Source: an uncultured Oscillospiraceae bacterium (GTDB lineage Bacteria > Bacillota > Clostridia > Oscillospirales > Oscillospiraceae). From it: a stretch of DNA of 64,000 nucleotides. Under the pieces are notes generated by a model. That model had not been told where the DNA came from, ran no database searches, and saw only the letters and a list, made by a program, of their open reading frames with translations. The stretch spans positions 1 to 64,000 of the forward strand of contig CANRIF010000001.1 of the NCBI GenBank assembly GCA_947630645.1, in the 5' to 3' direction. Shown piece by piece: positions 1-64,000 of this stretch. How positions within the stretch are numbered: position 1 is the first letter of the stretch; each line of letters opens with the position of its first letter. A program made the translations under genes and the position numbers.

Positions 1-60
1 CCCGTATTTCACCGCGATAGGCGTGACGATATCCCGAAGCTCGCGTACTGTGTATATCAA
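1..60 (-). CDS. partial N-terminus of a CDS, possibly a nucleotidyltransferase-domain protein (runs off the window edge)
   Basis: Reverse strand from a TTG at 60 reads M-IYTVRELRDIVTPIAVKYG, preceded by a GGGAGG ribosome-binding site. The N-terminus resembles small MNT-type nucleotidyltransferases, but only 20 aa are visible. Confidence 0.35.
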   Translation of the reverse strand, partial: MIYTVRELRDIVTPIAVKYG

Positions 61-155
61 AGGCGTTCCCTCCCTTCACTTTCATCTTACTATCATTATA
101 GGCAAATTGCAAGGAGGAAAAACACCGGGACGGCGGAAGCTGTCCCGGTGATACA

Positions 156-851
156 TTACCGCATATGGTATATCTCCCGCACCTCGGCGGTGGGGCCACC
201 GTCAGGGGCGGTGAGGATAAGGTTCGGCAGGGCGGTGAGGCCCGGTTTGCCGCCCCGGCGGCCCTCGATGAGTACCAGGACCGGGGCGCTGTCCGCCGCG
301 TGGGTCACGAACCGCAGGCGCTTGGGTTCGATGTCCGCCAGGCGCATGGCGGCGAAGATGTCGGTGAGGAACTCCGGCTTGTGGACCAGGCAGAACGACC
401 CGCCCCGGCGCAGAAGATAACTGGCCGCGCCGGAGAACTGGGCGGGGGATAGCCCGTCGGACCGGGCGGCGGCCCGGCCGGCGTCGGGGGAGGGCTTGCC
501 GGCGTAGTAATAGGGCGGGTTGCAGACCACCAGGTCGTACTCGCCGGGCCGGCCGATGGCGCGGTACTGGCGCACGTCCAGGCAGTCCACCCGGCCGGCG
601 ACGCCGTTGGCGTCGTAATTGTCCCGGCAGGCGTCCGCCGCGTCGGGGCGGATGTCCACGCTGTCATAGACCGCGTCCGGATACCGGGCGTGGAGCAGCA
701 CGGACAGCAGCCCGCCGCCGCAGCCTAAGTCCATGCACCGGGCGAAGTTTCCGGCGGAGGCGGCGAAATGGGCCAGCAGCACCGAGTCGGTGGTGATCTT
801 GAAAACAGGGTCGTCCACATAGACGGGACCCTGGGGCCAGAGCTGTTTCAT
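156..851 (-). CDS. class I SAM-dependent methyltransferase, tRNA1(Val) (adenine37-N6)-methyltransferase-like
   Basis: MKQLWPQGPVYVDDPVFKITTDSVLLAHF... with DLGCGGGLLS SAM motif and NPPYY catalytic motif (TrmN6/HemK-like). Confidence 0.8.
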   Translation of the reverse strand: MKQLWPQGPVYVDDPVFKITTDSVLLAHFAASAGNFARCMDLGCGGGLLSVLLHARYPDAVYDSVDIRPDAADACRDNYDANGVAGRVDCLDVRQYRAIGRPGEYDLVVCNPPYYYAGKPSPDAGRAAARSDGLSPAQFSGAASYLLRRGGSFCLVHKPEFLTDIFAAMRLADIEPKRLRFVTHAADSAPVLVLIEGRRGGKPGLTALPNLILTAPDGGPTAEVREIYHMR

Positions 852-921
852 AGTGTTTCCTCCGGATATAGGTGACGGGCGGTATGCTTTGCACATACCG
901 CCCGTTCCTTTTGCCTGTGGA

Positions 922-1092
922 TCACTCCTCGGCGATCGCGCTCATGGGGCACTGGTCGGCGCAGGAACCACAGCTGATGCACTTGTCGGCGTCGATGACA
1001 TAGTGGGCATCGCCCTCGCTGATAGCCTCGACGGGGCACTGATCGGCGCAGGAGCCGCAGCTGATGCAGGCGTCAGAGATCTTATAAGCCAT
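922..1092 (-). CDS. 2x[4Fe-4S] ferredoxin (56 aa; below the ORF-track cutoff)
   Basis: Reverse strand reads MAYKISDACISCGSCADQCPVEAISEGDAHYVIDADKCISCGSCADQCPMSAIAEE* with two CxxCxxCxxxCP motifs. Confidence 0.95.
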   Translation of the reverse strand: MAYKISDACISCGSCADQCPVEAISEGDAHYVIDADKCISCGSCADQCPMSAIAEE

Positions 1093-1263
1093 TTCGATTA
1101 CCTCCGTTTTTTATGTACGCACCCATACTAACATACATGACAGGGGAATTGCAATAGTTTTTTGTTCTTTCCAAAAATAAACGGATCCGACAAAGAAACC
1201 AACGTCTCTCGCGCTTTTATTTGCCGCCGGACGGCTATAATCCTGACTGGAGGCGATGGAGAG

Positions 1264-3729
1264 ATGAAGAACACGGAGCGGTTCACCCTGCGGGCGCGGA
1301 AGGCCATCGAGGAGGCCTACGAGGCCAGCCGGCGGCTGGGCCACAGCTATGTGGGTACGGAACACCTGCTCATCGGGCTGATGCGGGAGGGGGAGGGCCT
1401 TGCCTGCCGGTGCCTGCGCCGGGCGGGGCTGGAGGAGCCGGCGCTGACGGAACTGGTCACCAGCGCCGTGGGCCGGGGCGTACCGGGGCCGCCCGCCCAG
1501 GGGCTGACCCCCAAGGCCCGGCGGTGCATCGAGCTGGCCTGCGCCGACGCGGCCCGGCTGGGCCACAGCTTCGTGGGCACGGAGCATCTGCTCATGGGCA
1601 TCCTGCGCCAGCCCGACTGCGCCGGGACCCGGGCCGTGGAGGAGGCGGGGGCGGACCCGGACAGGCTGTACACCGAGGTGGTGGACCTGTTCGACCGGCC
1701 GGAGTACCGGGTCCGGCCGGAGGAGGGCGCGGTCCGCACCGCCTCCCGCCGCAGCGAGACAAAGACCCTGGACCAGTTCGGCCGGGACCTGACGGACATG
1801 GCCGCCCGGGGCCAGCTGGACCCGGTGATCGGCCGGGAGCGGGAGCTGGAGCGGGTCATCCAGATCCTGTCCCGCCGGACGAAGAACAACCCCATCCTGA
1901 TCGGGGAGCCGGGGGTGGGAAAGACGGCGGTGGCGGAGGCGCTGGCCCGGCGGGTGGCGGCCGGGGACGTGCCGGAGCATCTGCGGAAAAAGCGGGTGGT
2001 GGCCCTGGACATCCCCTCCATGCTGGCCGGGACCAAGTACCGGGGCGACTTTGAGGACCGGGTCAAGACGGTCATCCGGGAGGTGAGCCGGGCCGGAGAT
2101 GTGATCCTGTTCGTGGACGAGATGCACACCATCGTGGGCGCCGGGGCGGCGGAAGGGGCCATCGACGCGGCCAATATTTTGAAGCCCGCCCTGGGCCGGG
2201 GCCTCGTCCAGATCATCGGGGCCACCACCGTGGAGGAGTACCGGACCCATGTGGAGAAGGACGCGGCGCTGGAGCGGCGGTTCCAGCCGGTGACCGTGGC
2301 GGAGCCGAGCCGGGAGGAGAGCATCCGCATCCTGAAGGGCCTGCGGGACCGGTACGAGAGCCATCACCACCTGGTCATCACCGACGAGGCCGTCACCGCG
2401 GCGGTGGACCTGTCGGCCCGGTATATCCCGGACCGCTATCTGCCGGACAAGGCGGTGGACCTCATCGACGAGGCGGCCAGCCGGGTGCGTATGGCGGGGG
2501 AGCGGGTGCCGGAGGGGGTGAAGGCGGCCCAGGAGCGGGTGCAGAGCCTCCAGGCGGCCATCGACGCGGCGGTGAAGCACCAGGACTTCGAGGGGGCGGC
2601 GTCCCTGCGGGACCAGGAGCGGACCCAGCGCCGGGAGCTGGACGCGGCCCGCAGCGACTGGGCCGCCCGCACCGCCGGGCGGATGCGCCCCGTGGGGGCG
2701 GAGGACGTGGCGGCGGTGGTGTCCGGCTGGACGGGCATCCCGGTGGAGAGCCTGACCCGGGAGGAGAGCGAGCGGCTGCGGAGCCTGGAGCAGATCATCC
2801 ACCGGCGGCTCATCGGCCAGGACGAGGCGGTGGACGCCGTGTGCCGGGCCATAAGGCTGGGCCGGGTGGGACTGGCGGACCCGGGCCGGCCGGTGGGCAG
2901 CTTCCTTTTTCTTGGCCCCACCGGCGTGGGGAAGACGGAACTGTGCCGGGCCTTGGCGGAGGCGGTGTACGGCGACGAGCAGGCCATCGTTCGGGTAGAT
3001 ATGTCCGAGTATATGGAGAAGCACGCTGTCAGCCGTCTTATCGGCGCGCCGCCGGGATATGTGGGCCACGACGAGGGCGGATACCTCACCGAGAAGGTGC
3101 GCCGCAGGCCCTGGAGCGTGGTGCTGTTCGACGAGATGGAGAAGGCTCACGAGGACGTGTGGGGGTTGCTGCTGCAGATATTGGAGGACGGCATTCTCAC
3201 CGACAGCCACGGCCGGCGGACGGACTTCAAAAACACGGTGGTGGTGATGACCTCCAACGTGGGCGCCCAGGCTGCGGCAGGCGGGGCGCGGCCGCTGGGC
3301 TTTTCCGGCGGGGAGGACGGCGCCGAGGCCCGGTACGGGCGGCTGCGGGAGCGGGTGATGGAGGAGGCCCGGCAGGTGTTCCGGCCGGAGCTTCTGAACC
3401 GCATCGACGCGGTGGTGGTGTTCCGGCCCCTGGAGCGGGCGCAGATGCGCGCCATCGCGGCCCAGCTTCTGGAAAAGGTGGCCCGGCGGCTGGCGGAAAA
3501 GGGCGTGGCCATGGAGACGGCGCCGGAGGCGCTGGACGCCCTGGCGGAGCAGGGCTACGACCCGGCCTACGGCGCCCGGCCGCTGCGCCGGTGCGTGCGC
3601 CGGCAGGTGGAGGACGCCCTGGCCCGGATGCTGCTGGACGGCACGCTGGAAAAGGGCGACAGGGTCCGGATCGCGGTCCGGGACGGGGCGGTGGTCCCGG
3701 AAAAGGTTGACGGCGGCGGCGAAGAATGA
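1264..3729 (+). CDS. clpC: ATP-dependent Clp protease ATP-binding subunit ClpC
   Basis: Two N-terminal Clp repeats (RLGHSYVGTEHLLIGL / RLGHSFVGTEHLLMGI), two Walker A motifs (GEPGVGKT, GPTGVGKTE), UVR-like middle region. Start placed at MKNTERFTLRARKAIEEAY. Confidence 0.95.
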   Translation: MKNTERFTLRARKAIEEAYEASRRLGHSYVGTEHLLIGLMREGEGLACRCLRRAGLEEPALTELVTSAVGRGVPGPPAQGLTPKARRCIELACADAARLGHSFVGTEHLLMGILRQPDCAGTRAVEEAGADPDRLYTEVVDLFDRPEYRVRPEEGAVRTASRRSETKTLDQFGRDLTDMAARGQLDPVIGRERELERVIQILSRRTKNNPILIGEPGVGKTAVAEALARRVAAGDVPEHLRKKRVVALDIPSMLAGTKYRGDFEDRVKTVIREVSRAGDVILFVDEMHTIVGAGAAEGAIDAANILKPALGRGLVQIIGATTVEEYRTHVEKDAALERRFQPVTVAEPSREESIRILKGLRDRYESHHHLVITDEAVTAAVDLSARYIPDRYLPDKAVDLIDEAASRVRMAGERVPEGVKAAQERVQSLQAAIDAAVKHQDFEGAASLRDQERTQRRELDAARSDWAARTAGRMRPVGAEDVAAVVSGWTGIPVESLTREESERLRSLEQIIHRRLIGQDEAVDAVCRAIRLGRVGLADPGRPVGSFLFLGPTGVGKTELCRALAEAVYGDEQAIVRVDMSEYMEKHAVSRLIGAPPGYVGHDEGGYLTEKVRRRPWSVVLFDEMEKAHEDVWGLLLQILEDGILTDSHGRRTDFKNTVVVMTSNVGAQAAAGGARPLGFSGGEDGAEARYGRLRERVMEEARQVFRPELLNRIDAVVVFRPLERAQMRAIAAQLLEKVARRLAEKGVAMETAPEALDALAEQGYDPAYGARPLRRCVRRQVEDALARMLLDGTLEKGDRVRIAVRDGAVVPEKVDGGGEE

Positions 3730-3742
3730 TAAAATCCCCCGA

Positions 3743-3780
3743 GGGGACGGGCGTTTCACCCGTCCCCTTCCGAGTTTTTT
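3743..3780 (+). terminator. intrinsic terminator downstream of clpC
   Basis: GGGGACGGG-cgtttca-CCCGTCCCC followed by a T-rich tract ending in TTTTTT. Confidence 0.65.
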
Positions 3781-3796
3781 GAGGGAGGTCCTGGCT

Positions 3797-4198
3797 ATGT
3801 CCGCGCAGGAGGAATTGAAAGCGCGCATCAACAGAGATAACGGCTTTATGAGCTATAACGGCATCACCGTCGCCGAGGTGGGCAAGGGCGAGTGCCTGTG
3901 CCGGGTGGAGGTGGGGCAGAACGGCCTCAACCCCCACGGCATCGCCCACGGCGGGCTGCTGTTCACCCTGTGCGACACCGCCGCGGGCATCGCCGCCAGC
4001 ACCACCGGGCGGAAGGTGGTCTCCCGCGCGTCGGATATGCACTTTCTCCGCCCCGGCCTGCCGGGGGTCCTGACCGCCCGGGGCCAGGTGGTCCAGGCGG
4101 GGAGCCGGACCGCCCTGTGTACCGCCGAGGTGCGGGACGAAAAGGGCGAGCTGGTGGCCACAGCCAGCTTTGAGATGTTCTTCCTGGACGGGGAGTGA
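3797..4198 (+). CDS. PaaI-family hotdog-fold thioesterase
   Basis: GLNPHGIAHGGLLFTLCDTAAGIAAS hotdog motif, RASDMHFLRPG. About 133 aa from MSAQEELK. Confidence 0.88.
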   Translation: MSAQEELKARINRDNGFMSYNGITVAEVGKGECLCRVEVGQNGLNPHGIAHGGLLFTLCDTAAGIAASTTGRKVVSRASDMHFLRPGLPGVLTARGQVVQAGSRTALCTAEVRDEKGELVATASFEMFFLDGE

Positions 4199-4204
4199 CT
4201 GGCC

Positions 4205-5122
4205 CTAGGCCGGGACGAGGCGCACCAGTTCGGTGCCGGGGTAGTAGTGGGCCAGGATGTCCCGGTAGCCCAGCCCCTGGGCGGCGTAGGTCCGGGCGCC
4301 GTACTGGCTCATGCCCACCCCGTGGCCGTAGCCGGAGACGGTGAAGGTGAACACGTCCCCATCCCAGGCGACGGAGAACGCGGTGCTTCGTAGGCCCAGG
4401 GCGGCGCGCACCTCGGCGCCGGTGAACGTCCGGCCGCAGAACACCGCCCGGCTGACCCGGCCCGCCCCGTCTGTCTCCAGCCCCTCCGCCCAGGCGGACG
4501 GGTCCCGGAGGGGCGTCAGGCCGAGGGCCTTGGCCAGCTGCGCCGCCGAGAAGACGGCGTCGGTGACGAGGCCGGGGGTGTCCTCGGGCCGCTCCGGGCT
4601 CTCCACACTGATAAGATAGGGCAGCGGCGACCAGATGGCGCCGCTGTCCTCGGTGCATCCCAGGGAACTGGCGTGGAAGGCCGCCTGGATGGGCTCACCG
4701 CCGTAGGCCAGGTACTCCCCGTCGGTGCCGGATACGGCGGTGCGGACGGCGCGCAGGTCCTTCCCGAAGTCCGCGCCCCAGCGCTCCCGCAGGGCCTGCT
4801 CGTCCAGCCATGCCAGGCAGCAGCTGCTGTCCGTACACACGGCGGCGTCCCCGTGGCGGCGGCAGGACAGGGCGTAGGTCCGCGCCGCCACGGCCTGGGC
4901 CTTGAGGGCCTCGGCGCCGAAGGAGACGGGCATCTCCGCCGCCACGGCCAGGGGCAGATACTCCGCCATGGTCACCGTCCGGGGCCCATCCGGGGTATAC
5001 AGGGTCAGGATGGTGCGGCTGTCGGCGCTGCTGGCGGCCGGACCGCCGCCCCGCAGGTAGAACAGCCCCGCCAGCACCCAAAAAAGGACCGCCCAGCAGG
5101 CAAAACGAACGGTGCGCTTCAT
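4205..5122 (-). CDS. spoIID: SpoIID/LytB-domain protein (stage II sporulation protein D-like)
   Basis: N-terminal TM, EYLPLAVAAEMPVSFGAEALKAQAVAARTYAL, YGHGVGMSQYGA...AQGLGYRDILAHYYPGTEL. Confidence 0.9.
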   Translation of the reverse strand: MKRTVRFACWAVLFWVLAGLFYLRGGGPAASSADSRTILTLYTPDGPRTVTMAEYLPLAVAAEMPVSFGAEALKAQAVAARTYALSCRRHGDAAVCTDSSCCLAWLDEQALRERWGADFGKDLRAVRTAVSGTDGEYLAYGGEPIQAAFHASSLGCTEDSGAIWSPLPYLISVESPERPEDTPGLVTDAVFSAAQLAKALGLTPLRDPSAWAEGLETDGAGRVSRAVFCGRTFTGAEVRAALGLRSTAFSVAWDGDVFTFTVSGYGHGVGMSQYGARTYAAQGLGYRDILAHYYPGTELVRLVPA

Positions 5123-5166
5123 GGCGGCACAGCCCCCTTTCCCGCCCCATCCCCGCCCGGGCGCTA

Positions 5167-5195
5167 TTGACGGGACGGCGGGATGGGTATATAAT
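5167..5195 (+). promoter_or_regulatory. sigma70/sigmaA-type promoter
   Basis: TTGACG-N17-TATAAT about 40 nt upstream of the 5233 ORF. Confidence 0.6.
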
Positions 5196-5232
5196 CTGCG
5201 TTGAAAAATAGTATGGGATAGCGGGGCGGCTT

Positions 5233-6030
5233 ATGCGAAGCGAAGCGTATAAATTATCGGGATTCACCGTCGTGATCAGCGCCGTGGGCTTTCTGCTCCG
5301 GTGGCTGCAGGATATGCAGATCCAGGACCCGGTGAACGGCCTGGCGCGGTATGCGCCCATCAGCTTTCTGGTGGCGGGGATCGTCATCGTGGCGGCGGCG
5401 GGTCTGGTGGGATTCGTGTTCCACCTGCGGCAGTTCGACGCGCCCACCGCGCCGGAGGAGGCCCTGGCCGGGCGCACGCCGGTGTACGGCGTCATCTCCC
5501 TGCTGCCGGCGGTGCTGCTGGCGGCGGCGGGGGTCTACCGGGCCATCTTCCCCGGGGATACCCTGTGGCCCACCATGCACCGCATCTGCGGCGTGGCCAT
5601 GGTGGTGGGGGCGTTCGGCGCCGGGACGCTGGCTCTGAACATCGCCAAGCCGGACCAGGACGCCGCCCGGCGGCGGGGGGCCGTGCTTATGCTGGTCTTT
5701 GCCGTGGTCTGGCTGGTGACCGGATACCGGGACGCGGCCACGGACCCCATCGTGTGGCGGTTCGCGCCGGAGATATTGGCCGAGTGCGCCGTGCTTCTGG
5801 CCATCTACTACACGGCGGGGTACTTCTTCCACGCCGCCCGTCCCTGGCGGACGCTGATCAGCTGCGATCTGGGCGCCATGCTGTGCATCATGTGCGCCAT
5901 CGACGACAACGGCATGGCCCAGAGCGTCACCCTGGCGGCCATGGCGTTCCAGCTGCTCATATGGGCCTTCGTGGTCTCGGAGAACCTCCGCACGAAGCCG
6001 CTGACGCCGGGGAGCGGACCGGAGAACTGA
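5233..6030 (+). CDS. multi-pass membrane protein of unknown function
   Basis: 265 aa with many hydrophobic segments; good promoter upstream and hairpin downstream. Confidence 0.75.
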   Translation: MRSEAYKLSGFTVVISAVGFLLRWLQDMQIQDPVNGLARYAPISFLVAGIVIVAAAGLVGFVFHLRQFDAPTAPEEALAGRTPVYGVISLLPAVLLAAAGVYRAIFPGDTLWPTMHRICGVAMVVGAFGAGTLALNIAKPDQDAARRRGAVLMLVFAVVWLVTGYRDAATDPIVWRFAPEILAECAVLLAIYYTAGYFFHAARPWRTLISCDLGAMLCIMCAIDDNGMAQSVTLAAMAFQLLIWAFVVSENLRTKPLTPGSGPEN

Positions 6031-6038
6031 TAAAACGC

Positions 6039-6067
6039 GGCGGCATCTGATGGGGATGCCGCCTTTC
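6039..6067 (+). terminator. hairpin, possible intrinsic terminator
   Basis: GGCGGCATC-tgatggg-GATGCCGCC then TTTCG. Confidence 0.45.
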
Positions 6068-6093
6068 GTATTGGACGAAAAGGGGGGCGGGAT

Positions 6094-7266
6094 GTGACCG
6101 CCATCGTCACCGACGTGCATTACCGGATGTCCCTCGCCCTGATCCGGGACCTGGGCCAGGCGGGGGCGGAGGTCATCGCCTGCGAGAAGGAGGGCCTGCC
6201 CGCCCTGGGCGCGGCCTCCCGCTGGTGCAAAGAGTTGGTCCGCCTGCCAGAGGAGGGATGGGCGGACGGACTGTGGGAACTGTGCCGGACGGTGGGGCGC
6301 CAGCGTGGCTGCCGGCCGGCGCTGCTGCCGGTGGGGGCCGGGACCCTGGGGCTGCTGGCCCGGGAGAGGGAGCGGTTTCAGGATGTCTGCGGCCTGTGCA
6401 TCCCCACGGCGGAGCAGCTGGCGCTCTTCAACAGCAAGGCGGCGGTGAACGCTCTGGCCTGGTCGCTGGGCATCCCCGTGCCGGACCAGTTCGTCCGGGC
6501 GGCGGGGGAGAGCGCGGCGGACTTCGCCGCCCGGCTGCCCATGCCCTGCGTGGTCAAGCCGGACTGGGGGGAGGGCCTGGGCCTGCCCGCCGGAGCGCGG
6601 TACGTCGTCGCCCGGACGCCGGGGGAGGCGGCGGACGCCTATGAGCGGTTCGCGGCCATGGCCGGCGGAGGACCCATCGTCCAAGGCTATCTTCCCGGCC
6701 GGGCATTGGGCTGCTCCGTGATCGCGGACGGCGGCCGGGTGGCGGCCTGCCTGTGCCACCGGCGGATACGGGAATGGCCTGTGTCCGGCGGGCCGTCTAC
6801 CTGCTGCGAGAGCGTGCAGGCGCCGGAGCTGGAGGAACACGTCCGGCATCTGGCGGCGCACACGGGCCTCACCGGCCCGGCCATGTTCGAGTTCAAGGAG
6901 GACGCCGCTGGCGTGCCCCGGCTGCTGGAGGTCAACCCCCGCGTCTGGGGCTCCTATCCCCTGACCCGGGCGGCGAAGACCGGGATGAGCCTGACCTGGG
7001 CCGCCCTGGCCTGGAACGGGGCCAACGCCGCCTCGCCCGTCCCGCTGCCGGCGTCCGCCCCCTTCCGGCGGGCAAAGCTCTCCTTCGGCGCGTCCGAACT
7101 GGCCGCGGCGGCGGGGTATCTCCGGGCCGGACGGCCCGGCATGGGCCTGCGTGCCATAGGAAGTGCGCTGGACCCCTTTGGAAAGAAGGGCGTTTTCGAG
7201 TGGGGCGACCCCCGGCCGGGGCTGGCCTACGGGAGGACGCTGCTGAAGAGAGGACGGAGAGAATGA
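6094..7266 (+). CDS. ATP-grasp domain protein (carboxylate-amine ligase-like)
   Basis: PCVVKPDWGEGLGLP lysine motif, MFEFKEDAAGVPRLLEVNPRVWGSYPL Mg-binding ExNPR motif. GTG start. Confidence 0.85.
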   Translation: MTAIVTDVHYRMSLALIRDLGQAGAEVIACEKEGLPALGAASRWCKELVRLPEEGWADGLWELCRTVGRQRGCRPALLPVGAGTLGLLARERERFQDVCGLCIPTAEQLALFNSKAAVNALAWSLGIPVPDQFVRAAGESAADFAARLPMPCVVKPDWGEGLGLPAGARYVVARTPGEAADAYERFAAMAGGGPIVQGYLPGRALGCSVIADGGRVAACLCHRRIREWPVSGGPSTCCESVQAPELEEHVRHLAAHTGLTGPAMFEFKEDAAGVPRLLEVNPRVWGSYPLTRAAKTGMSLTWAALAWNGANAASPVPLPASAPFRRAKLSFGASELAAAAGYLRAGRPGMGLRAIGSALDPFGKKGVFEWGDPRPGLAYGRTLLKRGRRE

Positions 7267-8006
7267 GCCTGTTCCGGGCCGACCTGCATATACACACCGA
7301 CGCCTCCGGGGACGGCCGTTCCGACCTGGCGGCGCTGGCGGCGGCGGCGAAGGCCGCGGGCCTGGACGCCATCGCTGTCACGGATCACGACCGCTGCACC
7401 CCCGTGCCGGAGCGCATGGACGGGGTGCTGCTGATCCCTGGCTGCGAGATCGCCACCGCCGGGGGCCACATGACGGGGCTGTTTCTGGCCCGGCCCGTGG
7501 ACCTGGCGGCGCTGGGTCATCGACCGGAGCCGGCGGCGGCTGCTGCGGCGGTCCACGCGGCGGGGGGCCTGGCGGTGCTGGCCCACCCCTACGAACATCG
7601 GGACCCGGACGAGCGGTGGCTCACCGCTGGGCTGGACGGGGTGGAGACGGCCAACGCCCGGGCGGATATGAAGGACCCCCGCGCCAACGTCAAGGCCGCG
7701 GCCCTGGCGGAAAAGCTGGGCTGTGCCGCCGTGGGCGGCAGCGACGGCCACCACACCGGGGAGGTGGGCAACGCCTATACCGAGATCGAGGCTGCGTCCC
7801 CGGACCTGGACGCTCTGCGCCGGGCGGTGCGGGACGGCCGCTGCCGGGCGGTGCTGCGCCGCCGGACCGGGTGGATGCAAAAGGGCCTGTCCCAGTGGCG
7901 GGCCGCCCGGCGGCACGGGGGGCTGCGCCGCCTGGCCCACGGGCTGGCCTATCTTGCCAAGTGCGCCGTTTGGGCGGCGCTGGAGAGGGTGAGGGGGAGA
8001 GCATGA
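7263..8006 (+). CDS. PHP-domain metal-dependent phosphoesterase
   Basis: RADLHIHTDASGDG, AVTDHDRCTPVPE, LAHPYEH, GGSDGHHTGEVGNAYTEI. ATG overlaps the upstream TGA (ATGA). Confidence 0.9.
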   Translation: MSLFRADLHIHTDASGDGRSDLAALAAAAKAAGLDAIAVTDHDRCTPVPERMDGVLLIPGCEIATAGGHMTGLFLARPVDLAALGHRPEPAAAAAAVHAAGGLAVLAHPYEHRDPDERWLTAGLDGVETANARADMKDPRANVKAAALAEKLGCAAVGGSDGHHTGEVGNAYTEIEAASPDLDALRRAVRDGRCRAVLRRRTGWMQKGLSQWRAARRHGGLRRLAHGLAYLAKCAVWAALERVRGRA

Positions 8007-9337
8007 GCCTGACCACGCGGGCCATCGGCGCGGCGAAAAAGGTCAAGGGCCGGTACGCGGCCCGGCGGCGGGAGCGGGTCCCGGCGTACCTCTCTCCCGT
8101 GCGGCGCATCGAGCGGGTGGCGCTGGCGGAGCGGGTGTGCGCCATGACCTTCGACGACGGCCCCTGCGCCCTTCCGGCCCGGCCGGACCGCTTCGACGGC
8201 AAGGCCCTGACCCTGGTGCTGGCCGAGACGCTGGAGCGGTACGGCGCCCGGGGGACCTTCGACATCGTGGGCGACACCTCGGCCAATTACCCGGACCGGC
8301 CCGGCAAAGAGGGGACCGCCTCCTGGGGCGGGGTGCGCTACGACCACTACCCCGACTACGGCCAGGACCGCTCCGGCGGCGCGGCCAACTGCCCGGAACT
8401 GATCGGGCGGCTGCTGGCGGGGGGCCATGAGCTGACCAGCCATACATACGCCCACCGGCTCTTCGGCCGCAAGGCGCTCGTCTACGGCCGGCGGGCCTTC
8501 CAGCCGGGGCTGGACCCGGTGGTGGAGGACCTGCGGCGGCTGCACGAGTTGGTGCGGGAGCGGTGGGGCTATACCATGCGCCTGGGCCGGCCGCCCCACT
8601 ATGTAGACGCCGTCGCTGGGGGCTTTTCCAGTTACGACGCCTACGCCCTGATGGGCTATCAATACCTGGCCGCGGGCTTCGACGGGGCGGGCTGGCTGCC
8701 CCTGGGCTCCTACGAGCAGGAGACGGAGGCCGTCTGGCGGCCCGCGGAGGCGGCGCTGGCGGCGGACCCGGACGCCTTCTGCGGCCAGATCATCTTCCAC
8801 AAGGACGGGTACAACATGGCCCGGCGCACGCCGGTGGCGGACGGGCTGGAAAAGCAGCTGGCGCTGCTGGCAGACCGGGGCTACCGGGTGGTCACCGTGT
8901 CGGAACTGCTGGCGATGGCGCCCTTCCGGGACATCGGCCCCGGGACGGAGCTTTTCCAGGCGGCGAAGGCGCTGCTGGACCGGGGCTGGTGTCCCGCCTT
9001 CCGGGATGATACGCTGCGGCCCGACGCGCCCCTGACGCGGGGGGACCTTGCCATGCTGGTCTTCGGCTGGCCCGGCGCGGCCCGGCGGATAGAGCTGATC
9101 CGCGCCGGCGAGGCGCCCTTCCGGGACGTGCCGGCGGGCCACCCCTATGCGGGGGCGGCGCTGCTGGCGGACCGGGCCGGGGCGGTGACGGCCCGGAACG
9201 GGCTGTTCCGGCCCATGGAGCCGGCGTCGGCGGGGGACCAGGCCGCCTTTTTGGAGACGGTCACGGGCCGGACGCCCGCCGGGGCGACGGCCGATCACGG
9301 GCATTTTCTGCCGCTGGCGGCGGAGATGCTGCTGTAA
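8003..9337 (+). CDS. polysaccharide deacetylase (NodB homology) with C-terminal SLH-like repeats
   Basis: MTFDDGP and HELTSHTYAH NodB motifs; C-terminal FRDIGPGTELFQAAKALLDRGWCPAFRDDTLRPDAPLTRGDLAMLVF resembles S-layer homology repeats. ATG overlaps the upstream TGA. Confidence 0.82.
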   Translation: MSLTTRAIGAAKKVKGRYAARRRERVPAYLSPVRRIERVALAERVCAMTFDDGPCALPARPDRFDGKALTLVLAETLERYGARGTFDIVGDTSANYPDRPGKEGTASWGGVRYDHYPDYGQDRSGGAANCPELIGRLLAGGHELTSHTYAHRLFGRKALVYGRRAFQPGLDPVVEDLRRLHELVRERWGYTMRLGRPPHYVDAVAGGFSSYDAYALMGYQYLAAGFDGAGWLPLGSYEQETEAVWRPAEAALAADPDAFCGQIIFHKDGYNMARRTPVADGLEKQLALLADRGYRVVTVSELLAMAPFRDIGPGTELFQAAKALLDRGWCPAFRDDTLRPDAPLTRGDLAMLVFGWPGAARRIELIRAGEAPFRDVPAGHPYAGAALLADRAGAVTARNGLFRPMEPASAGDQAAFLETVTGRTPAGATADHGHFLPLAAEMLL

Positions 9338-9405
9338 GATCGGGCACGCGCCCGCGAAGTGAACAAACCGGCTCTGTGCCGGGAGAATGATAAGGAGAGT
9401 CATCA

Positions 9406-9753
9406 ATGGAAACAATCGCAAGTATCATGGAGATGCTGATGGTGGTGTGCTTCGGTATGTCCTGGCCGCTGAATATCACCAAGGCGTGGAAGGCCAAGAC
9501 CGCCAAGGGCACGAGCCTGCTCTTCTACCTCTTCATCTGGATCGGCTACATCTTCGCCATCGTGGGCAAGTGCATCCTCATCGCCTACCACGCGCCCCAG
9601 CCCTGGTATGTGACGGTGAAGTGGTATGTGCTGTTCTTCTACGTCCTCAATACCCTGATGGTCACCGCGGGCATCCTGATCTATTTCCGCAACCGGACGC
9701 TGGACAAGTGGGCTGAGCGGAAGGCGGAAAAGGCCGAAAAGGCGAAGAAGTGA
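9406..9753 (+). CDS. small PQ-loop / SemiSWEET-like membrane protein
   Basis: 115 aa, three predicted TM segments, CFGMSWPLNITKAWKAKTAKGTSLLFY PQ-loop-like motif. Confidence 0.7.
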   Translation: METIASIMEMLMVVCFGMSWPLNITKAWKAKTAKGTSLLFYLFIWIGYIFAIVGKCILIAYHAPQPWYVTVKWYVLFFYVLNTLMVTAGILIYFRNRTLDKWAERKAEKAEKAKK

Positions 9754-9837
9754 GGGCGGCCCGGTTTTTCCGGCCGTGGGAAAAATAAGACTTGCAATTT
9801 CCGGCGTGTTGTGCTACTATACTTGAGCGAAACACGA

Positions 9838-9914
9838 CCGGGTGTGGCGAAGTTTGGTATCGCGCCTGAATGGGGTTCAGGAGGCCGCTGGTTCAAGTCC
9901 AGTCACTCGGACCA
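9838..9914 (+). tRNA. tRNA-Pro(GGG), CCA encoded
   Basis: Cloverleaf folded by eye: acceptor CCGGGTG/CACTCGG (one G-T), D stem GCGA/TCGC, anticodon stem CCTGA/TCAGG with loop ATGGGGT (anticodon GGG), T arm GCTGG-TTCAAGT-CCAGT, discriminator A, CCA. Confidence 0.93.
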
Positions 9915-9955
9915 AATATCTGGCAAGGCCAAAATGGGCCTTGCCGGATATTTAT
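9915..9955 (+). terminator. intrinsic terminator after tRNA-Pro
   Basis: AATATC-t-GGCAAGGCC-aaaatg-GGCCTTGCC-g-GATATT followed by TATTT. Confidence 0.65.
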
Positions 9956-9967
9956 TTCGTGGACGCT

Positions 9968-9986
9968 TTCAAGTCCAGTCGGTCGG
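9968..9986 (+). repeat. partial repeat of the tRNA-Pro 3' end
   Basis: TTCAAGTCCAGTC (9968-9980) exactly repeats 9892-9904 of the tRNA; the next bases (GGTCGGA vs ACTCGGA) also nearly match. Confidence 0.6.
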
Positions 9987-10001
9987 AAAGGAGCGCGTAC
10001 C

Positions 10002-10607
10002 ATGGCACTTGAAAACAAATTGGGACTGACAGACTCCGCGGCTCTGGCCCGGGAGGAGGAGCGGATCAGCAAGAAAAGGGCCGCCGAACTTTATGACAGC
10101 GGCTATCTGGATACGCTGACGCCGGGCACCTGGGCCGCCTTGGCGGAGATACACCGTTTTCTCTTTGCGGATATCTACGATTTTGCGGGGAAGATGCGCG
10201 ATGTAAACCTGGCAAAGGGAAATTTCCGCTTTGCGCCGCTCATGTATCTGGACGCCTCGCTGAAGAACATCGAGAAGATGCCCCAATCCACCTTTGACGA
10301 GATCGTGGAGAAGTATGTGGAGATGAACATCGCCCACCCGTTCCGGGAGGGGAACGGGCGCAGCGCACGCATCTGGCTGGACCTCATGTTCAAAAAAGAA
10401 CTGGGCATGGTGGTGGACTGGAGCCAGGTGGACAAGGAGGACTATCTCCTTGCCATGGAGCGCAGCCCCATCCGGGATATCGAGATCAAGCACCTATTGA
10501 AATCGGCGCTGACGGACAGGATCGACGACCGGGAGATATACATGAAAGGCATCGACCACAGCTATTATTACGAGGGCTATGCCGCCTTCAAGACGGAAGA
10601 ACTGTAA
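10002..10607 (+). CDS. fic: Fic/DOC family protein (class III-type, predicted AMPylator)
   Basis: HPFREGNGRSARIW matches HxFx(D/E)GNGRxxR; the C-terminal SYYYEG matches the (S/T)xxxE(G/N) inhibitory motif. Confidence 0.9.
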   Translation: MALENKLGLTDSAALAREEERISKKRAAELYDSGYLDTLTPGTWAALAEIHRFLFADIYDFAGKMRDVNLAKGNFRFAPLMYLDASLKNIEKMPQSTFDEIVEKYVEMNIAHPFREGNGRSARIWLDLMFKKELGMVVDWSQVDKEDYLLAMERSPIRDIEIKHLLKSALTDRIDDREIYMKGIDHSYYYEGYAAFKTEEL

Positions 10608-10632
10608 CATCTATGGTTCAAAGTAAAATATG

Positions 10633-10682
10633 ATCCCAGCGCACGGGAGAGGCAACTCCGGTACGCTGGGATCTATATTTTT
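10633..10682. terminator. bidirectional terminator-like hairpin between fic and the nagB-like gene
   Basis: ATCCCAGCG...CGCTGGGAT with T-rich tract between convergent genes. Confidence 0.55.
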
Positions 10683-10693
10683 CAGAAAAACCT

Positions 10694-11452
10694 TTACAAT
10701 AGCGATGCGCTGGCGGGGTCCAGGTACAGCGCGGCGTGGGGGTGCCGGCGGAGGATGGAGGCGGGGCACGCCTCGCTCACCGGCCCGCGGACCGTGTCCC
10801 GGACGGCCTGCGCCTTGGTGGGCGCCGGGACCACGCAAAACAGCTCCCTTCCCCTAAACAGGGCCGGCACCGTCAGCGTCAGGGCGTGGGTGGGGACCTG
10901 CTCCAGCCGGGCGAAGCAGCCGTCGTTCACCTGCTGCTGGCGGCAGACCGGGTCCAGGGCCACCCGTTTGACCAGCACCGGGTCGTTGAAATCCGCCACA
11001 GGCGGGTCGTTGAAGGCCACGTGGCCGTTCTCCCCGATACCCAAGCACACGATGTCCGCGGGATTTTCCTCCAGCAGCTCTCCATACCGGGCGCACTCCG
11101 CCCGCCAGTCCGGCGCGGAGCTGTTCAGGTAATGGACGGCCCGGAAGGGGACATGGCCGAATAGCGCAGCCCGCAGAAAATTGCCGAAGCCCTGGGGCGC
11201 GGCGGGGTCCAGGCCGCAGTATTCGTCCATGTGGAAGGCCTCTATCCGGCCGAAATCCACGCTGGCATCCGCCGCCAGCGCCGCCAGCATCTCGTTCTGG
11301 GACGGGGCGGCGGCGAAGATCATGCGGCACACCGGCTGCTCCGCCAGGGTCCGGCGGATGGCGGCGGCGATGTCCGCGGCGGCGGCCCGGCCCATGGTCT
11401 CCCGGTCCGGGTACACGCGCACCGAAAGTTCGTCCGCGAAAAACTGTCTCAT
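10694..11452 (-). CDS. divergent glucosamine-6-phosphate deaminase/isomerase family protein
   Basis: IEAFHMDEYCGL, LGIGENGHVAFNDPP, PTHALTLTVPALF; the canonical GLATGSTP loop is replaced by FAAAPSQNEML. Confidence 0.8.
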   Translation of the reverse strand: MRQFFADELSVRVYPDRETMGRAAAADIAAAIRRTLAEQPVCRMIFAAAPSQNEMLAALAADASVDFGRIEAFHMDEYCGLDPAAPQGFGNFLRAALFGHVPFRAVHYLNSSAPDWRAECARYGELLEENPADIVCLGIGENGHVAFNDPPVADFNDPVLVKRVALDPVCRQQQVNDGCFARLEQVPTHALTLTVPALFRGRELFCVVPAPTKAQAVRDTVRGPVSEACPASILRRHPHAALYLDPASASLL

Positions 11453-11463
11453 ATAACTCCCTC

Positions 11464-12639
11464 CTAGGCGCGGTAACGCACCACGCCGTCCGTCCAGACG
11501 CACCGCACATGGATGTCCTCGTCGAACAGCGTCAGGTCCGCCCGACGGCCCGGGGCCACCGTGCCGGTGACGCCGCCGCGGCCGATGATCCGGGCGGGGG
11601 TGGCGGTCATCATCTCGATGGCGTCGGGCAACGTGGCCCCCGCCAGCGTCACCATGTTGCGGACCAGCCGGTCGGCGGTACACACGGACCCGGCGAACGC
11701 CTTCCGGTCCGGCATCTTCGCCACGCCGTCCTCCACGATCACCCGCTGGCCGCTGGCGAGGCTGCCGAGGATGCTCTCCCCGGAGGTCTGGCCCGCCGCA
11801 CGCATGGCGTCCGTGACCAGGGCAAGGCGCTTGGGGCCGATGAACCGGTAGGCCATTTGCAGTAGTTCCGGCGGCAGGTGGCAGCCGTCGGCGATGATCT
11901 CGCTCGTCAGCTCTGGCAGCACATAGGCCGCCTCCACGATACCGCCCCGGCGAAAGCCGTTCAAGCGGGTGATGGTGGAGGTGGCGGAATAGAGGTGGGT
12001 GACGTGGGTGTACCCCGCCGCCACGGCCTGCCGGACCTGGTCAAAGGTGGCGTCGCTGTGGCCGATAGCGGCCGTCACGCCCCGCCGGACCAGCTCCCGC
12101 CCCATCTCCAGCGCGCCGGGCAGCTCTGGCGCCAGGGACCAGCGCAGGATGTCCGGACACATATCCAGCATCGGCAGGTACTCCTCCGGCGCCGGGTCCC
12201 GCAGCTGGGCCGGGTCCTGGGCGCCTGCCTGGGCGGGGGAGAAGTATGGCCCCTCCAGGTGCAGCCCCAGCAGCCGCGCCCCGTCGCCCGGCTCGTCCTT
12301 GCACCGATAAAACACCTCAAAGGCGCGCACCAGCTCCTCCCAGGTGGCGGACAGGGTAGTGGGCACCATGCAGGCGGTGCCGTGGCGCAGATGCAGCGCC
12401 GCGGCGGTGCGCCAGGCCTCCTCTGTGCCGTCCATGAAGTCCGCGCCCCCGCCGCCGTGCAGGTGGATGTCGATAAACCCGTGGGACAGGTACAGCCCGT
12501 CCCCCTCCAGCGCCGGAAGCCCCGGCTCGGCCTGGCCCACGGGCGCGATGGCCTCTACAAGGCCGTCCCGCAGCGCGATGTCGCAGGGGGTGATGGCGCC
12601 GTCCTGGACCAGGCGCACATTGCGTATGACCGATCTCAT
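11464..12639 (-). CDS. nagA: N-acetylglucosamine-6-phosphate deacetylase-like amidohydrolase
   Basis: GFIDIHLHGGGGADFMDGTEEA, HLEGPYFSPAQAGAQDP, AIGHSDATFDQV, THLYSATSTITRL, LVTDAMRAAG. Confidence 0.87.
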   Translation of the reverse strand: MRSVIRNVRLVQDGAITPCDIALRDGLVEAIAPVGQAEPGLPALEGDGLYLSHGFIDIHLHGGGGADFMDGTEEAWRTAAALHLRHGTACMVPTTLSATWEELVRAFEVFYRCKDEPGDGARLLGLHLEGPYFSPAQAGAQDPAQLRDPAPEEYLPMLDMCPDILRWSLAPELPGALEMGRELVRRGVTAAIGHSDATFDQVRQAVAAGYTHVTHLYSATSTITRLNGFRRGGIVEAAYVLPELTSEIIADGCHLPPELLQMAYRFIGPKRLALVTDAMRAAGQTSGESILGSLASGQRVIVEDGVAKMPDRKAFAGSVCTADRLVRNMVTLAGATLPDAIEMMTATPARIIGRGGVTGTVAPGRRADLTLFDEDIHVRCVWTDGVVRYRA

Positions 12640-13505
12640 GGCATGTCCTCCTCCGCCTGGGCCAGCAGCCGGCGCAGCGCCGTGACGCTCTCCGCGGTGG
12701 CCTCCATGCCCCCGGCGGAAAAGGCCGCCCCGCCGGGCAGGCGCATCAGCTCCTCGCTGATGGCGGCCTGCTTGCGATAGTGTGTCTCCAGGCTGAGCCA
12801 GCCGTCGTACCCGTCCCGCCGCAGGGCGCGCAGCAGGCCGGGGTAGTCCACCGCCCCGTCGCCCACCCGCACGCAGCGGGCGGCGCCATCCGCGTCCCGG
12901 ACGGCGTCCTTGATGTGGATATGGCGTATCCACGGCCGGACCGCCTCATAGCCGTCGGGCCAGGGCGTCTCGCCGCTGGGATCGTAAAGGTCGTTGCCGG
13001 GGTCGTAGATGGCCCCCGCCGCCCCGTCATCCAGCCGGGCCAGCAGCGCGGCCAGGGCGGCGTGGCTGGTGGTGTTCACGCTGGGGTCCGCCTCCAGCAG
13101 CAGCCGTTTTCTCCGGCTTTTCACCAGCGCCAGCGCCGGGGCGAACAGCGCCAGCGTCCTATCCGTCACCGCCGGGCCATCCGGTCCGGCGAAAAAGGCG
13201 AAGCCCCGGATGTTCTCGCAGTCCAGCGCGTCGGCCGCGTCGCACAGCCGGGCCAGCTTTTCCATCTCCGCGGGGGCCTGCTCCGGCCGGCACTTGAAGA
13301 AGGAACTGGCCAGGTCGCATACCGCCAGGTGCGCCTCCTCCAGCCGCCGGCGGTACTGCCGCAGCACGGGCAGGGGGATGCGGTCCACGGGCGTATCCTC
13401 CACCGAGCGCAACTCCACCCCGTCCAGCCCGTACTCCAGGGCGAAGGCGATGGCCTCGTCCAGGCTCTGGGTGGCCTCGTCGGTGATGAAGGCCAGCTTT
13501 GCCAT
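12636..13505 (-). CDS. sugar phosphate isomerase/epimerase-like TIM-barrel protein (AP_endonuc_2 family)
   Basis: DEAIAFALEYGLDGVELRSVED, YDPGNDLYD, HIHIKDAVRD, GYDGWLSLETH. Confidence 0.87.
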   Translation of the reverse strand: MAKLAFITDEATQSLDEAIAFALEYGLDGVELRSVEDTPVDRIPLPVLRQYRRRLEEAHLAVCDLASSFFKCRPEQAPAEMEKLARLCDAADALDCENIRGFAFFAGPDGPAVTDRTLALFAPALALVKSRRKRLLLEADPSVNTTSHAALAALLARLDDGAAGAIYDPGNDLYDPSGETPWPDGYEAVRPWIRHIHIKDAVRDADGAARCVRVGDGAVDYPGLLRALRRDGYDGWLSLETHYRKQAAISEELMRLPGGAAFSAGGMEATAESVTALRRLLAQAEEDMP

Positions 13506-13507
13506 GG

Positions 13508-14539
13508 TCAGAACTGCACCGGCCGCCCGGTCCGGGAGGACTGGTAAATGGCGCAGATGACCTGCACCGCCAGCGCCGCCTCCTCGGGGGGCAGCATAGG
13601 CTCCCGGCCGTCCCGCACTGCCTGGGCGATGTCCCGCAGCAGGCAGATGTGGCCGTAGATGCCGATGTCGATGGGGTTTTTCGCCCCGCCCACCACGTCG
13701 TCGCCCAGGTCCGGGCGGGGCGGGGCGCTGTCCTTGTCCACGAAGTCCCAGGCGATGATGTGCTGGTCGTCAAAGCTGACGGTGCCCTTCTCGCCGTAGA
13801 TGGTAAAGGTGCTGGAAAAGCCGGGGTAGGCGGTGGTGGCCCCCTCGATGACGCACAGCGCCCCGGACTTCATCCGCAGCAGCGCCGCGGCGGTGTCCTC
13901 CACGGGGATGGCCCGGCTCATGGTGGCGGCGTGGCCGTAGACGGTGTCCACCGGCTCGCCCAGCATCCACAGGATAAGGTCGATGCCGTGTACGCCCTGG
14001 TTCATCAGCGCGCCGCCGCCGTCCAGTTCCCAGGTGCCGCGCCAGCCGGCGCTGTCATAATAGGCCTGGTCCCGGTAGTAGTTCAGCCGGGCCTCCGCCA
14101 TACATATCCGCCCCAGCGCGCCCTTCGCCACCAGCTTTTTCAGCGCGATGGCCACCGGCATGAGCCGGCGCTGGAAGATGCACTGCATCTTGGTGCCGTT
14201 GCGGCGCACCGTCTCGGTGACCCGGGCGATCTTCTCCGGGGTGATCTCCATGGGCTTTTCGCACACCACCGCCTTGCCGGCGGCGGAGGCGTCCATGACC
14301 ACCTGGCCGTGCATCCCGCTGGGTACGCACACGCACACGATGTCCACCGCCGGGTCCGCCAGCAGATCATGATAGTCATAATAGACCTTCTTTACGCCGT
14401 GGTCCTTCGCGTACTGGTCCGCCTTCTCCCGGACCACGTCGGCGCAGGCGTAGAGGTCGCAGCCCTCGGCCTTGAGCTGTTTGAGGGCGCTGGCGTGGGT
14501 GAAGGCGATGATGCCGCACCCGATGATGCCGAAATTCAT
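13508..14539 (-). CDS. Gfo/Idh/MocA family oxidoreductase (1 of 4)
   Basis: NFGIIGCGIIAFTHASAL Rossmann, VCEKPMEITPE EKP motif, DGGGALMNQGVHGIDLILWML. Confidence 0.92.
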   Translation of the reverse strand: MNFGIIGCGIIAFTHASALKQLKAEGCDLYACADVVREKADQYAKDHGVKKVYYDYHDLLADPAVDIVCVCVPSGMHGQVVMDASAAGKAVVCEKPMEITPEKIARVTETVRRNGTKMQCIFQRRLMPVAIALKKLVAKGALGRICMAEARLNYYRDQAYYDSAGWRGTWELDGGGALMNQGVHGIDLILWMLGEPVDTVYGHAATMSRAIPVEDTAAALLRMKSGALCVIEGATTAYPGFSSTFTIYGEKGTVSFDDQHIIAWDFVDKDSAPPRPDLGDDVVGGAKNPIDIGIYGHICLLRDIAQAVRDGREPMLPPEEAALAVQVICAIYQSSRTGRPVQF

Positions 14540-15486
14540 AACGTGTCCTCCTTGACGCCGCCCGTGCCGCCGGGGATGCCGGCGTCCTGCGCTCTGGCGC
14601 CGGCCAGGAGCGTGACCTCCCCGATGGGCTGGCGGTATGTGTAAAAGTGGCTGCTGGAATAGCGTTGGCGGTACTCCACGGGGGAGACCTGCTCATGGTT
14701 CTTGAAATAGCGGCTGAAATAGTGCAGGCTCTGGAAGCCCACCATCTCCGATATCTCGCTGATGTTGTAGTTGCTGCCCAGCAGAAGCTCCTTGGCCTTG
14801 GCGATGCGGACCGAGTTGATATACTTGATGGGCGTGGTGTGCAGGGCGGTCTTGAACGCCTGGATAAGCGTGCTCTTGCTCACGTTGGCGGCCCGGGCCA
14901 GATCGTCCAGGTTGATGGGGGAGATGTAGTTCTGCTGGATGAACTGGAGTACCGGCTCCAGCTCCATGCCGCCCACAGGGCGGACGGCGGCCCGGCCGGG
15001 CGCTCTCTCCGGCGGGAGGGACCGGGGGCGGTCCTGGCCACGCAGGAGCATCACCAGCGCCAGCCCGAAATAGTGGCACACGCAGTCGTAGCTGTATGGC
15101 TCCTGCCGGGCGCTCTCCTCCAGGATGTGATCGAACAGGTCCTGGAACGCGGGAAAGTCCACCGACAGCGCCACCGGGAGTCGGGCCAGGTCCTGGATCA
15201 GCTGGCGGCCGGTGACGTTGAACTTGATGTCCATCAGCTGCGGGTTGGCCCCCTGGCCGTCCAGCAGGATGGAGTGGGGCTCATGGGGCTTGATAAGGAA
15301 AACCCCGTGTTCCCGGACGGGATAGGACTGCCCGGCCACGGTGATGCGGCCGCCGTTTTTCAGCGCCGCGACGATCTGGTAATACCCGTGGCTGTGGGGT
15401 TCGTTCTCCCAATACTGATAATACTTGCCTGACCACAACACGTCGAACTCATACACGATGGCCGCTCCCTTTCCTGACGACAGCAC
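14536..15486 (-). CDS. AraC-family transcriptional regulator (cupin sensor + AraC HTH)
   Basis: C-terminal LDDLARAANVSKSTLIQAFKTALHTTPIKYINSVRIAKAKELLLGSNYNISEISEMVGFQSLHYFSRYFKNHEQVSPVEYRQRY. Confidence 0.9.
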   Translation of the reverse strand: MLSSGKGAAIVYEFDVLWSGKYYQYWENEPHSHGYYQIVAALKNGGRITVAGQSYPVREHGVFLIKPHEPHSILLDGQGANPQLMDIKFNVTGRQLIQDLARLPVALSVDFPAFQDLFDHILEESARQEPYSYDCVCHYFGLALVMLLRGQDRPRSLPPERAPGRAAVRPVGGMELEPVLQFIQQNYISPINLDDLARAANVSKSTLIQAFKTALHTTPIKYINSVRIAKAKELLLGSNYNISEISEMVGFQSLHYFSRYFKNHEQVSPVEYRQRYSSSHFYTYRQPIGEVTLLAGARAQDAGIPGGTGGVKEDTL

Positions 15487-15717
15487 AGATTCCGTACAGT
15501 TCTCCCATTATGACCCTGTGGCTCTCCCAAAGGCGGCCGGGATGTCCCGCCGCCCCACGATGATTATAGCACTTATTTCGCAATTTGTCTCATTTATCAA
15601 AAAATTTTTCAAAATACCGAAAGTTATGTGCAAATTGCAAAAAATAACGGCTAAAGATTTTGCGGCCTGGATGTGTTATAGTAATACTGCAACCAATTTG
15701 TCTGCGAGGTGACGCCC

Positions 15718-16701
15718 ATGAAGATCGCTATGCTGCTGGATCAGATCGTCTGGCCCCAGGTCATCAATCCACGGACCGCGGCGCGTTTTGCCGCGCTGGG
15801 GGAGCTGGCCCGCAACGAGACGCGGGAAAACGGCCGGGACAACGCCCGGCGCCTGCTGGCCGGCGCGGACTTTGCCGTGACCAGCTGGGGATGTCCCGCC
15901 TTTGACAGCCAGCTTTTGGACGCCGCCCCGGACCTGAAGCTGGTGGTCCACGCCGCGGGCAGCGTCAAGAGCATCGTCACGGACGAACTCTATGACCGGG
16001 GCGTGCGGGTGGTCTCCGCCGCCCAGGTGCTTAGCACCGGCGTGTCCGAGACGGCCCTGGGCCTGACCATCGCCGCGGCCAAGAACATATTCGCCCTCAA
16101 CGCCGAGACTCACAGCGGCGGCTGGTCCCACGCCGGCGTCACCGAGATGTACGACATCACCATCGGCATCGTGGGCTTCGGCCTGGCGGGCCGGCACTAC
16201 GCGGAGCTTCTGCAAAGCTTCGACGTGGAGGTGATCGCCTCCGACCCGATGGTCTCCGCGGAGAGCATGGCCGCCTGCGGGGTGAAAAAGGTCAGCCAGG
16301 AGGAGGTGTTCTCCCGCAGCCACATCGTCAGCATCCACGCGCCGGAACTGCCCAGCACCTACCACATGGTCAACGCCGCCGTGCTGGCCTCCATGCGGGA
16401 CGGCGCCATCCTTATCAACACCGCCCGGGGCAGCCTTGTGGACGAGGCGGCTCTGGCGGAGGCGCTGGCCGCGGGTAAGCTAAAGTGCGCCTGCCTGGAC
16501 GTGACGGACCCGGAGCCGCCCGCGCCGGACAGCCCCCTGCGGCGGCTGCCGAACTGCATCCTGACCCCCCATCTGGCGGGCCAGGCGGGCAACGGCCTGC
16601 AGCGGCTGGGCGACCACTGCTTCGCCCAGATCTGTCACTATATCGACGGCGCGCCCCTGCAAGGCGAGGTGACCCGGGATATGCTGGCTACCATGGCATG
16701 A
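15718..16701 (+). CDS. D-2-hydroxyacid dehydrogenase (PGDH-like, NAD-binding)
   Basis: IGIVGFGLAGRHYAELLQSF, INTARGSLVDEAAL, LTPHLAGQAGNG. Confidence 0.9.
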   Translation: MKIAMLLDQIVWPQVINPRTAARFAALGELARNETRENGRDNARRLLAGADFAVTSWGCPAFDSQLLDAAPDLKLVVHAAGSVKSIVTDELYDRGVRVVSAAQVLSTGVSETALGLTIAAAKNIFALNAETHSGGWSHAGVTEMYDITIGIVGFGLAGRHYAELLQSFDVEVIASDPMVSAESMAACGVKKVSQEEVFSRSHIVSIHAPELPSTYHMVNAAVLASMRDGAILINTARGSLVDEAALAEALAAGKLKCACLDVTDPEPPAPDSPLRRLPNCILTPHLAGQAGNGLQRLGDHCFAQICHYIDGAPLQGEVTRDMLATMA

Positions 16702-17969
16702 GCGCGCCGGTCATCACCAAGACCTCCCTGGCCTGGGAGCCGCAGCCCCTCCGGGGCGCCTTCGGCTTCAAGGGCGGGAGCCTGACGGAGCTGTGGCAGG
16801 TGCGCTGTTTCCTGGCCACGGACAGCGGCCTGGCCGCGTCGGGCCGGAGCGTGCAGAGCGTGCTGTGGAGCGACGGGGCGGTGTTCGCCCGCTGGGGCGA
16901 GCGGGCCGGCAACGAGCGGATGCTGGCCCTGACCCGGTACGCCCTGGAATTGCTGGAGGGGATGGCGCTGTCGCCGCCGCCGGAGATGCTCCAGGTTCTG
17001 TTGCCGGCTGTGCTGGAGCGGGGCCGGGCCTTGACGGAGGCGGACGGGCTGCGGGCCACCTTCGCCCTCAACGCCCTCACCGGGATCGACTGGGCGCTGT
17101 GGAAGCTGTGGCGGCTGCACACCGGCTGCCCGGGATTCGACGCTCTCACCGCCCCTTACCGCGCCGCTGCGCCCATCCACGCGCCGGCGCTGGGCGTCAT
17201 CCCCCTGTTGAGTTACGACACGCCGGAGGAGCAGATCCTCTCCCTGGCGGAGCAGGGGTGTTTTCTTTTCAAGATCAAGATCGGCGCGGACCCGGACGGC
17301 CGGGGCGACCGGGAGCAGATGCTCCGCTGGGACGCCGGGCGCCTGGCGCAGATCCACCGGCTCTTGCAGGACCGTGACACCCCCTGGACGGACTGCGGCC
17401 ATCCGGTGTACTACCTGGACGCCAACGGCCGCTATGACACGGCGGAGCGGGTGGAGCGGCTGCTGGACGCCGCGGACCGGATGGGCGCGCTGGAGCGGAT
17501 CGTGCTGCTGGAGGAGCCGTTCCCGGAGGACGCCCCCCAGGACGTGCGCCGCCTGCCGGTGGCCGTGGCAGGGGACGAGAGCGCCCACTCGGCGGCCGAC
17601 GCGGCCCGGCTCATGGACCGGTACGGCTACCGGGTCATGGCTCTCAAGCCCATCGCCAAGACCGTCTCCGTGTCCCTGGAGGTGCTGCAAGCGGCCCAGG
17701 AGCGGGGCGCGGCTTGCTTCTGCGCGGACCTGACGGTCCACCCGGCCATGGCGGAACTTTCCAAACGCTTCGCCGCCGGCCTGGCCCCGCTGCCGGGGCT
17801 GCGGGTGGGGGTGTTCGAGACAAATGGGGCGCAGAATTATGTAAACTGGAAGGCCATGCGCCGCCAGAGTCCCGCCTGGGGCAGGCCGTGGGAGGAGCCA
17901 CGGGACGGGCTGTACCGGCTGGACGGGGAGTACTATCGGACGGACGGAGAGATCTGGACGGAGGAATGA
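16698..17969 (+). CDS. enolase-superfamily (mandelate racemase/muconate lactonizing-type) enzyme
   Basis: FLFKIKIGAD KxK motif, YYLDANGRYD, VLLEEPFPED, AGDESAHSA, MALKPIAKT. ATG overlaps the upstream TGA. Confidence 0.82.
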   Translation: MSAPVITKTSLAWEPQPLRGAFGFKGGSLTELWQVRCFLATDSGLAASGRSVQSVLWSDGAVFARWGERAGNERMLALTRYALELLEGMALSPPPEMLQVLLPAVLERGRALTEADGLRATFALNALTGIDWALWKLWRLHTGCPGFDALTAPYRAAAPIHAPALGVIPLLSYDTPEEQILSLAEQGCFLFKIKIGADPDGRGDREQMLRWDAGRLAQIHRLLQDRDTPWTDCGHPVYYLDANGRYDTAERVERLLDAADRMGALERIVLLEEPFPEDAPQDVRRLPVAVAGDESAHSAADAARLMDRYGYRVMALKPIAKTVSVSLEVLQAAQERGAACFCADLTVHPAMAELSKRFAAGLAPLPGLRVGVFETNGAQNYVNWKAMRRQSPAWGRPWEEPRDGLYRLDGEYYRTDGEIWTEE

Positions 17970-17970
17970 G

Positions 17971-19005
17971 ATGAAAACGGTTTCCTATGCGGTGATCGGC
18001 TGCGGCATGATCGCCGCCTATCATATCGACGCCATCCGCGCCCTGCCCGACGCGGAACTGGCCGGAGTGTGCGGCCGCACCTATGAGCGGGCGGCGGCCT
18101 TTGCCCAGCGGCACGGGACGAGGGCCTACGCGGATATGGACGCGGCGCTGGCGGACCCGGCGGTGGACGCGGTGTGCGTGTGTACGCCCAGCGGGCTTCA
18201 TGCCGCCTGCGCCCTGGCGGCCATCGCCCGGGGCAAGCACGTGCTGCTGGAAAAACCCCTGGCCCTGACGATCGCCGACTGCGACCGGATCATCCGGGCG
18301 GCGGAGCAGGCCGGGGTGCAGGTGGGCGTGGTGAGCCAGCTGCGCTTTTCCCCGGCGGTGCAGCAGGTGAAGCGGGCCATGGAGCAGAAGGTCCTGGGAA
18401 AGCTGGTCTGCGCGGACCTCTATATGAAATATCACCGCAGCCAGAGCTACTACGACTCCGGCGCCTGGCGCGGCACCCGGGCCATGGACGGCGGCGGGGC
18501 GCTGATGAACCAGGGCATCCACGGGGTCGACCTGCTGCAATATCTGGCCGGGCCGGTCAGGACCATCTACGCCTGCGCCCGGACCCTGGCCCGGCACATC
18601 GAGGTGGAGGATACCCTGTGCGCCGTGACCGAGTTCGACAACGGGGCGGTGGGCGTGATCGAGGCCGCCACCGGCATCTATTCCGGTTTCTCCCGGCGGC
18701 TGGAGCTGTGCGGCGATGCGGGGACCATCATCCTGGAGGAGGACCGCATCCTGCTCTGGGACGTGGCTGATGACAAGGGCCTGCCCCATGAGAGCGCCGA
18801 CGAGCCGGGGGTACGCAGCGCCAGCGACCCCACCGCCATCGGCTTTGCCGGACACCGGCGGCAGCTGGCGAATTTCACCGCCGCCATCCGGGGCCGCGAG
18901 GCCCTGCTGGTGGACGGGAGAGAGGGCCGCAGGGCCTTGCAGGTCATTTTGGGCGCCTACCGCTCCTCGGCGGAGCGGCGGCCCGTCCCGGTGAGGGAGG
19001 TGTGA
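17971..19005 (+). CDS. Gfo/Idh/MocA family oxidoreductase (2 of 4)
   Basis: YAVIGCGMIAAYHIDAI, LLEKPLALT, DGGGALMNQGIHGVDLLQYL. Confidence 0.92.
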   Translation: MKTVSYAVIGCGMIAAYHIDAIRALPDAELAGVCGRTYERAAAFAQRHGTRAYADMDAALADPAVDAVCVCTPSGLHAACALAAIARGKHVLLEKPLALTIADCDRIIRAAEQAGVQVGVVSQLRFSPAVQQVKRAMEQKVLGKLVCADLYMKYHRSQSYYDSGAWRGTRAMDGGGALMNQGIHGVDLLQYLAGPVRTIYACARTLARHIEVEDTLCAVTEFDNGAVGVIEAATGIYSGFSRRLELCGDAGTIILEEDRILLWDVADDKGLPHESADEPGVRSASDPTAIGFAGHRRQLANFTAAIRGREALLVDGREGRRALQVILGAYRSSAERRPVPVREV

Positions 19006-20879
19006 GTATGCGGCGTGTGTGTATCGGCGGCCAGCTGCCGCCCCGCTTCGACGAGGGCTTTGCCGCCCTGGCCGGGGACTTGGATATGGAGCGGGCCGCG
19101 GACGGGGTCCCCGTGGTGTTCGCAAGGGCGGAGGCCCTCACCGTGGAGGCGGGGCCTGACGGCGCCCGCATCGGCTGGCGGGTGCCGGTGGAGTGCTGGC
19201 GGGGGTTGAGCCTGCTGGGCCAGCGGTGGGGCGAGCGGTTCTCCCTGACCGAGCGGGCCTGTTTCGAGACACTGGGGGTCATGTTCGACGTGTCCCGCAA
19301 CGCGGTGCTGCGGCCGGAGACTCTCCGGTTCTTCTTCCGCAAGATGGCCCTGCTGGGCTTCCACCTGGGGATGATGTACACCGAGGACACCTACGAGGTG
19401 CCGCAGTACCCCTATTTTGGCTATCTGCGGGGCCGTTACAGCGCCGACGAGCTGCGGGCGCTGGATGACTACGCCGACGCGCTGGGCATCGAGCTGTGTC
19501 CCTGCATCCAGACCCTGGGCCACCTGAACCGCGCCCTGCACTGGCCCGCCATGGAACACATGAAGGACACCGAGGAGGTCCTGCTGGCGGACGACGAGGC
19601 GTCCCTGGCCTTCATCCGGGCCATGCTGGAGGCGGCCTCCGCCCCCTACCGCTCCCGGCGCATCCACATCGGTATGGACGAGGCCCACTTCCTGGGCCAG
19701 GGGGCCTATCTGCGCCGCCACGGCTACACCAAGCCCTTCCCCATCATGCAAAAGCATCTGCGCCAGGTGGGGGACATCGTCCGCCAGCTGGGGCTGAAGG
19801 CGATGATGTGGAGCGACATGTACTTCCGCCTGTCCAGCCCCACCGGCGGCTACTACGACGCCGAGGCCGTGCCGCCGGAGGTGGTGGCCGGCGCCCCGGC
19901 GGATATCGGCCTGGTCTACTGGGACTATTATCACGATGACGAGCAGACCTACGACCGGATGCTGTCCATGCACGAGCAGTTCGCCGCGCCCCTGGGCTTC
20001 GCCGGGGGCATCTGGACATGGCTCGGCCCCGCGCCCCACTATGAAAAGACGCTCCAGACGGTCCTGCCGGGGCTGCGCCAGGCCCGGAGCCACGGCGTGC
20101 CGCTGGTGCTGGCGGCGGCCTGGGGCGACAACGGCGCGGAGTGCAATTTCTTGACCACGCTGTACGGCCTGACGGTGTACGCCCAGTTCTGCTACACCGG
20201 GGACTACGACAGGGCCGAGGCCGGCGCCCGGTTCCGGGCGGTGACCGGCGCGGACCCGGCGGCATTTTTGGACCTGACCCGCTTCAACCAGCTGCCCGGG
20301 GTGAAGGACGGGCCGCTGCGGCCGGTGAACGCCTCCAAGTTCCTGCTGTACCAGGACCCGCTGGTGCCGCTGTACGAAGCGGACCTGGCGGGGGTGGACA
20401 TGGCCGCCCACTATGACGCCCTGGCGGCGGATTACCGCCGTTACCGGGCGGAGAACACGGTGTTCGACACCCTCTTCGCGTTCTATGTCCGGCTGGCGGA
20501 GGCGCTGGCGGCCAAGTGCCGTCTGCACCAGACGGCGGGCGTCTGCGTCCGGGCCGGGGACAGGCCGGGCGCGGAAAAGTGCGCCGCGCTGGCGGACGCG
20601 GCCCGGGAAAAGATGCAGGCGCTGCGCCAGAGCTGGCGGGCGCTGTGGTATGAGACAAACAAGGTCTACGGCTTTGAGATCATCGACCTGCGCCTGGGCG
20701 GCATGACCGCCCGGCTGGAGTCGGCGGCGGAGCGGCTGCGTGCCTTTGCCGCCGGCGGCGCGGACACGATCGAGCCGCTGGCGGAGACGCCCCTGCCCTA
20801 TACGGCGCTGCCGGACGGGGCGCTGAAGGGCAGCTACGCCTGGGGAGAGATCGCCTCCGCCTGCAAACTGGACCTGTGA
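19002..20879 (+). CDS. GH20 beta-N-acetylhexosaminidase-like glycoside hydrolase, predicted intracellular
   Basis: LCPCIQTLGHLNRALHW, RIHIGMDEAHFLGQGAYLRRHG catalytic DE; no signal peptide. Confidence 0.83.
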   Translation: MSMRRVCIGGQLPPRFDEGFAALAGDLDMERAADGVPVVFARAEALTVEAGPDGARIGWRVPVECWRGLSLLGQRWGERFSLTERACFETLGVMFDVSRNAVLRPETLRFFFRKMALLGFHLGMMYTEDTYEVPQYPYFGYLRGRYSADELRALDDYADALGIELCPCIQTLGHLNRALHWPAMEHMKDTEEVLLADDEASLAFIRAMLEAASAPYRSRRIHIGMDEAHFLGQGAYLRRHGYTKPFPIMQKHLRQVGDIVRQLGLKAMMWSDMYFRLSSPTGGYYDAEAVPPEVVAGAPADIGLVYWDYYHDDEQTYDRMLSMHEQFAAPLGFAGGIWTWLGPAPHYEKTLQTVLPGLRQARSHGVPLVLAAAWGDNGAECNFLTTLYGLTVYAQFCYTGDYDRAEAGARFRAVTGADPAAFLDLTRFNQLPGVKDGPLRPVNASKFLLYQDPLVPLYEADLAGVDMAAHYDALAADYRRYRAENTVFDTLFAFYVRLAEALAAKCRLHQTAGVCVRAGDRPGAEKCAALADAAREKMQALRQSWRALWYETNKVYGFEIIDLRLGGMTARLESAAERLRAFAAGGADTIEPLAETPLPYTALPDGALKGSYAWGEIASACKLDL

Positions 20880-20892
20880 GGAGGACAAGACG

Positions 20893-22170
20893 GTGAGGAG
20901 AAGGATCACGGCGGCCGTGTGCGGCTTCGGCATCCGGGGGGCGGAGGCATACGCCGCCTACCAGCTGCTACGGCCCGACGAGCTGCGGATCGTGGCCGTG
21001 GCGGACCCCCGCCCGGAACGGCGGCGGCTGGCCATGGAGAGGTTCGGCGTGCCGGAGGAGCGGTGCTATGAGACGGGGGAGCAGCTGCTGGCCCAGCCGA
21101 AGCTGGCGGACGTGATGATCGTTGCCACCCAGGACCGGGACCACATCCGCTACGCCGTCCCGGCGCTGGAGCGGGGCTACCACCTGCTGCTGGAAAAGCC
21201 CATCTCCCCGGATCTGGGCGAGTGCGTCGCCCTGCGGGAGAAGGCCCACGAGACGGGCCGGATCGTGGTGGTGTGCCATGTGCTGCGCTACACCCAGTTT
21301 TACCAGAAGCTGCGCGCTCTGCTGGACGAGGGGGCGGTGGGGAAGCTGGAGACCATCGCCGCCACGGAGAACGTGGCGTACTGGCACTTTGCCCACAGCT
21401 ACGTCCGGGGCAACTGGCGGCGCGCGGACGAGAGCAGCCCGGTGATCCTGGCCAAGAGTTGTCACGACATGGACATCCTCCGCTGGCTGGCCGGGTCGCC
21501 CTGCCTGCGGGTGCAGAGCTTTGGGGGCCTGGACTGGTTCCGACCGGAGAACGCCCCGGCGGGCAGCGCGGCCCGGTGCCTGGACTGCCAGGCCAGGGAG
21601 GGCTGCCCCTATGACGCGGAGAAGATATACCTTATGGATCCCAAGAGCGGCTACCGCTCCGGCCAGCGCCAGTGGCCGCTGACGGTGCTGTGTCCGGAGC
21701 CGACGGAGCAGGCGCTGTACCAGGCGCTGCGGACCGGCCCCTACGGCCGGTGCGTCTACCGCTGCGACAACGACGTGGCGGATCATCAGGTGGTGGATAT
21801 GGAATTCGCCTCCGGCGTCACCGCCACGTTCTCCATGTCCGCCTTCACCCAGGACTGCTACCGGACCATCCGGCTCATGGGCAGCCTGGGGGAACTGGAG
21901 GGCGATCTGGAGGAGAACACCATCCACGTCCGGCGCTTCGGCTGCCCGGAGCGGGTCATCGCGCTGGACCCGGTGCAGGACGAGTTCGCCGGACACGGCG
22001 GCGGGGACTCCCGGCTGATGGAGTACCTGTGCGCGCTGGTGTCGGAGGGCGGCACGGACGCCCTCACCAGCGTGGACGTGTCGGTGGAGAGTCACCTGAT
22101 GGCCCTGGCTGCGGAGGAGAGCCGTCTGCACGGCGGCGCGCCCGTGGAGCTGGCCGGATTTGGCAAGTGA
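20893..22170 (+). CDS. Gfo/Idh/MocA family oxidoreductase (3 of 4), GTG start
   Basis: AAVCGFGIRGAEAYAAY, LLEKPISPD, CHVLRYTQFYQKLRALLDEGAVGKL, KSCHDMDILRWLAG. Confidence 0.9.
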   Translation: MRRRITAAVCGFGIRGAEAYAAYQLLRPDELRIVAVADPRPERRRLAMERFGVPEERCYETGEQLLAQPKLADVMIVATQDRDHIRYAVPALERGYHLLLEKPISPDLGECVALREKAHETGRIVVVCHVLRYTQFYQKLRALLDEGAVGKLETIAATENVAYWHFAHSYVRGNWRRADESSPVILAKSCHDMDILRWLAGSPCLRVQSFGGLDWFRPENAPAGSAARCLDCQAREGCPYDAEKIYLMDPKSGYRSGQRQWPLTVLCPEPTEQALYQALRTGPYGRCVYRCDNDVADHQVVDMEFASGVTATFSMSAFTQDCYRTIRLMGSLGELEGDLEENTIHVRRFGCPERVIALDPVQDEFAGHGGGDSRLMEYLCALVSEGGTDALTSVDVSVESHLMALAAEESRLHGGAPVELAGFGK

Positions 22171-22185
22171 GAACAAAAAATGGAA

Positions 22186-22222
22186 AGCCGCCGGAGGCAG
22201 ACGCCTCCGGCGGCTTGGCGCT
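22186..22222. terminator. bidirectional terminator-like hairpin between convergent genes
   Basis: AGCCGCCGGAGGC-agac-GCCTCCGGCGGCT flanked by A-rich and T-containing tracts. Confidence 0.6.
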
Positions 22223-22226
22223 TTAT

Positions 22227-23552
22227 TCAAAGGAACACCGCGCCCCGGCGGACCATCTCCGCCGCCACCCGCTCCCCGTCCAGCCCGGCGGGGGACACGC
22301 CCTCCCGGACGGCCATGGCCGCGGCGATGCCGGCGGCCTCCCCCAGGACACGGCAGGTGGGCTGGATGCGGACGGCGGACTGGGCCGTGAAGTCCGCGCC
22401 GATGCACCGTCCCGCCGCCAGCAGATTTGCAAAACCGTCCACCGGCAGGCAGCGGTAGGGTATCTCGAACCAGGGCCGGTCCGTCTCCGCGGCGGGGGCC
22501 GCCTCCGGCCCGGCCCCGTGTATGTCCACGGGGTAGGCGGACTGGGCGACGCGGTCGGGGAACTTCCGCCGGGCCAGCACGTCACCGGCGGTCAGCCGGT
22601 AGGCGGTGCGGATGCGGCGGCTCTCCCGCACCCCCGCCACCGGCGCGGTCTGGGCCACATAGGCCCGCTCACAGCCGGGGAAGTGCCGCTGGTAGAAGGC
22701 CAGCTGCCGCCAGATGGCCTCCCGGCCCCGGACCTGCACGGCGGTGAGCTGGAAGGGGTCCAGCGCGTCGGGCAGATCGAAGAACTCCGGATGGTTCATG
22801 GCCAGCGCGTCCTCCCGGCCGGGGATGGCGAAGCATTGCCAGTAAGCGCAGTCCTCCGCTGTCAGTTCTCCCGCCGCCACCGCCTGGGAGAACAGCGGTC
22901 CCAAGGCCCAGCGGCCCCGGTCCGTCACCGCCGCGTAGAGCGGCCGTCCGTCCCGGCCGGAGCGGGCGGTGTCCGGCAGCCCGGCCCGGCGGCCCTGCTG
23001 GTCCAGGAACGCCCCGAACCGGGCCAGGTCCACCCCGCCCAGGATGTACCGCAGGCTCATGGGCTGGTCGGCGCCGGTGTCCGCGGCGCCCTGCTCCCAC
23101 CCGGCGCCCGCCAGAAACGCCAGGTCCCCGTCCCCGGTGCAGTCCAGAAACACCCGGCCCTCCACCCGGCAGAGGCCCTTTTTCGTCATGACCGTGACGG
23201 CGCGCACCCGCCCCGCCCCGGCGTCCGCGCCGCAGAGCGTCACCTGATAGCACAGCCGCGCGCCCGCGCCCAGGCACAGCCGCTCCAGATCCACCGCCAG
23301 CCGCGCCGGGTCGAAGGCCGCGCCGCTGGCCAGCCGCCGGGAGAGATAGGAACACTCCGCGCCGCCCGGCAGCCGGGAGGTCATCATGGGCGTCACCAGC
23401 GCGTTCACCGCCGCGCCGCCCAGACAGCCCTGCTGCTCCAGCACCAGCACGGACACGCCGCTCTCCGCCGCTGCGGCCGCCGCGAAGGCCCCGGCCGTGC
23501 CGCCGCCGCAGACCACCACGTCCGCCCTGGCCAAGAGGGGAAGATCAGTCAT
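22227..23552 (-). CDS. FAD-dependent oxidoreductase (FAD_oxidored type)
   Basis: ADVVVCGGGTAGAFAAAAAAESGVSVLVLEQQGCLGGAAVNALVTPMM, VFLDCTGDGDLAFLAGA, C-terminal GEAAGIAAAMAV. Confidence 0.87.
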   Translation of the reverse strand: MTDLPLLARADVVVCGGGTAGAFAAAAAAESGVSVLVLEQQGCLGGAAVNALVTPMMTSRLPGGAECSYLSRRLASGAAFDPARLAVDLERLCLGAGARLCYQVTLCGADAGAGRVRAVTVMTKKGLCRVEGRVFLDCTGDGDLAFLAGAGWEQGAADTGADQPMSLRYILGGVDLARFGAFLDQQGRRAGLPDTARSGRDGRPLYAAVTDRGRWALGPLFSQAVAAGELTAEDCAYWQCFAIPGREDALAMNHPEFFDLPDALDPFQLTAVQVRGREAIWRQLAFYQRHFPGCERAYVAQTAPVAGVRESRRIRTAYRLTAGDVLARRKFPDRVAQSAYPVDIHGAGPEAAPAAETDRPWFEIPYRCLPVDGFANLLAAGRCIGADFTAQSAVRIQPTCRVLGEAAGIAAAMAVREGVSPAGLDGERVAAEMVRRGAVFL

Positions 23553-24276
23553 GGATACGCCTCCAAAAACGCTCCGGACCGAGCGCCAATATCTGCTCCC
23601 GCCGCTCCGGGGGGATGTCCAAAAGGGCGCTGTCCAGGCATTGCAGCGGCGCACAGGAGCCAAACAGCAGCCGCTCCGCTGGAAACGGCAGGTCCTCCAG
23701 CGGGAACAGCGCCTGCCCCAGGCCCGCCGTGTCCGCCCACAGGTTCTCCGGCCCCGCCTCCGGCAGCAGCGCCCGGGGGCAGCAGGACGCCACCAGCGCC
23801 GCGCGGGGGTGCCGGGCCGCCAGCTCCGGCAGCAGCGCCGTGTCCACCGGCCGCTGGCGCAGCAGGTATTCCAGCCGGGGGTCCTCCAGCTGGACCGTGA
23901 TCAGCACCGGCAGGCGCAGATCCTCCGCCGCCCGCAGCAGGTCGGACACACAGGGGCTGTCCAGCCCGTAGCCGTGGACGCTGGGGTAGAGCCGCACCGC
24001 CGCCGCGCCGGCCCGGACGCCGCGCTCCAGCCGCGCCCCGCACCGGGGCAGGGTGGGGTCCGCCGCCATGGCCAGGCGCCAGCCGGTGCCGGCCAGCGCC
24101 GCCAGCAGCGGCCCGTCCGCCTCCCAGGGGTCGTTATAGGATATGGCGTCCAGGCTGCTCATGAGCCCGCCTGTGATGCCCCGGGCGGCGTGGTCGGCCA
24201 GCACGTCCTCCAACGACCCGCGGCGCAGCCGCCGGAAGGGCCAGTTGCCCGCAAAAGCGCAGAGATCGGCGTTCAT
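23545..24276 (-). CDS. amidohydrolase-fold (COG2159-like) protein lacking the HxH motif
   Basis: ADLCAFAGNWPFRRLRRGSLEDVLADHAARGITGGLMSSLDAISYNDP; C-terminal FPAERLLFGSCAPLQ. Confidence 0.72.
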   Translation of the reverse strand: MNADLCAFAGNWPFRRLRRGSLEDVLADHAARGITGGLMSSLDAISYNDPWEADGPLLAALAGTGWRLAMAADPTLPRCGARLERGVRAGAAAVRLYPSVHGYGLDSPCVSDLLRAAEDLRLPVLITVQLEDPRLEYLLRQRPVDTALLPELAARHPRAALVASCCPRALLPEAGPENLWADTAGLGQALFPLEDLPFPAERLLFGSCAPLQCLDSALLDIPPERREQILALGPERFWRRIHD

Positions 24277-25031
24277 GCCATGCCTCCCAGGGACGGGAAC
24301 AGCGCCAGGGCGTTGTCCCGCAAAATGGCCCGGCGCTCCGCCTCCGCCATGGGCGCGGCCATGGCCTGGCCCAGGCTGGCGGTCACGGAGCCGGGCATAT
24401 CGGAGCCGAACAGCAGCCGCCCCGCGCCCAGCTGCTCCAGGGCGTAGGGCAGATCGTCCGCCCGGCGGGTGGAGCCGGAGAAGTCCGCCCACACGTTTGG
24501 CAGGTCCCGCACCAGGGGCAGGCCGTGGTAGCAGTTGCCTCCCAGATGGGCCATGATGAACCGGGTATCCGGGTGGCGCAGCGCCGCCCGGCGGACGTTT
24601 TCGGCGGTGGACTCGCCGGGAAGCTGTCCCGCCGTCTTGGCGAAGGCGTGGATCAGCACGGGCAGGCCCCGGCCGGCGCAGTAGTCGTACAGCCGGTCGC
24701 ACACATCTTCGTCGCACAGGCAGCTGACCCACAGCTTCATCCCCACCGCGCCCCAGTCCTCCGCGCCACGGCGGAGGGCGTCCAGGCTGCCGGGCAGCTC
24801 CGGCGCCACGGTCACATAGCCGCGGAAGAGGCTGTCCGAGGCGGTCAGCGCGGCGGTCTGGCGGTTGAGCGCGGCGATCTCGTCTCCGTCCGGGCGGTGG
24901 CTGCCAAGAGAGGAGACGAGGATGCGCTCTATGCCATAACGCTCCGCGGCGCGGCGCATCAGCGCCGCGTCCCGCTCCGCCCGGCCCAGCCACAGGTGGG
25001 CGTGGATGTCGATGATGCCCTCACCCCTCAC
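24273..25031 (-). CDS. amidohydrolase (COG2159-like) with HxH motif
   Basis: IIDIHAHLWLGRAERD, GLPVLIHAFAKTAGQ, RFIMAHLGGNCYHG, GRLLFGSDMPGS. Confidence 0.83.
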   Translation of the reverse strand: MRGEGIIDIHAHLWLGRAERDAALMRRAAERYGIERILVSSLGSHRPDGDEIAALNRQTAALTASDSLFRGYVTVAPELPGSLDALRRGAEDWGAVGMKLWVSCLCDEDVCDRLYDYCAGRGLPVLIHAFAKTAGQLPGESTAENVRRAALRHPDTRFIMAHLGGNCYHGLPLVRDLPNVWADFSGSTRRADDLPYALEQLGAGRLLFGSDMPGSVTASLGQAMAAPMAEAERRAILRDNALALFPSLGGMA

Positions 25032-25755
25032 GCAGCAGCACCTCCCGCAGCCGGGGGAACAGCAGCTTCGCGCTCCAGGCCGCCAGCAGCGCCGGACCCA
25101 GGAACACGAACAGGAACGAGGCCCACACCATGTACCGGTACAGCACCGCCAGCGCCGCCAGATGGGCCGCGCCCACCAGCGCGCCCTTCCAGCCGCCCAG
25201 GACGATCAGATACACGGCGTTTTTCCATATGGATGTCAGGGGCAGCGCCACCAGCGCCACCTGGGAGAAGGCGTACACCGCGAAGCACAGCAGCAGCCAC
25301 CCGCCCAGCAGGAGGCTCACGATCACCCACACGGGGCGCTGGGCCGTTACCAGAAGGCTGAGCAGCAGCGCGCCCAGGAAGGGGACCAGCAGGGCCATGG
25401 TGGCCATCCCCTGCCGGAGGTTGGCCCGGTAGCTGGCGAAAAAGGGGCGCATCTCGTGCTTCGGCACCTGGCGGACGATCTGGTAGCACACGTCGTACAT
25501 GGCCGCGACGGCGGGGCCGGCGGGGATCAGCAGCGCCACCGCCAGCAGCAGCACGCCGAAGTGGCCCAGGGCCAGGCCGAAGTACAGGGTGAACACGGCC
25601 GGCAGGAAGAACAGCACCAGCTTGAAGTTGTCGATGAACAGCCGGAAGAAGTTGGACCGGATGGGGCCGAAGCATGGCTCGTCGACGCCGCGCCGGTCCT
25701 GCTCCTGCTGGCGACGTTTTTCCTCGCCGCCGAACTGCCGCTCATAAAAGCCCAT
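25021..25755 (-). CDS. DUF624/YesL-family membrane protein
   Basis: Multi-TM; N-terminal FGPIRSNFFRLFIDNFKLVLFFLP; next to sugar ABC permeases, as is usual for YesL. Confidence 0.75.
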   Translation of the reverse strand: MGFYERQFGGEEKRRQQEQDRRGVDEPCFGPIRSNFFRLFIDNFKLVLFFLPAVFTLYFGLALGHFGVLLLAVALLIPAGPAVAAMYDVCYQIVRQVPKHEMRPFFASYRANLRQGMATMALLVPFLGALLLSLLVTAQRPVWVIVSLLLGGWLLLCFAVYAFSQVALVALPLTSIWKNAVYLIVLGGWKGALVGAAHLAALAVLYRYMVWASFLFVFLGPALLAAWSAKLLFPRLREVLLREG

Positions 25756-25836
25756 GCTGTGCGCCCCTTCCGTTTTTTCTCATTATATACCGCGCAGGAG
25801 CGCATTTTCAATGCGCTCCTGGCTGTGCCGCCGGCC

Positions 25837-26685
25837 TCACTTCAGGCCGGAGGTGGTGGAGATGCCGTTGAGGAAATACTGCTGCGCGAAGAAGAACAGC
25901 GCGATCAGCGGCACGGTGAACACCGTGCTGGCGGCCATCAGCAGCGGCCACTCCGGGTTATCCGCCTTGCGGAACTGCTGCAGGCCGATGGACAGGGTGT
26001 ACTTGCTGGAACTTTGCAGATACAGCAGCGGGCCGTTCAAGTCGTTCCAGTGGGCGATGAACACCAGCACCGCGATGGTGGTCAGGGTGGACTTGCACAT
26101 GGGGTACACGATGGTATAGAGGATACGCAGGTCCCCGGCCCCGTCGATGCGGGCCGCCTCGATGACCGAGTTGGGAAGGCTCTTCATATACTGCCGGCAC
26201 AGGTAGATGTAGTACCCGCTGCCGAAGAACGTGGGCAGGATCAGGGGAACGAAGGAGTCCGTCAGGCCCAGCTTGGCCCAGATGCTGTACATGGGGATCT
26301 GGGTGACCTGCCAGGGGATCATCATGGTGAACAGGATGATGGGGAAGATGATCTTGCCGCCCTTCCAGGGCACCTTGGTCAGGGAGTAGGCGATGAACGG
26401 GCAGGAGAACAGCACGCCGATCACCGGCATGACGGAGGAGAACACGGTGTTGCGGATATACTTGGCCAGGTCCATCCGCTGGAACACGGTGACGAAATTC
26501 TCCCACACGGCCGGGTCGGGGACCCAGCGCACGGGGATGGAGAACACCAGCGCGTCGTCCATCAGCGCGGTGCGGATCATCCAGTATAGGGGCAGGGCGA
26601 ACACCGCCGCGAAGAAGAAGAGCAGGAATATCCCCACGAAACGGGTGATGCGGGAAGACAGAGAGGGTCCGTGTTTCGTTTTCAT
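25837..26685 (-). CDS. carbohydrate ABC transporter permease (MalG/UgpE-like)
   Basis: EAARIDGAGDLRILYTIVYPMCKSTLTTIAVLVFIAHWNDLNGPLLYL EAA motif. Confidence 0.93.
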   Translation of the reverse strand: MKTKHGPSLSSRITRFVGIFLLFFFAAVFALPLYWMIRTALMDDALVFSIPVRWVPDPAVWENFVTVFQRMDLAKYIRNTVFSSVMPVIGVLFSCPFIAYSLTKVPWKGGKIIFPIILFTMMIPWQVTQIPMYSIWAKLGLTDSFVPLILPTFFGSGYYIYLCRQYMKSLPNSVIEAARIDGAGDLRILYTIVYPMCKSTLTTIAVLVFIAHWNDLNGPLLYLQSSSKYTLSIGLQQFRKADNPEWPLLMAASTVFTVPLIALFFFAQQYFLNGISTTSGLK

Positions 26686-26698
26686 CTTTCCGCCCTCC

Positions 26699-27664
26699 TC
26701 ATTCCACGTCGTAGTTGACGCTCTTCTCGGAGAAGTACATCACGATGGCGGTGGCGACGATGACGATGATGGCCAGCAGCACGGCCATGGCGGAGGCGTA
26801 GCCCATCTTGTACTGCAGGAAGGCCTTCCGGTACAGATACAGGCAGTAGAACAGCATGGAGTTGCCCGGTCCGCCGCCGGCGCCGTTGGACATATCGGTG
26901 AGGCTGGCGAACACATACGCCTGGGTGAAGTACTGGAAGTGGGAGATCATGCTCATGACCACCTGGAACTCGATGGTGGGGGAGATGCAGGGCAGGGTGA
27001 TGGAGAAGAACCGGCGCACAGGGCCGGCGCCGTCCAGCTCCGCCGCCTCGTAAAACGTCTCCGGCACCGAGCGCAGCGCGGCCAGGTAGATGATCATGCC
27101 CGTGCCGCAGCGCCACACGTCCATGATGATCAGGGCCATCTTGGTGAACTTGGGGTCGCTCAGCCAGTATGGCCCGGGGATGCCGAACCAGCCCAGCACG
27201 GTGTTGAGCAGACCGTGGTTGCCGTTGAGGACCCACATGAACAGCATGGAACTGGCCACGATCGGCACCAGGGTGGGCAGATAGAACAAGGTGCGGAACA
27301 CCGGGATGCCCTTGATCCGCCGCTGGTTGAGCAGCAGGGCCAGGGCCAGCGCCACCACCTGCCCCAGGGGCGTGCCGATAAGGGTGACGTACATGGTGTT
27401 GCCAAGGCTCTTCCATATGTAGCGGTCATGGAAGATGTCCACATAGTTCTGGAACCAGACCCAGTCCTGGCGGCTGAATAGGTCATAGTTGGTGAAGCTG
27501 TAATAGATGGCCATGCCCACAGGAACGATGGTGAAGCACAAAAAACCGATGATCCAGGGGGAGGCGAACATCAGGCCGATGCGGTTGAAGCGGCGCTGCC
27601 TGGCCGAGACGGAGAGCCGCGCGCTCCCATCCGGGGCCCGTTCCACGATGACGTTGCTTTTCAA
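26699..27664 (-). CDS. carbohydrate ABC transporter permease (MalF/UgpA-like)
   Basis: FYEAAELDGAGPVRRFFSITLPCISPTIEF EAA motif; multi-TM. Confidence 0.93.
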   Translation of the reverse strand: MKSNVIVERAPDGSARLSVSARQRRFNRIGLMFASPWIIGFLCFTIVPVGMAIYYSFTNYDLFSRQDWVWFQNYVDIFHDRYIWKSLGNTMYVTLIGTPLGQVVALALALLLNQRRIKGIPVFRTLFYLPTLVPIVASSMLFMWVLNGNHGLLNTVLGWFGIPGPYWLSDPKFTKMALIIMDVWRCGTGMIIYLAALRSVPETFYEAAELDGAGPVRRFFSITLPCISPTIEFQVVMSMISHFQYFTQAYVFASLTDMSNGAGGGPGNSMLFYCLYLYRKAFLQYKMGYASAMAVLLAIIVIVATAIVMYFSEKSVNYDVE

Positions 27665-27712
27665 GTGATCACTCCTTTTGCGCGGGCCGTGTCCTCGCTT
27701 TCATATGGGCAA

Positions 27713-27739
27713 CGGGGATGCCACGGAGTGGCATCCCCG
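27713..27739 (-). promoter_or_regulatory. intercistronic stem-loop between the binding-protein gene and the permease gene
   Basis: CGGGGATGCCAC-(3 nt)-GTGGCATCCCCG perfect 12-bp stem; no T tract on the transcribed strand. Confidence 0.6.
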
Positions 27740-27762
27740 CGCTAGGGAGATAGAAGTCAGAT

Positions 27763-29052
27763 TCAGCTGATGTCCGCCGCGGCGGCCTCTGCCTCGGCCT
27801 GGACCTCGGCGCAGGCGTCGTCAAGGCTCAGGTTGCCGGCAAAGTACTCGCCCATGTAGGTGCTGATGGCGGTCAGGTACTCGCTGACGTAGCCGCTCAT
27901 GGGGAAGGAGCGCAGCTCGGCGGACTGGAGCATGGCGGCGGCCGTCTTCACGGACTCGGTCACGTCCATATCCTCCAGGGCCTGGAGAGCGGAGATACGG
28001 GGCATGAAGTTGCCGCGGCCGTAACCGCCCTCGGCGCGGTACGCCATGGCGTCCTTGCCGTTGAGGTAGGCCATGACCTGCCAGGCGGCGTCGGGGTTCT
28101 CGGTCTTGGCGTTGATGGCGAACACGCCGCCGGTCAGCATGTTGGTGGGCAGCGGGGCGATGGCGTAGTCCTCGCCGTAGACCAGATCCAGCTGGTCGGC
28201 GGACTCCTCAAAGCCTGCCAGGCCCGCGTCGCCGTTGAAGCGCATGGCCGCCTCGCCCGTCAGGACGGGGTCGGTGGTGGTGCAGCGGGTGCTGTAATAG
28301 TCGGTGCCCCAGGCGGTGGCCTGGTTGTAGCCGCCCAGCGCCTCGATCAGCTGCATCTGGAAGGAGTAGGCCTCCTTGATGCCGTCGTTGTTGAAGTTCA
28401 CGTTGCCCTCTTCGTCCACCCAGTCGGCGCCGAAGGCCACGGGCCACAGAACGGTGTCATGCCAGGGGAAGGTGGGGTGCAGGCCGACGGTCTTGATGGT
28501 GCCGTCCTCGTTCAGTTCGGTGCAGTCCAGCGCGCACTGGAGCATCTCCTCCATGGTCTCGGGGAAGTGGTCCCAGTTGTGGGCGGCCATCACCTTGGGG
28601 TTATACAGGATGTAGGTGGTGGAAGCGGTGAAGGGGATGGAATAGATGTGTCCGTCCACGGAGCAGAGGTTCCAGATGGCGGGCAGGAAGTCGTCCTTGT
28701 CGAATTCCGCGTCGTTCTCCACATAGTCCGTCAGATCCAGGATGGCGCCGCGGGCCGCCAGGCCGGGGGCATACTCCCAGTTCATCTGGAAGATGTCGGG
28801 GGTGCCGGAGGTGGGGATGGCGGTGATGACGTTGTCGTAGGTCTTGGCGTTGACCAGCTCGATCTTGATGTCGTCATGCTCCGCGTTCCAGTCCTCGGCC
28901 AGCTTCAGGAAACGGTTGGACTCGGCGGTGGGCTCCTCGGACTCTGCCTGGAAGGTCCAGACGGTGACCGTGACAGGATCATCCGCCATCACGGGGGCGG
29001 CCAGACTCATGACCATGGTCAGAGCCAGCAGCAGGCAAAACAGCTTCTTCAT
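27763..29052 (-). CDS. extracellular sugar-binding protein of ABC transporter (SPase I-type signal)
   Basis: MKKLFCLLLALTMVMSLAAPVMADDPVTVTVWTFQAE; SBP_bac_1-like; no lipobox Cys. Confidence 0.92.
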   Translation of the reverse strand: MKKLFCLLLALTMVMSLAAPVMADDPVTVTVWTFQAESEEPTAESNRFLKLAEDWNAEHDDIKIELVNAKTYDNVITAIPTSGTPDIFQMNWEYAPGLAARGAILDLTDYVENDAEFDKDDFLPAIWNLCSVDGHIYSIPFTASTTYILYNPKVMAAHNWDHFPETMEEMLQCALDCTELNEDGTIKTVGLHPTFPWHDTVLWPVAFGADWVDEEGNVNFNNDGIKEAYSFQMQLIEALGGYNQATAWGTDYYSTRCTTTDPVLTGEAAMRFNGDAGLAGFEESADQLDLVYGEDYAIAPLPTNMLTGGVFAINAKTENPDAAWQVMAYLNGKDAMAYRAEGGYGRGNFMPRISALQALEDMDVTESVKTAAAMLQSAELRSFPMSGYVSEYLTAISTYMGEYFAGNLSLDDACAEVQAEAEAAAADIS

Positions 29053-29199
29053 GAGATAGAATCCTCCTATTTAAAATTTCGCCGGTAATGGTTTGATACC
29101 TTTGCGTTGTATCCATGGTACCAAATATGTCCCAATTTGTCTTTGCAGATTATAAGAATATTTTTGCACATTGCACAATACGTTAGCGATTTGGGCCGG

Positions 29200-30348
29200 T
29201 CAGCCCCCGCCGGCCTCCCCGCATCGGTACAGCGCCTCCCGCAGCTGGGGATGCAGATACTGGAAGGTGATGTAGGACTGGCAGACCTGCTGGGCGTAGT
29301 ACATCGCCAGCCGGTGGGTCCGGTCGACGAGTACATAGGCCCCCGCCGCGCCGTCCCAGCCGAACTCGCCCAGGGGCGAGCCGATGCCCTCCAGCTTCTC
29401 CGTCAGCACCCGGACCCCCAGCCCGTAGCTGTAACCCCGGGCGGCGGGGCTGCGGTCCAAAAAGTCCCTCCTCTGGACCGGCCCCAGCTGGGGCGACGCC
29501 ATTAGCGCCACCGAGGCGGGCGAGAGCAGCCGGTACCCGTCCGGGCCTGCGCCGTCCATGCTCAGCGCCGCCGCCAGGCGGATGCAGTCGTCCACCGTGC
29601 TGAGAAGCCCCGCGCCCCCGGCCTCGTATTCCTCCGTGAACCGGAAGGGGTTGTGCTGGTAGATGACCTTCCGGTGCCCGGCCAGGTCCGTGTGAGCGTA
29701 CTGGGTGGACAGGCGGGCCAGCTGCTCCGCCGTGGGGTGGAAGGTGGTGTCCGTCATGCCAAGGGGCTGGATGACGTTTAGGTTTACATAATCAGAAAGA
29801 CGCTGGCCGGAGGCCACCTCGATGACGGCGCCCAGTACGTCGTGGCACAGGCTGTATAGGAAGTGGGTCCCCGGGTCGAACTGCAGCGGGTCCCCCGCCA
29901 GGGCGGACACCAGGCGCCGGGTGGAGCCGTCCGGCCCGGCCATGGCCCGCAGCAGCGCCGGCCGTTGCTGCCAGTCGTAATCCAGCCCGCCGGTCATGGT
30001 CAGCAGGTGCCGGACGGTGAGGACGGACCGGGCCGGGCGGACCGCGCCGTCTTTTTCCCGGACGGTGAGATGCCCGAACTCCGGCAGGTACTGGCTCACC
30101 GGCGCGTCCAGCGCCAGCAGCCCCCGCTCGATCAGCCGCATGGCGGCGGTGACGGTGAACAGCTTCGTGGCCGAATATATCCAATAGGTATCGCGGGCGG
30201 ACACGGGGCGCCTGCCGTTGGGGTCGGAAAAGCCGGCGCTGTGGCGGTATACCACGCGCCCATCCACGGCCACCGCGCAGTCGCAGCCGGGGATGCCGAA
30301 CCGCTCCCCCAGCGAGTCCAGAAAGGCGCTGAGCGGCTCAAAGCCCAT
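29200..30348 (-). CDS. serine hydrolase, class C beta-lactamase/esterase family
   Basis: YWIYSATKLFTVTAAMRLIERG SxxK motif, YSLCHDVLGAVIE YxN-like region. Start MGFEPLSAFLDSLG. Confidence 0.88.
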   Translation of the reverse strand: MGFEPLSAFLDSLGERFGIPGCDCAVAVDGRVVYRHSAGFSDPNGRRPVSARDTYWIYSATKLFTVTAAMRLIERGLLALDAPVSQYLPEFGHLTVREKDGAVRPARSVLTVRHLLTMTGGLDYDWQQRPALLRAMAGPDGSTRRLVSALAGDPLQFDPGTHFLYSLCHDVLGAVIEVASGQRLSDYVNLNVIQPLGMTDTTFHPTAEQLARLSTQYAHTDLAGHRKVIYQHNPFRFTEEYEAGGAGLLSTVDDCIRLAAALSMDGAGPDGYRLLSPASVALMASPQLGPVQRRDFLDRSPAARGYSYGLGVRVLTEKLEGIGSPLGEFGWDGAAGAYVLVDRTHRLAMYYAQQVCQSYITFQYLHPQLREALYRCGEAGGG

Positions 30349-31297
30349 CGCGATATCCCCCGTACATGGGGCCGGAGGCCGCGGCATAGTCCCGCCAGAA
30401 GGCCCGCCCGTCATAGCAGGGGCCGTCCTCGGCCAGGTCTGCCAGCGCCACCTCCGCGCCGCCCTGGGCGCGGGACGCGGCGGCGGCCAGCATGATCCGC
30501 ACCGACTCGCCCAGCGCCTCCACCGGGACCAGCCGGTGGGGCTTGCCCTCCATAAAGTTGCATATCTGCTCCACCAGCGCCGCGTACAGCCGGTTGGAGT
30601 CCAGGCGGAAGTGGCAGGTGGTCTTGGTGGTCATGATGGTGAGGACGAAGGGCTGCCAGACGCCGGTGAAGGTGTTGAAGATGGCGCTCTGGCCGCTGGC
30701 GAAGCGGACGAAGTAGCTCTCGGCGTACTGGCCGCTGTCCGCCTGGCCCCGGCCCATATAGCGCACCGCCTCGGCCCCGGTGCCGAGGATGCCGCCGATG
30801 CACTCGGCGATGTGGATGCCGTAGTTGAACTCGTCCACCCCGGCGGTGCCGAACACCTGGACGGGCCTGCCCCGCTCCGCCTCCGGCTGGGCGAGGAATT
30901 CCTGCACCTCATAGGCGTACCGGGCGCTGGACGCCCCCAGGATCACCGCCCCCTGGGCCGTGAGGCGCTCCACGGCGCGCAGGTCCCGCAGGTTGCCCAC
31001 AAGGGGCTTGTCGATGAACACGGGCTTGCCCCGGCGGATGAACGGCATGGCGCAGCGCAGATGGTCGTCCCAGTCGCAGCCGTGGATGAAGCCGATGTCG
31101 CACATCTCCGCCAGTTCCTCCAGGCTCCCGCAGCGCCTCTCCAGCCCGAAGCGGCGGATGAAGCCCTCCACCTCCCGGTTGTCCCGGAAGGAGTCGTTGT
31201 ACACGCCCACATAGCGGGCGCGGCTGTCCCTTTCCATCACCTCCCCGAACCCCATAGGGTGAGAGGTGTCGATATTCACGGCGCCGACACGGATCAT
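30338..31297 (-). CDS. Gfo/Idh/MocA family oxidoreductase (4 of 4)
   Basis: IRVGAVNIDTSHPMGFGEVM, GKPVFIDKPLVGNLRDLRAVERL. Confidence 0.83.
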   Translation of the reverse strand: MIRVGAVNIDTSHPMGFGEVMERDSRARYVGVYNDSFRDNREVEGFIRRFGLERRCGSLEELAEMCDIGFIHGCDWDDHLRCAMPFIRRGKPVFIDKPLVGNLRDLRAVERLTAQGAVILGASSARYAYEVQEFLAQPEAERGRPVQVFGTAGVDEFNYGIHIAECIGGILGTGAEAVRYMGRGQADSGQYAESYFVRFASGQSAIFNTFTGVWQPFVLTIMTTKTTCHFRLDSNRLYAALVEQICNFMEGKPHRLVPVEALGESVRIMLAAAASRAQGGAEVALADLAEDGPCYDGRAFWRDYAAASGPMYGGYRDGL

Positions 31298-31492
31298 GTT
31301 GCTGTCACCTCATGCTCCAGAGTACCGGGCAAGATCCTGTCCCGGCAAACATATTAGAACATATCTATAAAATAAGGTCAATCATTTTTGGCAATTCCGG
31401 TTAAAATTTACAAAAATTCCCCTAAAATGTGCAACAAGACCGGCCGGGCGGACCGATATGACAGGGGGCAGCGAAGGCGGTCTCCCGGCATA

Positions 31493-31521
31493 TTGACAAC
31501 CGGCACGGGGCGTGGTATCCT
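31493..31521 (+). promoter_or_regulatory. sigmaA-type promoter upstream of the degV-family gene
   Basis: TTGACA-N17-TATCCT. Confidence 0.6.
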
Positions 31522-31559
31522 TCTGGCACATCATGTGCTGAACACAAAAGGAGGCCGCC

Positions 31560-32429
31560 ATGGCAGTTAAGATCATCACCGATTCCGCCTCGGACATCAC
31601 CCAGGCGTATGCGGCCCAGCTGGGGATCGAGGTCATCCCCATGACCACGATATTCAAGGACACCGCCTATCTCGACGGGGTGACGCTGACCAACAGGGAG
31701 TTTTTTGAGAAGCTTATCGAGACGGACGAGATGCCCCATACCAGCCAGATCACGCCCTTCCAGTACGAGGAGGCGTTCGGGCGGGCCGTCTCCGCCGGGG
31801 ACGAGGCCGTGTATATCGCCCTGTCCTCCAAGCTCTCTGGCTCCTGCGGCGGGGCCTTTGCCGCGGCGTCGGAATTCGGGGGCAGGGTCCGGGTGGTGGA
31901 CAGCGAGAACGTGTGCATCGGGCAGCAGCTTCTGGTGCTGTATGCCGTGCGTCTCCGGGACCGGGGGCTGGACGCCGCCGGGATCGTCCGGGAACTGGAG
32001 GCGCGGCGGGGCAGTGTGCGGCTGCTGGCGCTGCTGGACACCCTGGAATACCTCAAAAAGGGGGGCCGGATATCTCCCGCCGTGGCCTTCGCGGGAGGGC
32101 TGCTGTCCATCAAGCCCGTGGTGGCGGTGGAAAAGGGCGAGGTCGTCCTCATCGGCAAGGCCAGAGGGTCAAAAAACGGCAACAACCTGCTGATGCGCTT
32201 CGTGGAGGAGAGCGGCGGGATCGACTTTGATATGCCTTATGTGCTGGGATACAGCGGGCTGGACGATACGCTGCTCCAAAAGTACATCCGCGACAGCGAG
32301 GCCCTATATAGGGGCCGCGCGGAGGACCTGCCCGTCTGCGCCATCGGCAGCACCATCGGCACCCACGTCGGCCCGGGGGCGATCGCCGTGGCCTTTTTCT
32401 GCGGCGGGGACGCCTCCGGCCGGGCGTGA
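31560..32429 (+). CDS. DegV family fatty acid-binding protein
   Basis: MAVKIITDSASDITQAYAAQLGIEVIPMTTIFKDTAYLDGVTLTNREFFEKL, TSQITPFQYEEAF, IGTHVGPGAIAVAFF. Confidence 0.95.
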   Translation: MAVKIITDSASDITQAYAAQLGIEVIPMTTIFKDTAYLDGVTLTNREFFEKLIETDEMPHTSQITPFQYEEAFGRAVSAGDEAVYIALSSKLSGSCGGAFAAASEFGGRVRVVDSENVCIGQQLLVLYAVRLRDRGLDAAGIVRELEARRGSVRLLALLDTLEYLKKGGRISPAVAFAGGLLSIKPVVAVEKGEVVLIGKARGSKNGNNLLMRFVEESGGIDFDMPYVLGYSGLDDTLLQKYIRDSEALYRGRAEDLPVCAIGSTIGTHVGPGAIAVAFFCGGDASGRA

Positions 32430-32453
32430 GGCGGGCGCTTGGGGCAAAACAAA

Positions 32454-32490
32454 GGACACAGAGCGGTTTCAGCCGCTCTGTGTCCTTTTA
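32454..32490. terminator. intrinsic terminator between convergent degV and MATE genes
   Basis: GGACACAGAGCGG-tttcag-CCGCTCTGTGTCC-TTTTA. Confidence 0.75.
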
Positions 32491-32514
32491 TGCTGCCGGG
32501 ATGCCGGCCTGTCC

Positions 32515-33837
32515 TCACCGCCGCCAGCGGCCGGTCCGGAACCGGGCGTAGGAGACGACGAAATTCACGAACCACCCGATAGGCACGGCGTACCACACCC
32601 AGGCGATGCCCAGCCGCGGGGCCAGAAGCTTGGCGACGGCCACCCGGATGCAGAGGTTGAGCAGGTTCGCCAGCGTGAACACCGGCATGTCGCCCGCCCC
32701 GCGCAGCAGGCCGTCCGCGGTCATCTTCAGGCCGATAAGCCCAAAGAACCAGCCCAGGAAGGCGAGATAGTCCCGCCCGGTGGCCAGCGCCTGGGGGGAG
32801 CTGTCCGCGGGCAGGAACAGGCCCACGATCTGCCTGTTGAACAGCTCCAGCACCAGGCAGATCACCGCCGCGAACACCGCCACCAGCTCCACCGCCGCCC
32901 GGCCGCCCTTGGGGACGCGCTCCTGCCGGCCGGCGCCGATGTTCTGGGCGGTGTAGGTGGCGATGGCGTTGCCGATGCCGCTCATGGGCACCACGCACAT
33001 GGACTCCACGCGCATCCCGGCGGAAAAACCGGCCAGCGCCTGGGAGCCAAAGCTGTTCACCACCGACTGCACCAGCATCATCCCGATGGAGACGGTGGAC
33101 TGCTGCAAAATGGAGGGCAGGGCGATGCGGGCCATGGGCAGCAGCTGGTCCGGGGCGAAGAGGCGTCCGGCGCCCTCCATGGAGCGCAGCTGCCGGAGCA
33201 GGACGGCAAAGCACAGCAGCGCCGATACCCCCTGGGCGATCAGCGTCCCCCAGGCCGCGCCCGCCACCCCCATGTGCAGGCCGGTCACCAGCGCCCAGTC
33301 CAGGGCGATGTTGAACAGCGACGAGAAGATAAGAAAGGCCAGGGGTATCCGGGAGCGGCCCAGGGCGTTGAACATGGACGAGAGGACGTTATACATGAAC
33401 AGGAAGGGCAGGCCGAGAAAGTAGATGTCCAGATAGGTCACGGCCATGTCCATCACGTCCGCCGGGGTGTTCAGCGCCGAGAGGATCAGCCTGTCCGTCC
33501 GCAGGCCCAGGACGCCCAGCGCGGCGCTGAGGAGAAGGAACGCCGTCAACGCCGTATAGGCCGCCGACTTCATCCGGCCGTAGCTTTTTCCGCCGAAATA
33601 CCGGCTGACGACGACGGAGGCGCCGTTGCCGCCGCCGATCGCCACACAGATGAATATGTTCGTCAGCGCCATGGACGCCCCGACGGCGCCCAGGGCCTGT
33701 TCGCCCACGAACTGGCCCACGATGGCGGAATCCGCCATGGTGTAGGTCTGCTGGAACAGGTTCCCGGCGATCATTGGGGCCGCGAACGACGCCAGCGCCC
33801 GCAGCGGCGGTTCGGTGGTGAGATAGTCGTCCCGCAC
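32515..33837 (-). CDS. MATE family efflux transporter
   Basis: PMIAGNLFQQTYTMADSAIVGQFVGEQALGAVGASMALTN, SALNTPADV, multi-TM. Confidence 0.93.
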   Translation of the reverse strand: MRDDYLTTEPPLRALASFAAPMIAGNLFQQTYTMADSAIVGQFVGEQALGAVGASMALTNIFICVAIGGGNGASVVVSRYFGGKSYGRMKSAAYTALTAFLLLSAALGVLGLRTDRLILSALNTPADVMDMAVTYLDIYFLGLPFLFMYNVLSSMFNALGRSRIPLAFLIFSSLFNIALDWALVTGLHMGVAGAAWGTLIAQGVSALLCFAVLLRQLRSMEGAGRLFAPDQLLPMARIALPSILQQSTVSIGMMLVQSVVNSFGSQALAGFSAGMRVESMCVVPMSGIGNAIATYTAQNIGAGRQERVPKGGRAAVELVAVFAAVICLVLELFNRQIVGLFLPADSSPQALATGRDYLAFLGWFFGLIGLKMTADGLLRGAGDMPVFTLANLLNLCIRVAVAKLLAPRLGIAWVWYAVPIGWFVNFVVSYARFRTGRWRR

Positions 33838-33940
33838 GGCGGTCGCCCCCTTTCTGCGCTGCCGGACGGCATCAGGATGATATGATTATACGTGATCAGA
33901 CAAAAGGAGACAAGCCGGCGGGAACTTCCGTTCGGCAAAG

Positions 33941-33955
33941 TGCAATCGTTTGCAA
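33941..33955. promoter_or_regulatory. LacI-type operator-like palindrome, copy 1
   Basis: TGCAATCGTTTGCAA, identical to 34122-34136; central CG dyad as in LacI/PurR operators. Confidence 0.45.
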
Positions 33956-33995
33956 GGCGGTTTTAGTGCAAATCGCTAAATCGCACGGACAGGCA

Positions 33996-34024
33996 TTGAC
34001 AAATTTGCAAAAACAGATTAAAAT
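33996..34024 (+). promoter_or_regulatory. sigmaA-type promoter for the LIV-type transporter operon
   Basis: TTGACA-N17-TAAAAT. Confidence 0.65.
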
Positions 34025-34121
34025 CAAGGCAAAATTATTGGTCAATTTAAGCACAAAACCGGGTAGACTTTCGGCGTGTTTTATGTCAATCTGGTAAAAC
34101 TGCACAATTCTTGCAAAAATT

Positions 34122-34136
34122 TGCAATCGTTTGCAA
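34122..34136. promoter_or_regulatory. LacI-type operator-like palindrome, copy 2
   Basis: TGCAATCGTTTGCAA, 181 bp from copy 1. Confidence 0.45.
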
Positions 34137-34229
34137 CGGCTCCAGACGCCTGCAAACCCCTTGCTTCAAATACATTGCCGTTGTCCTGCGGCATGTAAAA
34201 TAAAATATTTTATAAAAGGAGAATATGCT

Positions 34230-35378
34230 ATGAAAAAACTCATCGCGCTTTTCACCACCGTGGTCATGGTACTCAGCCTGGTCGTCTGCGTTGGCGGCAC
34301 GGCCCTGGCGGATGACGGCGAGATCCTGATCGGCTGCCTGCAGGACATCACGGGCGCCACCTCTACTCTCGGCTCCTCCGTCCAGGCCGGCGCGCAGGCC
34401 GCTGTGGACGAGATCAACGCCAACGGCGGCATCGACGGCAAGACGCTGGTCATGAAGACCTACGACACCAAGGGCGACGTGACCGAGGCTGTCAACGCCT
34501 TCATCACCGCCGTCACCGTGGACAAGGTCGCGCTCATCATCGGACCTCCCGTGGCCAACATCGCCAACGCCATCAAGGAGACCGCCGAGGGCTATGACGT
34601 GCCCGTGATGGGCTTTGCCATGGACCCCGCCTGCCAGCTGCGTGAGGATGGCACCGCCTATAAGAACATGTTCTGCTTCCAGCCCAGCGCCACGGCCCAG
34701 GGCGCCATCATGGCCGCCTACGCCCTGCAGAACGAGCTGAAGACCTTCGGCATCCTCTACAACCAGGAGAACGCCTACTCCGTGTCCCTGCTGGCCCCCT
34801 TCACTGACCGTCTGGCCGAGGAGGACATCACCATCGACGACAGCCTGATCGTCGCCTACGGCGCTGCTGACACCGACTATAAGACCCTGCTGCAGCCCAT
34901 CGTGGACGCCAAGGTGGACGCCATTTACTGCCCCAACTACACCCAGCAGCTGGTCGCCATCGAGACTGCCGCTGCCGAGCTGGGCTATCAGGGCAAGATC
35001 ATCACCGGCCTGGACGGCGCGCCCAACTTCAACGACCTGTACGGCGCTGACTGCTCCAACGTGTACTACATCAACAACATCAACACCGACGACCCCGACA
35101 CCGCTGAGAAGGCCGCCGCTGTTGAGGGCCAGGTGAGCGCCGTCAACAAGTACTTCCTGGGCTACGATGTGGTCATGATCGCCAAGCAGTGCCTGGAGAC
35201 CGCCGGCCTGGACGATCCCGCGGCTCTGCTGGACGCCATCGCCAATGTCACCGACTTCGAGGGCCTGACCGGCACCATCACCATGGACCCGGAGACCCAT
35301 ATGCCCGGCGATATGGCCATGTTCATGTACACCTACGACGGGACCACCCCGGTCATGCTGGGTGAGTTCGCCGGCTGA
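34230..35378 (+). CDS. branched-chain amino acid (LIV)-type ABC transporter substrate-binding protein
   Basis: MKKLIALFTTVVMVLSLVVCVGGTALADDGEILIGCLQDITGATSTLGSSVQAGAQAAVDEINANGGIDGK; Peripla_BP_6-like. Confidence 0.93.
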   Translation: MKKLIALFTTVVMVLSLVVCVGGTALADDGEILIGCLQDITGATSTLGSSVQAGAQAAVDEINANGGIDGKTLVMKTYDTKGDVTEAVNAFITAVTVDKVALIIGPPVANIANAIKETAEGYDVPVMGFAMDPACQLREDGTAYKNMFCFQPSATAQGAIMAAYALQNELKTFGILYNQENAYSVSLLAPFTDRLAEEDITIDDSLIVAYGAADTDYKTLLQPIVDAKVDAIYCPNYTQQLVAIETAAAELGYQGKIITGLDGAPNFNDLYGADCSNVYYINNINTDDPDTAEKAAAVEGQVSAVNKYFLGYDVVMIAKQCLETAGLDDPAALLDAIANVTDFEGLTGTITMDPETHMPGDMAMFMYTYDGTTPVMLGEFAG

Positions 35379-35424
35379 TACCCAACGGAGGGCCCTGACG
35401 CCCCCTGACCTATAACGCCAGGAC

Positions 35425-35462
35425 AGCCCCCGGCCCCCTTCCGGGGCTGGGGGCTTCGTTTT
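35425..35462 (+). terminator. terminator/attenuator hairpin between binding protein and permease genes
   Basis: AGCCCCCGGCCCC-ttccc-GGGGCTGGGGGCT-TCGTTTT. Confidence 0.55.
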
Positions 35463-35488
35463 GGCACGATTGAGAATGGAGGTCAGCA

Positions 35489-36361
35489 ATGTCGCTGCAA
35501 ATTCTGATCAACGGCATAGCGACGGGATCGATCTACGCATTGATCGCCACGGGATTTGCCTTGATCTTCAACGTCTTGAAGTTTTCCAACTTCTCTCACG
35601 GCGCCACGATGACGGCCAGCGCCTTTATCGCCTATTTTGCCATCGCCGGCAAGGGCCTGGGTCTGGTCCCCACGCTGCTCATCGCCGCCGCGGCCGGGGC
35701 GCTGATCGCCCTGGTGGGAGAATTCGTGGGGTTCCGCCGCATCCTGCTCAACCACTCCAGCGCCACTTATTTCTTCGTGTCCTCCATCACCCTGGGCACG
35801 CTGTATGAGGGCCTGGTGACCATCAAGGCGGGGTCCAACTTCTTCAACTTCCCCCGGTTTTTCTCCACGCCCACCATCAGCATGGGGGAGCAGGTCATCT
35901 CCACCAGCGATGTGGTGATGTTCTGTATCAGCATGGTATCGCTGCTGGTGCTGGCCTTCATCATCCAGAAGACCCGTCTTGGCCGCGCCATGCGCGCCAT
36001 CTCCTTTGACCGGGACACCGCCCAGCTCATGGGCATCAACTCCACCCGCATCATCCAGCTGACCTTTGTGATCTCCGGTGCGCTGGCCGGCATCGCCGGG
36101 GTGTTCCTGGGGATCAAGTACACGCTGTATCCCACCCTCGGCTCCCTGGTGGTGAAGGGCTTCATCGCCTCCGTCATCGGCGGCCTGGGCAGCCTGACCG
36201 GCGCGGTCATCGGCGCGCTGCTGCTGGGCGTGGTGGAGACAGTGCTGCTGCGACTGCTTGGCTCCGGGTATTCCACCATCGCCACGTTCGCCATCATGCT
36301 GGTGTTCCTGCTGCTGCGGCCGCAGGGCATCGCCGGCAGCAACGTGCAGGAAAAAGCGTAG
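35489..36361 (+). CDS. livH: LIV-type ABC transporter permease (LivH-like)
   Basis: LQILINGIATGSIYALIATGFALIFNVLKFSNFSHG, VIGGLGSLTGAVIGALLLGVVETVL. Confidence 0.93.
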   Translation: MSLQILINGIATGSIYALIATGFALIFNVLKFSNFSHGATMTASAFIAYFAIAGKGLGLVPTLLIAAAAGALIALVGEFVGFRRILLNHSSATYFFVSSITLGTLYEGLVTIKAGSNFFNFPRFFSTPTISMGEQVISTSDVVMFCISMVSLLVLAFIIQKTRLGRAMRAISFDRDTAQLMGINSTRIIQLTFVISGALAGIAGVFLGIKYTLYPTLGSLVVKGFIASVIGGLGSLTGAVIGALLLGVVETVLLRLLGSGYSTIATFAIMLVFLLLRPQGIAGSNVQEKA

Positions 36362-36374
36362 GAGGTGAAGCACA

Positions 36375-37253
36375 GTGTCAGCCCTTGTATCCAACGTTCT
36401 CACGCAGGTGTTCATCACCCTCATCGCCGTGGCGGGCGTGTACGTACTCACCGGCCTGACGGGCATGTTCAGCCTGGGCCAGGCCGCGTTCATGGCCATC
36501 GGCGCCTATGCTTCCGGCCTGCTGGTGAAAAACGCCCATCTGCCGATCCCCGTGGCCATGGTGCTGGCGGTGCTGATGGCCGTCGCCGTGGGCTACCTGA
36601 TCGGCTATCCCGTGGTGCGGCTGCGCCGCGACTACATATCGCTGGTCACGCTGGGCTTCGGTGAGGCCATCGCGGCGCTTTTGAACCGCATGACCAGCCT
36701 CACCGGCGGCGCCTCCGGTCTGACCGGCATCCCCCGCACCGTGGGCCTGGGCATCACGGCCGTGTCCGCGGTGGTGGCCGTCGCGCTGGTGGCATCCTTC
36801 AAATGCAGCAAATACGGCCGGCAGTGCATCGCGCTGCGGGGCGACCCCCTGGCCGCTCAGGCCATGGGCATCAACGTCACCCGCGTCAAGATGATCGCCT
36901 TCCTGCTCAGCGTGGCGCTCACGGCTTACTCCGGGTGCCTGTACGCATTCTATATGTCCTATGTGGACCCCAGCGGCTTCGGCTGGAAAAAGAGCGCCGA
37001 CTGGGTCATCATGGTGTTCTTCGGCGGCGTCAACAGCCTCACCGGCTCCACCATCGGCGCCTTCGTACTCAGCGGGCTGCCCCAGGTGCTGCGCGGGCTG
37101 CAAAATTACCGCTATGTCATTTACGCCGTGCTGGTACTCATCATCCTCAACTTCAAGCCCTCGGGCCTGCTGGGTGAGTGGGAACTGACCCCCCGGAACA
37201 TCAAACGGCTGTTTGCCAGGAAGAAAAAGCCGGCGGATAAAGGGGAGGTGTGA
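36375..37253 (+). CDS. livM: LIV-type ABC transporter permease (LivM-like), GTG start
   Basis: LTGLTGMFSLGQAAFMAIGAYASGLLV, LRRDYISLVTLGFGEAIAALLNR. Confidence 0.93.
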   Translation: MSALVSNVLTQVFITLIAVAGVYVLTGLTGMFSLGQAAFMAIGAYASGLLVKNAHLPIPVAMVLAVLMAVAVGYLIGYPVVRLRRDYISLVTLGFGEAIAALLNRMTSLTGGASGLTGIPRTVGLGITAVSAVVAVALVASFKCSKYGRQCIALRGDPLAAQAMGINVTRVKMIAFLLSVALTAYSGCLYAFYMSYVDPSGFGWKKSADWVIMVFFGGVNSLTGSTIGAFVLSGLPQVLRGLQNYRYVIYAVLVLIILNFKPSGLLGEWELTPRNIKRLFARKKKPADKGEV

Positions 37254-37255
37254 TC

Positions 37256-38020
37256 ATGGCTCTGCTGGAAGTGAAACACATCTATAAGAGTTTCGGCGGC
37301 GTAAAGGCCATCCAGGACTTTTCCATCGAGGCCAACGCCGGGGAGATCCACGGCATCATCGGCCCCAACGGCGCCGGGAAGACCACCATCTTCAACACCA
37401 TCTCCGGCGTCTATCCCGCCGAACAGGGCCAGGTGTTCCTGGACGGCAAGGACATCACCAAGCTGGAACAGTACAAGATCACCCGCCTGGGCATGGGCCG
37501 CACGTTCCAGAACATCCGCCTGTTCTCCGGTCTGACCGTGGAGGAGAACGTGATGTGCGCCTTCGACCCCCAGAGCCGGTACTCCGTGGTGGGCGGCCTG
37601 CTGCCCACGCCCAACCGCCGCAAGGAGGAGAAGCGCGGCCGGGAGCTGTGCGCCAAATATCTGGAGGCGGTGGGGATGCAGGACTACATCCAGGAGCGGC
37701 CGGAGAACCTGTCCTACGGGATGCAGCGGCGGGTCGAGATCGCCCGCGCGCTGATGTGCGAGCCGAAGATCCTGCTGCTGGACGAGCCCGCCGCCGGTCT
37801 GAACCCCACGGAGGTGGCGGAGCTGACCGAACTTATCGGCCGCATCAGCCAGCAGTTCGGCTTCGGCATCCTGCTCATCGAACATCGCCTGGAGCTGGTC
37901 ATGAGCATCTCCCACATGATACACGTGCAGAATTTCGGCCAGACCATCGCCGTCGGCACCCCCGAACAGGTGCAGCACGATCCCCAGGTGATCGAGGCCT
38001 ACCTGGGCAAGGAGGAATGA
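37256..38020 (+). CDS. livG: LIV-type ABC transporter ATP-binding protein (LivG-like)
   Basis: GPNGAGKTT Walker A, LSYGMQRRVEIARALMCEPKILLLDEPAAGLNPTE. Confidence 0.95.
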   Translation: MALLEVKHIYKSFGGVKAIQDFSIEANAGEIHGIIGPNGAGKTTIFNTISGVYPAEQGQVFLDGKDITKLEQYKITRLGMGRTFQNIRLFSGLTVEENVMCAFDPQSRYSVVGGLLPTPNRRKEEKRGRELCAKYLEAVGMQDYIQERPENLSYGMQRRVEIARALMCEPKILLLDEPAAGLNPTEVAELTELIGRISQQFGFGILLIEHRLELVMSISHMIHVQNFGQTIAVGTPEQVQHDPQVIEAYLGKEE

Positions 38021-38730
38021 GCATGGAGACTATTCTGAAGGTGACCGGGCTGTCCGTCAGCTACGGCCATGTGGAGGCCCTGCGCGATGTGGACGTGGAT
38101 GTCCGCAAGGGGCAGATCGTCTCCATCATCGGCGCCAACGGCGCCGGCAAGACGACTCTTCTGCGTACCATTTCCGGCATGGTGAAGCCGCTGTCCGGCA
38201 CGATAGAGTTCGAGGGCGAGCCCCTGCCGAAAAAACCCCACAAGATCGTGGAGAAGGGCGTCATCCATGTGCCGGAGGGGCGCAAGTGCTTTTCCGGCCT
38301 GACCATTCGGGACAATCTGCTCACCGGCGGGTATGTGTTCAAGGGGAAGGACCTGAACGCGGATCTGCAGGAGCAGTATAAGCTGTTCCCCATCCTGGAG
38401 CAGCGGAAAAACCAGTTCGCCGGGACCCTGTCCGGCGGCGAGCAGCAGATGCTGGCGGTGGCCCGGGGCCTGATGGGCAGGCCCAAGATCCTGCTGATGG
38501 ACGAGCCATCCATGGGCCTGGCGCCCATCATCGTCAATCAGATATACGACCTGATCCGGCAGATACGGGACCGGGGCATCACGGTGCTGCTGGTGGAGCA
38601 GAACGCCCGCAAGGCGCTGGGCATCTGCGACTATGCCTATGTGCTGGAGAGCGGCCGGATCAAGCTGCAAGGCTCCGGAAGCGACCTGCTCAACTCCGAC
38701 GAGGTGCGTAAGGCCTATCTGGCCGGGTGA
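38017..38730 (+). CDS. livF: LIV-type ABC transporter ATP-binding protein (LivF-like)
   Basis: GANGAGKTTLLRTISG, LSGGEQQMLAVARGLMGRPKILLMDEPSMGLAP. Start overlaps livG stop. Confidence 0.95.
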   Translation: MSMETILKVTGLSVSYGHVEALRDVDVDVRKGQIVSIIGANGAGKTTLLRTISGMVKPLSGTIEFEGEPLPKKPHKIVEKGVIHVPEGRKCFSGLTIRDNLLTGGYVFKGKDLNADLQEQYKLFPILEQRKNQFAGTLSGGEQQMLAVARGLMGRPKILLMDEPSMGLAPIIVNQIYDLIRQIRDRGITVLLVEQNARKALGICDYAYVLESGRIKLQGSGSDLLNSDEVRKAYLAG

Positions 38731-39098
38731 CGGAGATGGGCTTTACACCGGATTTTCGGCTGGCCCATGTGGGCATAAACTGCGCCGACGAGGCCGAGGC
38801 CGCCGCCTCGGCCGACCGGTTCGCCGCCCTGTTCGGCCTGGCGCGCGATCCCGCGAAGGAGGGGCCCGGCTCCTGCTACACCGGCACGGAGTTGGAGTGG
38901 ATGAAATCCCCTGGCCCCGGCCGCCACGGACACATCGCCCTGTCCACGGGCGATCTGCCCGGCGCCCGCGCCTGGCTGGAGGAAAAGGGCTTTGCCTTTG
39001 ACGAGAACACCGCGAAATACTTTCCCGACGGGCGGATGCTCGTCATCTACGCCAAAGAGGAGATCGGCGGCTTCGCCATCCACCTGATGCAGCGGTAA
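38727..39098 (+). CDS. stand-alone VOC-superfamily (glyoxalase-like) domain protein
   Basis: HVGINCADEAEAAASADRFAALFGL...GRHGHIALSTGDLPGARAWLEEKGFAF...YAKEEIGGFAIHLMQR. Confidence 0.8.
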   Translation: MTEMGFTPDFRLAHVGINCADEAEAAASADRFAALFGLARDPAKEGPGSCYTGTELEWMKSPGPGRHGHIALSTGDLPGARAWLEEKGFAFDENTAKYFPDGRMLVIYAKEEIGGFAIHLMQR

Positions 39099-39134
39099 AA
39101 TGCGCGGCCTGCGGGCCGGGTTTAGGAGGCAGAT

Positions 39135-40817
39135 TTGTATATGACAGGCGAGAAGATACGGACCTGGAACGAGGAGTCGCTGGACCACCGGAACGCCCTG
39201 CTGTACGCCATGGGCGTCAGCGAGGAGGACGCAAAGCGCCCGGTGATCGGCCTTATCAACAGCTGGAACGAGATGAACCCCGGCCATTTCCCCTTCGACA
39301 AGGGGCTCGTCAACGAGATGAAGCAGGAGATCTACGCCGCCGGCGGTCTGGCGCTGGAGCTGCCTGTGGTGGGCGTCTGCGACGGGATGTGTTCCAACAC
39401 CCCCGGCGACCGCTACACCCTTCCCGCGCGGGACCTGGTCTCCGGCGATGTGGAGACCGTGGCCGAACTCAACGGCCTGGAGGGCATGATCCTTATGGCC
39501 ACCTGCGACAAGGTGGTGCCCGGCATGATCATGGGCGCGCTGCGGGTGAATATCCCCACTGTCATGTTCACCGGCGGGTATATGGCCGCCGGCCATTACA
39601 AGGGCCGGATGCTCACGCTGACCCACACCAAGCAGGCCTACGCCGCCTATGTGGCCGGGGACATGAGCCGGGAGGACTACAAGGCCGTGGTGTGCAACGC
39701 CTGCCCCACGCCGGGCGCCTGCCCCTTCATGGGCACGGCCAACACCATGAGTTCCATGGCCGAGATCCTGGGTCTTAGCCCCCACGGAAACGCCAGCTGC
39801 CGCAGCCAGAGCGAGAAGTGGCACGAGCTGGCACGGGAGGCCGCCAGGGGCGTCATGCGCGCCTGGGAGCAGGACATCCGGCCTCGTGACATCATCGGCC
39901 AGGCCAGTTTTGAGAACGTGGTGCGCTATATGATGGCCACCGGCGGCAGCACCAATAGCGTACTGCATATCCCCGCCCTGGCCCGGCAGATCGGCTGCGA
40001 CATCACCCCGGAGACCTTCGATAGGATCAGCCGGGAGGTGCCTGTCATCAGCACCATCTACCCCAACCACCCCACCTATACCATGGAGCAGTTCGACGCG
40101 GCCGGCGGGCTGGGGGCCGTGGTGAAGGAGCTGGCGGCCGCCGGCAGGATCGACGTGGACGCCAAGGGCGTTTTCGGCACCATCGGCGAGAAGGCGGCCC
40201 TGGCGGAGAACCGGGACCGGCAGGTGATCCATCCTGTGAGCGACCCCATCCACGAGCAGGGCGGCCTGGCGGTGCTGCACGGCAACATCGGCACGGACAG
40301 CGCCATCGTGAAGTTCAGCGCGGTGGACCCGGCCGCCTGGCGCTTCTCCGGCCCGGCCAGGTGCTATGACAGCCAGGACGACGCCTGGCGTGCCATCCTG
40401 GCGGACGAGATCAAGGCCGGGGACGTGGTGGTGATCCGTTACGAGGGGCCGAAGGGCAGCCCCGGGATGCCCCACATGGAGACATTCATGGCCGCCGTGC
40501 TGGGCAAGGGCATGGGCTCCTCCCTGGCGCTGGTGTCCGATGGGCGCTTTTCCGGCGCCACCGGCGGGCTGGCCATCGGCCATGTGAGCCCGGAGGCCTA
40601 CGAGGGCGGGCCGCTGGCCCTGCTCCGGGATGGGGACATGATCCACATCGACATCCAGGCCCGCACCCTCACCGCCGACGTGAGCGAGGAGGAGTTCGCC
40701 CGCCGGAAGGCGGCGTGGGAGCCGGTACGCAAGCCCGCCTCTGGGTGGCTGCAGCTGTACCGCAGACACTGCACCTCCGCCCACCGGGGCGCGACGGTGT
40801 ATTGGGATAACGACTGA
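39135..40817 (+). CDS. IlvD/Edd family dehydratase (dihydroxy-acid or sugar-acid dehydratase)
   Basis: [69 protein letters not shown]. Confidence 0.93.
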
Positions 40818-40820
40818 GGC

Positions 40821-41852
40821 GTGAAGAGAGTGGCTATGGCAAGCATGAAGGAAGTGGCGGACGCCGCCGGCGTATCCGTCAGCACTGTGTCCCGCGTCCT
40901 GAACGGCAAGTACAACGTCAATAGCGAGACGCGCCGGCGGGTGATGGAAGTGCTGGAGCAGATGAACTTCCATCCGAACGTGCTGGCGAAGAGCCTGAAG
41001 CTGGGCCGCAGCCACACCATATGCCTGCTGGTCCCGGCCATCGAAAACCAGATCTTCGCCCAGATCACCCGCGGGCTGGAGGATACCGCCCGCAAGAGCG
41101 GCTTTTCCGTGGTGCTGTGCAATACCGACGAGGACGCCATGGTGGAGCGGGCCTGCATCGAGAAGATGAAAAACTACTGGATCGACGGCTTCGCCATCTG
41201 CGCCGCCGTCAACAGCGATGCGGACTATGTCCGCCAGCTGCGGGCGGACGGTTTCCCCACCGCCCTGGTCTGCCGCTACGGCGAGCAGGACGTGGGGGTC
41301 ATGGACATCGTCTCCGTGGACAACTACCAGGCCGCCTATGACGGGACGCAGTATCTTATCCGCACCGGCCATCGGCGCATCGCCCTGGCCGCCGGGCAGG
41401 AGGAGCTGTTCCTGTACCGGGAGCGGTACAGGGGCTACCGCGCCGCCCTGGCGGACGCCGGCATCGCCTTCGACGAGCGCCTGGTGATGCGGGAGAACAG
41501 CGGCACGGAGGGCTTTTACCAGGCCACCCGCCAGGTGATGGGCCTGCCGGAGCCGCCGGACGCCATCTTTGCCACCAGCGACCCCAAGGCCTTCGTGGTG
41601 ATGCACGCCCTGCACGATATGGGCCGGCGCATCCCCCAGGACGTGGCCGTGCTGGGGTTCGATAACGTGACGCTGTCCGCCAATATGGAGCCGCCCCTGT
41701 CCACCGTGGGCCAGCCCCTTTACGAGATGGGCTGCGCCGCGGCCAAGATGCTCTTGCAGCAGATCGACTACAAAAACAAAAACGGCGCGCTGCCTCCGCC
41801 CGTCCAGCACGTGATGGGCGTGGAACTGATCATTCGCCGCTCCACGTACTGA
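40821..41852 (+). CDS. LacI family transcriptional regulator
   Basis: MKEVADAAGVSVSTVSRVLNGKYNVNSETRRRVMEVLEQMNFHPNVLAKSLK HTH, periplasmic-binding-like C-terminal domain. Confidence 0.95.
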   Translation: MKRVAMASMKEVADAAGVSVSTVSRVLNGKYNVNSETRRRVMEVLEQMNFHPNVLAKSLKLGRSHTICLLVPAIENQIFAQITRGLEDTARKSGFSVVLCNTDEDAMVERACIEKMKNYWIDGFAICAAVNSDADYVRQLRADGFPTALVCRYGEQDVGVMDIVSVDNYQAAYDGTQYLIRTGHRRIALAAGQEELFLYRERYRGYRAALADAGIAFDERLVMRENSGTEGFYQATRQVMGLPEPPDAIFATSDPKAFVVMHALHDMGRRIPQDVAVLGFDNVTLSANMEPPLSTVGQPLYEMGCAAAKMLLQQIDYKNKNGALPPPVQHVMGVELIIRRSTY

Positions 41853-41875
41853 AAGCGCCGGGAAGGAGCCGTATT

Positions 41876-42736
41876 TTGAATCCGCTGGGGATCAATCTCA
41901 ACAACTGGTGCGCTTCGCTCGGCCCGGCGTGTCTGGGCCTGCCGGAACGCATCGCCGCCATGGGCTTTGACGCGGCGGAGCTGCCTATGACCGAGGCGGA
42001 ACTGCCGGCCGGTCTGGCGGACGAGCTGAAGAAGAGCGGTCTGGCCGTGACGCTGTGCGGGGCCATGGGGCCGGGCAGGGACATCTCCCACCCGGACGAG
42101 GCCGTGCGCCGAAGCACCATGGAATACCTCACCGGATGTCTGCGGACCGGCGCGGCGGTGGGGGCCAGCGTCCTGTGCGGCCCGCTGTACACCGGCGGCG
42201 GCAAGCGCCACTGGCTGGAGCCGGAGGAGAAGGCGCGGGAGTGGGAGCGGGCCGTCACGGGGATGCGGGAACTTGCCCGCCGGGCGCGGGACTTCGGCGT
42301 CGCCCTGTCCCTGGAGCCGCTGAACCGCTACCGCACCAGCGTGGCGAACACCGCCGGGCAGGTGCTGCAAATGGTGGAGGATATAGGCGAGGACAACGTG
42401 GGCCTGCATTTCGACACCTATCACGCCTGCCTGGAGGAGAAGGACCTGCTGGCCGCGCTGGAGGGCGCGCTGCGGTCCGGAAGGCTGAACCACTTCCACG
42501 CCTGCGCCAACAACCGGGGCGCGCCCGGCCAGGGCGTGGTCCCCTGGGACGCCGTGATGGATATGCTGATGGCCTATGGCTATGCCGGCCACATCACCAT
42601 GGAGACCTTTGTGCTGGGCAGCCTGGACAGCAGCTGGGTGCAGGTCCACGAGCCGCCGGACGAGCTGGCGGCGGCCGGGCTGCGGTATCTGCGCGGCTAC
42701 TTTGAAAGCCGCCGGAGCAAAAGAGGAGGAGCATGA
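41876..42736 (+). CDS. sugar isomerase/epimerase-like TIM-barrel protein, TTG start
   Basis: MGFDAAELPM, SLEPLNRYRTSVANTAGQVLQMVEDIGEDNVGLHFDTYHACLEEKD, HFHACANNRGAPGQG, ITMETF. Confidence 0.88.
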   Translation: MNPLGINLNNWCASLGPACLGLPERIAAMGFDAAELPMTEAELPAGLADELKKSGLAVTLCGAMGPGRDISHPDEAVRRSTMEYLTGCLRTGAAVGASVLCGPLYTGGGKRHWLEPEEKAREWERAVTGMRELARRARDFGVALSLEPLNRYRTSVANTAGQVLQMVEDIGEDNVGLHFDTYHACLEEKDLLAALEGALRSGRLNHFHACANNRGAPGQGVVPWDAVMDMLMAYGYAGHITMETFVLGSLDSSWVQVHEPPDELAAAGLRYLRGYFESRRSKRGGA

Positions 42737-43767
42737 TGGATTTTCCCGTAGACAATCGCGTCGGACAGGTATATGAGCCGTTCAAGGTCCGCTTTTTACA
42801 GCGGCAGATCACCGGCCTTGCCGGGGACGAGGTATTGATAAAAGTCCGGGCCAGCGCCATCTGTGGCAGCGACCTGCACATCGCCCGCGGGCTGCACCCG
42901 TCCGCGCCGCTGCCGGTCACCATCGGCCATGAGTTTTCCGGCGACGTGGCGGCGGTGGGCGCGGATGTGCGCCGAGTCCGGGTGGGCCAGCGGGTGTGCG
43001 TGGAGCCGTGCATCGTGTGCGGCGAGTGCGACGCCTGCCGCCGGGGCGAGTACGGCCACTGCGAGCATATCTCCTTCACCTACCGCATCGGCAACGGGGC
43101 GATGGCGGACTATGTGGTGGTGAAGCAGCCGTATGTGTACGAACTACCCGCCGGGATGGACTACGCCGTGGGGGCGCTGATGGAGCCTCTGTCCGTGGCC
43201 ACCCACGCGGTGCGCCAGGCGGATGTCCGGCTGGGGGACACGGTGCTGGTGGTGGGACCGGGGCCCATCGGGCTGATGACCGCCGCCATGTGCCGCCGGG
43301 CGGGCGCCAGCCGGGTCATCGTGGCGGGGCGCTCCGCCGGGCGGCTGGACATCGCCCGGCAGATGGGAGCCACGGACACGGTGGACGGCTCCGCCGCCGA
43401 CCCGGTGGAGGAGGCCATGTGCCTCACCGGCGGCAAGGGCGTGGACAAGAGTTTTGAGTGCGTGGGCAAGGAGAGCTGCCTCGTCCAGGCGCTGGCGGCG
43501 CTGCGCGCCTGCGGGCTGTGTACCGTGGTGGGCATCTATGAGAAGTCCCCGGTGCAGCTGCCCGTCACCCAGCTGGTGAGCCGGGAGCTGCGCCTCCAGG
43601 GGGCCCAGGGCTATTGCTGGGACTTCCCCGTGGCCATCGACGCGGCCGGGGACCTGCCCCTGGAAAAACTCATCACCCACACCTTCCCCATGGAGCAGCT
43701 GCAGCAGGCCCTGGACACCGCGCTGGACAGGAACAGCGGCAGCCTCAAGGTCGTGCTGAAAGCGTGA
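42733..43767 (+). CDS. zinc-dependent medium-chain alcohol/polyol dehydrogenase
   Basis: ASAICGSDLHIARG, GHEFSGDVAAVG, CVEPCIVCGECDACRRGEYGHCEH structural Zn site, VLVVGPGPIGLMTA. Confidence 0.93.
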   Translation: MMDFPVDNRVGQVYEPFKVRFLQRQITGLAGDEVLIKVRASAICGSDLHIARGLHPSAPLPVTIGHEFSGDVAAVGADVRRVRVGQRVCVEPCIVCGECDACRRGEYGHCEHISFTYRIGNGAMADYVVVKQPYVYELPAGMDYAVGALMEPLSVATHAVRQADVRLGDTVLVVGPGPIGLMTAAMCRRAGASRVIVAGRSAGRLDIARQMGATDTVDGSAADPVEEAMCLTGGKGVDKSFECVGKESCLVQALAALRACGLCTVVGIYEKSPVQLPVTQLVSRELRLQGAQGYCWDFPVAIDAAGDLPLEKLITHTFPMEQLQQALDTALDRNSGSLKVVLKA

Positions 43768-43823
43768 ACGTGCGCGGCGCCATGGCGCGCCAGCGGATAA
43801 CTTATATGAAAGGTGAGATCGAT

Positions 43824-44591
43824 ATGAAAAAGACCGCTGTTGTCACAGGAGCCAGCCGGGGCATCGGCTTTGCCATCGCCAAACAGCTGGGACTGGACGG
43901 GTACAACGTCGTCATGGTGGCGACCGGCCCCCAGGAGAAAAACCAAACGGCCGTGGACGCGCTCCGGGAGCTTGGCATCGACTGCGCCTATGTGCAGGCC
44001 AACATCGGCGACCACGACGACCGGCTGCGTATCGTGCGGGAGGCGGTGGAGGCCTTCGGCCGCATCGACGCGCTGGTGAACAACGCCGGCGTGGCCCCCA
44101 ACGTGCGGGCCGACCTGCTGGAGATGAGCGAGGAGAGTTTTGACCGGGTCGTGGGCATCAACACCAAGGGGAATATGTTCCTGACCCAGGCGGTGGCCAA
44201 GCAGATGCTGCGCCAGGAGCCGCTGGACGGCCGGCGGGGCGTGATCGTGAACGTGTCCAGCTGCAGCGCCGTTGTCTCCAGCGTCAACCGGGGCGAGTAC
44301 TGCGTGTCCAAGGCGGGGGTGTCCATGCTGACCACCCTGTACGCCGACCGCCTGGCCGGCGAGGGCATCCTGGTCCACGAGGTGCGCCCCGGCGTCATCG
44401 CCACGGACATGACCAGCAAGGTCCAGGAGAAGTATGACAAGCTGATCGCCCAGGGCGCCTTCCCCATCGCCCGCTGGGGCACGCCCCAGGACGTGGCGAA
44501 CGCGGTGAGCCTGCTGTGCAGCGACAAGCTGCAGTACACTACCGGCAACTACATCGATGTGGACGGCGGGTTCCATATCACCCGCCTGTGA
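43824..44591 (+). CDS. short-chain dehydrogenase/reductase
   Basis: KTAVVTGASRGIGFAIAKQL, NNAG, YCVSKAG YxxxK, GGFHITRL. Confidence 0.95.
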   Translation: MKKTAVVTGASRGIGFAIAKQLGLDGYNVVMVATGPQEKNQTAVDALRELGIDCAYVQANIGDHDDRLRIVREAVEAFGRIDALVNNAGVAPNVRADLLEMSEESFDRVVGINTKGNMFLTQAVAKQMLRQEPLDGRRGVIVNVSSCSAVVSSVNRGEYCVSKAGVSMLTTLYADRLAGEGILVHEVRPGVIATDMTSKVQEKYDKLIAQGAFPIARWGTPQDVANAVSLLCSDKLQYTTGNYIDVDGGFHITRL

Positions 44592-44601
44592 GGTAACCGC
44601 A

Positions 44602-46563
44602 ATGGACGAACAGGGCTTTCGCGCCGGGAAATACGAGGCGCGCCTGCTCCGCTGCGGCACGGCCGTGGTGGGTACGGGCGCGGCCGGTTACAACGCCGCC
44701 GACCGCCTGTGGCAGTACGGCCAGCGGGACGTGCTGCTGGTGACGAACGACCGCTTGAGCGGCACCAGCCGCAACACGGGCAGCGACAAGCAGACCTATT
44801 ACAAGCTCACCCTCTCCGGCGGCGACGCGGACAGCGTGCGCGAGATGGCGCAGACGCTGTTCGAGGGTCAGTGCATGGACGGCGACACCGCGCTGTGCGA
44901 GGCGGCCCTGTCCGCCCAGTCCTTCCTGAAGCTGACGGAGCTGGGCGTGCCCTTCCCCCGCAACCGGTATGGGGAGTACATCGGTTACAAGACCGACCAC
45001 GACCCCCGCCGCCGGGCCACCAGCGTGGGGCCCTATACCAGCAAGCAGATGACCGAGCGGCTGGAGCAGGCGGTGGCGGACAAGGGAGTGCCCATGCTGG
45101 AACACGCCCAGGTGATCCGCATTTTGAGCGACGGCAAGAGGGCATACGGCCTGCTGTGCCTAAACACCGCGGACCGGGACGGGCGGGATCGCTTCATCCT
45201 TATCCAGTGCAAGAACATCGTCTGGGCCACTGGCGGCCCGGCGGGTATGTACGCCGACAGCGTGTATCCCGCCAGCCAGTACGGCTCCACCGGCCTGGCG
45301 CTGGAGGCCGGCGCCCACGGCCAGAACCTGACCGAGTGGCAATACGGCCTGGCGTCCGTCCGGCCGCGCTGGAACGTGTCCGGCACCTATATGCAGGCGC
45401 TGCCCCGGATGTACTCCACCCGGGAGGACGGGAGCGACGAGCGGGAGTTTCTGATGGATTTCTTCCCCTCGGCCGCCGAGATGCTGAGCAAGCTGTTTTT
45501 GAAGGGCTATCAGTGGCCCTTCGACGTGCGGAAGGTGGCGGCCGGCAGCTCCATCATCGACATCCTGGTGTACCTGGAACTGGAAAAGGGCCGGAAGGTC
45601 TATCTGGACTACCGGACCAACCCTGTGGGCGGCGATCTCCGCTTCGAGGAGCTGGAGCCGGAGGCGCTGGAATATCTGACCCGCGCCGGGGCCTGCTTCG
45701 GCACGCCCCTGGAGCGGCTGGAACACATGAACGCGCCCGCCGTGGCCTTTTACCGGGACAAGGGCGTGGATCTGGCGTCCGAGCCGCTGCAGATCGCCCT
45801 GTGCGCCCAGCACAACAACGGCGGCCTGGCGGTGGACTGCTGGTGGCAGACCCACGTGGAGGGCCTGTTCGCCGTGGGCGAGGCGGCCGGGACCCACGGC
45901 GTATATCGCCCCGGCGGCACGGCGCTGAACGCCGGGCAGGTGGGCAGCACCCGCGCCGCCCAGTACATCGCCGCCCGCCGGCAGGGGATGCCTCCGGAGG
46001 GGGAGGCGGGCTTTGTATCCGCCGCGGCCGCCGCGCTGGAGCAGATGGCCGCCCTGGCGGAGAGCGCCGCAGCGCCGGAGGGGGGGAACGTGCGAGAAAA
46101 GTGGGCCGAGGCTGGCCGCCGGATGAGCCTGTGCGGGGCCGCGATACGGGACAGCGGCCAGATCGGCGAATGCCTGCGTCAAACCGAGGAGGAGCTGCGC
46201 CGGTTCGCCGGCGTGACGGTGAGCGGCCCGGGCCAGCTGGGCTGGCTGTTCCGCCTGCGGGACACGCTCATCAGCCAGCGGGCCTATTTGAGCGCCATGC
46301 TGGATTACGCGGCCCAGGGCGGCAGGAGCCGGGGCAGCGCCCTCTATACCGACATGGAACGGGGCGCCAAGCCCTTCCCCCAGCTTCCCGACCGGTTCAC
46401 CTTCGCGGTGGACGACGGCAGCCGCGCCGGCCTGGTGCAGGAGACGCTCTACGCTCCGGAGGGCTGTACCTTCCTATGGCGGCCGGTGCGCCCCATCCCG
46501 GAGGACGACGATTTCTTTGAAAACGTCTGGCGCTCCTTCCGCCAGACCGGGAACATCGACTGA
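44602..46563 (+). CDS. FAD-dependent oxidoreductase, fumarate reductase/succinate dehydrogenase flavoprotein-like
   Basis: TAVVGTGAAGYNAADRLWQYG, NNGGLAVDCWWQTHVEGLFAVGEAAGTHGVYRPGGTALNAGQVGSTRAAQYIA. Confidence 0.87.
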   Translation: MDEQGFRAGKYEARLLRCGTAVVGTGAAGYNAADRLWQYGQRDVLLVTNDRLSGTSRNTGSDKQTYYKLTLSGGDADSVREMAQTLFEGQCMDGDTALCEAALSAQSFLKLTELGVPFPRNRYGEYIGYKTDHDPRRRATSVGPYTSKQMTERLEQAVADKGVPMLEHAQVIRILSDGKRAYGLLCLNTADRDGRDRFILIQCKNIVWATGGPAGMYADSVYPASQYGSTGLALEAGAHGQNLTEWQYGLASVRPRWNVSGTYMQALPRMYSTREDGSDEREFLMDFFPSAAEMLSKLFLKGYQWPFDVRKVAAGSSIIDILVYLELEKGRKVYLDYRTNPVGGDLRFEELEPEALEYLTRAGACFGTPLERLEHMNAPAVAFYRDKGVDLASEPLQIALCAQHNNGGLAVDCWWQTHVEGLFAVGEAAGTHGVYRPGGTALNAGQVGSTRAAQYIAARRQGMPPEGEAGFVSAAAAALEQMAALAESAAAPEGGNVREKWAEAGRRMSLCGAAIRDSGQIGECLRQTEEELRRFAGVTVSGPGQLGWLFRLRDTLISQRAYLSAMLDYAAQGGRSRGSALYTDMERGAKPFPQLPDRFTFAVDDGSRAGLVQETLYAPEGCTFLWRPVRPIPEDDDFFENVWRSFRQTGNID

Positions 46564-46575
46564 CAGGAGCGCGCC

Positions 46576-47271
46576 ATGCCATACGCTATGATCACCTGCC
46601 TGCTGGGCGTGTTTTTCGGCGGGCTGCTGGGCTGGGCACTTCGCCGGCAGATCAGCGACGACATCCGCCAGACCATGCCGGGCATCGTCGCCCTGACGGC
46701 CATCGGCAGCGGCGTGCTGTCCGTGACAAGGGCCAGCCAGATCTTCGTGGTCACCCTGTCCGTCATCCTGGGCGGCTTCATTGGCCGGTGCCTGCGTCTG
46801 GAGCAGCGGCTGCAGGGGTGGATGTACCGGGCGCTGGACAGGGTGCCTCACCCGGCGGACTTCGATATGGAGCGGTTCGTCACCATCACGGCGGTGTTCT
46901 GCACCAGCGGCTTCGGGCTGTACTCGGTGATGGTGGAGAGCTTCAGCGGCGACCACGCCCAGATGCTCTCCAAGGCGGTGATGGACATCGTCGTGGCCGT
47001 CCTTTACGGCGGCAGCCTGGGCGTCGCCGTCAGTCTGATCGCCATACCCCAGGGGGTCATCTTCGTCTCGGTCTACTTTTTGGCAAAGGTACTGATGCCT
47101 GTGATGACGCAGCCGATGGAGATGAACTTCATCGCCTGCGGTGGGCTGCTGACGGTGGCGGCCGGTATGCGTATGGCGCATATCAAGGAGTATCCGCTGA
47201 TCGACCTGCTGCCCGCGTTGATATTGGTGATGCCCATGACGCGCCTGTGGCTGGCGCTGATGGGCGGATGA
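46576..47271 (+). CDS. DUF554-family membrane protein
   Basis: Multi-TM 231 aa; FCTSGFGLYSVMVESFSGDHAQMLSKAVMDIVVAVLYGGSLGVAVSLIAIPQG. Confidence 0.7.
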   Translation: MPYAMITCLLGVFFGGLLGWALRRQISDDIRQTMPGIVALTAIGSGVLSVTRASQIFVVTLSVILGGFIGRCLRLEQRLQGWMYRALDRVPHPADFDMERFVTITAVFCTSGFGLYSVMVESFSGDHAQMLSKAVMDIVVAVLYGGSLGVAVSLIAIPQGVIFVSVYFLAKVLMPVMTQPMEMNFIACGGLLTVAAGMRMAHIKEYPLIDLLPALILVMPMTRLWLALMGG

Positions 47272-47290
47272 CAGGAAAGGAGAGCCCCCT

Positions 47291-48646
47291 ATGGCACATG
47301 AGAGATTCCACTACCAGAGCCTGGAGCAGGTGCAGGAGAAGGCGCGCAAGCTGGGGCTACATCTGCCTTTCGCCGCCAGCACCGCCGTCCTGGCGGAACC
47401 CCTGCGGGTGCGGAACGTCACCCTGGCGAACCGGCTGGGCGTCGCGCCCATGGAGGGCGCCGACTCCACCCCGGCCGGCGCCCCGTCCGATTACACCGTC
47501 CGCCGCTATGTGAACGAGGCCATCGGCGGCAGCGCCGTCATCTGGTTCGAGGCCATCTCCATCGTGGAGGAGGGCCGCTCCTCCCAGACGCAGCTGCTCA
47601 TAACCCGGGAGAACCTGGACCAGTATAAGGCCATGGTGGACAAGGTCAAAAACGCCGGGATGCGAGCCAACGGCTTCGCGCCGTATCTGATCATGCAGGC
47701 CAACCACAGCGGCCGCTATTCCAACCCCGGCAACAAGCCCGCGCCCATGATCGCCTACCGCCACCCGGAGCTGGAGCAGTACCGCGCCGCGTCGGACGCG
47801 TGCATCGTCAGCGACGATTACCTGAAGGGCCTGGAGGAGAAGTTCGGCCAGGCGGCGCTGCTGGCCCGCGAGGCGGGCTTCGACGCCGTGGACATCAAGT
47901 CCTGCCACGGCTATCTGCTGGCCGAATTGAGTTCCGCCTACACCCGCCCCGGCCCCTACGGCGGCAGCTTTGAGAACCGCACGCGCCTGCTGCGAAACGG
48001 CATCCTGGCTGCCAAGGCCTACGAAAACGACCGCTTCATGGTCACCTGCCGCCTGGGGATATACGACGGCTACGCCTGGCCCTACGGCTTCGGCGTGCGG
48101 GAGGGCGGCGGCCTGACGCCGGACCTGGACGAGCCCATCCAGCTGGTGCGGCAGCTGCGGGAGCAGTACGGGCTGGACCTGGTGGACCTGACCATGGGAA
48201 ACCCCTATGCCACCACCCATGTGACCCGGCCCTTCGACAAGGGCAAGTATGTGCCGGACGAACACCCCTTCGTGGGGCTGGACAGGATGATCAACGGCAT
48301 CGGCGCGGTGAAAAAGGCGGTGCCGGGCCTGACGGTGCTGGCCTCCGCGCCCACCTACCTGCGGCAGTACGCGGACCTGTATGCCGCCGGCGCGGTGGAG
48401 CAGGGGCTGTGCGACGGGATGCTGTTCGGGCGCATGGCCTTTGCCGACCCGGACTTCGCCAACGAGATCGTCAAAAACGGGCGCATCGACCCCAAGCGGG
48501 TATGCGTGACCTGCGGCAGCTGCGGCGATCTGATCCGCGCCCATATGCCCACCGGCTGCGTCGTCCGCGACCCGGACACGTTCCTGCCGTTTTTCCGGCA
48601 GTTCCAGGAGAGCAAAAAGGACCTGCCGAAGAACTTCCGCGGCTGA
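47291..48646 (+). CDS. NADH:flavin oxidoreductase / Old Yellow Enzyme family barrel
   Basis: VTLANRLGVAPMEGADSTPAG, LAREAGFDAVDIKSCHGYLLAELSSAYTRPGPYGGSFENRTRLL; C-terminal CVTCGSC-x11-C. Confidence 0.9.
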   Translation: MAHERFHYQSLEQVQEKARKLGLHLPFAASTAVLAEPLRVRNVTLANRLGVAPMEGADSTPAGAPSDYTVRRYVNEAIGGSAVIWFEAISIVEEGRSSQTQLLITRENLDQYKAMVDKVKNAGMRANGFAPYLIMQANHSGRYSNPGNKPAPMIAYRHPELEQYRAASDACIVSDDYLKGLEEKFGQAALLAREAGFDAVDIKSCHGYLLAELSSAYTRPGPYGGSFENRTRLLRNGILAAKAYENDRFMVTCRLGIYDGYAWPYGFGVREGGGLTPDLDEPIQLVRQLREQYGLDLVDLTMGNPYATTHVTRPFDKGKYVPDEHPFVGLDRMINGIGAVKKAVPGLTVLASAPTYLRQYADLYAAGAVEQGLCDGMLFGRMAFADPDFANEIVKNGRIDPKRVCVTCGSCGDLIRAHMPTGCVVRDPDTFLPFFRQFQESKKDLPKNFRG

Positions 48647-48684
48647 ACGCCGCAGCGCGTATTTTGATCTCCAGGATGATAGGA

Positions 48685-48724
48685 AAATGGTCATTTCGGC
48701 AAAGACCGAAATGACCATTTCAAA
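48685..48724. terminator. bidirectional terminator-like hairpin
   Basis: AAATGGTCATTTCGG-caaaga-CCGAAATGACCATTT perfect 15-bp stem between convergent genes. Confidence 0.6.
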
Positions 48725-48752
48725 TTCTGCTCGTGGGCGATAAGGCGCTGGT

Positions 48753-49739
48753 TTATTCAAAGGTCACGTTGGCGGGAAGGTACTCCAGAATATACTCGAT
48801 GTGGTCTATCTCCTGGCTCAAAGCGATCAGATACTCGTAATCCACGCTCTCAAATCCGTCCAGCCAGTTCATGATGCCGGCATAGACCGCGTCCATGATC
48901 TCCTTGTCCGGGGAAGCGGGAACGTAGTCATCCCGGACAGGCGCAGGCGGCTCACCGGTGAGAGTGCTGATGCAATAATTGGTGAATGCTTCATCGAAAT
49001 ACCGGAACGTGCCCGGGTCGGTGGGCCAGACAAGGGCCGCCGGGTCGATGCCGTTGGGCGTCAGATATTCGTCCTCCACCGCTTTGCCGATATAGGTCAG
49101 CAGCTCCTGGAGGTCCTCCTCCGTCACCTCGTCCTCCGCCGTCTTGGCGGGCCGTTTCTCGCCGCCGGAGAGAAGTTCCTCTATGAACGACTCATACTTC
49201 CCTTCCATGTCGGTGGTCGTATTGCCGAACAGGCTCAGGAAGAGATCGTCTGTTCTGTCCCCGCTGATCTGCTGCTGTTCCAGCCAATCGGAGACGGCCG
49301 CGACCACCTCCAGCTGGCTTTCAGTCCCCAGATAGCCATTCGTATCCGCGCAGATCGACTCGGCGGCGCCTGGGCCTCCGTTGCCTCCATCCAGAATATC
49401 CGTGATGGCGTCAGGGTAGGTCGTCAAGAGCCGCTCCATCGTCAAGCGAATGTACTCGAAGGCGTTGTCGATGTCCTCGCGCTCAAAGCCGCCGATGGCA
49501 TCCGCCAGGGCCTGCATATCTTCCTCGGTGAGAGCGTAGTCGTTCAGCTCTTCCTCCGAAGGCCCGGCGTCACCGTGGCCGTGTGCGGCGTCGTTTTTCG
49601 CTACCCATTCCAGAAACTCGTCCCACTCCATCTCGCTGGGATCGACATCGGAAGTCCCATCGCCCGCCGCGAAGGCCCCGGTCCCCAGAGACAGGACCAG
49701 GCACAGGGCAAGGAGGGTCGCTACTGTTCTTTTCTTCAT
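48753..49739 (-). CDS. secreted acidic protein of unknown function
   Basis: Signal peptide MKKRTVATLLALCLVLSLGTGAFAA; strongly acidic mature region; no family recognised. Confidence 0.8.
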   Translation of the reverse strand: MKKRTVATLLALCLVLSLGTGAFAAGDGTSDVDPSEMEWDEFLEWVAKNDAAHGHGDAGPSEEELNDYALTEEDMQALADAIGGFEREDIDNAFEYIRLTMERLLTTYPDAITDILDGGNGGPGAAESICADTNGYLGTESQLEVVAAVSDWLEQQQISGDRTDDLFLSLFGNTTTDMEGKYESFIEELLSGGEKRPAKTAEDEVTEEDLQELLTYIGKAVEDEYLTPNGIDPAALVWPTDPGTFRYFDEAFTNYCISTLTGEPPAPVRDDYVPASPDKEIMDAVYAGIMNWLDGFESVDYEYLIALSQEIDHIEYILEYLPANVTFE

Positions 49740-49764
49740 CTTTTGCTTTCCTTTCCCGATCAAG

Positions 49765-50079
49765 ATTACAGCCACCGTCAGAAAGGAAGTTTATATCCGG
49801 CGGTGTCATGCTGCGCTGTCCCAACGGTACTCGCCCGCGGGAACAGGCTTTTGATACCTGCCCCGCGAACTTTCCCGCCGAAACAACAAAGGCGGCGCAG
49901 GGTAAAACCCCACACCGCGCACAACACAACACAAAAGCCGCACAACCCGCCCTTGTAAAAAGCCAAGGGAACAGGTATAATGAGCCTTGGGCGCTGAAAA
50001 GCTGTGTAGGAGGTTCGCGCTCCTGCATAGGGCCGTGAGGTGCTGCTATCACCTTGCGGCCCGCCTTTGTTATTCCGCT
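49765..50079 (-). ncRNA. candidate structured RNA or long structured 5' leader (class not identified)
   Basis: Consecutive perfect or near-perfect stems (plus-strand coordinates): 50030-42/50050-62 (13 bp), 50005-12/50020-27 (8 bp), 49950-55/49964-69, 49900-02/49908-10, a three-way junction 49811-15/49896-900 enclosing 49836-47/49857-67 and 49875-79/49891-95, and 49773-77/49801-05; minus-strand promoter TTGCAC-N17-TATAAT just upstream. Confidence 0.55.
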
Positions 50080-50085
50080 ACTGCC

Positions 50086-50114
50086 ATTATAGCGCGTTGT
50101 TTTCTTGAGTGCAA
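50086..50114 (-). promoter_or_regulatory. sigmaA-type promoter on the minus strand driving the structured RNA
   Basis: Reverse strand TTGCAC (50114-50109), 17-nt spacer, TATAAT (50091-50086). Confidence 0.65.
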
Positions 50115-50189
50115 GAGTTTTTCCGACACGCGCCGACCATACAAAGCAGACCCGGGCGGGAGCATCGTTTTGATGCTCCCGCCCGGTTT
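50109..50189. repeat. 81-bp direct repeat, copy 1 (contains terminator-like hairpin)
   Basis: gtgcaagagtttttccgacacgcgccgaccatacaaagcagacccgggcgggagcatcgttttgatgctcccgcccggttt; one mismatch to copy 2. Confidence 0.92.
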
Positions 50190-50217
50190 GTGAAGGGTTT
50201 GCACGATATGGTATAAT
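50188..50217 (+). promoter_or_regulatory. possible sigmaA-type promoter for the orphan gene
   Basis: TTGTGA-N18-TATAAT, -35 overlapping the end of the 81-bp repeat. Confidence 0.45.
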
Positions 50218-50256
50218 ACACCCATCATATTATCAACGGGAGAGAGGTGACGGCAG

Positions 50257-51513
50257 GTGCCGGGGAAGCTGACGCAGCCGAAGGTGCGGCAATATAGGAA
50301 CTGGCTCGGCCATGATATCCTCTTCGGCGCGTATTCCTATGTATACGACGAAAAGAGCCGCGTCCTGCTGGACCGGCTTTTCACGCTGCTGGAGCAGATC
50401 GCGCCTGCCGGGGAGGATGGTGCGCGGACGCTGTGGTTTCGGGCGGAGCGCGGGCCGATTGAGGACTATGGCGAAGCGGACGAGCTGATCGCGGAAGGTG
50501 AATTCACAGACCGGGCGGCGTTCGTGCAGGCCTGGGAGCGGGATTTCCCCGACGAGGTCGCCTGGTACGCGTTCTCCGCCATCGAGCGGAAGGAGGAGCG
50601 GTTCCGGGCCGTCTTACTGGGCCACCGGCTGGTGATCGTGCAGGACCAGAACCGGGAGATGTGCGACTATCCGGCGGACATCTCAGAGTTCGTGCAATGG
50701 CTGGTCGATTGCGCCGGGGAGTGCATAGAGATGCTCCGGGCCGGCACATACAATGACTATGTCCGGGAGCATCTGCCGCCGCAGCATAGGGTGGGGACGC
50801 TCCGCCGCCAGGACTATTGGGACATCTGGCCGGAGGAAAAGGCGGCATTTTTTTGGGACACCTCCGCAGAGGATGTTGCCGCGTTCCTCCGGCTGGCCGC
50901 GGCGCAGCCGAAAGAACGGAGCGCATTCACGCCTCGGCTGGCGGCCATGACGGCGGGCGACTTCTTCCGGTTCTGCTCATTGGGCTACGCGGCCAATGGC
51001 TATCCTGCGCGGCGCCTGTCCCCAAAAAAGCAGTACCTTCGATTTGCCGACGGGCGCGACGAGGGGCTGACAGGCATCGACGAGAAGTCCCCCGAGGCGT
51101 TTTATGCCTGGCTCACTACCAGGCACGGCGGGGGGCATCCGTGGGAGGTGTGCCAGGGCGGTGATTCGACCCATATATCCCTTTATGTGGTCCATGACAG
51201 CGGCGGCTATTGGCTCCGTCTGGCCGGAAGCGCCGTGAACCGGACCATGGAGACGGTGCGGTTTTATCTCGCTCTTTGCCGGGCGGGGGTCCCCGTGTAT
51301 CTGGACGAGGCGGACATTCTGGCAGAGCGCCTTTTGGGGACGGAACAGATCGGCGTTGTGCCGGAGGGCGCGAGGCCCGAAGCCGGGGAGGGATATTTCC
51401 CCGGGCAGAGGATCATCGCGTTCATGAACCTGCCGGAAGAGGACCGGGAACAGTTCGTGCGGCGCTGTGATTGGCAGCCGATCGCCGAAGCGTCGCTGCT
51501 GTGCGCGGACTGA
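50257..51513 (+). CDS. hypothetical protein, 418 aa (GTG start)
   Basis: Long ORF with promoter, bracketed by two copies of the 81-bp repeat; no recognised domain. Confidence 0.7.
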   Translation: MPGKLTQPKVRQYRNWLGHDILFGAYSYVYDEKSRVLLDRLFTLLEQIAPAGEDGARTLWFRAERGPIEDYGEADELIAEGEFTDRAAFVQAWERDFPDEVAWYAFSAIERKEERFRAVLLGHRLVIVQDQNREMCDYPADISEFVQWLVDCAGECIEMLRAGTYNDYVREHLPPQHRVGTLRRQDYWDIWPEEKAAFFWDTSAEDVAAFLRLAAAQPKERSAFTPRLAAMTAGDFFRFCSLGYAANGYPARRLSPKKQYLRFADGRDEGLTGIDEKSPEAFYAWLTTRHGGGHPWEVCQGGDSTHISLYVVHDSGGYWLRLAGSAVNRTMETVRFYLALCRAGVPVYLDEADILAERLLGTEQIGVVPEGARPEAGEGYFPGQRIIAFMNLPEEDREQFVRRCDWQPIAEASLLCAD

Positions 51514-51536
51514 TAGAGGACCCGGGCCGGGACCGT

Positions 51537-51617
51537 GTGCAAGAGTTTTTCCGACACGCGCCGACCATACGAAGCAGACCCGGGCGGGAGCATCGTTTTG
51601 ATGCTCCCGCCCGGTTT
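51537..51617. repeat. 81-bp direct repeat, copy 2
   Basis: Same as 50109-50189 except an A-to-G change (catacGaag); hairpin CGGGCGGGAGCATC...GATGCTCCCGCCCG followed by TTTTGT. Confidence 0.92.
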
Positions 51618-51792
51618 TGTTGGATTCGGAAACCACTGGCTCGGTCAGTGGAGGCGTCTCGAAAAAGCTTTCGCTGCAGGCATCGAGCGAAGCGAATTAC
51701 AAGGAAAAAACTCAAATGACGAGAACGCCAAAGGAAAAGGGGTCGCCCGTTTACGGGCTGTGGGGCAAGTGACGCAAGAGATTTTGACCCGG

Positions 51793-52431
51793 TCACACCA
51801 GACCGGGGACGGCGTTCGCCAGCATGTGGGCCAGCTGGCAGTGGCCCTTCCGGGTCAGGTGCATATGGTCGATGGGGTTGAATTCGCACGTCTCCGCGTC
51901 CAGGAAATGCGCCCCGGTGAGGGCGGCGGCGTCCTTCAGCGCGGCGGCCACGCCCAGGGACTTCTCCCGGCAGCCGCTGCCCATGACGGGATCGGCGAAG
52001 CCCTCCCCGATGGGGGGCGGCGCCACCACCAGGATGTTGGGGCCTTTTTCCGCCCAGCACAGGGTATTCTGGGCACGGCGTATCAGCCGCTGCATGGCCA
52101 CGCCGATGGCGGGGGCGTTGACGCCCAGCCGCTCCTTCACGTCGTTGGTGCCCAGCATGATGACGAGCAGGTCCACCGGCTCATGGCTCAAAAGGCAGGG
52201 GGTGATGTAGTCCAGGCCGGACAGGTCGCCGTGGATGGGGTCGTCAAACACGGTGGTCCGTCCCCCCAGGCCCTCCTCCAGGCACAGGTACCCGTCCCCC
52301 AGCAGCTTTTGCAGCACACAGGGCCAACGCTCGTCCTCGTTGAACCGGGTGCCGCCGTCGGCGCAGTCGTTGGGGTCGGCGCAGTAGCCGTGGGTGTTGG
52401 AGTCACCGAAACAGACGATGTGCTTTTTCAT
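51793..52431 (-). CDS. SGNH/GDSL-type esterase
   Basis: IVCFGDSNTHGY, GLGGRTTVFDD, VIMLGTNDVKERL, NPIDHMHLTRKGH. Confidence 0.92.
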   Translation of the reverse strand: MKKHIVCFGDSNTHGYCADPNDCADGGTRFNEDERWPCVLQKLLGDGYLCLEEGLGGRTTVFDDPIHGDLSGLDYITPCLLSHEPVDLLVIMLGTNDVKERLGVNAPAIGVAMQRLIRRAQNTLCWAEKGPNILVVAPPPIGEGFADPVMGSGCREKSLGVAAALKDAAALTGAHFLDAETCEFNPIDHMHLTRKGHCQLAHMLANAVPGLV

Positions 52432-52435
52432 ATCC

Positions 52436-53818
52436 TCACCTCTTGATCTCCGGCAGGCTGGCTGCCGCGGCGGACTGGCCCACCCGGCGGAACTTCTCGT
52501 CGGGCAGAGCGGGGCGGATGGCCTCGTTCACGGCGGGGTACTCGTCGGCAAGCACTTCCTTGCACCGGGCCAGGATCAGGTCGCCGCCCTTGCCGGACAT
52601 GACCCGGCCCAGCAGCAGCACATGGCGGAAATGATATAAGTCGTAATAATAGGCCAGGGCGTGGCCCAGGTACACGCCGATGGACCCGTAGACCTGCTCG
52701 GCCCGGGGATCGCCGGCCTCCATCAGCGCCTGGACCACCTTCAGCTTCTGGGCGGGGGAGAGGCTCTCGTCCAGGGCGATGCCCGCGGCGGGGGCCAGCT
52801 TGATGACGGCGTCCTGGGAGAAGTACTTCACCCCGCAGCCGATGTCGCCGCTCCACTCGTCCACCATGGCCTTGGGGCTGGCGTCCACCGGGACGAAGGC
52901 CAGTTCGTTGAGCCAGCCGGTGATGCAGCCGGCCGCGTCCACATACCCGGCCGCCTCGCTGGTGCCCATGGCGATGCCCAGCACGTTGTTCTCCCCCAGG
53001 CTCATGGTCCCGGCCAGGGCGGACACGTCGCCATCGTTGATGACGGCGTAGGGCACGTCGCCGAAGGTGTCCCGGATGGCGCGGATGTAGATGTCCTTCA
53101 CCTTGGCGTCAAAGAGGTCGTCCGGCACCTGGAGGAAAAGGCTGGCCCGCATGGTCCGGTCGTTGATGTAGATGCCCGCGGAGGACACGCCCACCGCGTC
53201 CACCCGGGGCATATGCTCCGCGGCGGACTTCAGCGCCGAGACGATGCCCTCGTAGTGGTAATCCGGGTCGGCGGTGATCTTGGGATACCAGACCACCTCC
53301 TCGGAATAGACGCTCTCACCGTCGATGACGGCGGAGACTTTCCGGTCCGAGCCGCCGGCGTCGAAGCCGATGCGGCAGCCGTCCATGTGTCCGCCGATGC
53401 GCTTGGGGGAGTCCACCGGGTCGGGGACCCGGTCCACCCGCACCACCTGGAAGGGATGCTCGAACACATGGGCCATGAAGTGAAAGTCGAAGTCCTGCCG
53501 GCCGCCGTCGGCATAGATGGCAGCGATGGCGGCGCACACGGCCTCGTTCCCGGCCAGATACACCCGGAACCCGCCCTTCATCCACAGAAGGGTCTTGACG
53601 GTGCGCTCGATATAGTACACGTCCGCGTCAAAGCGTTCGCCGGTGCCGTGGATGAACGTGTGGCACACGGCCATCTGCCCGCCGGCCCGCTCCACCGCGA
53701 TGTCGAAGGGCTCCCGGGCGGTCCGCAGGAACGCCGCGTTGAACAGGTTCAGGGGGAGAAAGCCGGGGTCCAGAGGGGGGACGTTCTTCACGGTCACGTC
53801 GATGCCCAGATGGTTCAT
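52436..53818 (-). CDS. ROK-like/ASKHA-fold sugar kinase with N-terminal extension
   Basis: RIGFDAGGSDRKVSAVIDGESVYSEE phosphate-1-like motif, VINDGDVSALAG, LGIAMGTSEAAGYVDAAG. Confidence 0.75.
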   Translation of the reverse strand: MNHLGIDVTVKNVPPLDPGFLPLNLFNAAFLRTAREPFDIAVERAGGQMAVCHTFIHGTGERFDADVYYIERTVKTLLWMKGGFRVYLAGNEAVCAAIAAIYADGGRQDFDFHFMAHVFEHPFQVVRVDRVPDPVDSPKRIGGHMDGCRIGFDAGGSDRKVSAVIDGESVYSEEVVWYPKITADPDYHYEGIVSALKSAAEHMPRVDAVGVSSAGIYINDRTMRASLFLQVPDDLFDAKVKDIYIRAIRDTFGDVPYAVINDGDVSALAGTMSLGENNVLGIAMGTSEAAGYVDAAGCITGWLNELAFVPVDASPKAMVDEWSGDIGCGVKYFSQDAVIKLAPAAGIALDESLSPAQKLKVVQALMEAGDPRAEQVYGSIGVYLGHALAYYYDLYHFRHVLLLGRVMSGKGGDLILARCKEVLADEYPAVNEAIRPALPDEKFRRVGQSAAAASLPEIKR

Positions 53819-53944
53819 TGCACATCCTCCTTGCGGGTAATATGTCGAAAATGCGGCAGGATAGACCCCACCACCTTTAAGGCTATCAGTTTTTTTCGAC
53901 TTGTCAAGTGGCAGACAAAAATTTCTTTTGCTCCCCGGTTTTGC

Positions 53945-53973
53945 TTGACCTTTCCGAAAAAAGACAATATGAT
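53945..53973 (+). promoter_or_regulatory. sigmaA-type promoter upstream of the epimerase gene
   Basis: TTGACC-N17-TATGAT. Confidence 0.6.
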
Positions 53974-54009
53974 GGTCTCACCATATAAACGAAGGGAGCG
54001 ATACCCATC

Positions 54010-55248
54010 ATGGACGCGACAAAGGATAAGCTGCGCGCCTGGCGCGCCTGGGCGCAGCAGGAACTGCGCGGCTGCGTGGACTTCTGGCTGGCCCACGGCA
54101 TCGACCATGAACACGGCGGGGTGTACACCTGCCTGGACCGGACCGGGCAGGTCTATTCCACGGACAAGAGCGTGTGGATGCAGGGCCGGTGCGGCTGGAC
54201 GTTCTCCTACCTGTGCCATGTGTACGGCCCGCGGCAGGCGTGGCTGGACGCGGCGAAGAGCTGCATCGACTTTCTGGAGGACCACTGCATCAACCGTGAC
54301 GCGGGCGGGCGGATGTACTTCACCGTCACCGCCGAGGGCAAGCCGCTGCGCCAGCGGCGGTACTGCTTCTCCGAGGGGTTCTACGCCCTGGCCAACGCCG
54401 AGTACTACGGCGTCACCGGCCGGCGGGAACACCTGGAGCGGGCACGCCGGGCCTATGAGCTGATCTGGCAGCTGGACCACGGCCTTATCAAGGACCCCAC
54501 CGGCCTGGGGTCCAAGACCATCCCCGAGACCCGCTCCGGCCACGCCCTGGGCGCGCCCATGATCTACCTGAACATCACCTCCGTGATGCGCCGGGTGGAT
54601 CCGGAGCAGGCCGCCCTTTACGACGAGCGGGCCGCCCAGTGCGTCCAGGAGATATTCAAGCTGCACGTCAAGCCCGCGCTGAAATGCACCCTGGAGAACG
54701 TGGACCCCGAGGGCCGGGAACGCCTTTACTACACCGAGGGCCGCACGGTCAACCCGGGCCACGACATCGAGTGCGTGTGGTTCTTGCTGGAGTACGCCGA
54801 CCGCATCGGGGACAAGAAGCTACACGCCGGTGCGGAGCAGATCTTCAACTGGGCCATCGAGGCCGGCTGGGACCAGGAGTACGGCGGGCTGCTGTACTTC
54901 CTGGACTGCCTGAAAAAGCCGCCCGAGGCCTACGAGCATGACATGAAGCTATGGTGGCCCCACAACGAGATCCTGATCTCGTCGCTGATGCTCTACCGGG
55001 ACACCGGGGACGAGAAGTACCTGGGCTGGTTTGAAAAGACCGTGGACTACTGCCAGAAGCACTTCTGCGACCCGGAAAACGGGGAGTGGTACGGCTACCT
55101 GCGCCGGGACGGCCTGCCCACCATGCCGCCAACCAAGGGCTCCACCTTCAAGGGGCCGTTCCATGTGCCCCGGAGCCTGGCCATGTGCGACCAGCTGCTG
55201 GGCCAGCTGCTGGGCGAGGGCGGCGGCGCGTTCCCGCCGGCAAAGTGA
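54010..55248 (+). CDS. N-acylglucosamine 2-epimerase (AGE/RenBP family)
   Basis: WMQGRCGWTFSYLCHVYG, YCFSEGFYALANAEYYGVTG, NPGHDIECVWFLLEY, WWPHNEILISSL, STFKGPFHVPRSL. Confidence 0.93.
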   Translation: MDATKDKLRAWRAWAQQELRGCVDFWLAHGIDHEHGGVYTCLDRTGQVYSTDKSVWMQGRCGWTFSYLCHVYGPRQAWLDAAKSCIDFLEDHCINRDAGGRMYFTVTAEGKPLRQRRYCFSEGFYALANAEYYGVTGRREHLERARRAYELIWQLDHGLIKDPTGLGSKTIPETRSGHALGAPMIYLNITSVMRRVDPEQAALYDERAAQCVQEIFKLHVKPALKCTLENVDPEGRERLYYTEGRTVNPGHDIECVWFLLEYADRIGDKKLHAGAEQIFNWAIEAGWDQEYGGLLYFLDCLKKPPEAYEHDMKLWWPHNEILISSLMLYRDTGDEKYLGWFEKTVDYCQKHFCDPENGEWYGYLRRDGLPTMPPTKGSTFKGPFHVPRSLAMCDQLLGQLLGEGGGAFPPAK

Positions 55249-55279
55249 CGCCGGGGCAAAAAACACGGGGACCATCCTA

Positions 55280-55308
55280 TTGACAAAACACGTTACATAC
55301 TGTAAAAT
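55280..55308 (+). promoter_or_regulatory. strong sigmaA-type promoter upstream of the double-SBP gene
   Basis: TTGACA-N17-TAAAAT. Confidence 0.75.
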
Positions 55309-55359
55309 TCAGCTAGAATTGTCCGTGTTTTGTGCGGAAAAATTATTTAATTATTTCAG

Positions 55360-58300
55360 ATGGGAGGACCGATCATGACCATGAAGAAGCTGTTTGCGCT
55401 GCTTCTCTGCCTGGCGATGGTGCTGGGCCTGGCCGCCTGCGGCGGCGGGACCGCGCCTACCCCCTCGGAGGCGCCCAAGGAGGAAGCGGAGCCGACCGAG
55501 GCCCCGGAGGAAGAGGCCGAGGAGCCGGAGCCCACGGAGGCGCCGGAGGAAGAGGCTGAACCTACGGAGGAACCCAAGGAGGAGGAGCCGGAACCCACCG
55601 AGGAACCCAAGGAGGAGGAACCCGAGCCTACCGAGGAACCCGAGGAAGAGGCTGAGGCCACGGAGGAGCCGGAGACGGCGGAGGAGCCGAAGGACGAGGA
55701 GCCCGAGACCGCCGAGGCCGCGGAGGAACCCAAGGATGAGGAACCCGAGGCTGCGGAGGAGCCGGAAGTGGCCGCGGAGCCGGTGGAGATCCGCTGGTGG
55801 GTGCCGCCCACGTTCATCCAGGACCCGGACGATCCCGCTGGCACCTATGAGGAGAAGCTGGCGGAGGCCTTCCACGAGGAGTATCCCAACATCACGGTGA
55901 AGGTGGAGACCATCGACTTCACCACGGCCAGCGACAAGATCACGGGCGCCATCGAGAGCGGGACGGCAGCGGACGTGCTGTTCGACGCGCCGGGGCGCAT
56001 CATCGAGTATGGCAAGAACGGGAAGCTGGTGCCGCTGGACGATATGTTCACGGAGGAGTTCATCGCGGACGTGGGGAACGACGCGCTGCTGACCAGCTGC
56101 CAGGGCGACGGTGTGTACTATATGTTCCCGATCAGCGCCTCTCCGTTCTACATGGCGATCAACGAGGATATGTGGGAAGACGCCGGCGCGATGGAGTATG
56201 TGAACCTGGAAGGGGACCGCTCCTGGACGACGGAGGACTTCGAGAAGGCGCTGGAGGCGCTGTATGACAAGGGGTACAACCCCGGCGTGCTGTTCTGCAA
56301 CGGTCAGGGCGGCGACCAGGGTACCCGTGCGCTGATCGCGAACCTGTATAGCGGCAGCGTGGCGGACCTGGAGAAGTACACGTTCGACAGCCCGGAGATG
56401 ATCAAGGGCCTGGAGAAGGCGCAGGAGTGGATCGAGAAGGGCTGGCTCGGCAACGGCGTTGAGTACAACGGCGGCCAGAGCATCGAGCTGTTCGTGGCGG
56501 GCCAGACCAGCTTCGAGCTGTGCTGGGGCACGTCCGCGGCCGGCAACAACGCGGCGACGATGGAAGAGAACGGCGTGAAGCCGATCTCGCTGCCGTTCCC
56601 GTCTGACGACGGCAAGGCGGAGCTGGAGTACCTGGTGAACGGGTTCTGCGTGTTCGACAACGGGGACGAGGCGAAGGCGGCCGCGGCGAAGCAGTTCATC
56701 CAGTGGCTGTGCGACAGCGAGGAGAACGTGGTTCGGACGGGCGCGTTCCCTGTGAAGCAGAGCATGGGGAACCTGTATCCGGACGACGCGGAGAAGGAAC
56801 TGCTGCTTGAGTTCACGAAGATGTACGGTCCTTACTACAACACGATGGACGGCTTTGCGAACATGCGCGCGCAGTGGTTCGACATGTTGCAGCGGATCAC
56901 GGACGGCGGAGATGTGACGGAACTTGCCACCGCCGCTACCGAGGCCTCCAACAAAGAGCTGAACATCGACCCCGCCGCTGTGGCGGCTCCCGGCCCGGCC
57001 GAGATGCCCGAGGCAGAGGAAGAGGAAGAGAAGCTGGAGGAAGAGGTCGAGGAAGAAGTCCAGGAAGAGGTCGAGGAACTGGAAGAGGAGATCGACGAAC
57101 TGGCTGAAGACGCCGGCGAGGCCCTGGGCACCGCCGCCATCGGCGCCATGGAAGACGCCGTGGAGGGCGAGGACGCCGAGGAGCCGGAGACGGCGGAGGA
57201 GCCGAAGGACGAGGAGCCCGAGACCGCCGAGGCCGCGGAGGAACCCAAGGATGAGGAACCCGAGGCTGCGGAGGAGCCGGAAGTGGCCGCGGAGCCGGTG
57301 GAGATCCGCTGGTGGGTGCCGCCCACGTTCATCCAGGACCCGGACGATCCCGCTGGCACCTATGAGGAGAAGCTGGCGGAGGCCTTCCACGAGGAGTATC
57401 CCAACATCACGGTGAAGGTGGAGACCATCGACTTCACCACGGCCAGCGACAAGATCACGGGCGCCATCGAGAGCGGGACGGCAGCGGACGTGCTGTTCGA
57501 CGCGCCGGGGCGCATCATCGAGTATGGCAAGAACGGGAAGCTGGTGCCGCTGGACGATATGTTCACGGAGGAGTTCATCGCGGACGTGGGGAACGACGCG
57601 CTGCTGACCAGCTGCCAGGGCGACGGTGTGTACTATATGTTCCCGATCAGCGCCTCTCCGTTCTACATGGCGATCAACGAGGATATGTGGGAAGACGCCG
57701 GCGCGATGGAGTATGTGAACCTGGAAGGGGACCGCTCCTGGACGACGGAGGACTTCGAGAAGGCGCTGGAGGCGCTGTATGACAAGGGGTACAACCCCGG
57801 CGTGCTGTTCTGCAACGGTCAGGGCGGCGACCAGGGTACCCGTGCGCTGATCGCGAACCTGTATAGCGGCAGCGTGGCGGACCTGGAGAAGTACACGTTC
57901 GACAGCCCGGAGATGATCAAGGGCCTGGAGAAGGCGCAGGAGTGGATCGAGAAGGGCTGGCTCGGCAACGGCGTTGAGTACAACGGCGGCCAGAGCATCG
58001 AACACTTTGTGGCGGGCCAGACCAGCTTTGAGCTGTGCTGGGGCACGTCCGCTGCCGGCAACAACGCGGCTACGATGGAAGAGAACGGCGTGAAGCCGAT
58101 CTCTCTGCCGTTCCCGTCTGACGACGGCAAGGCGGAGCTGGAGTACCTGGTGAACGGCTTCTGCGTGTTCGACAACGGGGACGAGGCGAAGGCGGCCGCG
58201 GCGAAGCAGTTCATCCAGTGGCTGTGCGACAGCGAGGAGAACGTGGTTCGGACGGGCGCGTTCCCTGTGAAGCAGAGCATGGGGAACCTGTATCCGGACG

Positions 58301-58485
58301 ACGCGGAGAAGGAACTGCTGCTTGAGTTCACGAAGATGTACGGGCCTTACTACAACACGATGGACGGCTTTGCGAATATGCGCGCGCAGTGGTTCGATAT
58401 GTTGCAGCGGATCACGGACGGCGGAGATGTGACGGAACTTGCCACCGCCGCCACCGAGGCCTCCAACAAGGGCATGGCCGGCTGA
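55360..58485 (+). CDS. lipoprotein with two tandem, near-identical sugar-binding (SBP_bac_1-like) domains
   Basis: Signal MKKLFALLLCLAMVLGLAAC lipobox; acidic E/P-rich linker; EIRWWVPPTFIQDPDDPAGTYEEKLAEAF... domain present twice at an offset of 505 codons. Confidence 0.88.
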   Translation: MGGPIMTMKKLFALLLCLAMVLGLAACGGGTAPTPSEAPKEEAEPTEAPEEEAEEPEPTEAPEEEAEPTEEPKEEEPEPTEEPKEEEPEPTEEPEEEAEATEEPETAEEPKDEEPETAEAAEEPKDEEPEAAEEPEVAAEPVEIRWWVPPTFIQDPDDPAGTYEEKLAEAFHEEYPNITVKVETIDFTTASDKITGAIESGTAADVLFDAPGRIIEYGKNGKLVPLDDMFTEEFIADVGNDALLTSCQGDGVYYMFPISASPFYMAINEDMWEDAGAMEYVNLEGDRSWTTEDFEKALEALYDKGYNPGVLFCNGQGGDQGTRALIANLYSGSVADLEKYTFDSPEMIKGLEKAQEWIEKGWLGNGVEYNGGQSIELFVAGQTSFELCWGTSAAGNNAATMEENGVKPISLPFPSDDGKAELEYLVNGFCVFDNGDEAKAAAAKQFIQWLCDSEENVVRTGAFPVKQSMGNLYPDDAEKELLLEFTKMYGPYYNTMDGFANMRAQWFDMLQRITDGGDVTELATAATEASNKELNIDPAAVAAPGPAEMPEAEEEEEKLEEEVEEEVQEEVEELEEEIDELAEDAGEALGTAAIGAMEDAVEGEDAEEPETAEEPKDEEPETAEAAEEPKDEEPEAAEEPEVAAEPVEIRWWVPPTFIQDPDDPAGTYEEKLAEAFHEEYPNITVKVETIDFTTASDKITGAIESGTAADVLFDAPGRIIEYGKNGKLVPLDDMFTEEFIADVGNDALLTSCQGDGVYYMFPISASPFYMAINEDMWEDAGAMEYVNLEGDRSWTTEDFEKALEALYDKGYNPGVLFCNGQGGDQGTRALIANLYSGSVADLEKYTFDSPEMIKGLEKAQEWIEKGWLGNGVEYNGGQSIEHFVAGQTSFELCWGTSAAGNNAATMEENGVKPISLPFPSDDGKAELEYLVNGFCVFDNGDEAKAAAAKQFIQWLCDSEENVVRTGAFPVKQSMGNLYPDDAEKELLLEFTKMYGPYYNTMDGFANMRAQWFDMLQRITDGGDVTELATAATEASNKGMAG
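55557..55660 (+). repeat. imperfect E/P-rich coding repeats (EPTEEPKEEEP-like units)
   Basis: Tandem units of gagcctaccgaggaacccaaggaggaggaa type in the lipoprotein linker. Confidence 0.7.
55663..56955 (+). repeat. intragenic duplication, copy 1
   Basis: Aligns to 57178-58470 at an offset of 1515 bp; first ~824 bp appear identical by eye. Confidence 0.93.
57178..58470 (+). repeat. intragenic duplication, copy 2
   Basis: Offset 1515 bp from copy 1; about 14 nt differences, clustered in the last ~470 bp, with one amino-acid change (SIELFVAG to SIEHFVAG). Confidence 0.93.
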
Positions 58486-58530
58486 CAGTCCCGATAAAGA
58501 GGCAGGCGTTTGCCTAACACATAATGCAGG

Positions 58531-58567
58531 CCGCCTCCCCGCGCAGGCGGGGAGGCGGTTTTTATTT
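58531..58567 (+). terminator. intrinsic terminator between SBP and permease genes (partial attenuation expected)
   Basis: CCGCCTCCCCGC-gcag-GCGGGGAGGCGG-TTTTTATTT. Confidence 0.8.
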
Positions 58568-58592
58568 CCCGACCGAGAAGGGAGGAACCCCT

Positions 58593-59498
58593 ATGAGCCG
58601 CTCCGGCCACGTCCTCAAGAGGAGGGAGACGGTGACGGCGTATCTGTTCATGCTGCCGTCCCTGTGCTTCTTCGCGGCGTTCGTGGTGCTGCCCATGATC
58701 ATGGGCATCGTCACCAGCCTTTTCAACTATACGATGAAATATCCCGTCTCCAAGGAGACGTTCATCGGTCTGCAAAACTATGTGGACCTGTTTCACGACG
58801 ACGACTTTCTGCGCGCTATGCTCAACACCTTCATCCTGGTGGTGGTCACGGTCCCGTCCGTGACGATGTTCTCCCTGTGGGTCAGCTCGGTGATCTATAA
58901 GATGAAGCCGGGCTGGTGTTCTTTCTTCCGGTGCGTGTTCTACCTGCCGGTGGTCACGGGTACCGTGGCGGTGGTGGTGGTCTGGAAGTGGATGTTCGAC
59001 GGTTACAGCGGCATCCTCAACTACCTGCTCAAGGCGGTGGGCCTGATCGACAAGAACATCCGCTTTTTGGGCGACACCCGCTTCGCCATCTGGTGCATCA
59101 TCACCATCATGTTCACCACCTATGTTGGCCAGCCCATCGTGCTGTATGTGGCGGCGCTGGGCAACGTGGACCAGTCGCTGGTGGAGGCCAGCCAGGTGGA
59201 CGGGGCCAACAATATGCAGGTGTTCTGGCGCATCAAGTGGCCCCAGATCATGCCTACCACCCTTTACATCGTGGTCATCACCACCATCAACACCTTCCAG
59301 TGCTTCTCCCTGATCCAGCTGCTCACATCGGGCGGTCCGGCGGGCAGCACCAACACGGTGATGTACTACCTTTATAAAAATGCGTTCAATCTGTATAAGT
59401 ACGGCTATGCCAACTCCATGGGCGTCGTCCTTGCCATCGTCATCGCCATATTGAGCGCCATCCAGTTCAAGGTGATGAGCAAGGATGTCTCGTATTGA
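58593..59498 (+). CDS. carbohydrate ABC transporter permease (MalF/UgpA-like)
   Basis: LVEASQVDGANNMQVFWRIKWPQIMPTTLYIVVITTINTFQCF EAA motif. Confidence 0.93.
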   Translation: MSRSGHVLKRRETVTAYLFMLPSLCFFAAFVVLPMIMGIVTSLFNYTMKYPVSKETFIGLQNYVDLFHDDDFLRAMLNTFILVVVTVPSVTMFSLWVSSVIYKMKPGWCSFFRCVFYLPVVTGTVAVVVVWKWMFDGYSGILNYLLKAVGLIDKNIRFLGDTRFAIWCIITIMFTTYVGQPIVLYVAALGNVDQSLVEASQVDGANNMQVFWRIKWPQIMPTTLYIVVITTINTFQCFSLIQLLTSGGPAGSTNTVMYYLYKNAFNLYKYGYANSMGVVLAIVIAILSAIQFKVMSKDVSY

Positions 59499-59511
59499 GG
59501 AGGGCCGCGAT

Positions 59512-60339
59512 ATGACGAAGAAAAGAGTATCCCTCTACCGGATCATCTCCATCCTGCTGCTGGCGGTGATCGCCTTCACGTTCATTTTTCCCTTCTACTG
59601 GATCATGACCGGGTCGCTGAAGAAGCAGAACGTGGCCATCAAGCTGCCGCCGGAGTGGTTCCCCCTGCATCCCACCCTGGAGAACTTCCAGAAGCTGTTC
59701 CGCAACCCGGCCGGCTGGTGGATGTTCAACACGGTGTTCATCTCCCTGTGCAGCATGGTGCTGGTGTGCGTCACCGCGTCCATGGCGGGCTATGTGCTGG
59801 CGAAAAAGCGGTTTTACGGCCGGGCGGTCCTGTTCAGCATCATCATCTGCGCCATGGCCCTGCCAAAACAGGTGGTGCTGGTGCCGCTGGTACGCATCAT
59901 GGCGCGGCTGAATCTGGCGGACTCCCTGTGGGCGGTGATCTTGCCGACGGTGGGCTGGCCATTCGGCGTGTTCCTCATGAAGCAGTTTTCCGAGACGGTG
60001 CCCACAGAGATCCTGGAGGCCGCCCGCATCGACGGCGCCGGCGAGGCGCGCACATTTTTGCAGGTTGTATGCCCCATCATCAAGCCCGCTTTCGGCGCGC
60101 TGGCCATCTTCACGTTCATCAACACCTGGAACGACTACTTCCTGCAATTGATCATGCTTCGTTCCCGGGCCAACCTGACCATATCCATGGGCATTGCCAC
60201 CCTCCAGTCGGAGTATGCCACCAACTACGGCCTGTTGATGGCCGGGGCCGCGCTGGGCGCCGTGCCCATCGTGACAGTGTTCCTCGTATTCCAGAAATTC
60301 TTCACCCAGGGCATCACCATGGGCGCGGTGAAAGGATAA
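59512..60339 (+). CDS. carbohydrate ABC transporter permease (MalG/UgpE-like)
   Basis: EAARIDGAGEARTFLQVVCPIIKPAFGALAIFTFINTWNDYFLQLIML EAA motif. Confidence 0.93.
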   Translation: MTKKRVSLYRIISILLLAVIAFTFIFPFYWIMTGSLKKQNVAIKLPPEWFPLHPTLENFQKLFRNPAGWWMFNTVFISLCSMVLVCVTASMAGYVLAKKRFYGRAVLFSIIICAMALPKQVVLVPLVRIMARLNLADSLWAVILPTVGWPFGVFLMKQFSETVPTEILEAARIDGAGEARTFLQVVCPIIKPAFGALAIFTFINTWNDYFLQLIMLRSRANLTISMGIATLQSEYATNYGLLMAGAALGAVPIVTVFLVFQKFFTQGITMGAVKG

Positions 60340-60349
60340 AGAAACGACA

Positions 60350-61258
60350 ATGAAAGACCTGTCCAAATATAAAGGCATATTCCCGGCGTTCTACGCCTGC
60401 TATGACGGCGCCGGGGCGGTGAGCGCGCCCCGGGCCAAGGCCCTGGCCTGGTACCTGCTGGAGGCGGGGGTGCAGGGGCTCTATGTGGGCGGCTCCTCCG
60501 GCGAGTGCATCTATCAGAGCGTGGACGAGCGGAAAAAGACCCTGGAGGCCGTCATGGAGGAGGTGGGCGGCAAACTCACCGTCATCGCCCATGTGGCCTG
60601 CAACAACACCGCCGACAGCCAGGCCCTGGCCGCCCACGCCCAGAGCATGGGGGTGGACGCCATCGCCGCCATCCCGCCCATCTACTTCAAGCTGCCGGAG
60701 GACGCCATCGCCAAGTATTGGAACGACATCTCCGCCGCCGCCCCCGACACGGACTTCATCATCTACAACATCCCCCAGCTGGCGGGGGTGGCCCTGACCC
60801 CGGCGCTGCTGCGGAAGATGCTGCAAAATCCCCGGGTCATCGGCGTGAAGAACTCCTCCATGGCCACCTATGATATCTCCCTGTTCCTGAAGGAGGGGGC
60901 CATGGTGATGAACGGGCCGGACGAGCAGCTGGTCACCGGGCTCATCACCGGCGCCACCGGCGGCATCGGCGGCACATACGGCGCCATGCCGGCGCTGTAT
61001 CTGAAGGCGGCGGAGTTGGCCCTGACCGGCCAGGTGGAAAAGGCCGGTGCGCTCCAGGCGGGCATCTGCCGCATCATCGAGCGGCTCTGCTCCGGCAAGT
61101 GCAATATGTATGCCATGATCAAGGAGGTCCTGCGCCAGCAGGGCGGGCCGGACATCGGCGACGCCCGGGCGCCCCTCACCGGCCTGACCGAGCCGGACAA
61201 GGCCGTGGCGGCCGCCTGCGTCGCCATGATCGAAGAGACGAAAAAACAGTATTGTTGA
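60350..61258 (+). CDS. nanA: DapA-superfamily lyase, N-acetylneuraminate lyase-like
   Basis: GIFPAFYACYD, GLYVGGSSGECIYQSVDERKKTLEAVMEE, FIIYNIPQLAGVALT, VIGVKNSSMATYD Schiff-base Lys. Confidence 0.83.
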   Translation: MKDLSKYKGIFPAFYACYDGAGAVSAPRAKALAWYLLEAGVQGLYVGGSSGECIYQSVDERKKTLEAVMEEVGGKLTVIAHVACNNTADSQALAAHAQSMGVDAIAAIPPIYFKLPEDAIAKYWNDISAAAPDTDFIIYNIPQLAGVALTPALLRKMLQNPRVIGVKNSSMATYDISLFLKEGAMVMNGPDEQLVTGLITGATGGIGGTYGAMPALYLKAAELALTGQVEKAGALQAGICRIIERLCSGKCNMYAMIKEVLRQQGGPDIGDARAPLTGLTEPDKAVAAACVAMIEETKKQYC

Positions 61259-61268
61259 GGTGTTTGTC

Positions 61269-62024
61269 ATGCTGCGGATCTACTGCACGGAAAATTACGA
61301 GGCCATGAGCCGCAAGGCGGCGGCCGTCATGGCCGCCCAGGTGATCGCAAAGCCGGACTGCGTCCTGGGCCTGGCCACCGGCTCGTCGCCCGTCGGCCTT
61401 TACCAAAACCTGGCCGCCGGGTGCGCGGCGGGGGATCTGGACTTCTCCCATGTCACCACGGTGAACCTGGACGAGTACGCCGGCCTGGACGGGACCCACG
61501 ACCAGAGCTACCGCTATTTCATGGACCACAATCTCTTTGACCACATCAACATCGACAAGTCCCGCACCAATGTGCCGGACGGCAAGGCCCCCGACCCGGA
61601 GGCGGAGTGCCGCCGGTACGAGGCGCTGCTCGCGTCGGTTGGCCCGGCGGACATCCAGCTGCTGGGCATGGGCCGCAACGGCCACATCGGCTTCAACGAG
61701 CCGGCGGACACGTTCACCGTGCCCACCCATGTGGTGACGCTGACTGACTCCACCATCGACGCCAACGCCCGGTTCTTCGCCAGCCGGGACCAGGTGCCCA
61801 AAAAGGCCCTGACCATGGGCGTGGGCGCCATCATGCGGGCGCGCCGGGTGCTGATGGTGGTCAGCGGGCCGGACAAGGCCGAGGCGGTGAAGGCCGCCTT
61901 CGCCGGGCCGGTGGACCCCCATGTGCCCGCGTCCATATTGCAGCTGCACCCGGACGTGGTGCTGGTGGGCGATAAGGCCGCGCTGGCGGGCCTCGTGGAA
62001 ACGGGGGTCGAGGTATGCGTCTGA
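61269..62024 (+). CDS. nagB: glucosamine-6-phosphate deaminase
   Basis: VLGLATGSSPVGLYQNL, TVNLDEYAGLDGTHDQSYRYFMDHNLFDHINI, LLGMGRNGHIGFNEP. Confidence 0.95.
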   Translation: MLRIYCTENYEAMSRKAAAVMAAQVIAKPDCVLGLATGSSPVGLYQNLAAGCAAGDLDFSHVTTVNLDEYAGLDGTHDQSYRYFMDHNLFDHINIDKSRTNVPDGKAPDPEAECRRYEALLASVGPADIQLLGMGRNGHIGFNEPADTFTVPTHVVTLTDSTIDANARFFASRDQVPKKALTMGVGAIMRARRVLMVVSGPDKAEAVKAAFAGPVDPHVPASILQLHPDVVLVGDKAALAGLVETGVEVCV

Positions 62025-63124
62025 CAGGCGGACGGGTCTTTGACCCCAACAAGGGCTTCGTGCTGCGGGACGTGTACACGAAGGACGGCCTGATCGCGGA
62101 GGAGGCGGACGGCGAGACGCTGGACGTGTCCGGCTGCTACGTCATCCCGGGCCTGACGGACCTGCACTTCCACGGCTGCCGGGGCGCGGACTTCTCCGAC
62201 GGCGACCCGGCGGGCCTGCAGACCATGGCCGACTATGAGCTGAGCCGGGGCGTGACCCAGATCTGCCCGGCGGGCATGACTCTGGACGTGCCCCAGCTGG
62301 AGAAGATCTGCCGCACCGCGGCGGAGCATAAGGCCCACGCCAGATCCGGCGCGGACCTGGTGGGGGTGAACCTGGAGGGGCCGTTTTTGTCCCAGGCGAA
62401 AAAGGGCGCCCAGAACGGGGCCTGGATACGGGACCCGGACCCGGCGCTGCTGCTGCGGCTGAAGGAGCTGTCCGGCGGGCTGGTGAAGCTGGTGAGCCTC
62501 GCCCCGGAGGCGCCGGGAGCCATCGACTTCATCCGCCAGGTGAAGGACCAGGTGCGGGTCAGCGTGGCCCACACCGCCTGCGACTATGACCAGGCCCTGG
62601 CTGCCTTCGACGCCGGGGCGAAGCAGGCCACCCACCTCTTCAACGCCATGAACCCCTTCGCCCACCGGGCGCCCGGCCCCATCGGCGCGGCGTCCGACTC
62701 CGACTGCATGGTGGAGCTGATATGCGACGGCATCCACATCCACCCCGCCGTCATCCGGGCGGTGTTCAAGCTGTTCGCCGGGCGGGTCATCATCATCAGC
62801 GACTCCCTGCGTGCCTGCGGTATGCCGGACGGCCAGTACGAGCTGGGCGGCCAGGACATCTTCGTGAAGGGGCCGCTGGCCACCCTGGCCGACGGGACCA
62901 TCGCCGGGTCCATCACCGACCTGATGGGCGGCATGGTCCGGGCGGTGGGCTACGGCGTCGATCTGCACGCCGCGGTGACCGCCGCGGCGGTCCACCCGGC
63001 CCAGGCCCTGGGCATTTATGACCGCTACGGCAGCCTGGATGTGGGCAAGATAGCCAATATCGTGATATTAAATTCCGATTTTTCCTTGCAAAATGTCATA
63101 TTCCATGGTAAGATAAGCGTGTAA
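62015..63124 (+). CDS. nagA: N-acetylglucosamine-6-phosphate deacetylase
   Basis: PGLTDLHFHGCRGADFSDGD, NLEGPFLSQAKKGAQN, VSVAHTACDYDQAL, THLFNAMNPFAHRAPG, IISDSLRACGM. Confidence 0.95.
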   Translation: MRLTGGRVFDPNKGFVLRDVYTKDGLIAEEADGETLDVSGCYVIPGLTDLHFHGCRGADFSDGDPAGLQTMADYELSRGVTQICPAGMTLDVPQLEKICRTAAEHKAHARSGADLVGVNLEGPFLSQAKKGAQNGAWIRDPDPALLLRLKELSGGLVKLVSLAPEAPGAIDFIRQVKDQVRVSVAHTACDYDQALAAFDAGAKQATHLFNAMNPFAHRAPGPIGAASDSDCMVELICDGIHIHPAVIRAVFKLFAGRVIIISDSLRACGMPDGQYELGGQDIFVKGPLATLADGTIAGSITDLMGGMVRAVGYGVDLHAAVTAAAVHPAQALGIYDRYGSLDVGKIANIVILNSDFSLQNVIFHGKISV

Positions 63125-63326
63125 CTGGGCGCGTGCCCCCATATTTTATTTAGGTCTTACGCCGTTACTCCTCTACCATAGCGGCGCGGGACCGTAAAAA
63201 AGGAGGATGACCCTTCCGCCGGGCCGGCGGTGCGGCAGTGTGGAGACCTGTCGTAAAGTGCGGGGAGTTTCGCTCTTCCCGGACAAGGGAGTATTTGCGG
63301 AGGCATTGCTCCTACGGCTCAAGCGC

Positions 63327-64000
63327 ATGGCAACTGTTACTCTCAAAGGCATTAAGAAGGTCTACGACAACAAGGTGACCGCCGTCCACGACTTCAACCT
63401 GGAGATCGCGGACAAGGAGTTCATCGTCCTGGTCGGACCCTCCGGCTGCGGCAAGTCCACCACCCTGCGGATGGTGGCTGGCCTGGAGGACATCACCGAG
63501 GGCGACCTCTACATAGGCGAAAAGCGGGTCAACGACGTAGAGCCAAAGGACCGGGACATCGCCATGGTCTTCCAGTCCTACGCCCTGTATCCCCATATGA
63601 CCGTCTATGACAACATGGCCTTCGCCCTGAAGCTGCGTAAGATGCCCAAGGCGGAGATCGACAAGCGGGTGAAGGAGGCTGCGGCCATCCTGGACATCAC
63701 CGAGTACCTGGACCGGAAGCCCAAGGCTCTGTCCGGCGGCCAGCGGCAGCGTGTGGCCATCGGCCGCGCCATCGTGCGTGAGCCCCAGGTGTTCCTGATG
63801 GACGAGCCGCTGTCCAACCTGGACGCAAAGCTGCGTAACCAGATGCGCGCCGAGATCATCAAGCTGCGCCAGCGCATCGACACCACCTTCATCTACGTCA
63901 CCCATGACCAGACCGAGGCCATGACCCTGGGCGACCGGATCGTGATCATGAAGGACGGCTTCATCCAGCAGATCGGCACCCCCCAGGAGGTGTTCGACGA
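63327..64000 (+). CDS. sugar ABC transporter ATP-binding protein (MsmK/UgpC-like), truncated by the window end
   Basis: [64 protein letters not shown]...[37 protein letters not shown]; open to 64000. Confidence 0.95.

Follow-up and report, generated by a model that had tools for sequence, protein, structure and literature searches.

A multi-copy leader RNA of gut Oscillospirales with a predicted antisense RNA gene on its opposite strand

Introduction

Plasmid copy control provides most of what is known about transcription attenuation by antisense RNAs, to which a few single cases can be added. In plasmid attenuators of the pT181/pIP501 type, a leader with a terminator and a pre-emptor pairing is combined with a short countertranscribed hairpin RNA, which is made from a promoter inside the leader and whose loop sequence sets specificity (PMC3753616 for pT181); in plasmid antisense systems, changes in the loop and the upper stem set this specificity (PMC3753616). 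The RnaG/icsA system of Shigella, a single system on one virulence plasmid, uses an antisense RNA encoded within the leader, kissing loops and premature termination of a surface-protein mRNA (PMC5394118). A third relevant description is the SLH motif, a riboswitch candidate reported from 80 examples, with hosts among the Synergistaceae, Clostridia and Negativicutes; some 60% of these examples precede SLH-domain genes (Stav et al. 2019, PMC6429828). In the part of that paper's text on which we draw, the motif is published as a ligand-binding candidate and no antisense gene is mentioned (PMC6429828).

Here we describe a structured leader RNA at positions 49740-50114 (minus strand) of a 64,000-nt stretch of DNA from an uncultured Oscillospiraceae bacterium ("the window"), one of three copies in the source genome. 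Like the pT181/pIP501 leaders, it combines a terminator-like hairpin, a putative pre-emptor strand and an internal promoter for a predicted countertranscript with variable loops. Unlike these leaders, which precede a rep gene, it is chromosomal, occurs in many copies per genome and lies before secreted or surface protein genes; its antisense RNA would have three hairpins and matches nothing in Rfam, plasmid antisense RNAs included. The mechanism proposed here resembles that of RnaG/icsA, which differs in being confined to one plasmid locus. We consider it likely that this element, chromosomal and present in many copies, attenuates transcription under the control of its own antisense RNA, a mechanism that we infer from comparison of its copies.

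Results and Discussion

A structured leader present in many copies

The original prediction described a minus-strand TTGCAC-N17-TATAAT promoter followed by a multi-hairpin RNA. The promoter is located as claimed (Table 1), about 340 nt of leader lie between this start and the ATG at 49739, and the layout is conserved: of 99 diverse members, 91% have a -35/-10 pair that ends 3 to 11 nt before helix P1, compared to 6.6% of random positions. The single-sequence fold of the window leader is more stable than that of its dinucleotide shuffles (z -5.5, 0/100), which, together with the covariation among homologues described below, confirms that the RNA is structured.

An initial DNA search of 60 relatives detected the leader in 28 genomes, nearly all from one genus and often with many copies per genome, and delimited a conserved core of about 235 nt. 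A covariance model was built after collecting 90 copies and more distant relatives. By our own count from the table of its matches, the genus holds 158 copies in 25 of 35 genomes, with up to 16 per genome, and the distribution is patchy, with no copies in six genomes of at least 90% completeness. Of 297 genomes across the order, 42 carry the leader, usually in one to four copies, and these represent 27 of the 149 genera sampled; outside the order it is rare. When a pattern search was compared with the covariance model, 79 of 80 pattern matches were confirmed. Named carriers are rabbit-gut Oscillospiraceae MAGs, Flintibacter muris, Flavonifractor sp. An82, Dysosmobacter, Agathobaculum and Butyricicoccus, and cultured carriers exist in Flintibacter muris DSM 110149 and Flavonifractor sp. 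An82. The carriers outside the class (G922, G898, G934) have no LpxC and so give no indication of being Negativicutes.

No Rfam family scored above its gathering threshold on either strand of the element, whether in the window copy, which was also scanned at permissive thresholds, or in its relatives and distant members. The library scanned includes HEARO and the plasmid ctRNAs as well as raiA, 6S, OLE, ROOL and GOLLD, the classes that the original prediction had singled out for this search. Judged by sequence comparison, the element is a real multi-copy regulatory RNA situated before secreted and surface protein genes of gut bacteria.

Table 1. Features of the window copy and their basis (window coordinates)
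Feature	Position	Strand	Basis or remarks
Sense promoter	50086..50114	-	TTGCAC 50114-50109, 17-nt spacer, TATAAT 50091-50086; predicted start ~50080
S1, 5' strand of closing helix P1	50066..50077	-	Transcript 5' end; P1 covariation under tree-based null
P2 hairpin	50062-50050 / 50042-50030	-	Hypervariable loop; covariation
P3 hairpin	50005..50027	-	Most variable loop of the element; covariation
P4 hairpin	49993..50002	-	Alignment; covariation at helix top
P7 terminator-like hairpin, GCGGUGUGGGG/CCCUGCGCCGC	49892..49918	-	Covariation, wobbles, pattern scan
S2, 3' strand of P1, U-rich tract after P7	49879..49891	-	T-richness
P8 hairpin	49815..49887	-	Strong; 5' arm overlaps S2
Antisense promoter, TTGTAA-N17-TATAAT	49953..49981	+	Comparison and pattern scan
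Predicted antisense RNA	49988..50072	+	~85-90 nt; P4', P3', P2' and short closing helix, then U-rich tail
Downstream gene	48756..49739	-	327-aa acidic protein, N-terminal signal peptide MKKRTVATLLALCLVLSLGTGAFA, no Pfam family

Covarying helices and a mutually exclusive pair

In 30 diverse copies, the helices hold 77 alignment cells in which both sides have changed, compared to 25 in shuffles and 11 to 17 in slid controls. Under a tree-based null, in which each column was simulated on the tree of 99 members, 20 of the 21 best column pairs lie in P1, P2, P3, P4 or P7, and the covariation proposed earlier as a check on the structure is thus present in all five helices. Two of the stems originally seen by eye correspond to consensus helices backed by this comparison, the 13-bp stem (50050-50062/50030-50042) to P2 and the 8-bp stem (50020-50027/50005-50012) to P3. 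The three-way junction drawn at 49811-49815/49896-49900 does not survive: it is without covariation, and 49896-49900 is the 3' strand of the conserved hairpin P7. Comparison also added elements absent from the original list, namely the closing helix P1, P7, P8 and an antisense promoter. The statement that no terminator precedes the ATG at 49739 holds for the stretch between P8 and the ATG, but the terminator-like P7 (49918-49892) lies inside the leader, and a second terminator-like hairpin is found on the opposite strand (50030-50062, +).

The sense promoter adjoins the 5' strand of P1. The U-rich tract after P7 doubles as the 3' strand of P1. A run of 9 nt with six or more T occurs there in 93% of members, compared to 2.2% of random places; the window copy of the tract, CUUUGUUGUUU, is moderately U-rich at most. 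Because the 5' arm of P8 overlaps S2, P1 and P8 are mutually exclusive. In shuffle tests, which ignore relatedness, S2 prefers its own S1 over those of other members (z -19) and likewise its own P8 partner (z -9), with flat controls in both cases.

This competition has the form of a metabolite or signal riboswitch, in which the P1-closed multi-helix domain would bind a ligand and P1 would compete with P8 (and P7) as the expression platform. A junction-domain P1 is indeed set against an expression-platform hairpin, since the 3' strand of P1 can pair with the 5' end of the transcript or, alternatively, with the arm of P8 that lies before the ribosome-binding site; conserved stretches that look unpaired are present; and in one lineage (L242, L244, L245) P8 covers the Shine-Dalgarno sequence, pairing with the ribosome-binding site itself. 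We nonetheless regard a riboswitch as unlikely, on account of what the opposite strand holds.

A predicted antisense RNA gene inside the conserved core

The most conserved of the seemingly unpaired leader stretches, CATTATA and CAAG, read TATAATG and CTTG on the opposite strand, where they form the -10 and -35 boxes of a predicted antisense promoter at fixed spacing; this argues against a riboswitch. In this TTGNNN-N17-TATAAT promoter the best spacing is exactly 17 nt in 91 of 99 diverse members, and at most two mismatches to TTGACA/TATAAT occur in 85 of 99 members, compared to 25 of 990 shuffles. The spacer is near-random (pairwise identity 0.38, against 0.96 for the -10 box). A few copies (L082, L127, L111) lack a clean antisense promoter.

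A transcript from this promoter would traverse P4, P3 and P2 before stopping opposite the A-rich S1, whose complement supplies the U-rich tail of the predicted antisense RNA. About 79 nt are predicted up to the end of P2', to which the tail is added, and the P2' hairpin with the U-tract behind it is a candidate terminator. The tail is T-rich in 87% of members (background 11.5%), and the RNA folds into three hairpins in 91 of 99. Its closing helix prefers its own partner (z -7.9) in a shuffle test that ignores relatedness, and the fold of the window copy reaches z -3.9. An independent plain pattern scan of the window also recovered the plus-strand promoter (49953-49981) and terminator (50030-50062), along with a minus-strand terminator at P7. 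These data suggest that the conserved core would encode a second gene, a small predicted antisense RNA, on the opposite strand. The original interpretation is thereby extended in two respects: the element is a multi-copy family, and about half of its conserved core is a separate predicted antisense RNA gene.

Wobble pairs indicate which strand each helix serves. What is a G.U pair in one RNA becomes an A.C mismatch in its complement. Counted on the leader strand, P2 shows 181 A.C and only 11 G.U, and P3 166 and 2, while the ratio is reversed in P7 (4 A.C, 183 G.U) and P1 (19 A.C, 95 G.U). P2 and P3 are therefore kept as antisense-strand helices, and P1 and P7 as leader helices. In the window copy, P2 contains two A.C mismatches on the sense strand and forms an unbroken 13-bp helix on the antisense strand. 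At the level of sequence, this asymmetry separates the two predicted genes independently of transcript data, and the constraint on P2 and P3 as antisense rather than leader helices again counts against a riboswitch.

The P2 and P3 loops behave quite differently from their stems. In 153 pairs of genus copies with 85% identity or more, 53% of the positions in the P3 loop and 31% of those in the P2 loop differ, against 0.0 to 0.1% in the P3 stem and flank. Both loops are shared in 0 of 21 close pairs within one genome, and the P3 loop in 1 of 21 (few pairs); between genomes, both loops are shared in 6 of 132 close pairs and the P3 loop in 19 of 132. By analogy, this divergence looks like that of the specificity-setting loops of plasmid antisense RNAs. 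Aptamer loops are normally not the most divergent part between close copies, a further point against ligand binding. A leader peptide translated from the conserved ATG in CUAUGCAGG was also considered and rejected: the length of the P3 loop is not divisible by three, and the ATG has no ribosome-binding site before it.

A proposed model of antisense-controlled attenuation

The element contains predicted parts of an antisense-controlled attenuator: a countertranscript promoter inside the leader, a stem-loop countertranscript with its own terminator, and a leader terminator before the gene. In the mechanism that we favor, the sense promoter would start the leader, whose helices P1 and P7 are under constraint on the sense strand. 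As long as antisense RNA is absent, the 3' strand of P3 (CUCCYACACAGC; CUCCUACACAGC in the window copy), the putative pre-emptor or antiterminator strand, would pair with the 5' strand of P7 (GCGGUGURGGG), blocking the terminator and allowing transcription of the downstream gene, which usually encodes a secreted or surface protein. The antisense RNA would bind the nascent leader via the P2 and P3 loops and sequester the P3 strand, whereupon P7 would form and transcription would end before the gene. The variable loops would serve as an address for each copy, preventing cross-regulation among the paralogs of one genome, and P1 versus P8 would be a second exclusive pair, probably belonging to the read-through state. 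On this view, each copy of the leader would probably be switched off by its antisense RNA, much as copy number is controlled in some plasmids. The steps that we infer are termination, binding of the antisense RNA and independent addressing.

In the putative pre-emptor pairing, the 3' strand of P3 is complementary to the 5' strand of P7 in all lineages and is covered exactly by the predicted antisense RNA, and their duplex has a mean of -12.9 kcal/mol, compared to -6.3 for P3 itself, although the associated shuffle tests ignore relatedness. The P3:P7 pairing shows no significant covariation under the tree-based null because it is mostly invariant, and a C.A stands at one position in most members. 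The exchange pairing between the 5' strand of P3 and the 3' strand of P7 gave a weak signal (z -2.0 and -1.2).

Tentatively, and with rather more doubt than confidence, we extend this model to whole genomes. Up to 16 leader-plus-antisense cassettes per genome would each control one surface-protein gene via a private kissing-loop pair, each surface protein would be set on its own, perhaps in a bistable on/off fashion, the loops would diversify like plasmid incompatibility loops, and a published riboswitch candidate would be half antisense gene. If true, a widespread chromosomal self-addressed family would be a new way for gut Oscillospirales to regulate each surface gene separately, as well as a natural library of orthogonal attenuators. 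It would also warn that a conserved "riboswitch candidate" can conceal an opposite-strand gene. The cultured carriers make the question directly testable.

Genes behind the leader and movement of the cassette

As originally described, the window leader precedes a gene for a secreted acidic protein (Table 1). More generally, a signal-peptide gene starts within 260 nt downstream of 108 of 147 copies, compared to 94 of 1520 random places (6%), and several of the remaining copies precede miscalled secreted proteins or double-glycine peptides. BspA-type leucine-rich proteins predominate within the genus (26 of 75). Outside it, S-layer homology domains are present in 17 of 60 downstream proteins, and leucine-rich repeats and copper-amine-oxidase N domains also occur; in distant lineages the leader is found before family-less small proteins, a TnpB and an integrase region as well. 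The downstream genes have no pathway in common, which is a final argument against a metabolite riboswitch.

With its Clostridia hosts and SLH-domain genes downstream, the element resembles the SLH motif, of which the larger share noted above precedes such genes; unlike that motif, it has no Negativicutes member among the carriers found here. On the grounds of its downstream genes and some of its hosts, the sense RNA may correspond to the SLH motif, a guess to which we lean slightly. The originally proposed novelty stands as far as Rfam is concerned and is uncertain for the sense motif, given the like gene association and overlapping distribution. If the two are identical, the sense motif is already known and its riboswitch reading needs revision; if they are not, the sources searched contain no description of any part of the element.

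Some copies lack a gene altogether. In L119 and L259 a terminator directly follows the RNA, with no gene behind it, so that these appear as stand-alone versions, and L243 is likewise without a gene. The first two would suit a structured ncRNA pair that stands alone and does not regulate downstream genes, these being expressed by leaky read-through. We find this quite improbable: in nearly all copies P1 is followed, at a distance of about 80 nt, by a codirectional gene with a good ribosome-binding site, and P8 is retained past the terminator. Of the two possibilities left by the original prediction, a long 5' leader or a processed ncRNA, we favor the leader, with antisense-controlled attenuation the likely function rather than that of a free-standing ncRNA.

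Leaders that are 93 to 95% identical precede unrelated genes with unrelated flanks, and their shared sequence starts some 10 nt ahead of the -35 box and extends as far as the ribosome-binding site or the codons of the signal peptide. This pattern, together with the burial of the 5' end by P1, is what an mRNA-stabilising or translation-enhancing leader spreading with its promoter as an expression cassette would produce. That reading strikes us as scarcely credible, as it leaves the antisense promoter, the terminators and the variable loops unexplained. Leaders shift between loci, yet no element ends or target duplications were found around them, and a mobile element was rejected as an identity for the cassette, with no matches in phages or plasmids.

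Several individual copies have unusual neighbors. L113 precedes a TnpB gene; judged by eye, a small ORF and a tyrosine-recombinase-like gene lie behind L110, and a small ORF and a TnpB/Cas12-like ORF behind L257. A mobile-element or plasmid origin of the cassette is possible from these neighbors. Three complete genomes of one genus, with several leader copies in each, have downstream proteins of about 97 aa without known family (L242, L244, L245, L249, L250, L252, L254), and there the partner of P8 is the ribosome-binding site. A family search with the small proteins among the products of the genes behind L113, L110, L257 and L242 matched none. Behind L020, L023 and L061 lies a bacteriocin-like peptide of about 60 aa with a double-glycine motif (..LEAVSGGEK). 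In L087 and L088, from two species, the leaders are 100% and the upstream flanks 98% identical, and the downstream genes differ, reflecting either exchange of the coding sequence or an assembly fault.

At the border of the window cassette, an 81-bp direct repeat with a strong palindromic hairpin (50109-50189 and 51537-51617, 99% identical) has its end precisely at the -35 box of the sense promoter. A 418-aa gene (50257-51513, +) lies between the repeat copies, as if inserted there by recombination. Elsewhere in the window, a malK-I RNA (RF03069) is found at 63150-63332 (+), with a score well over threshold.
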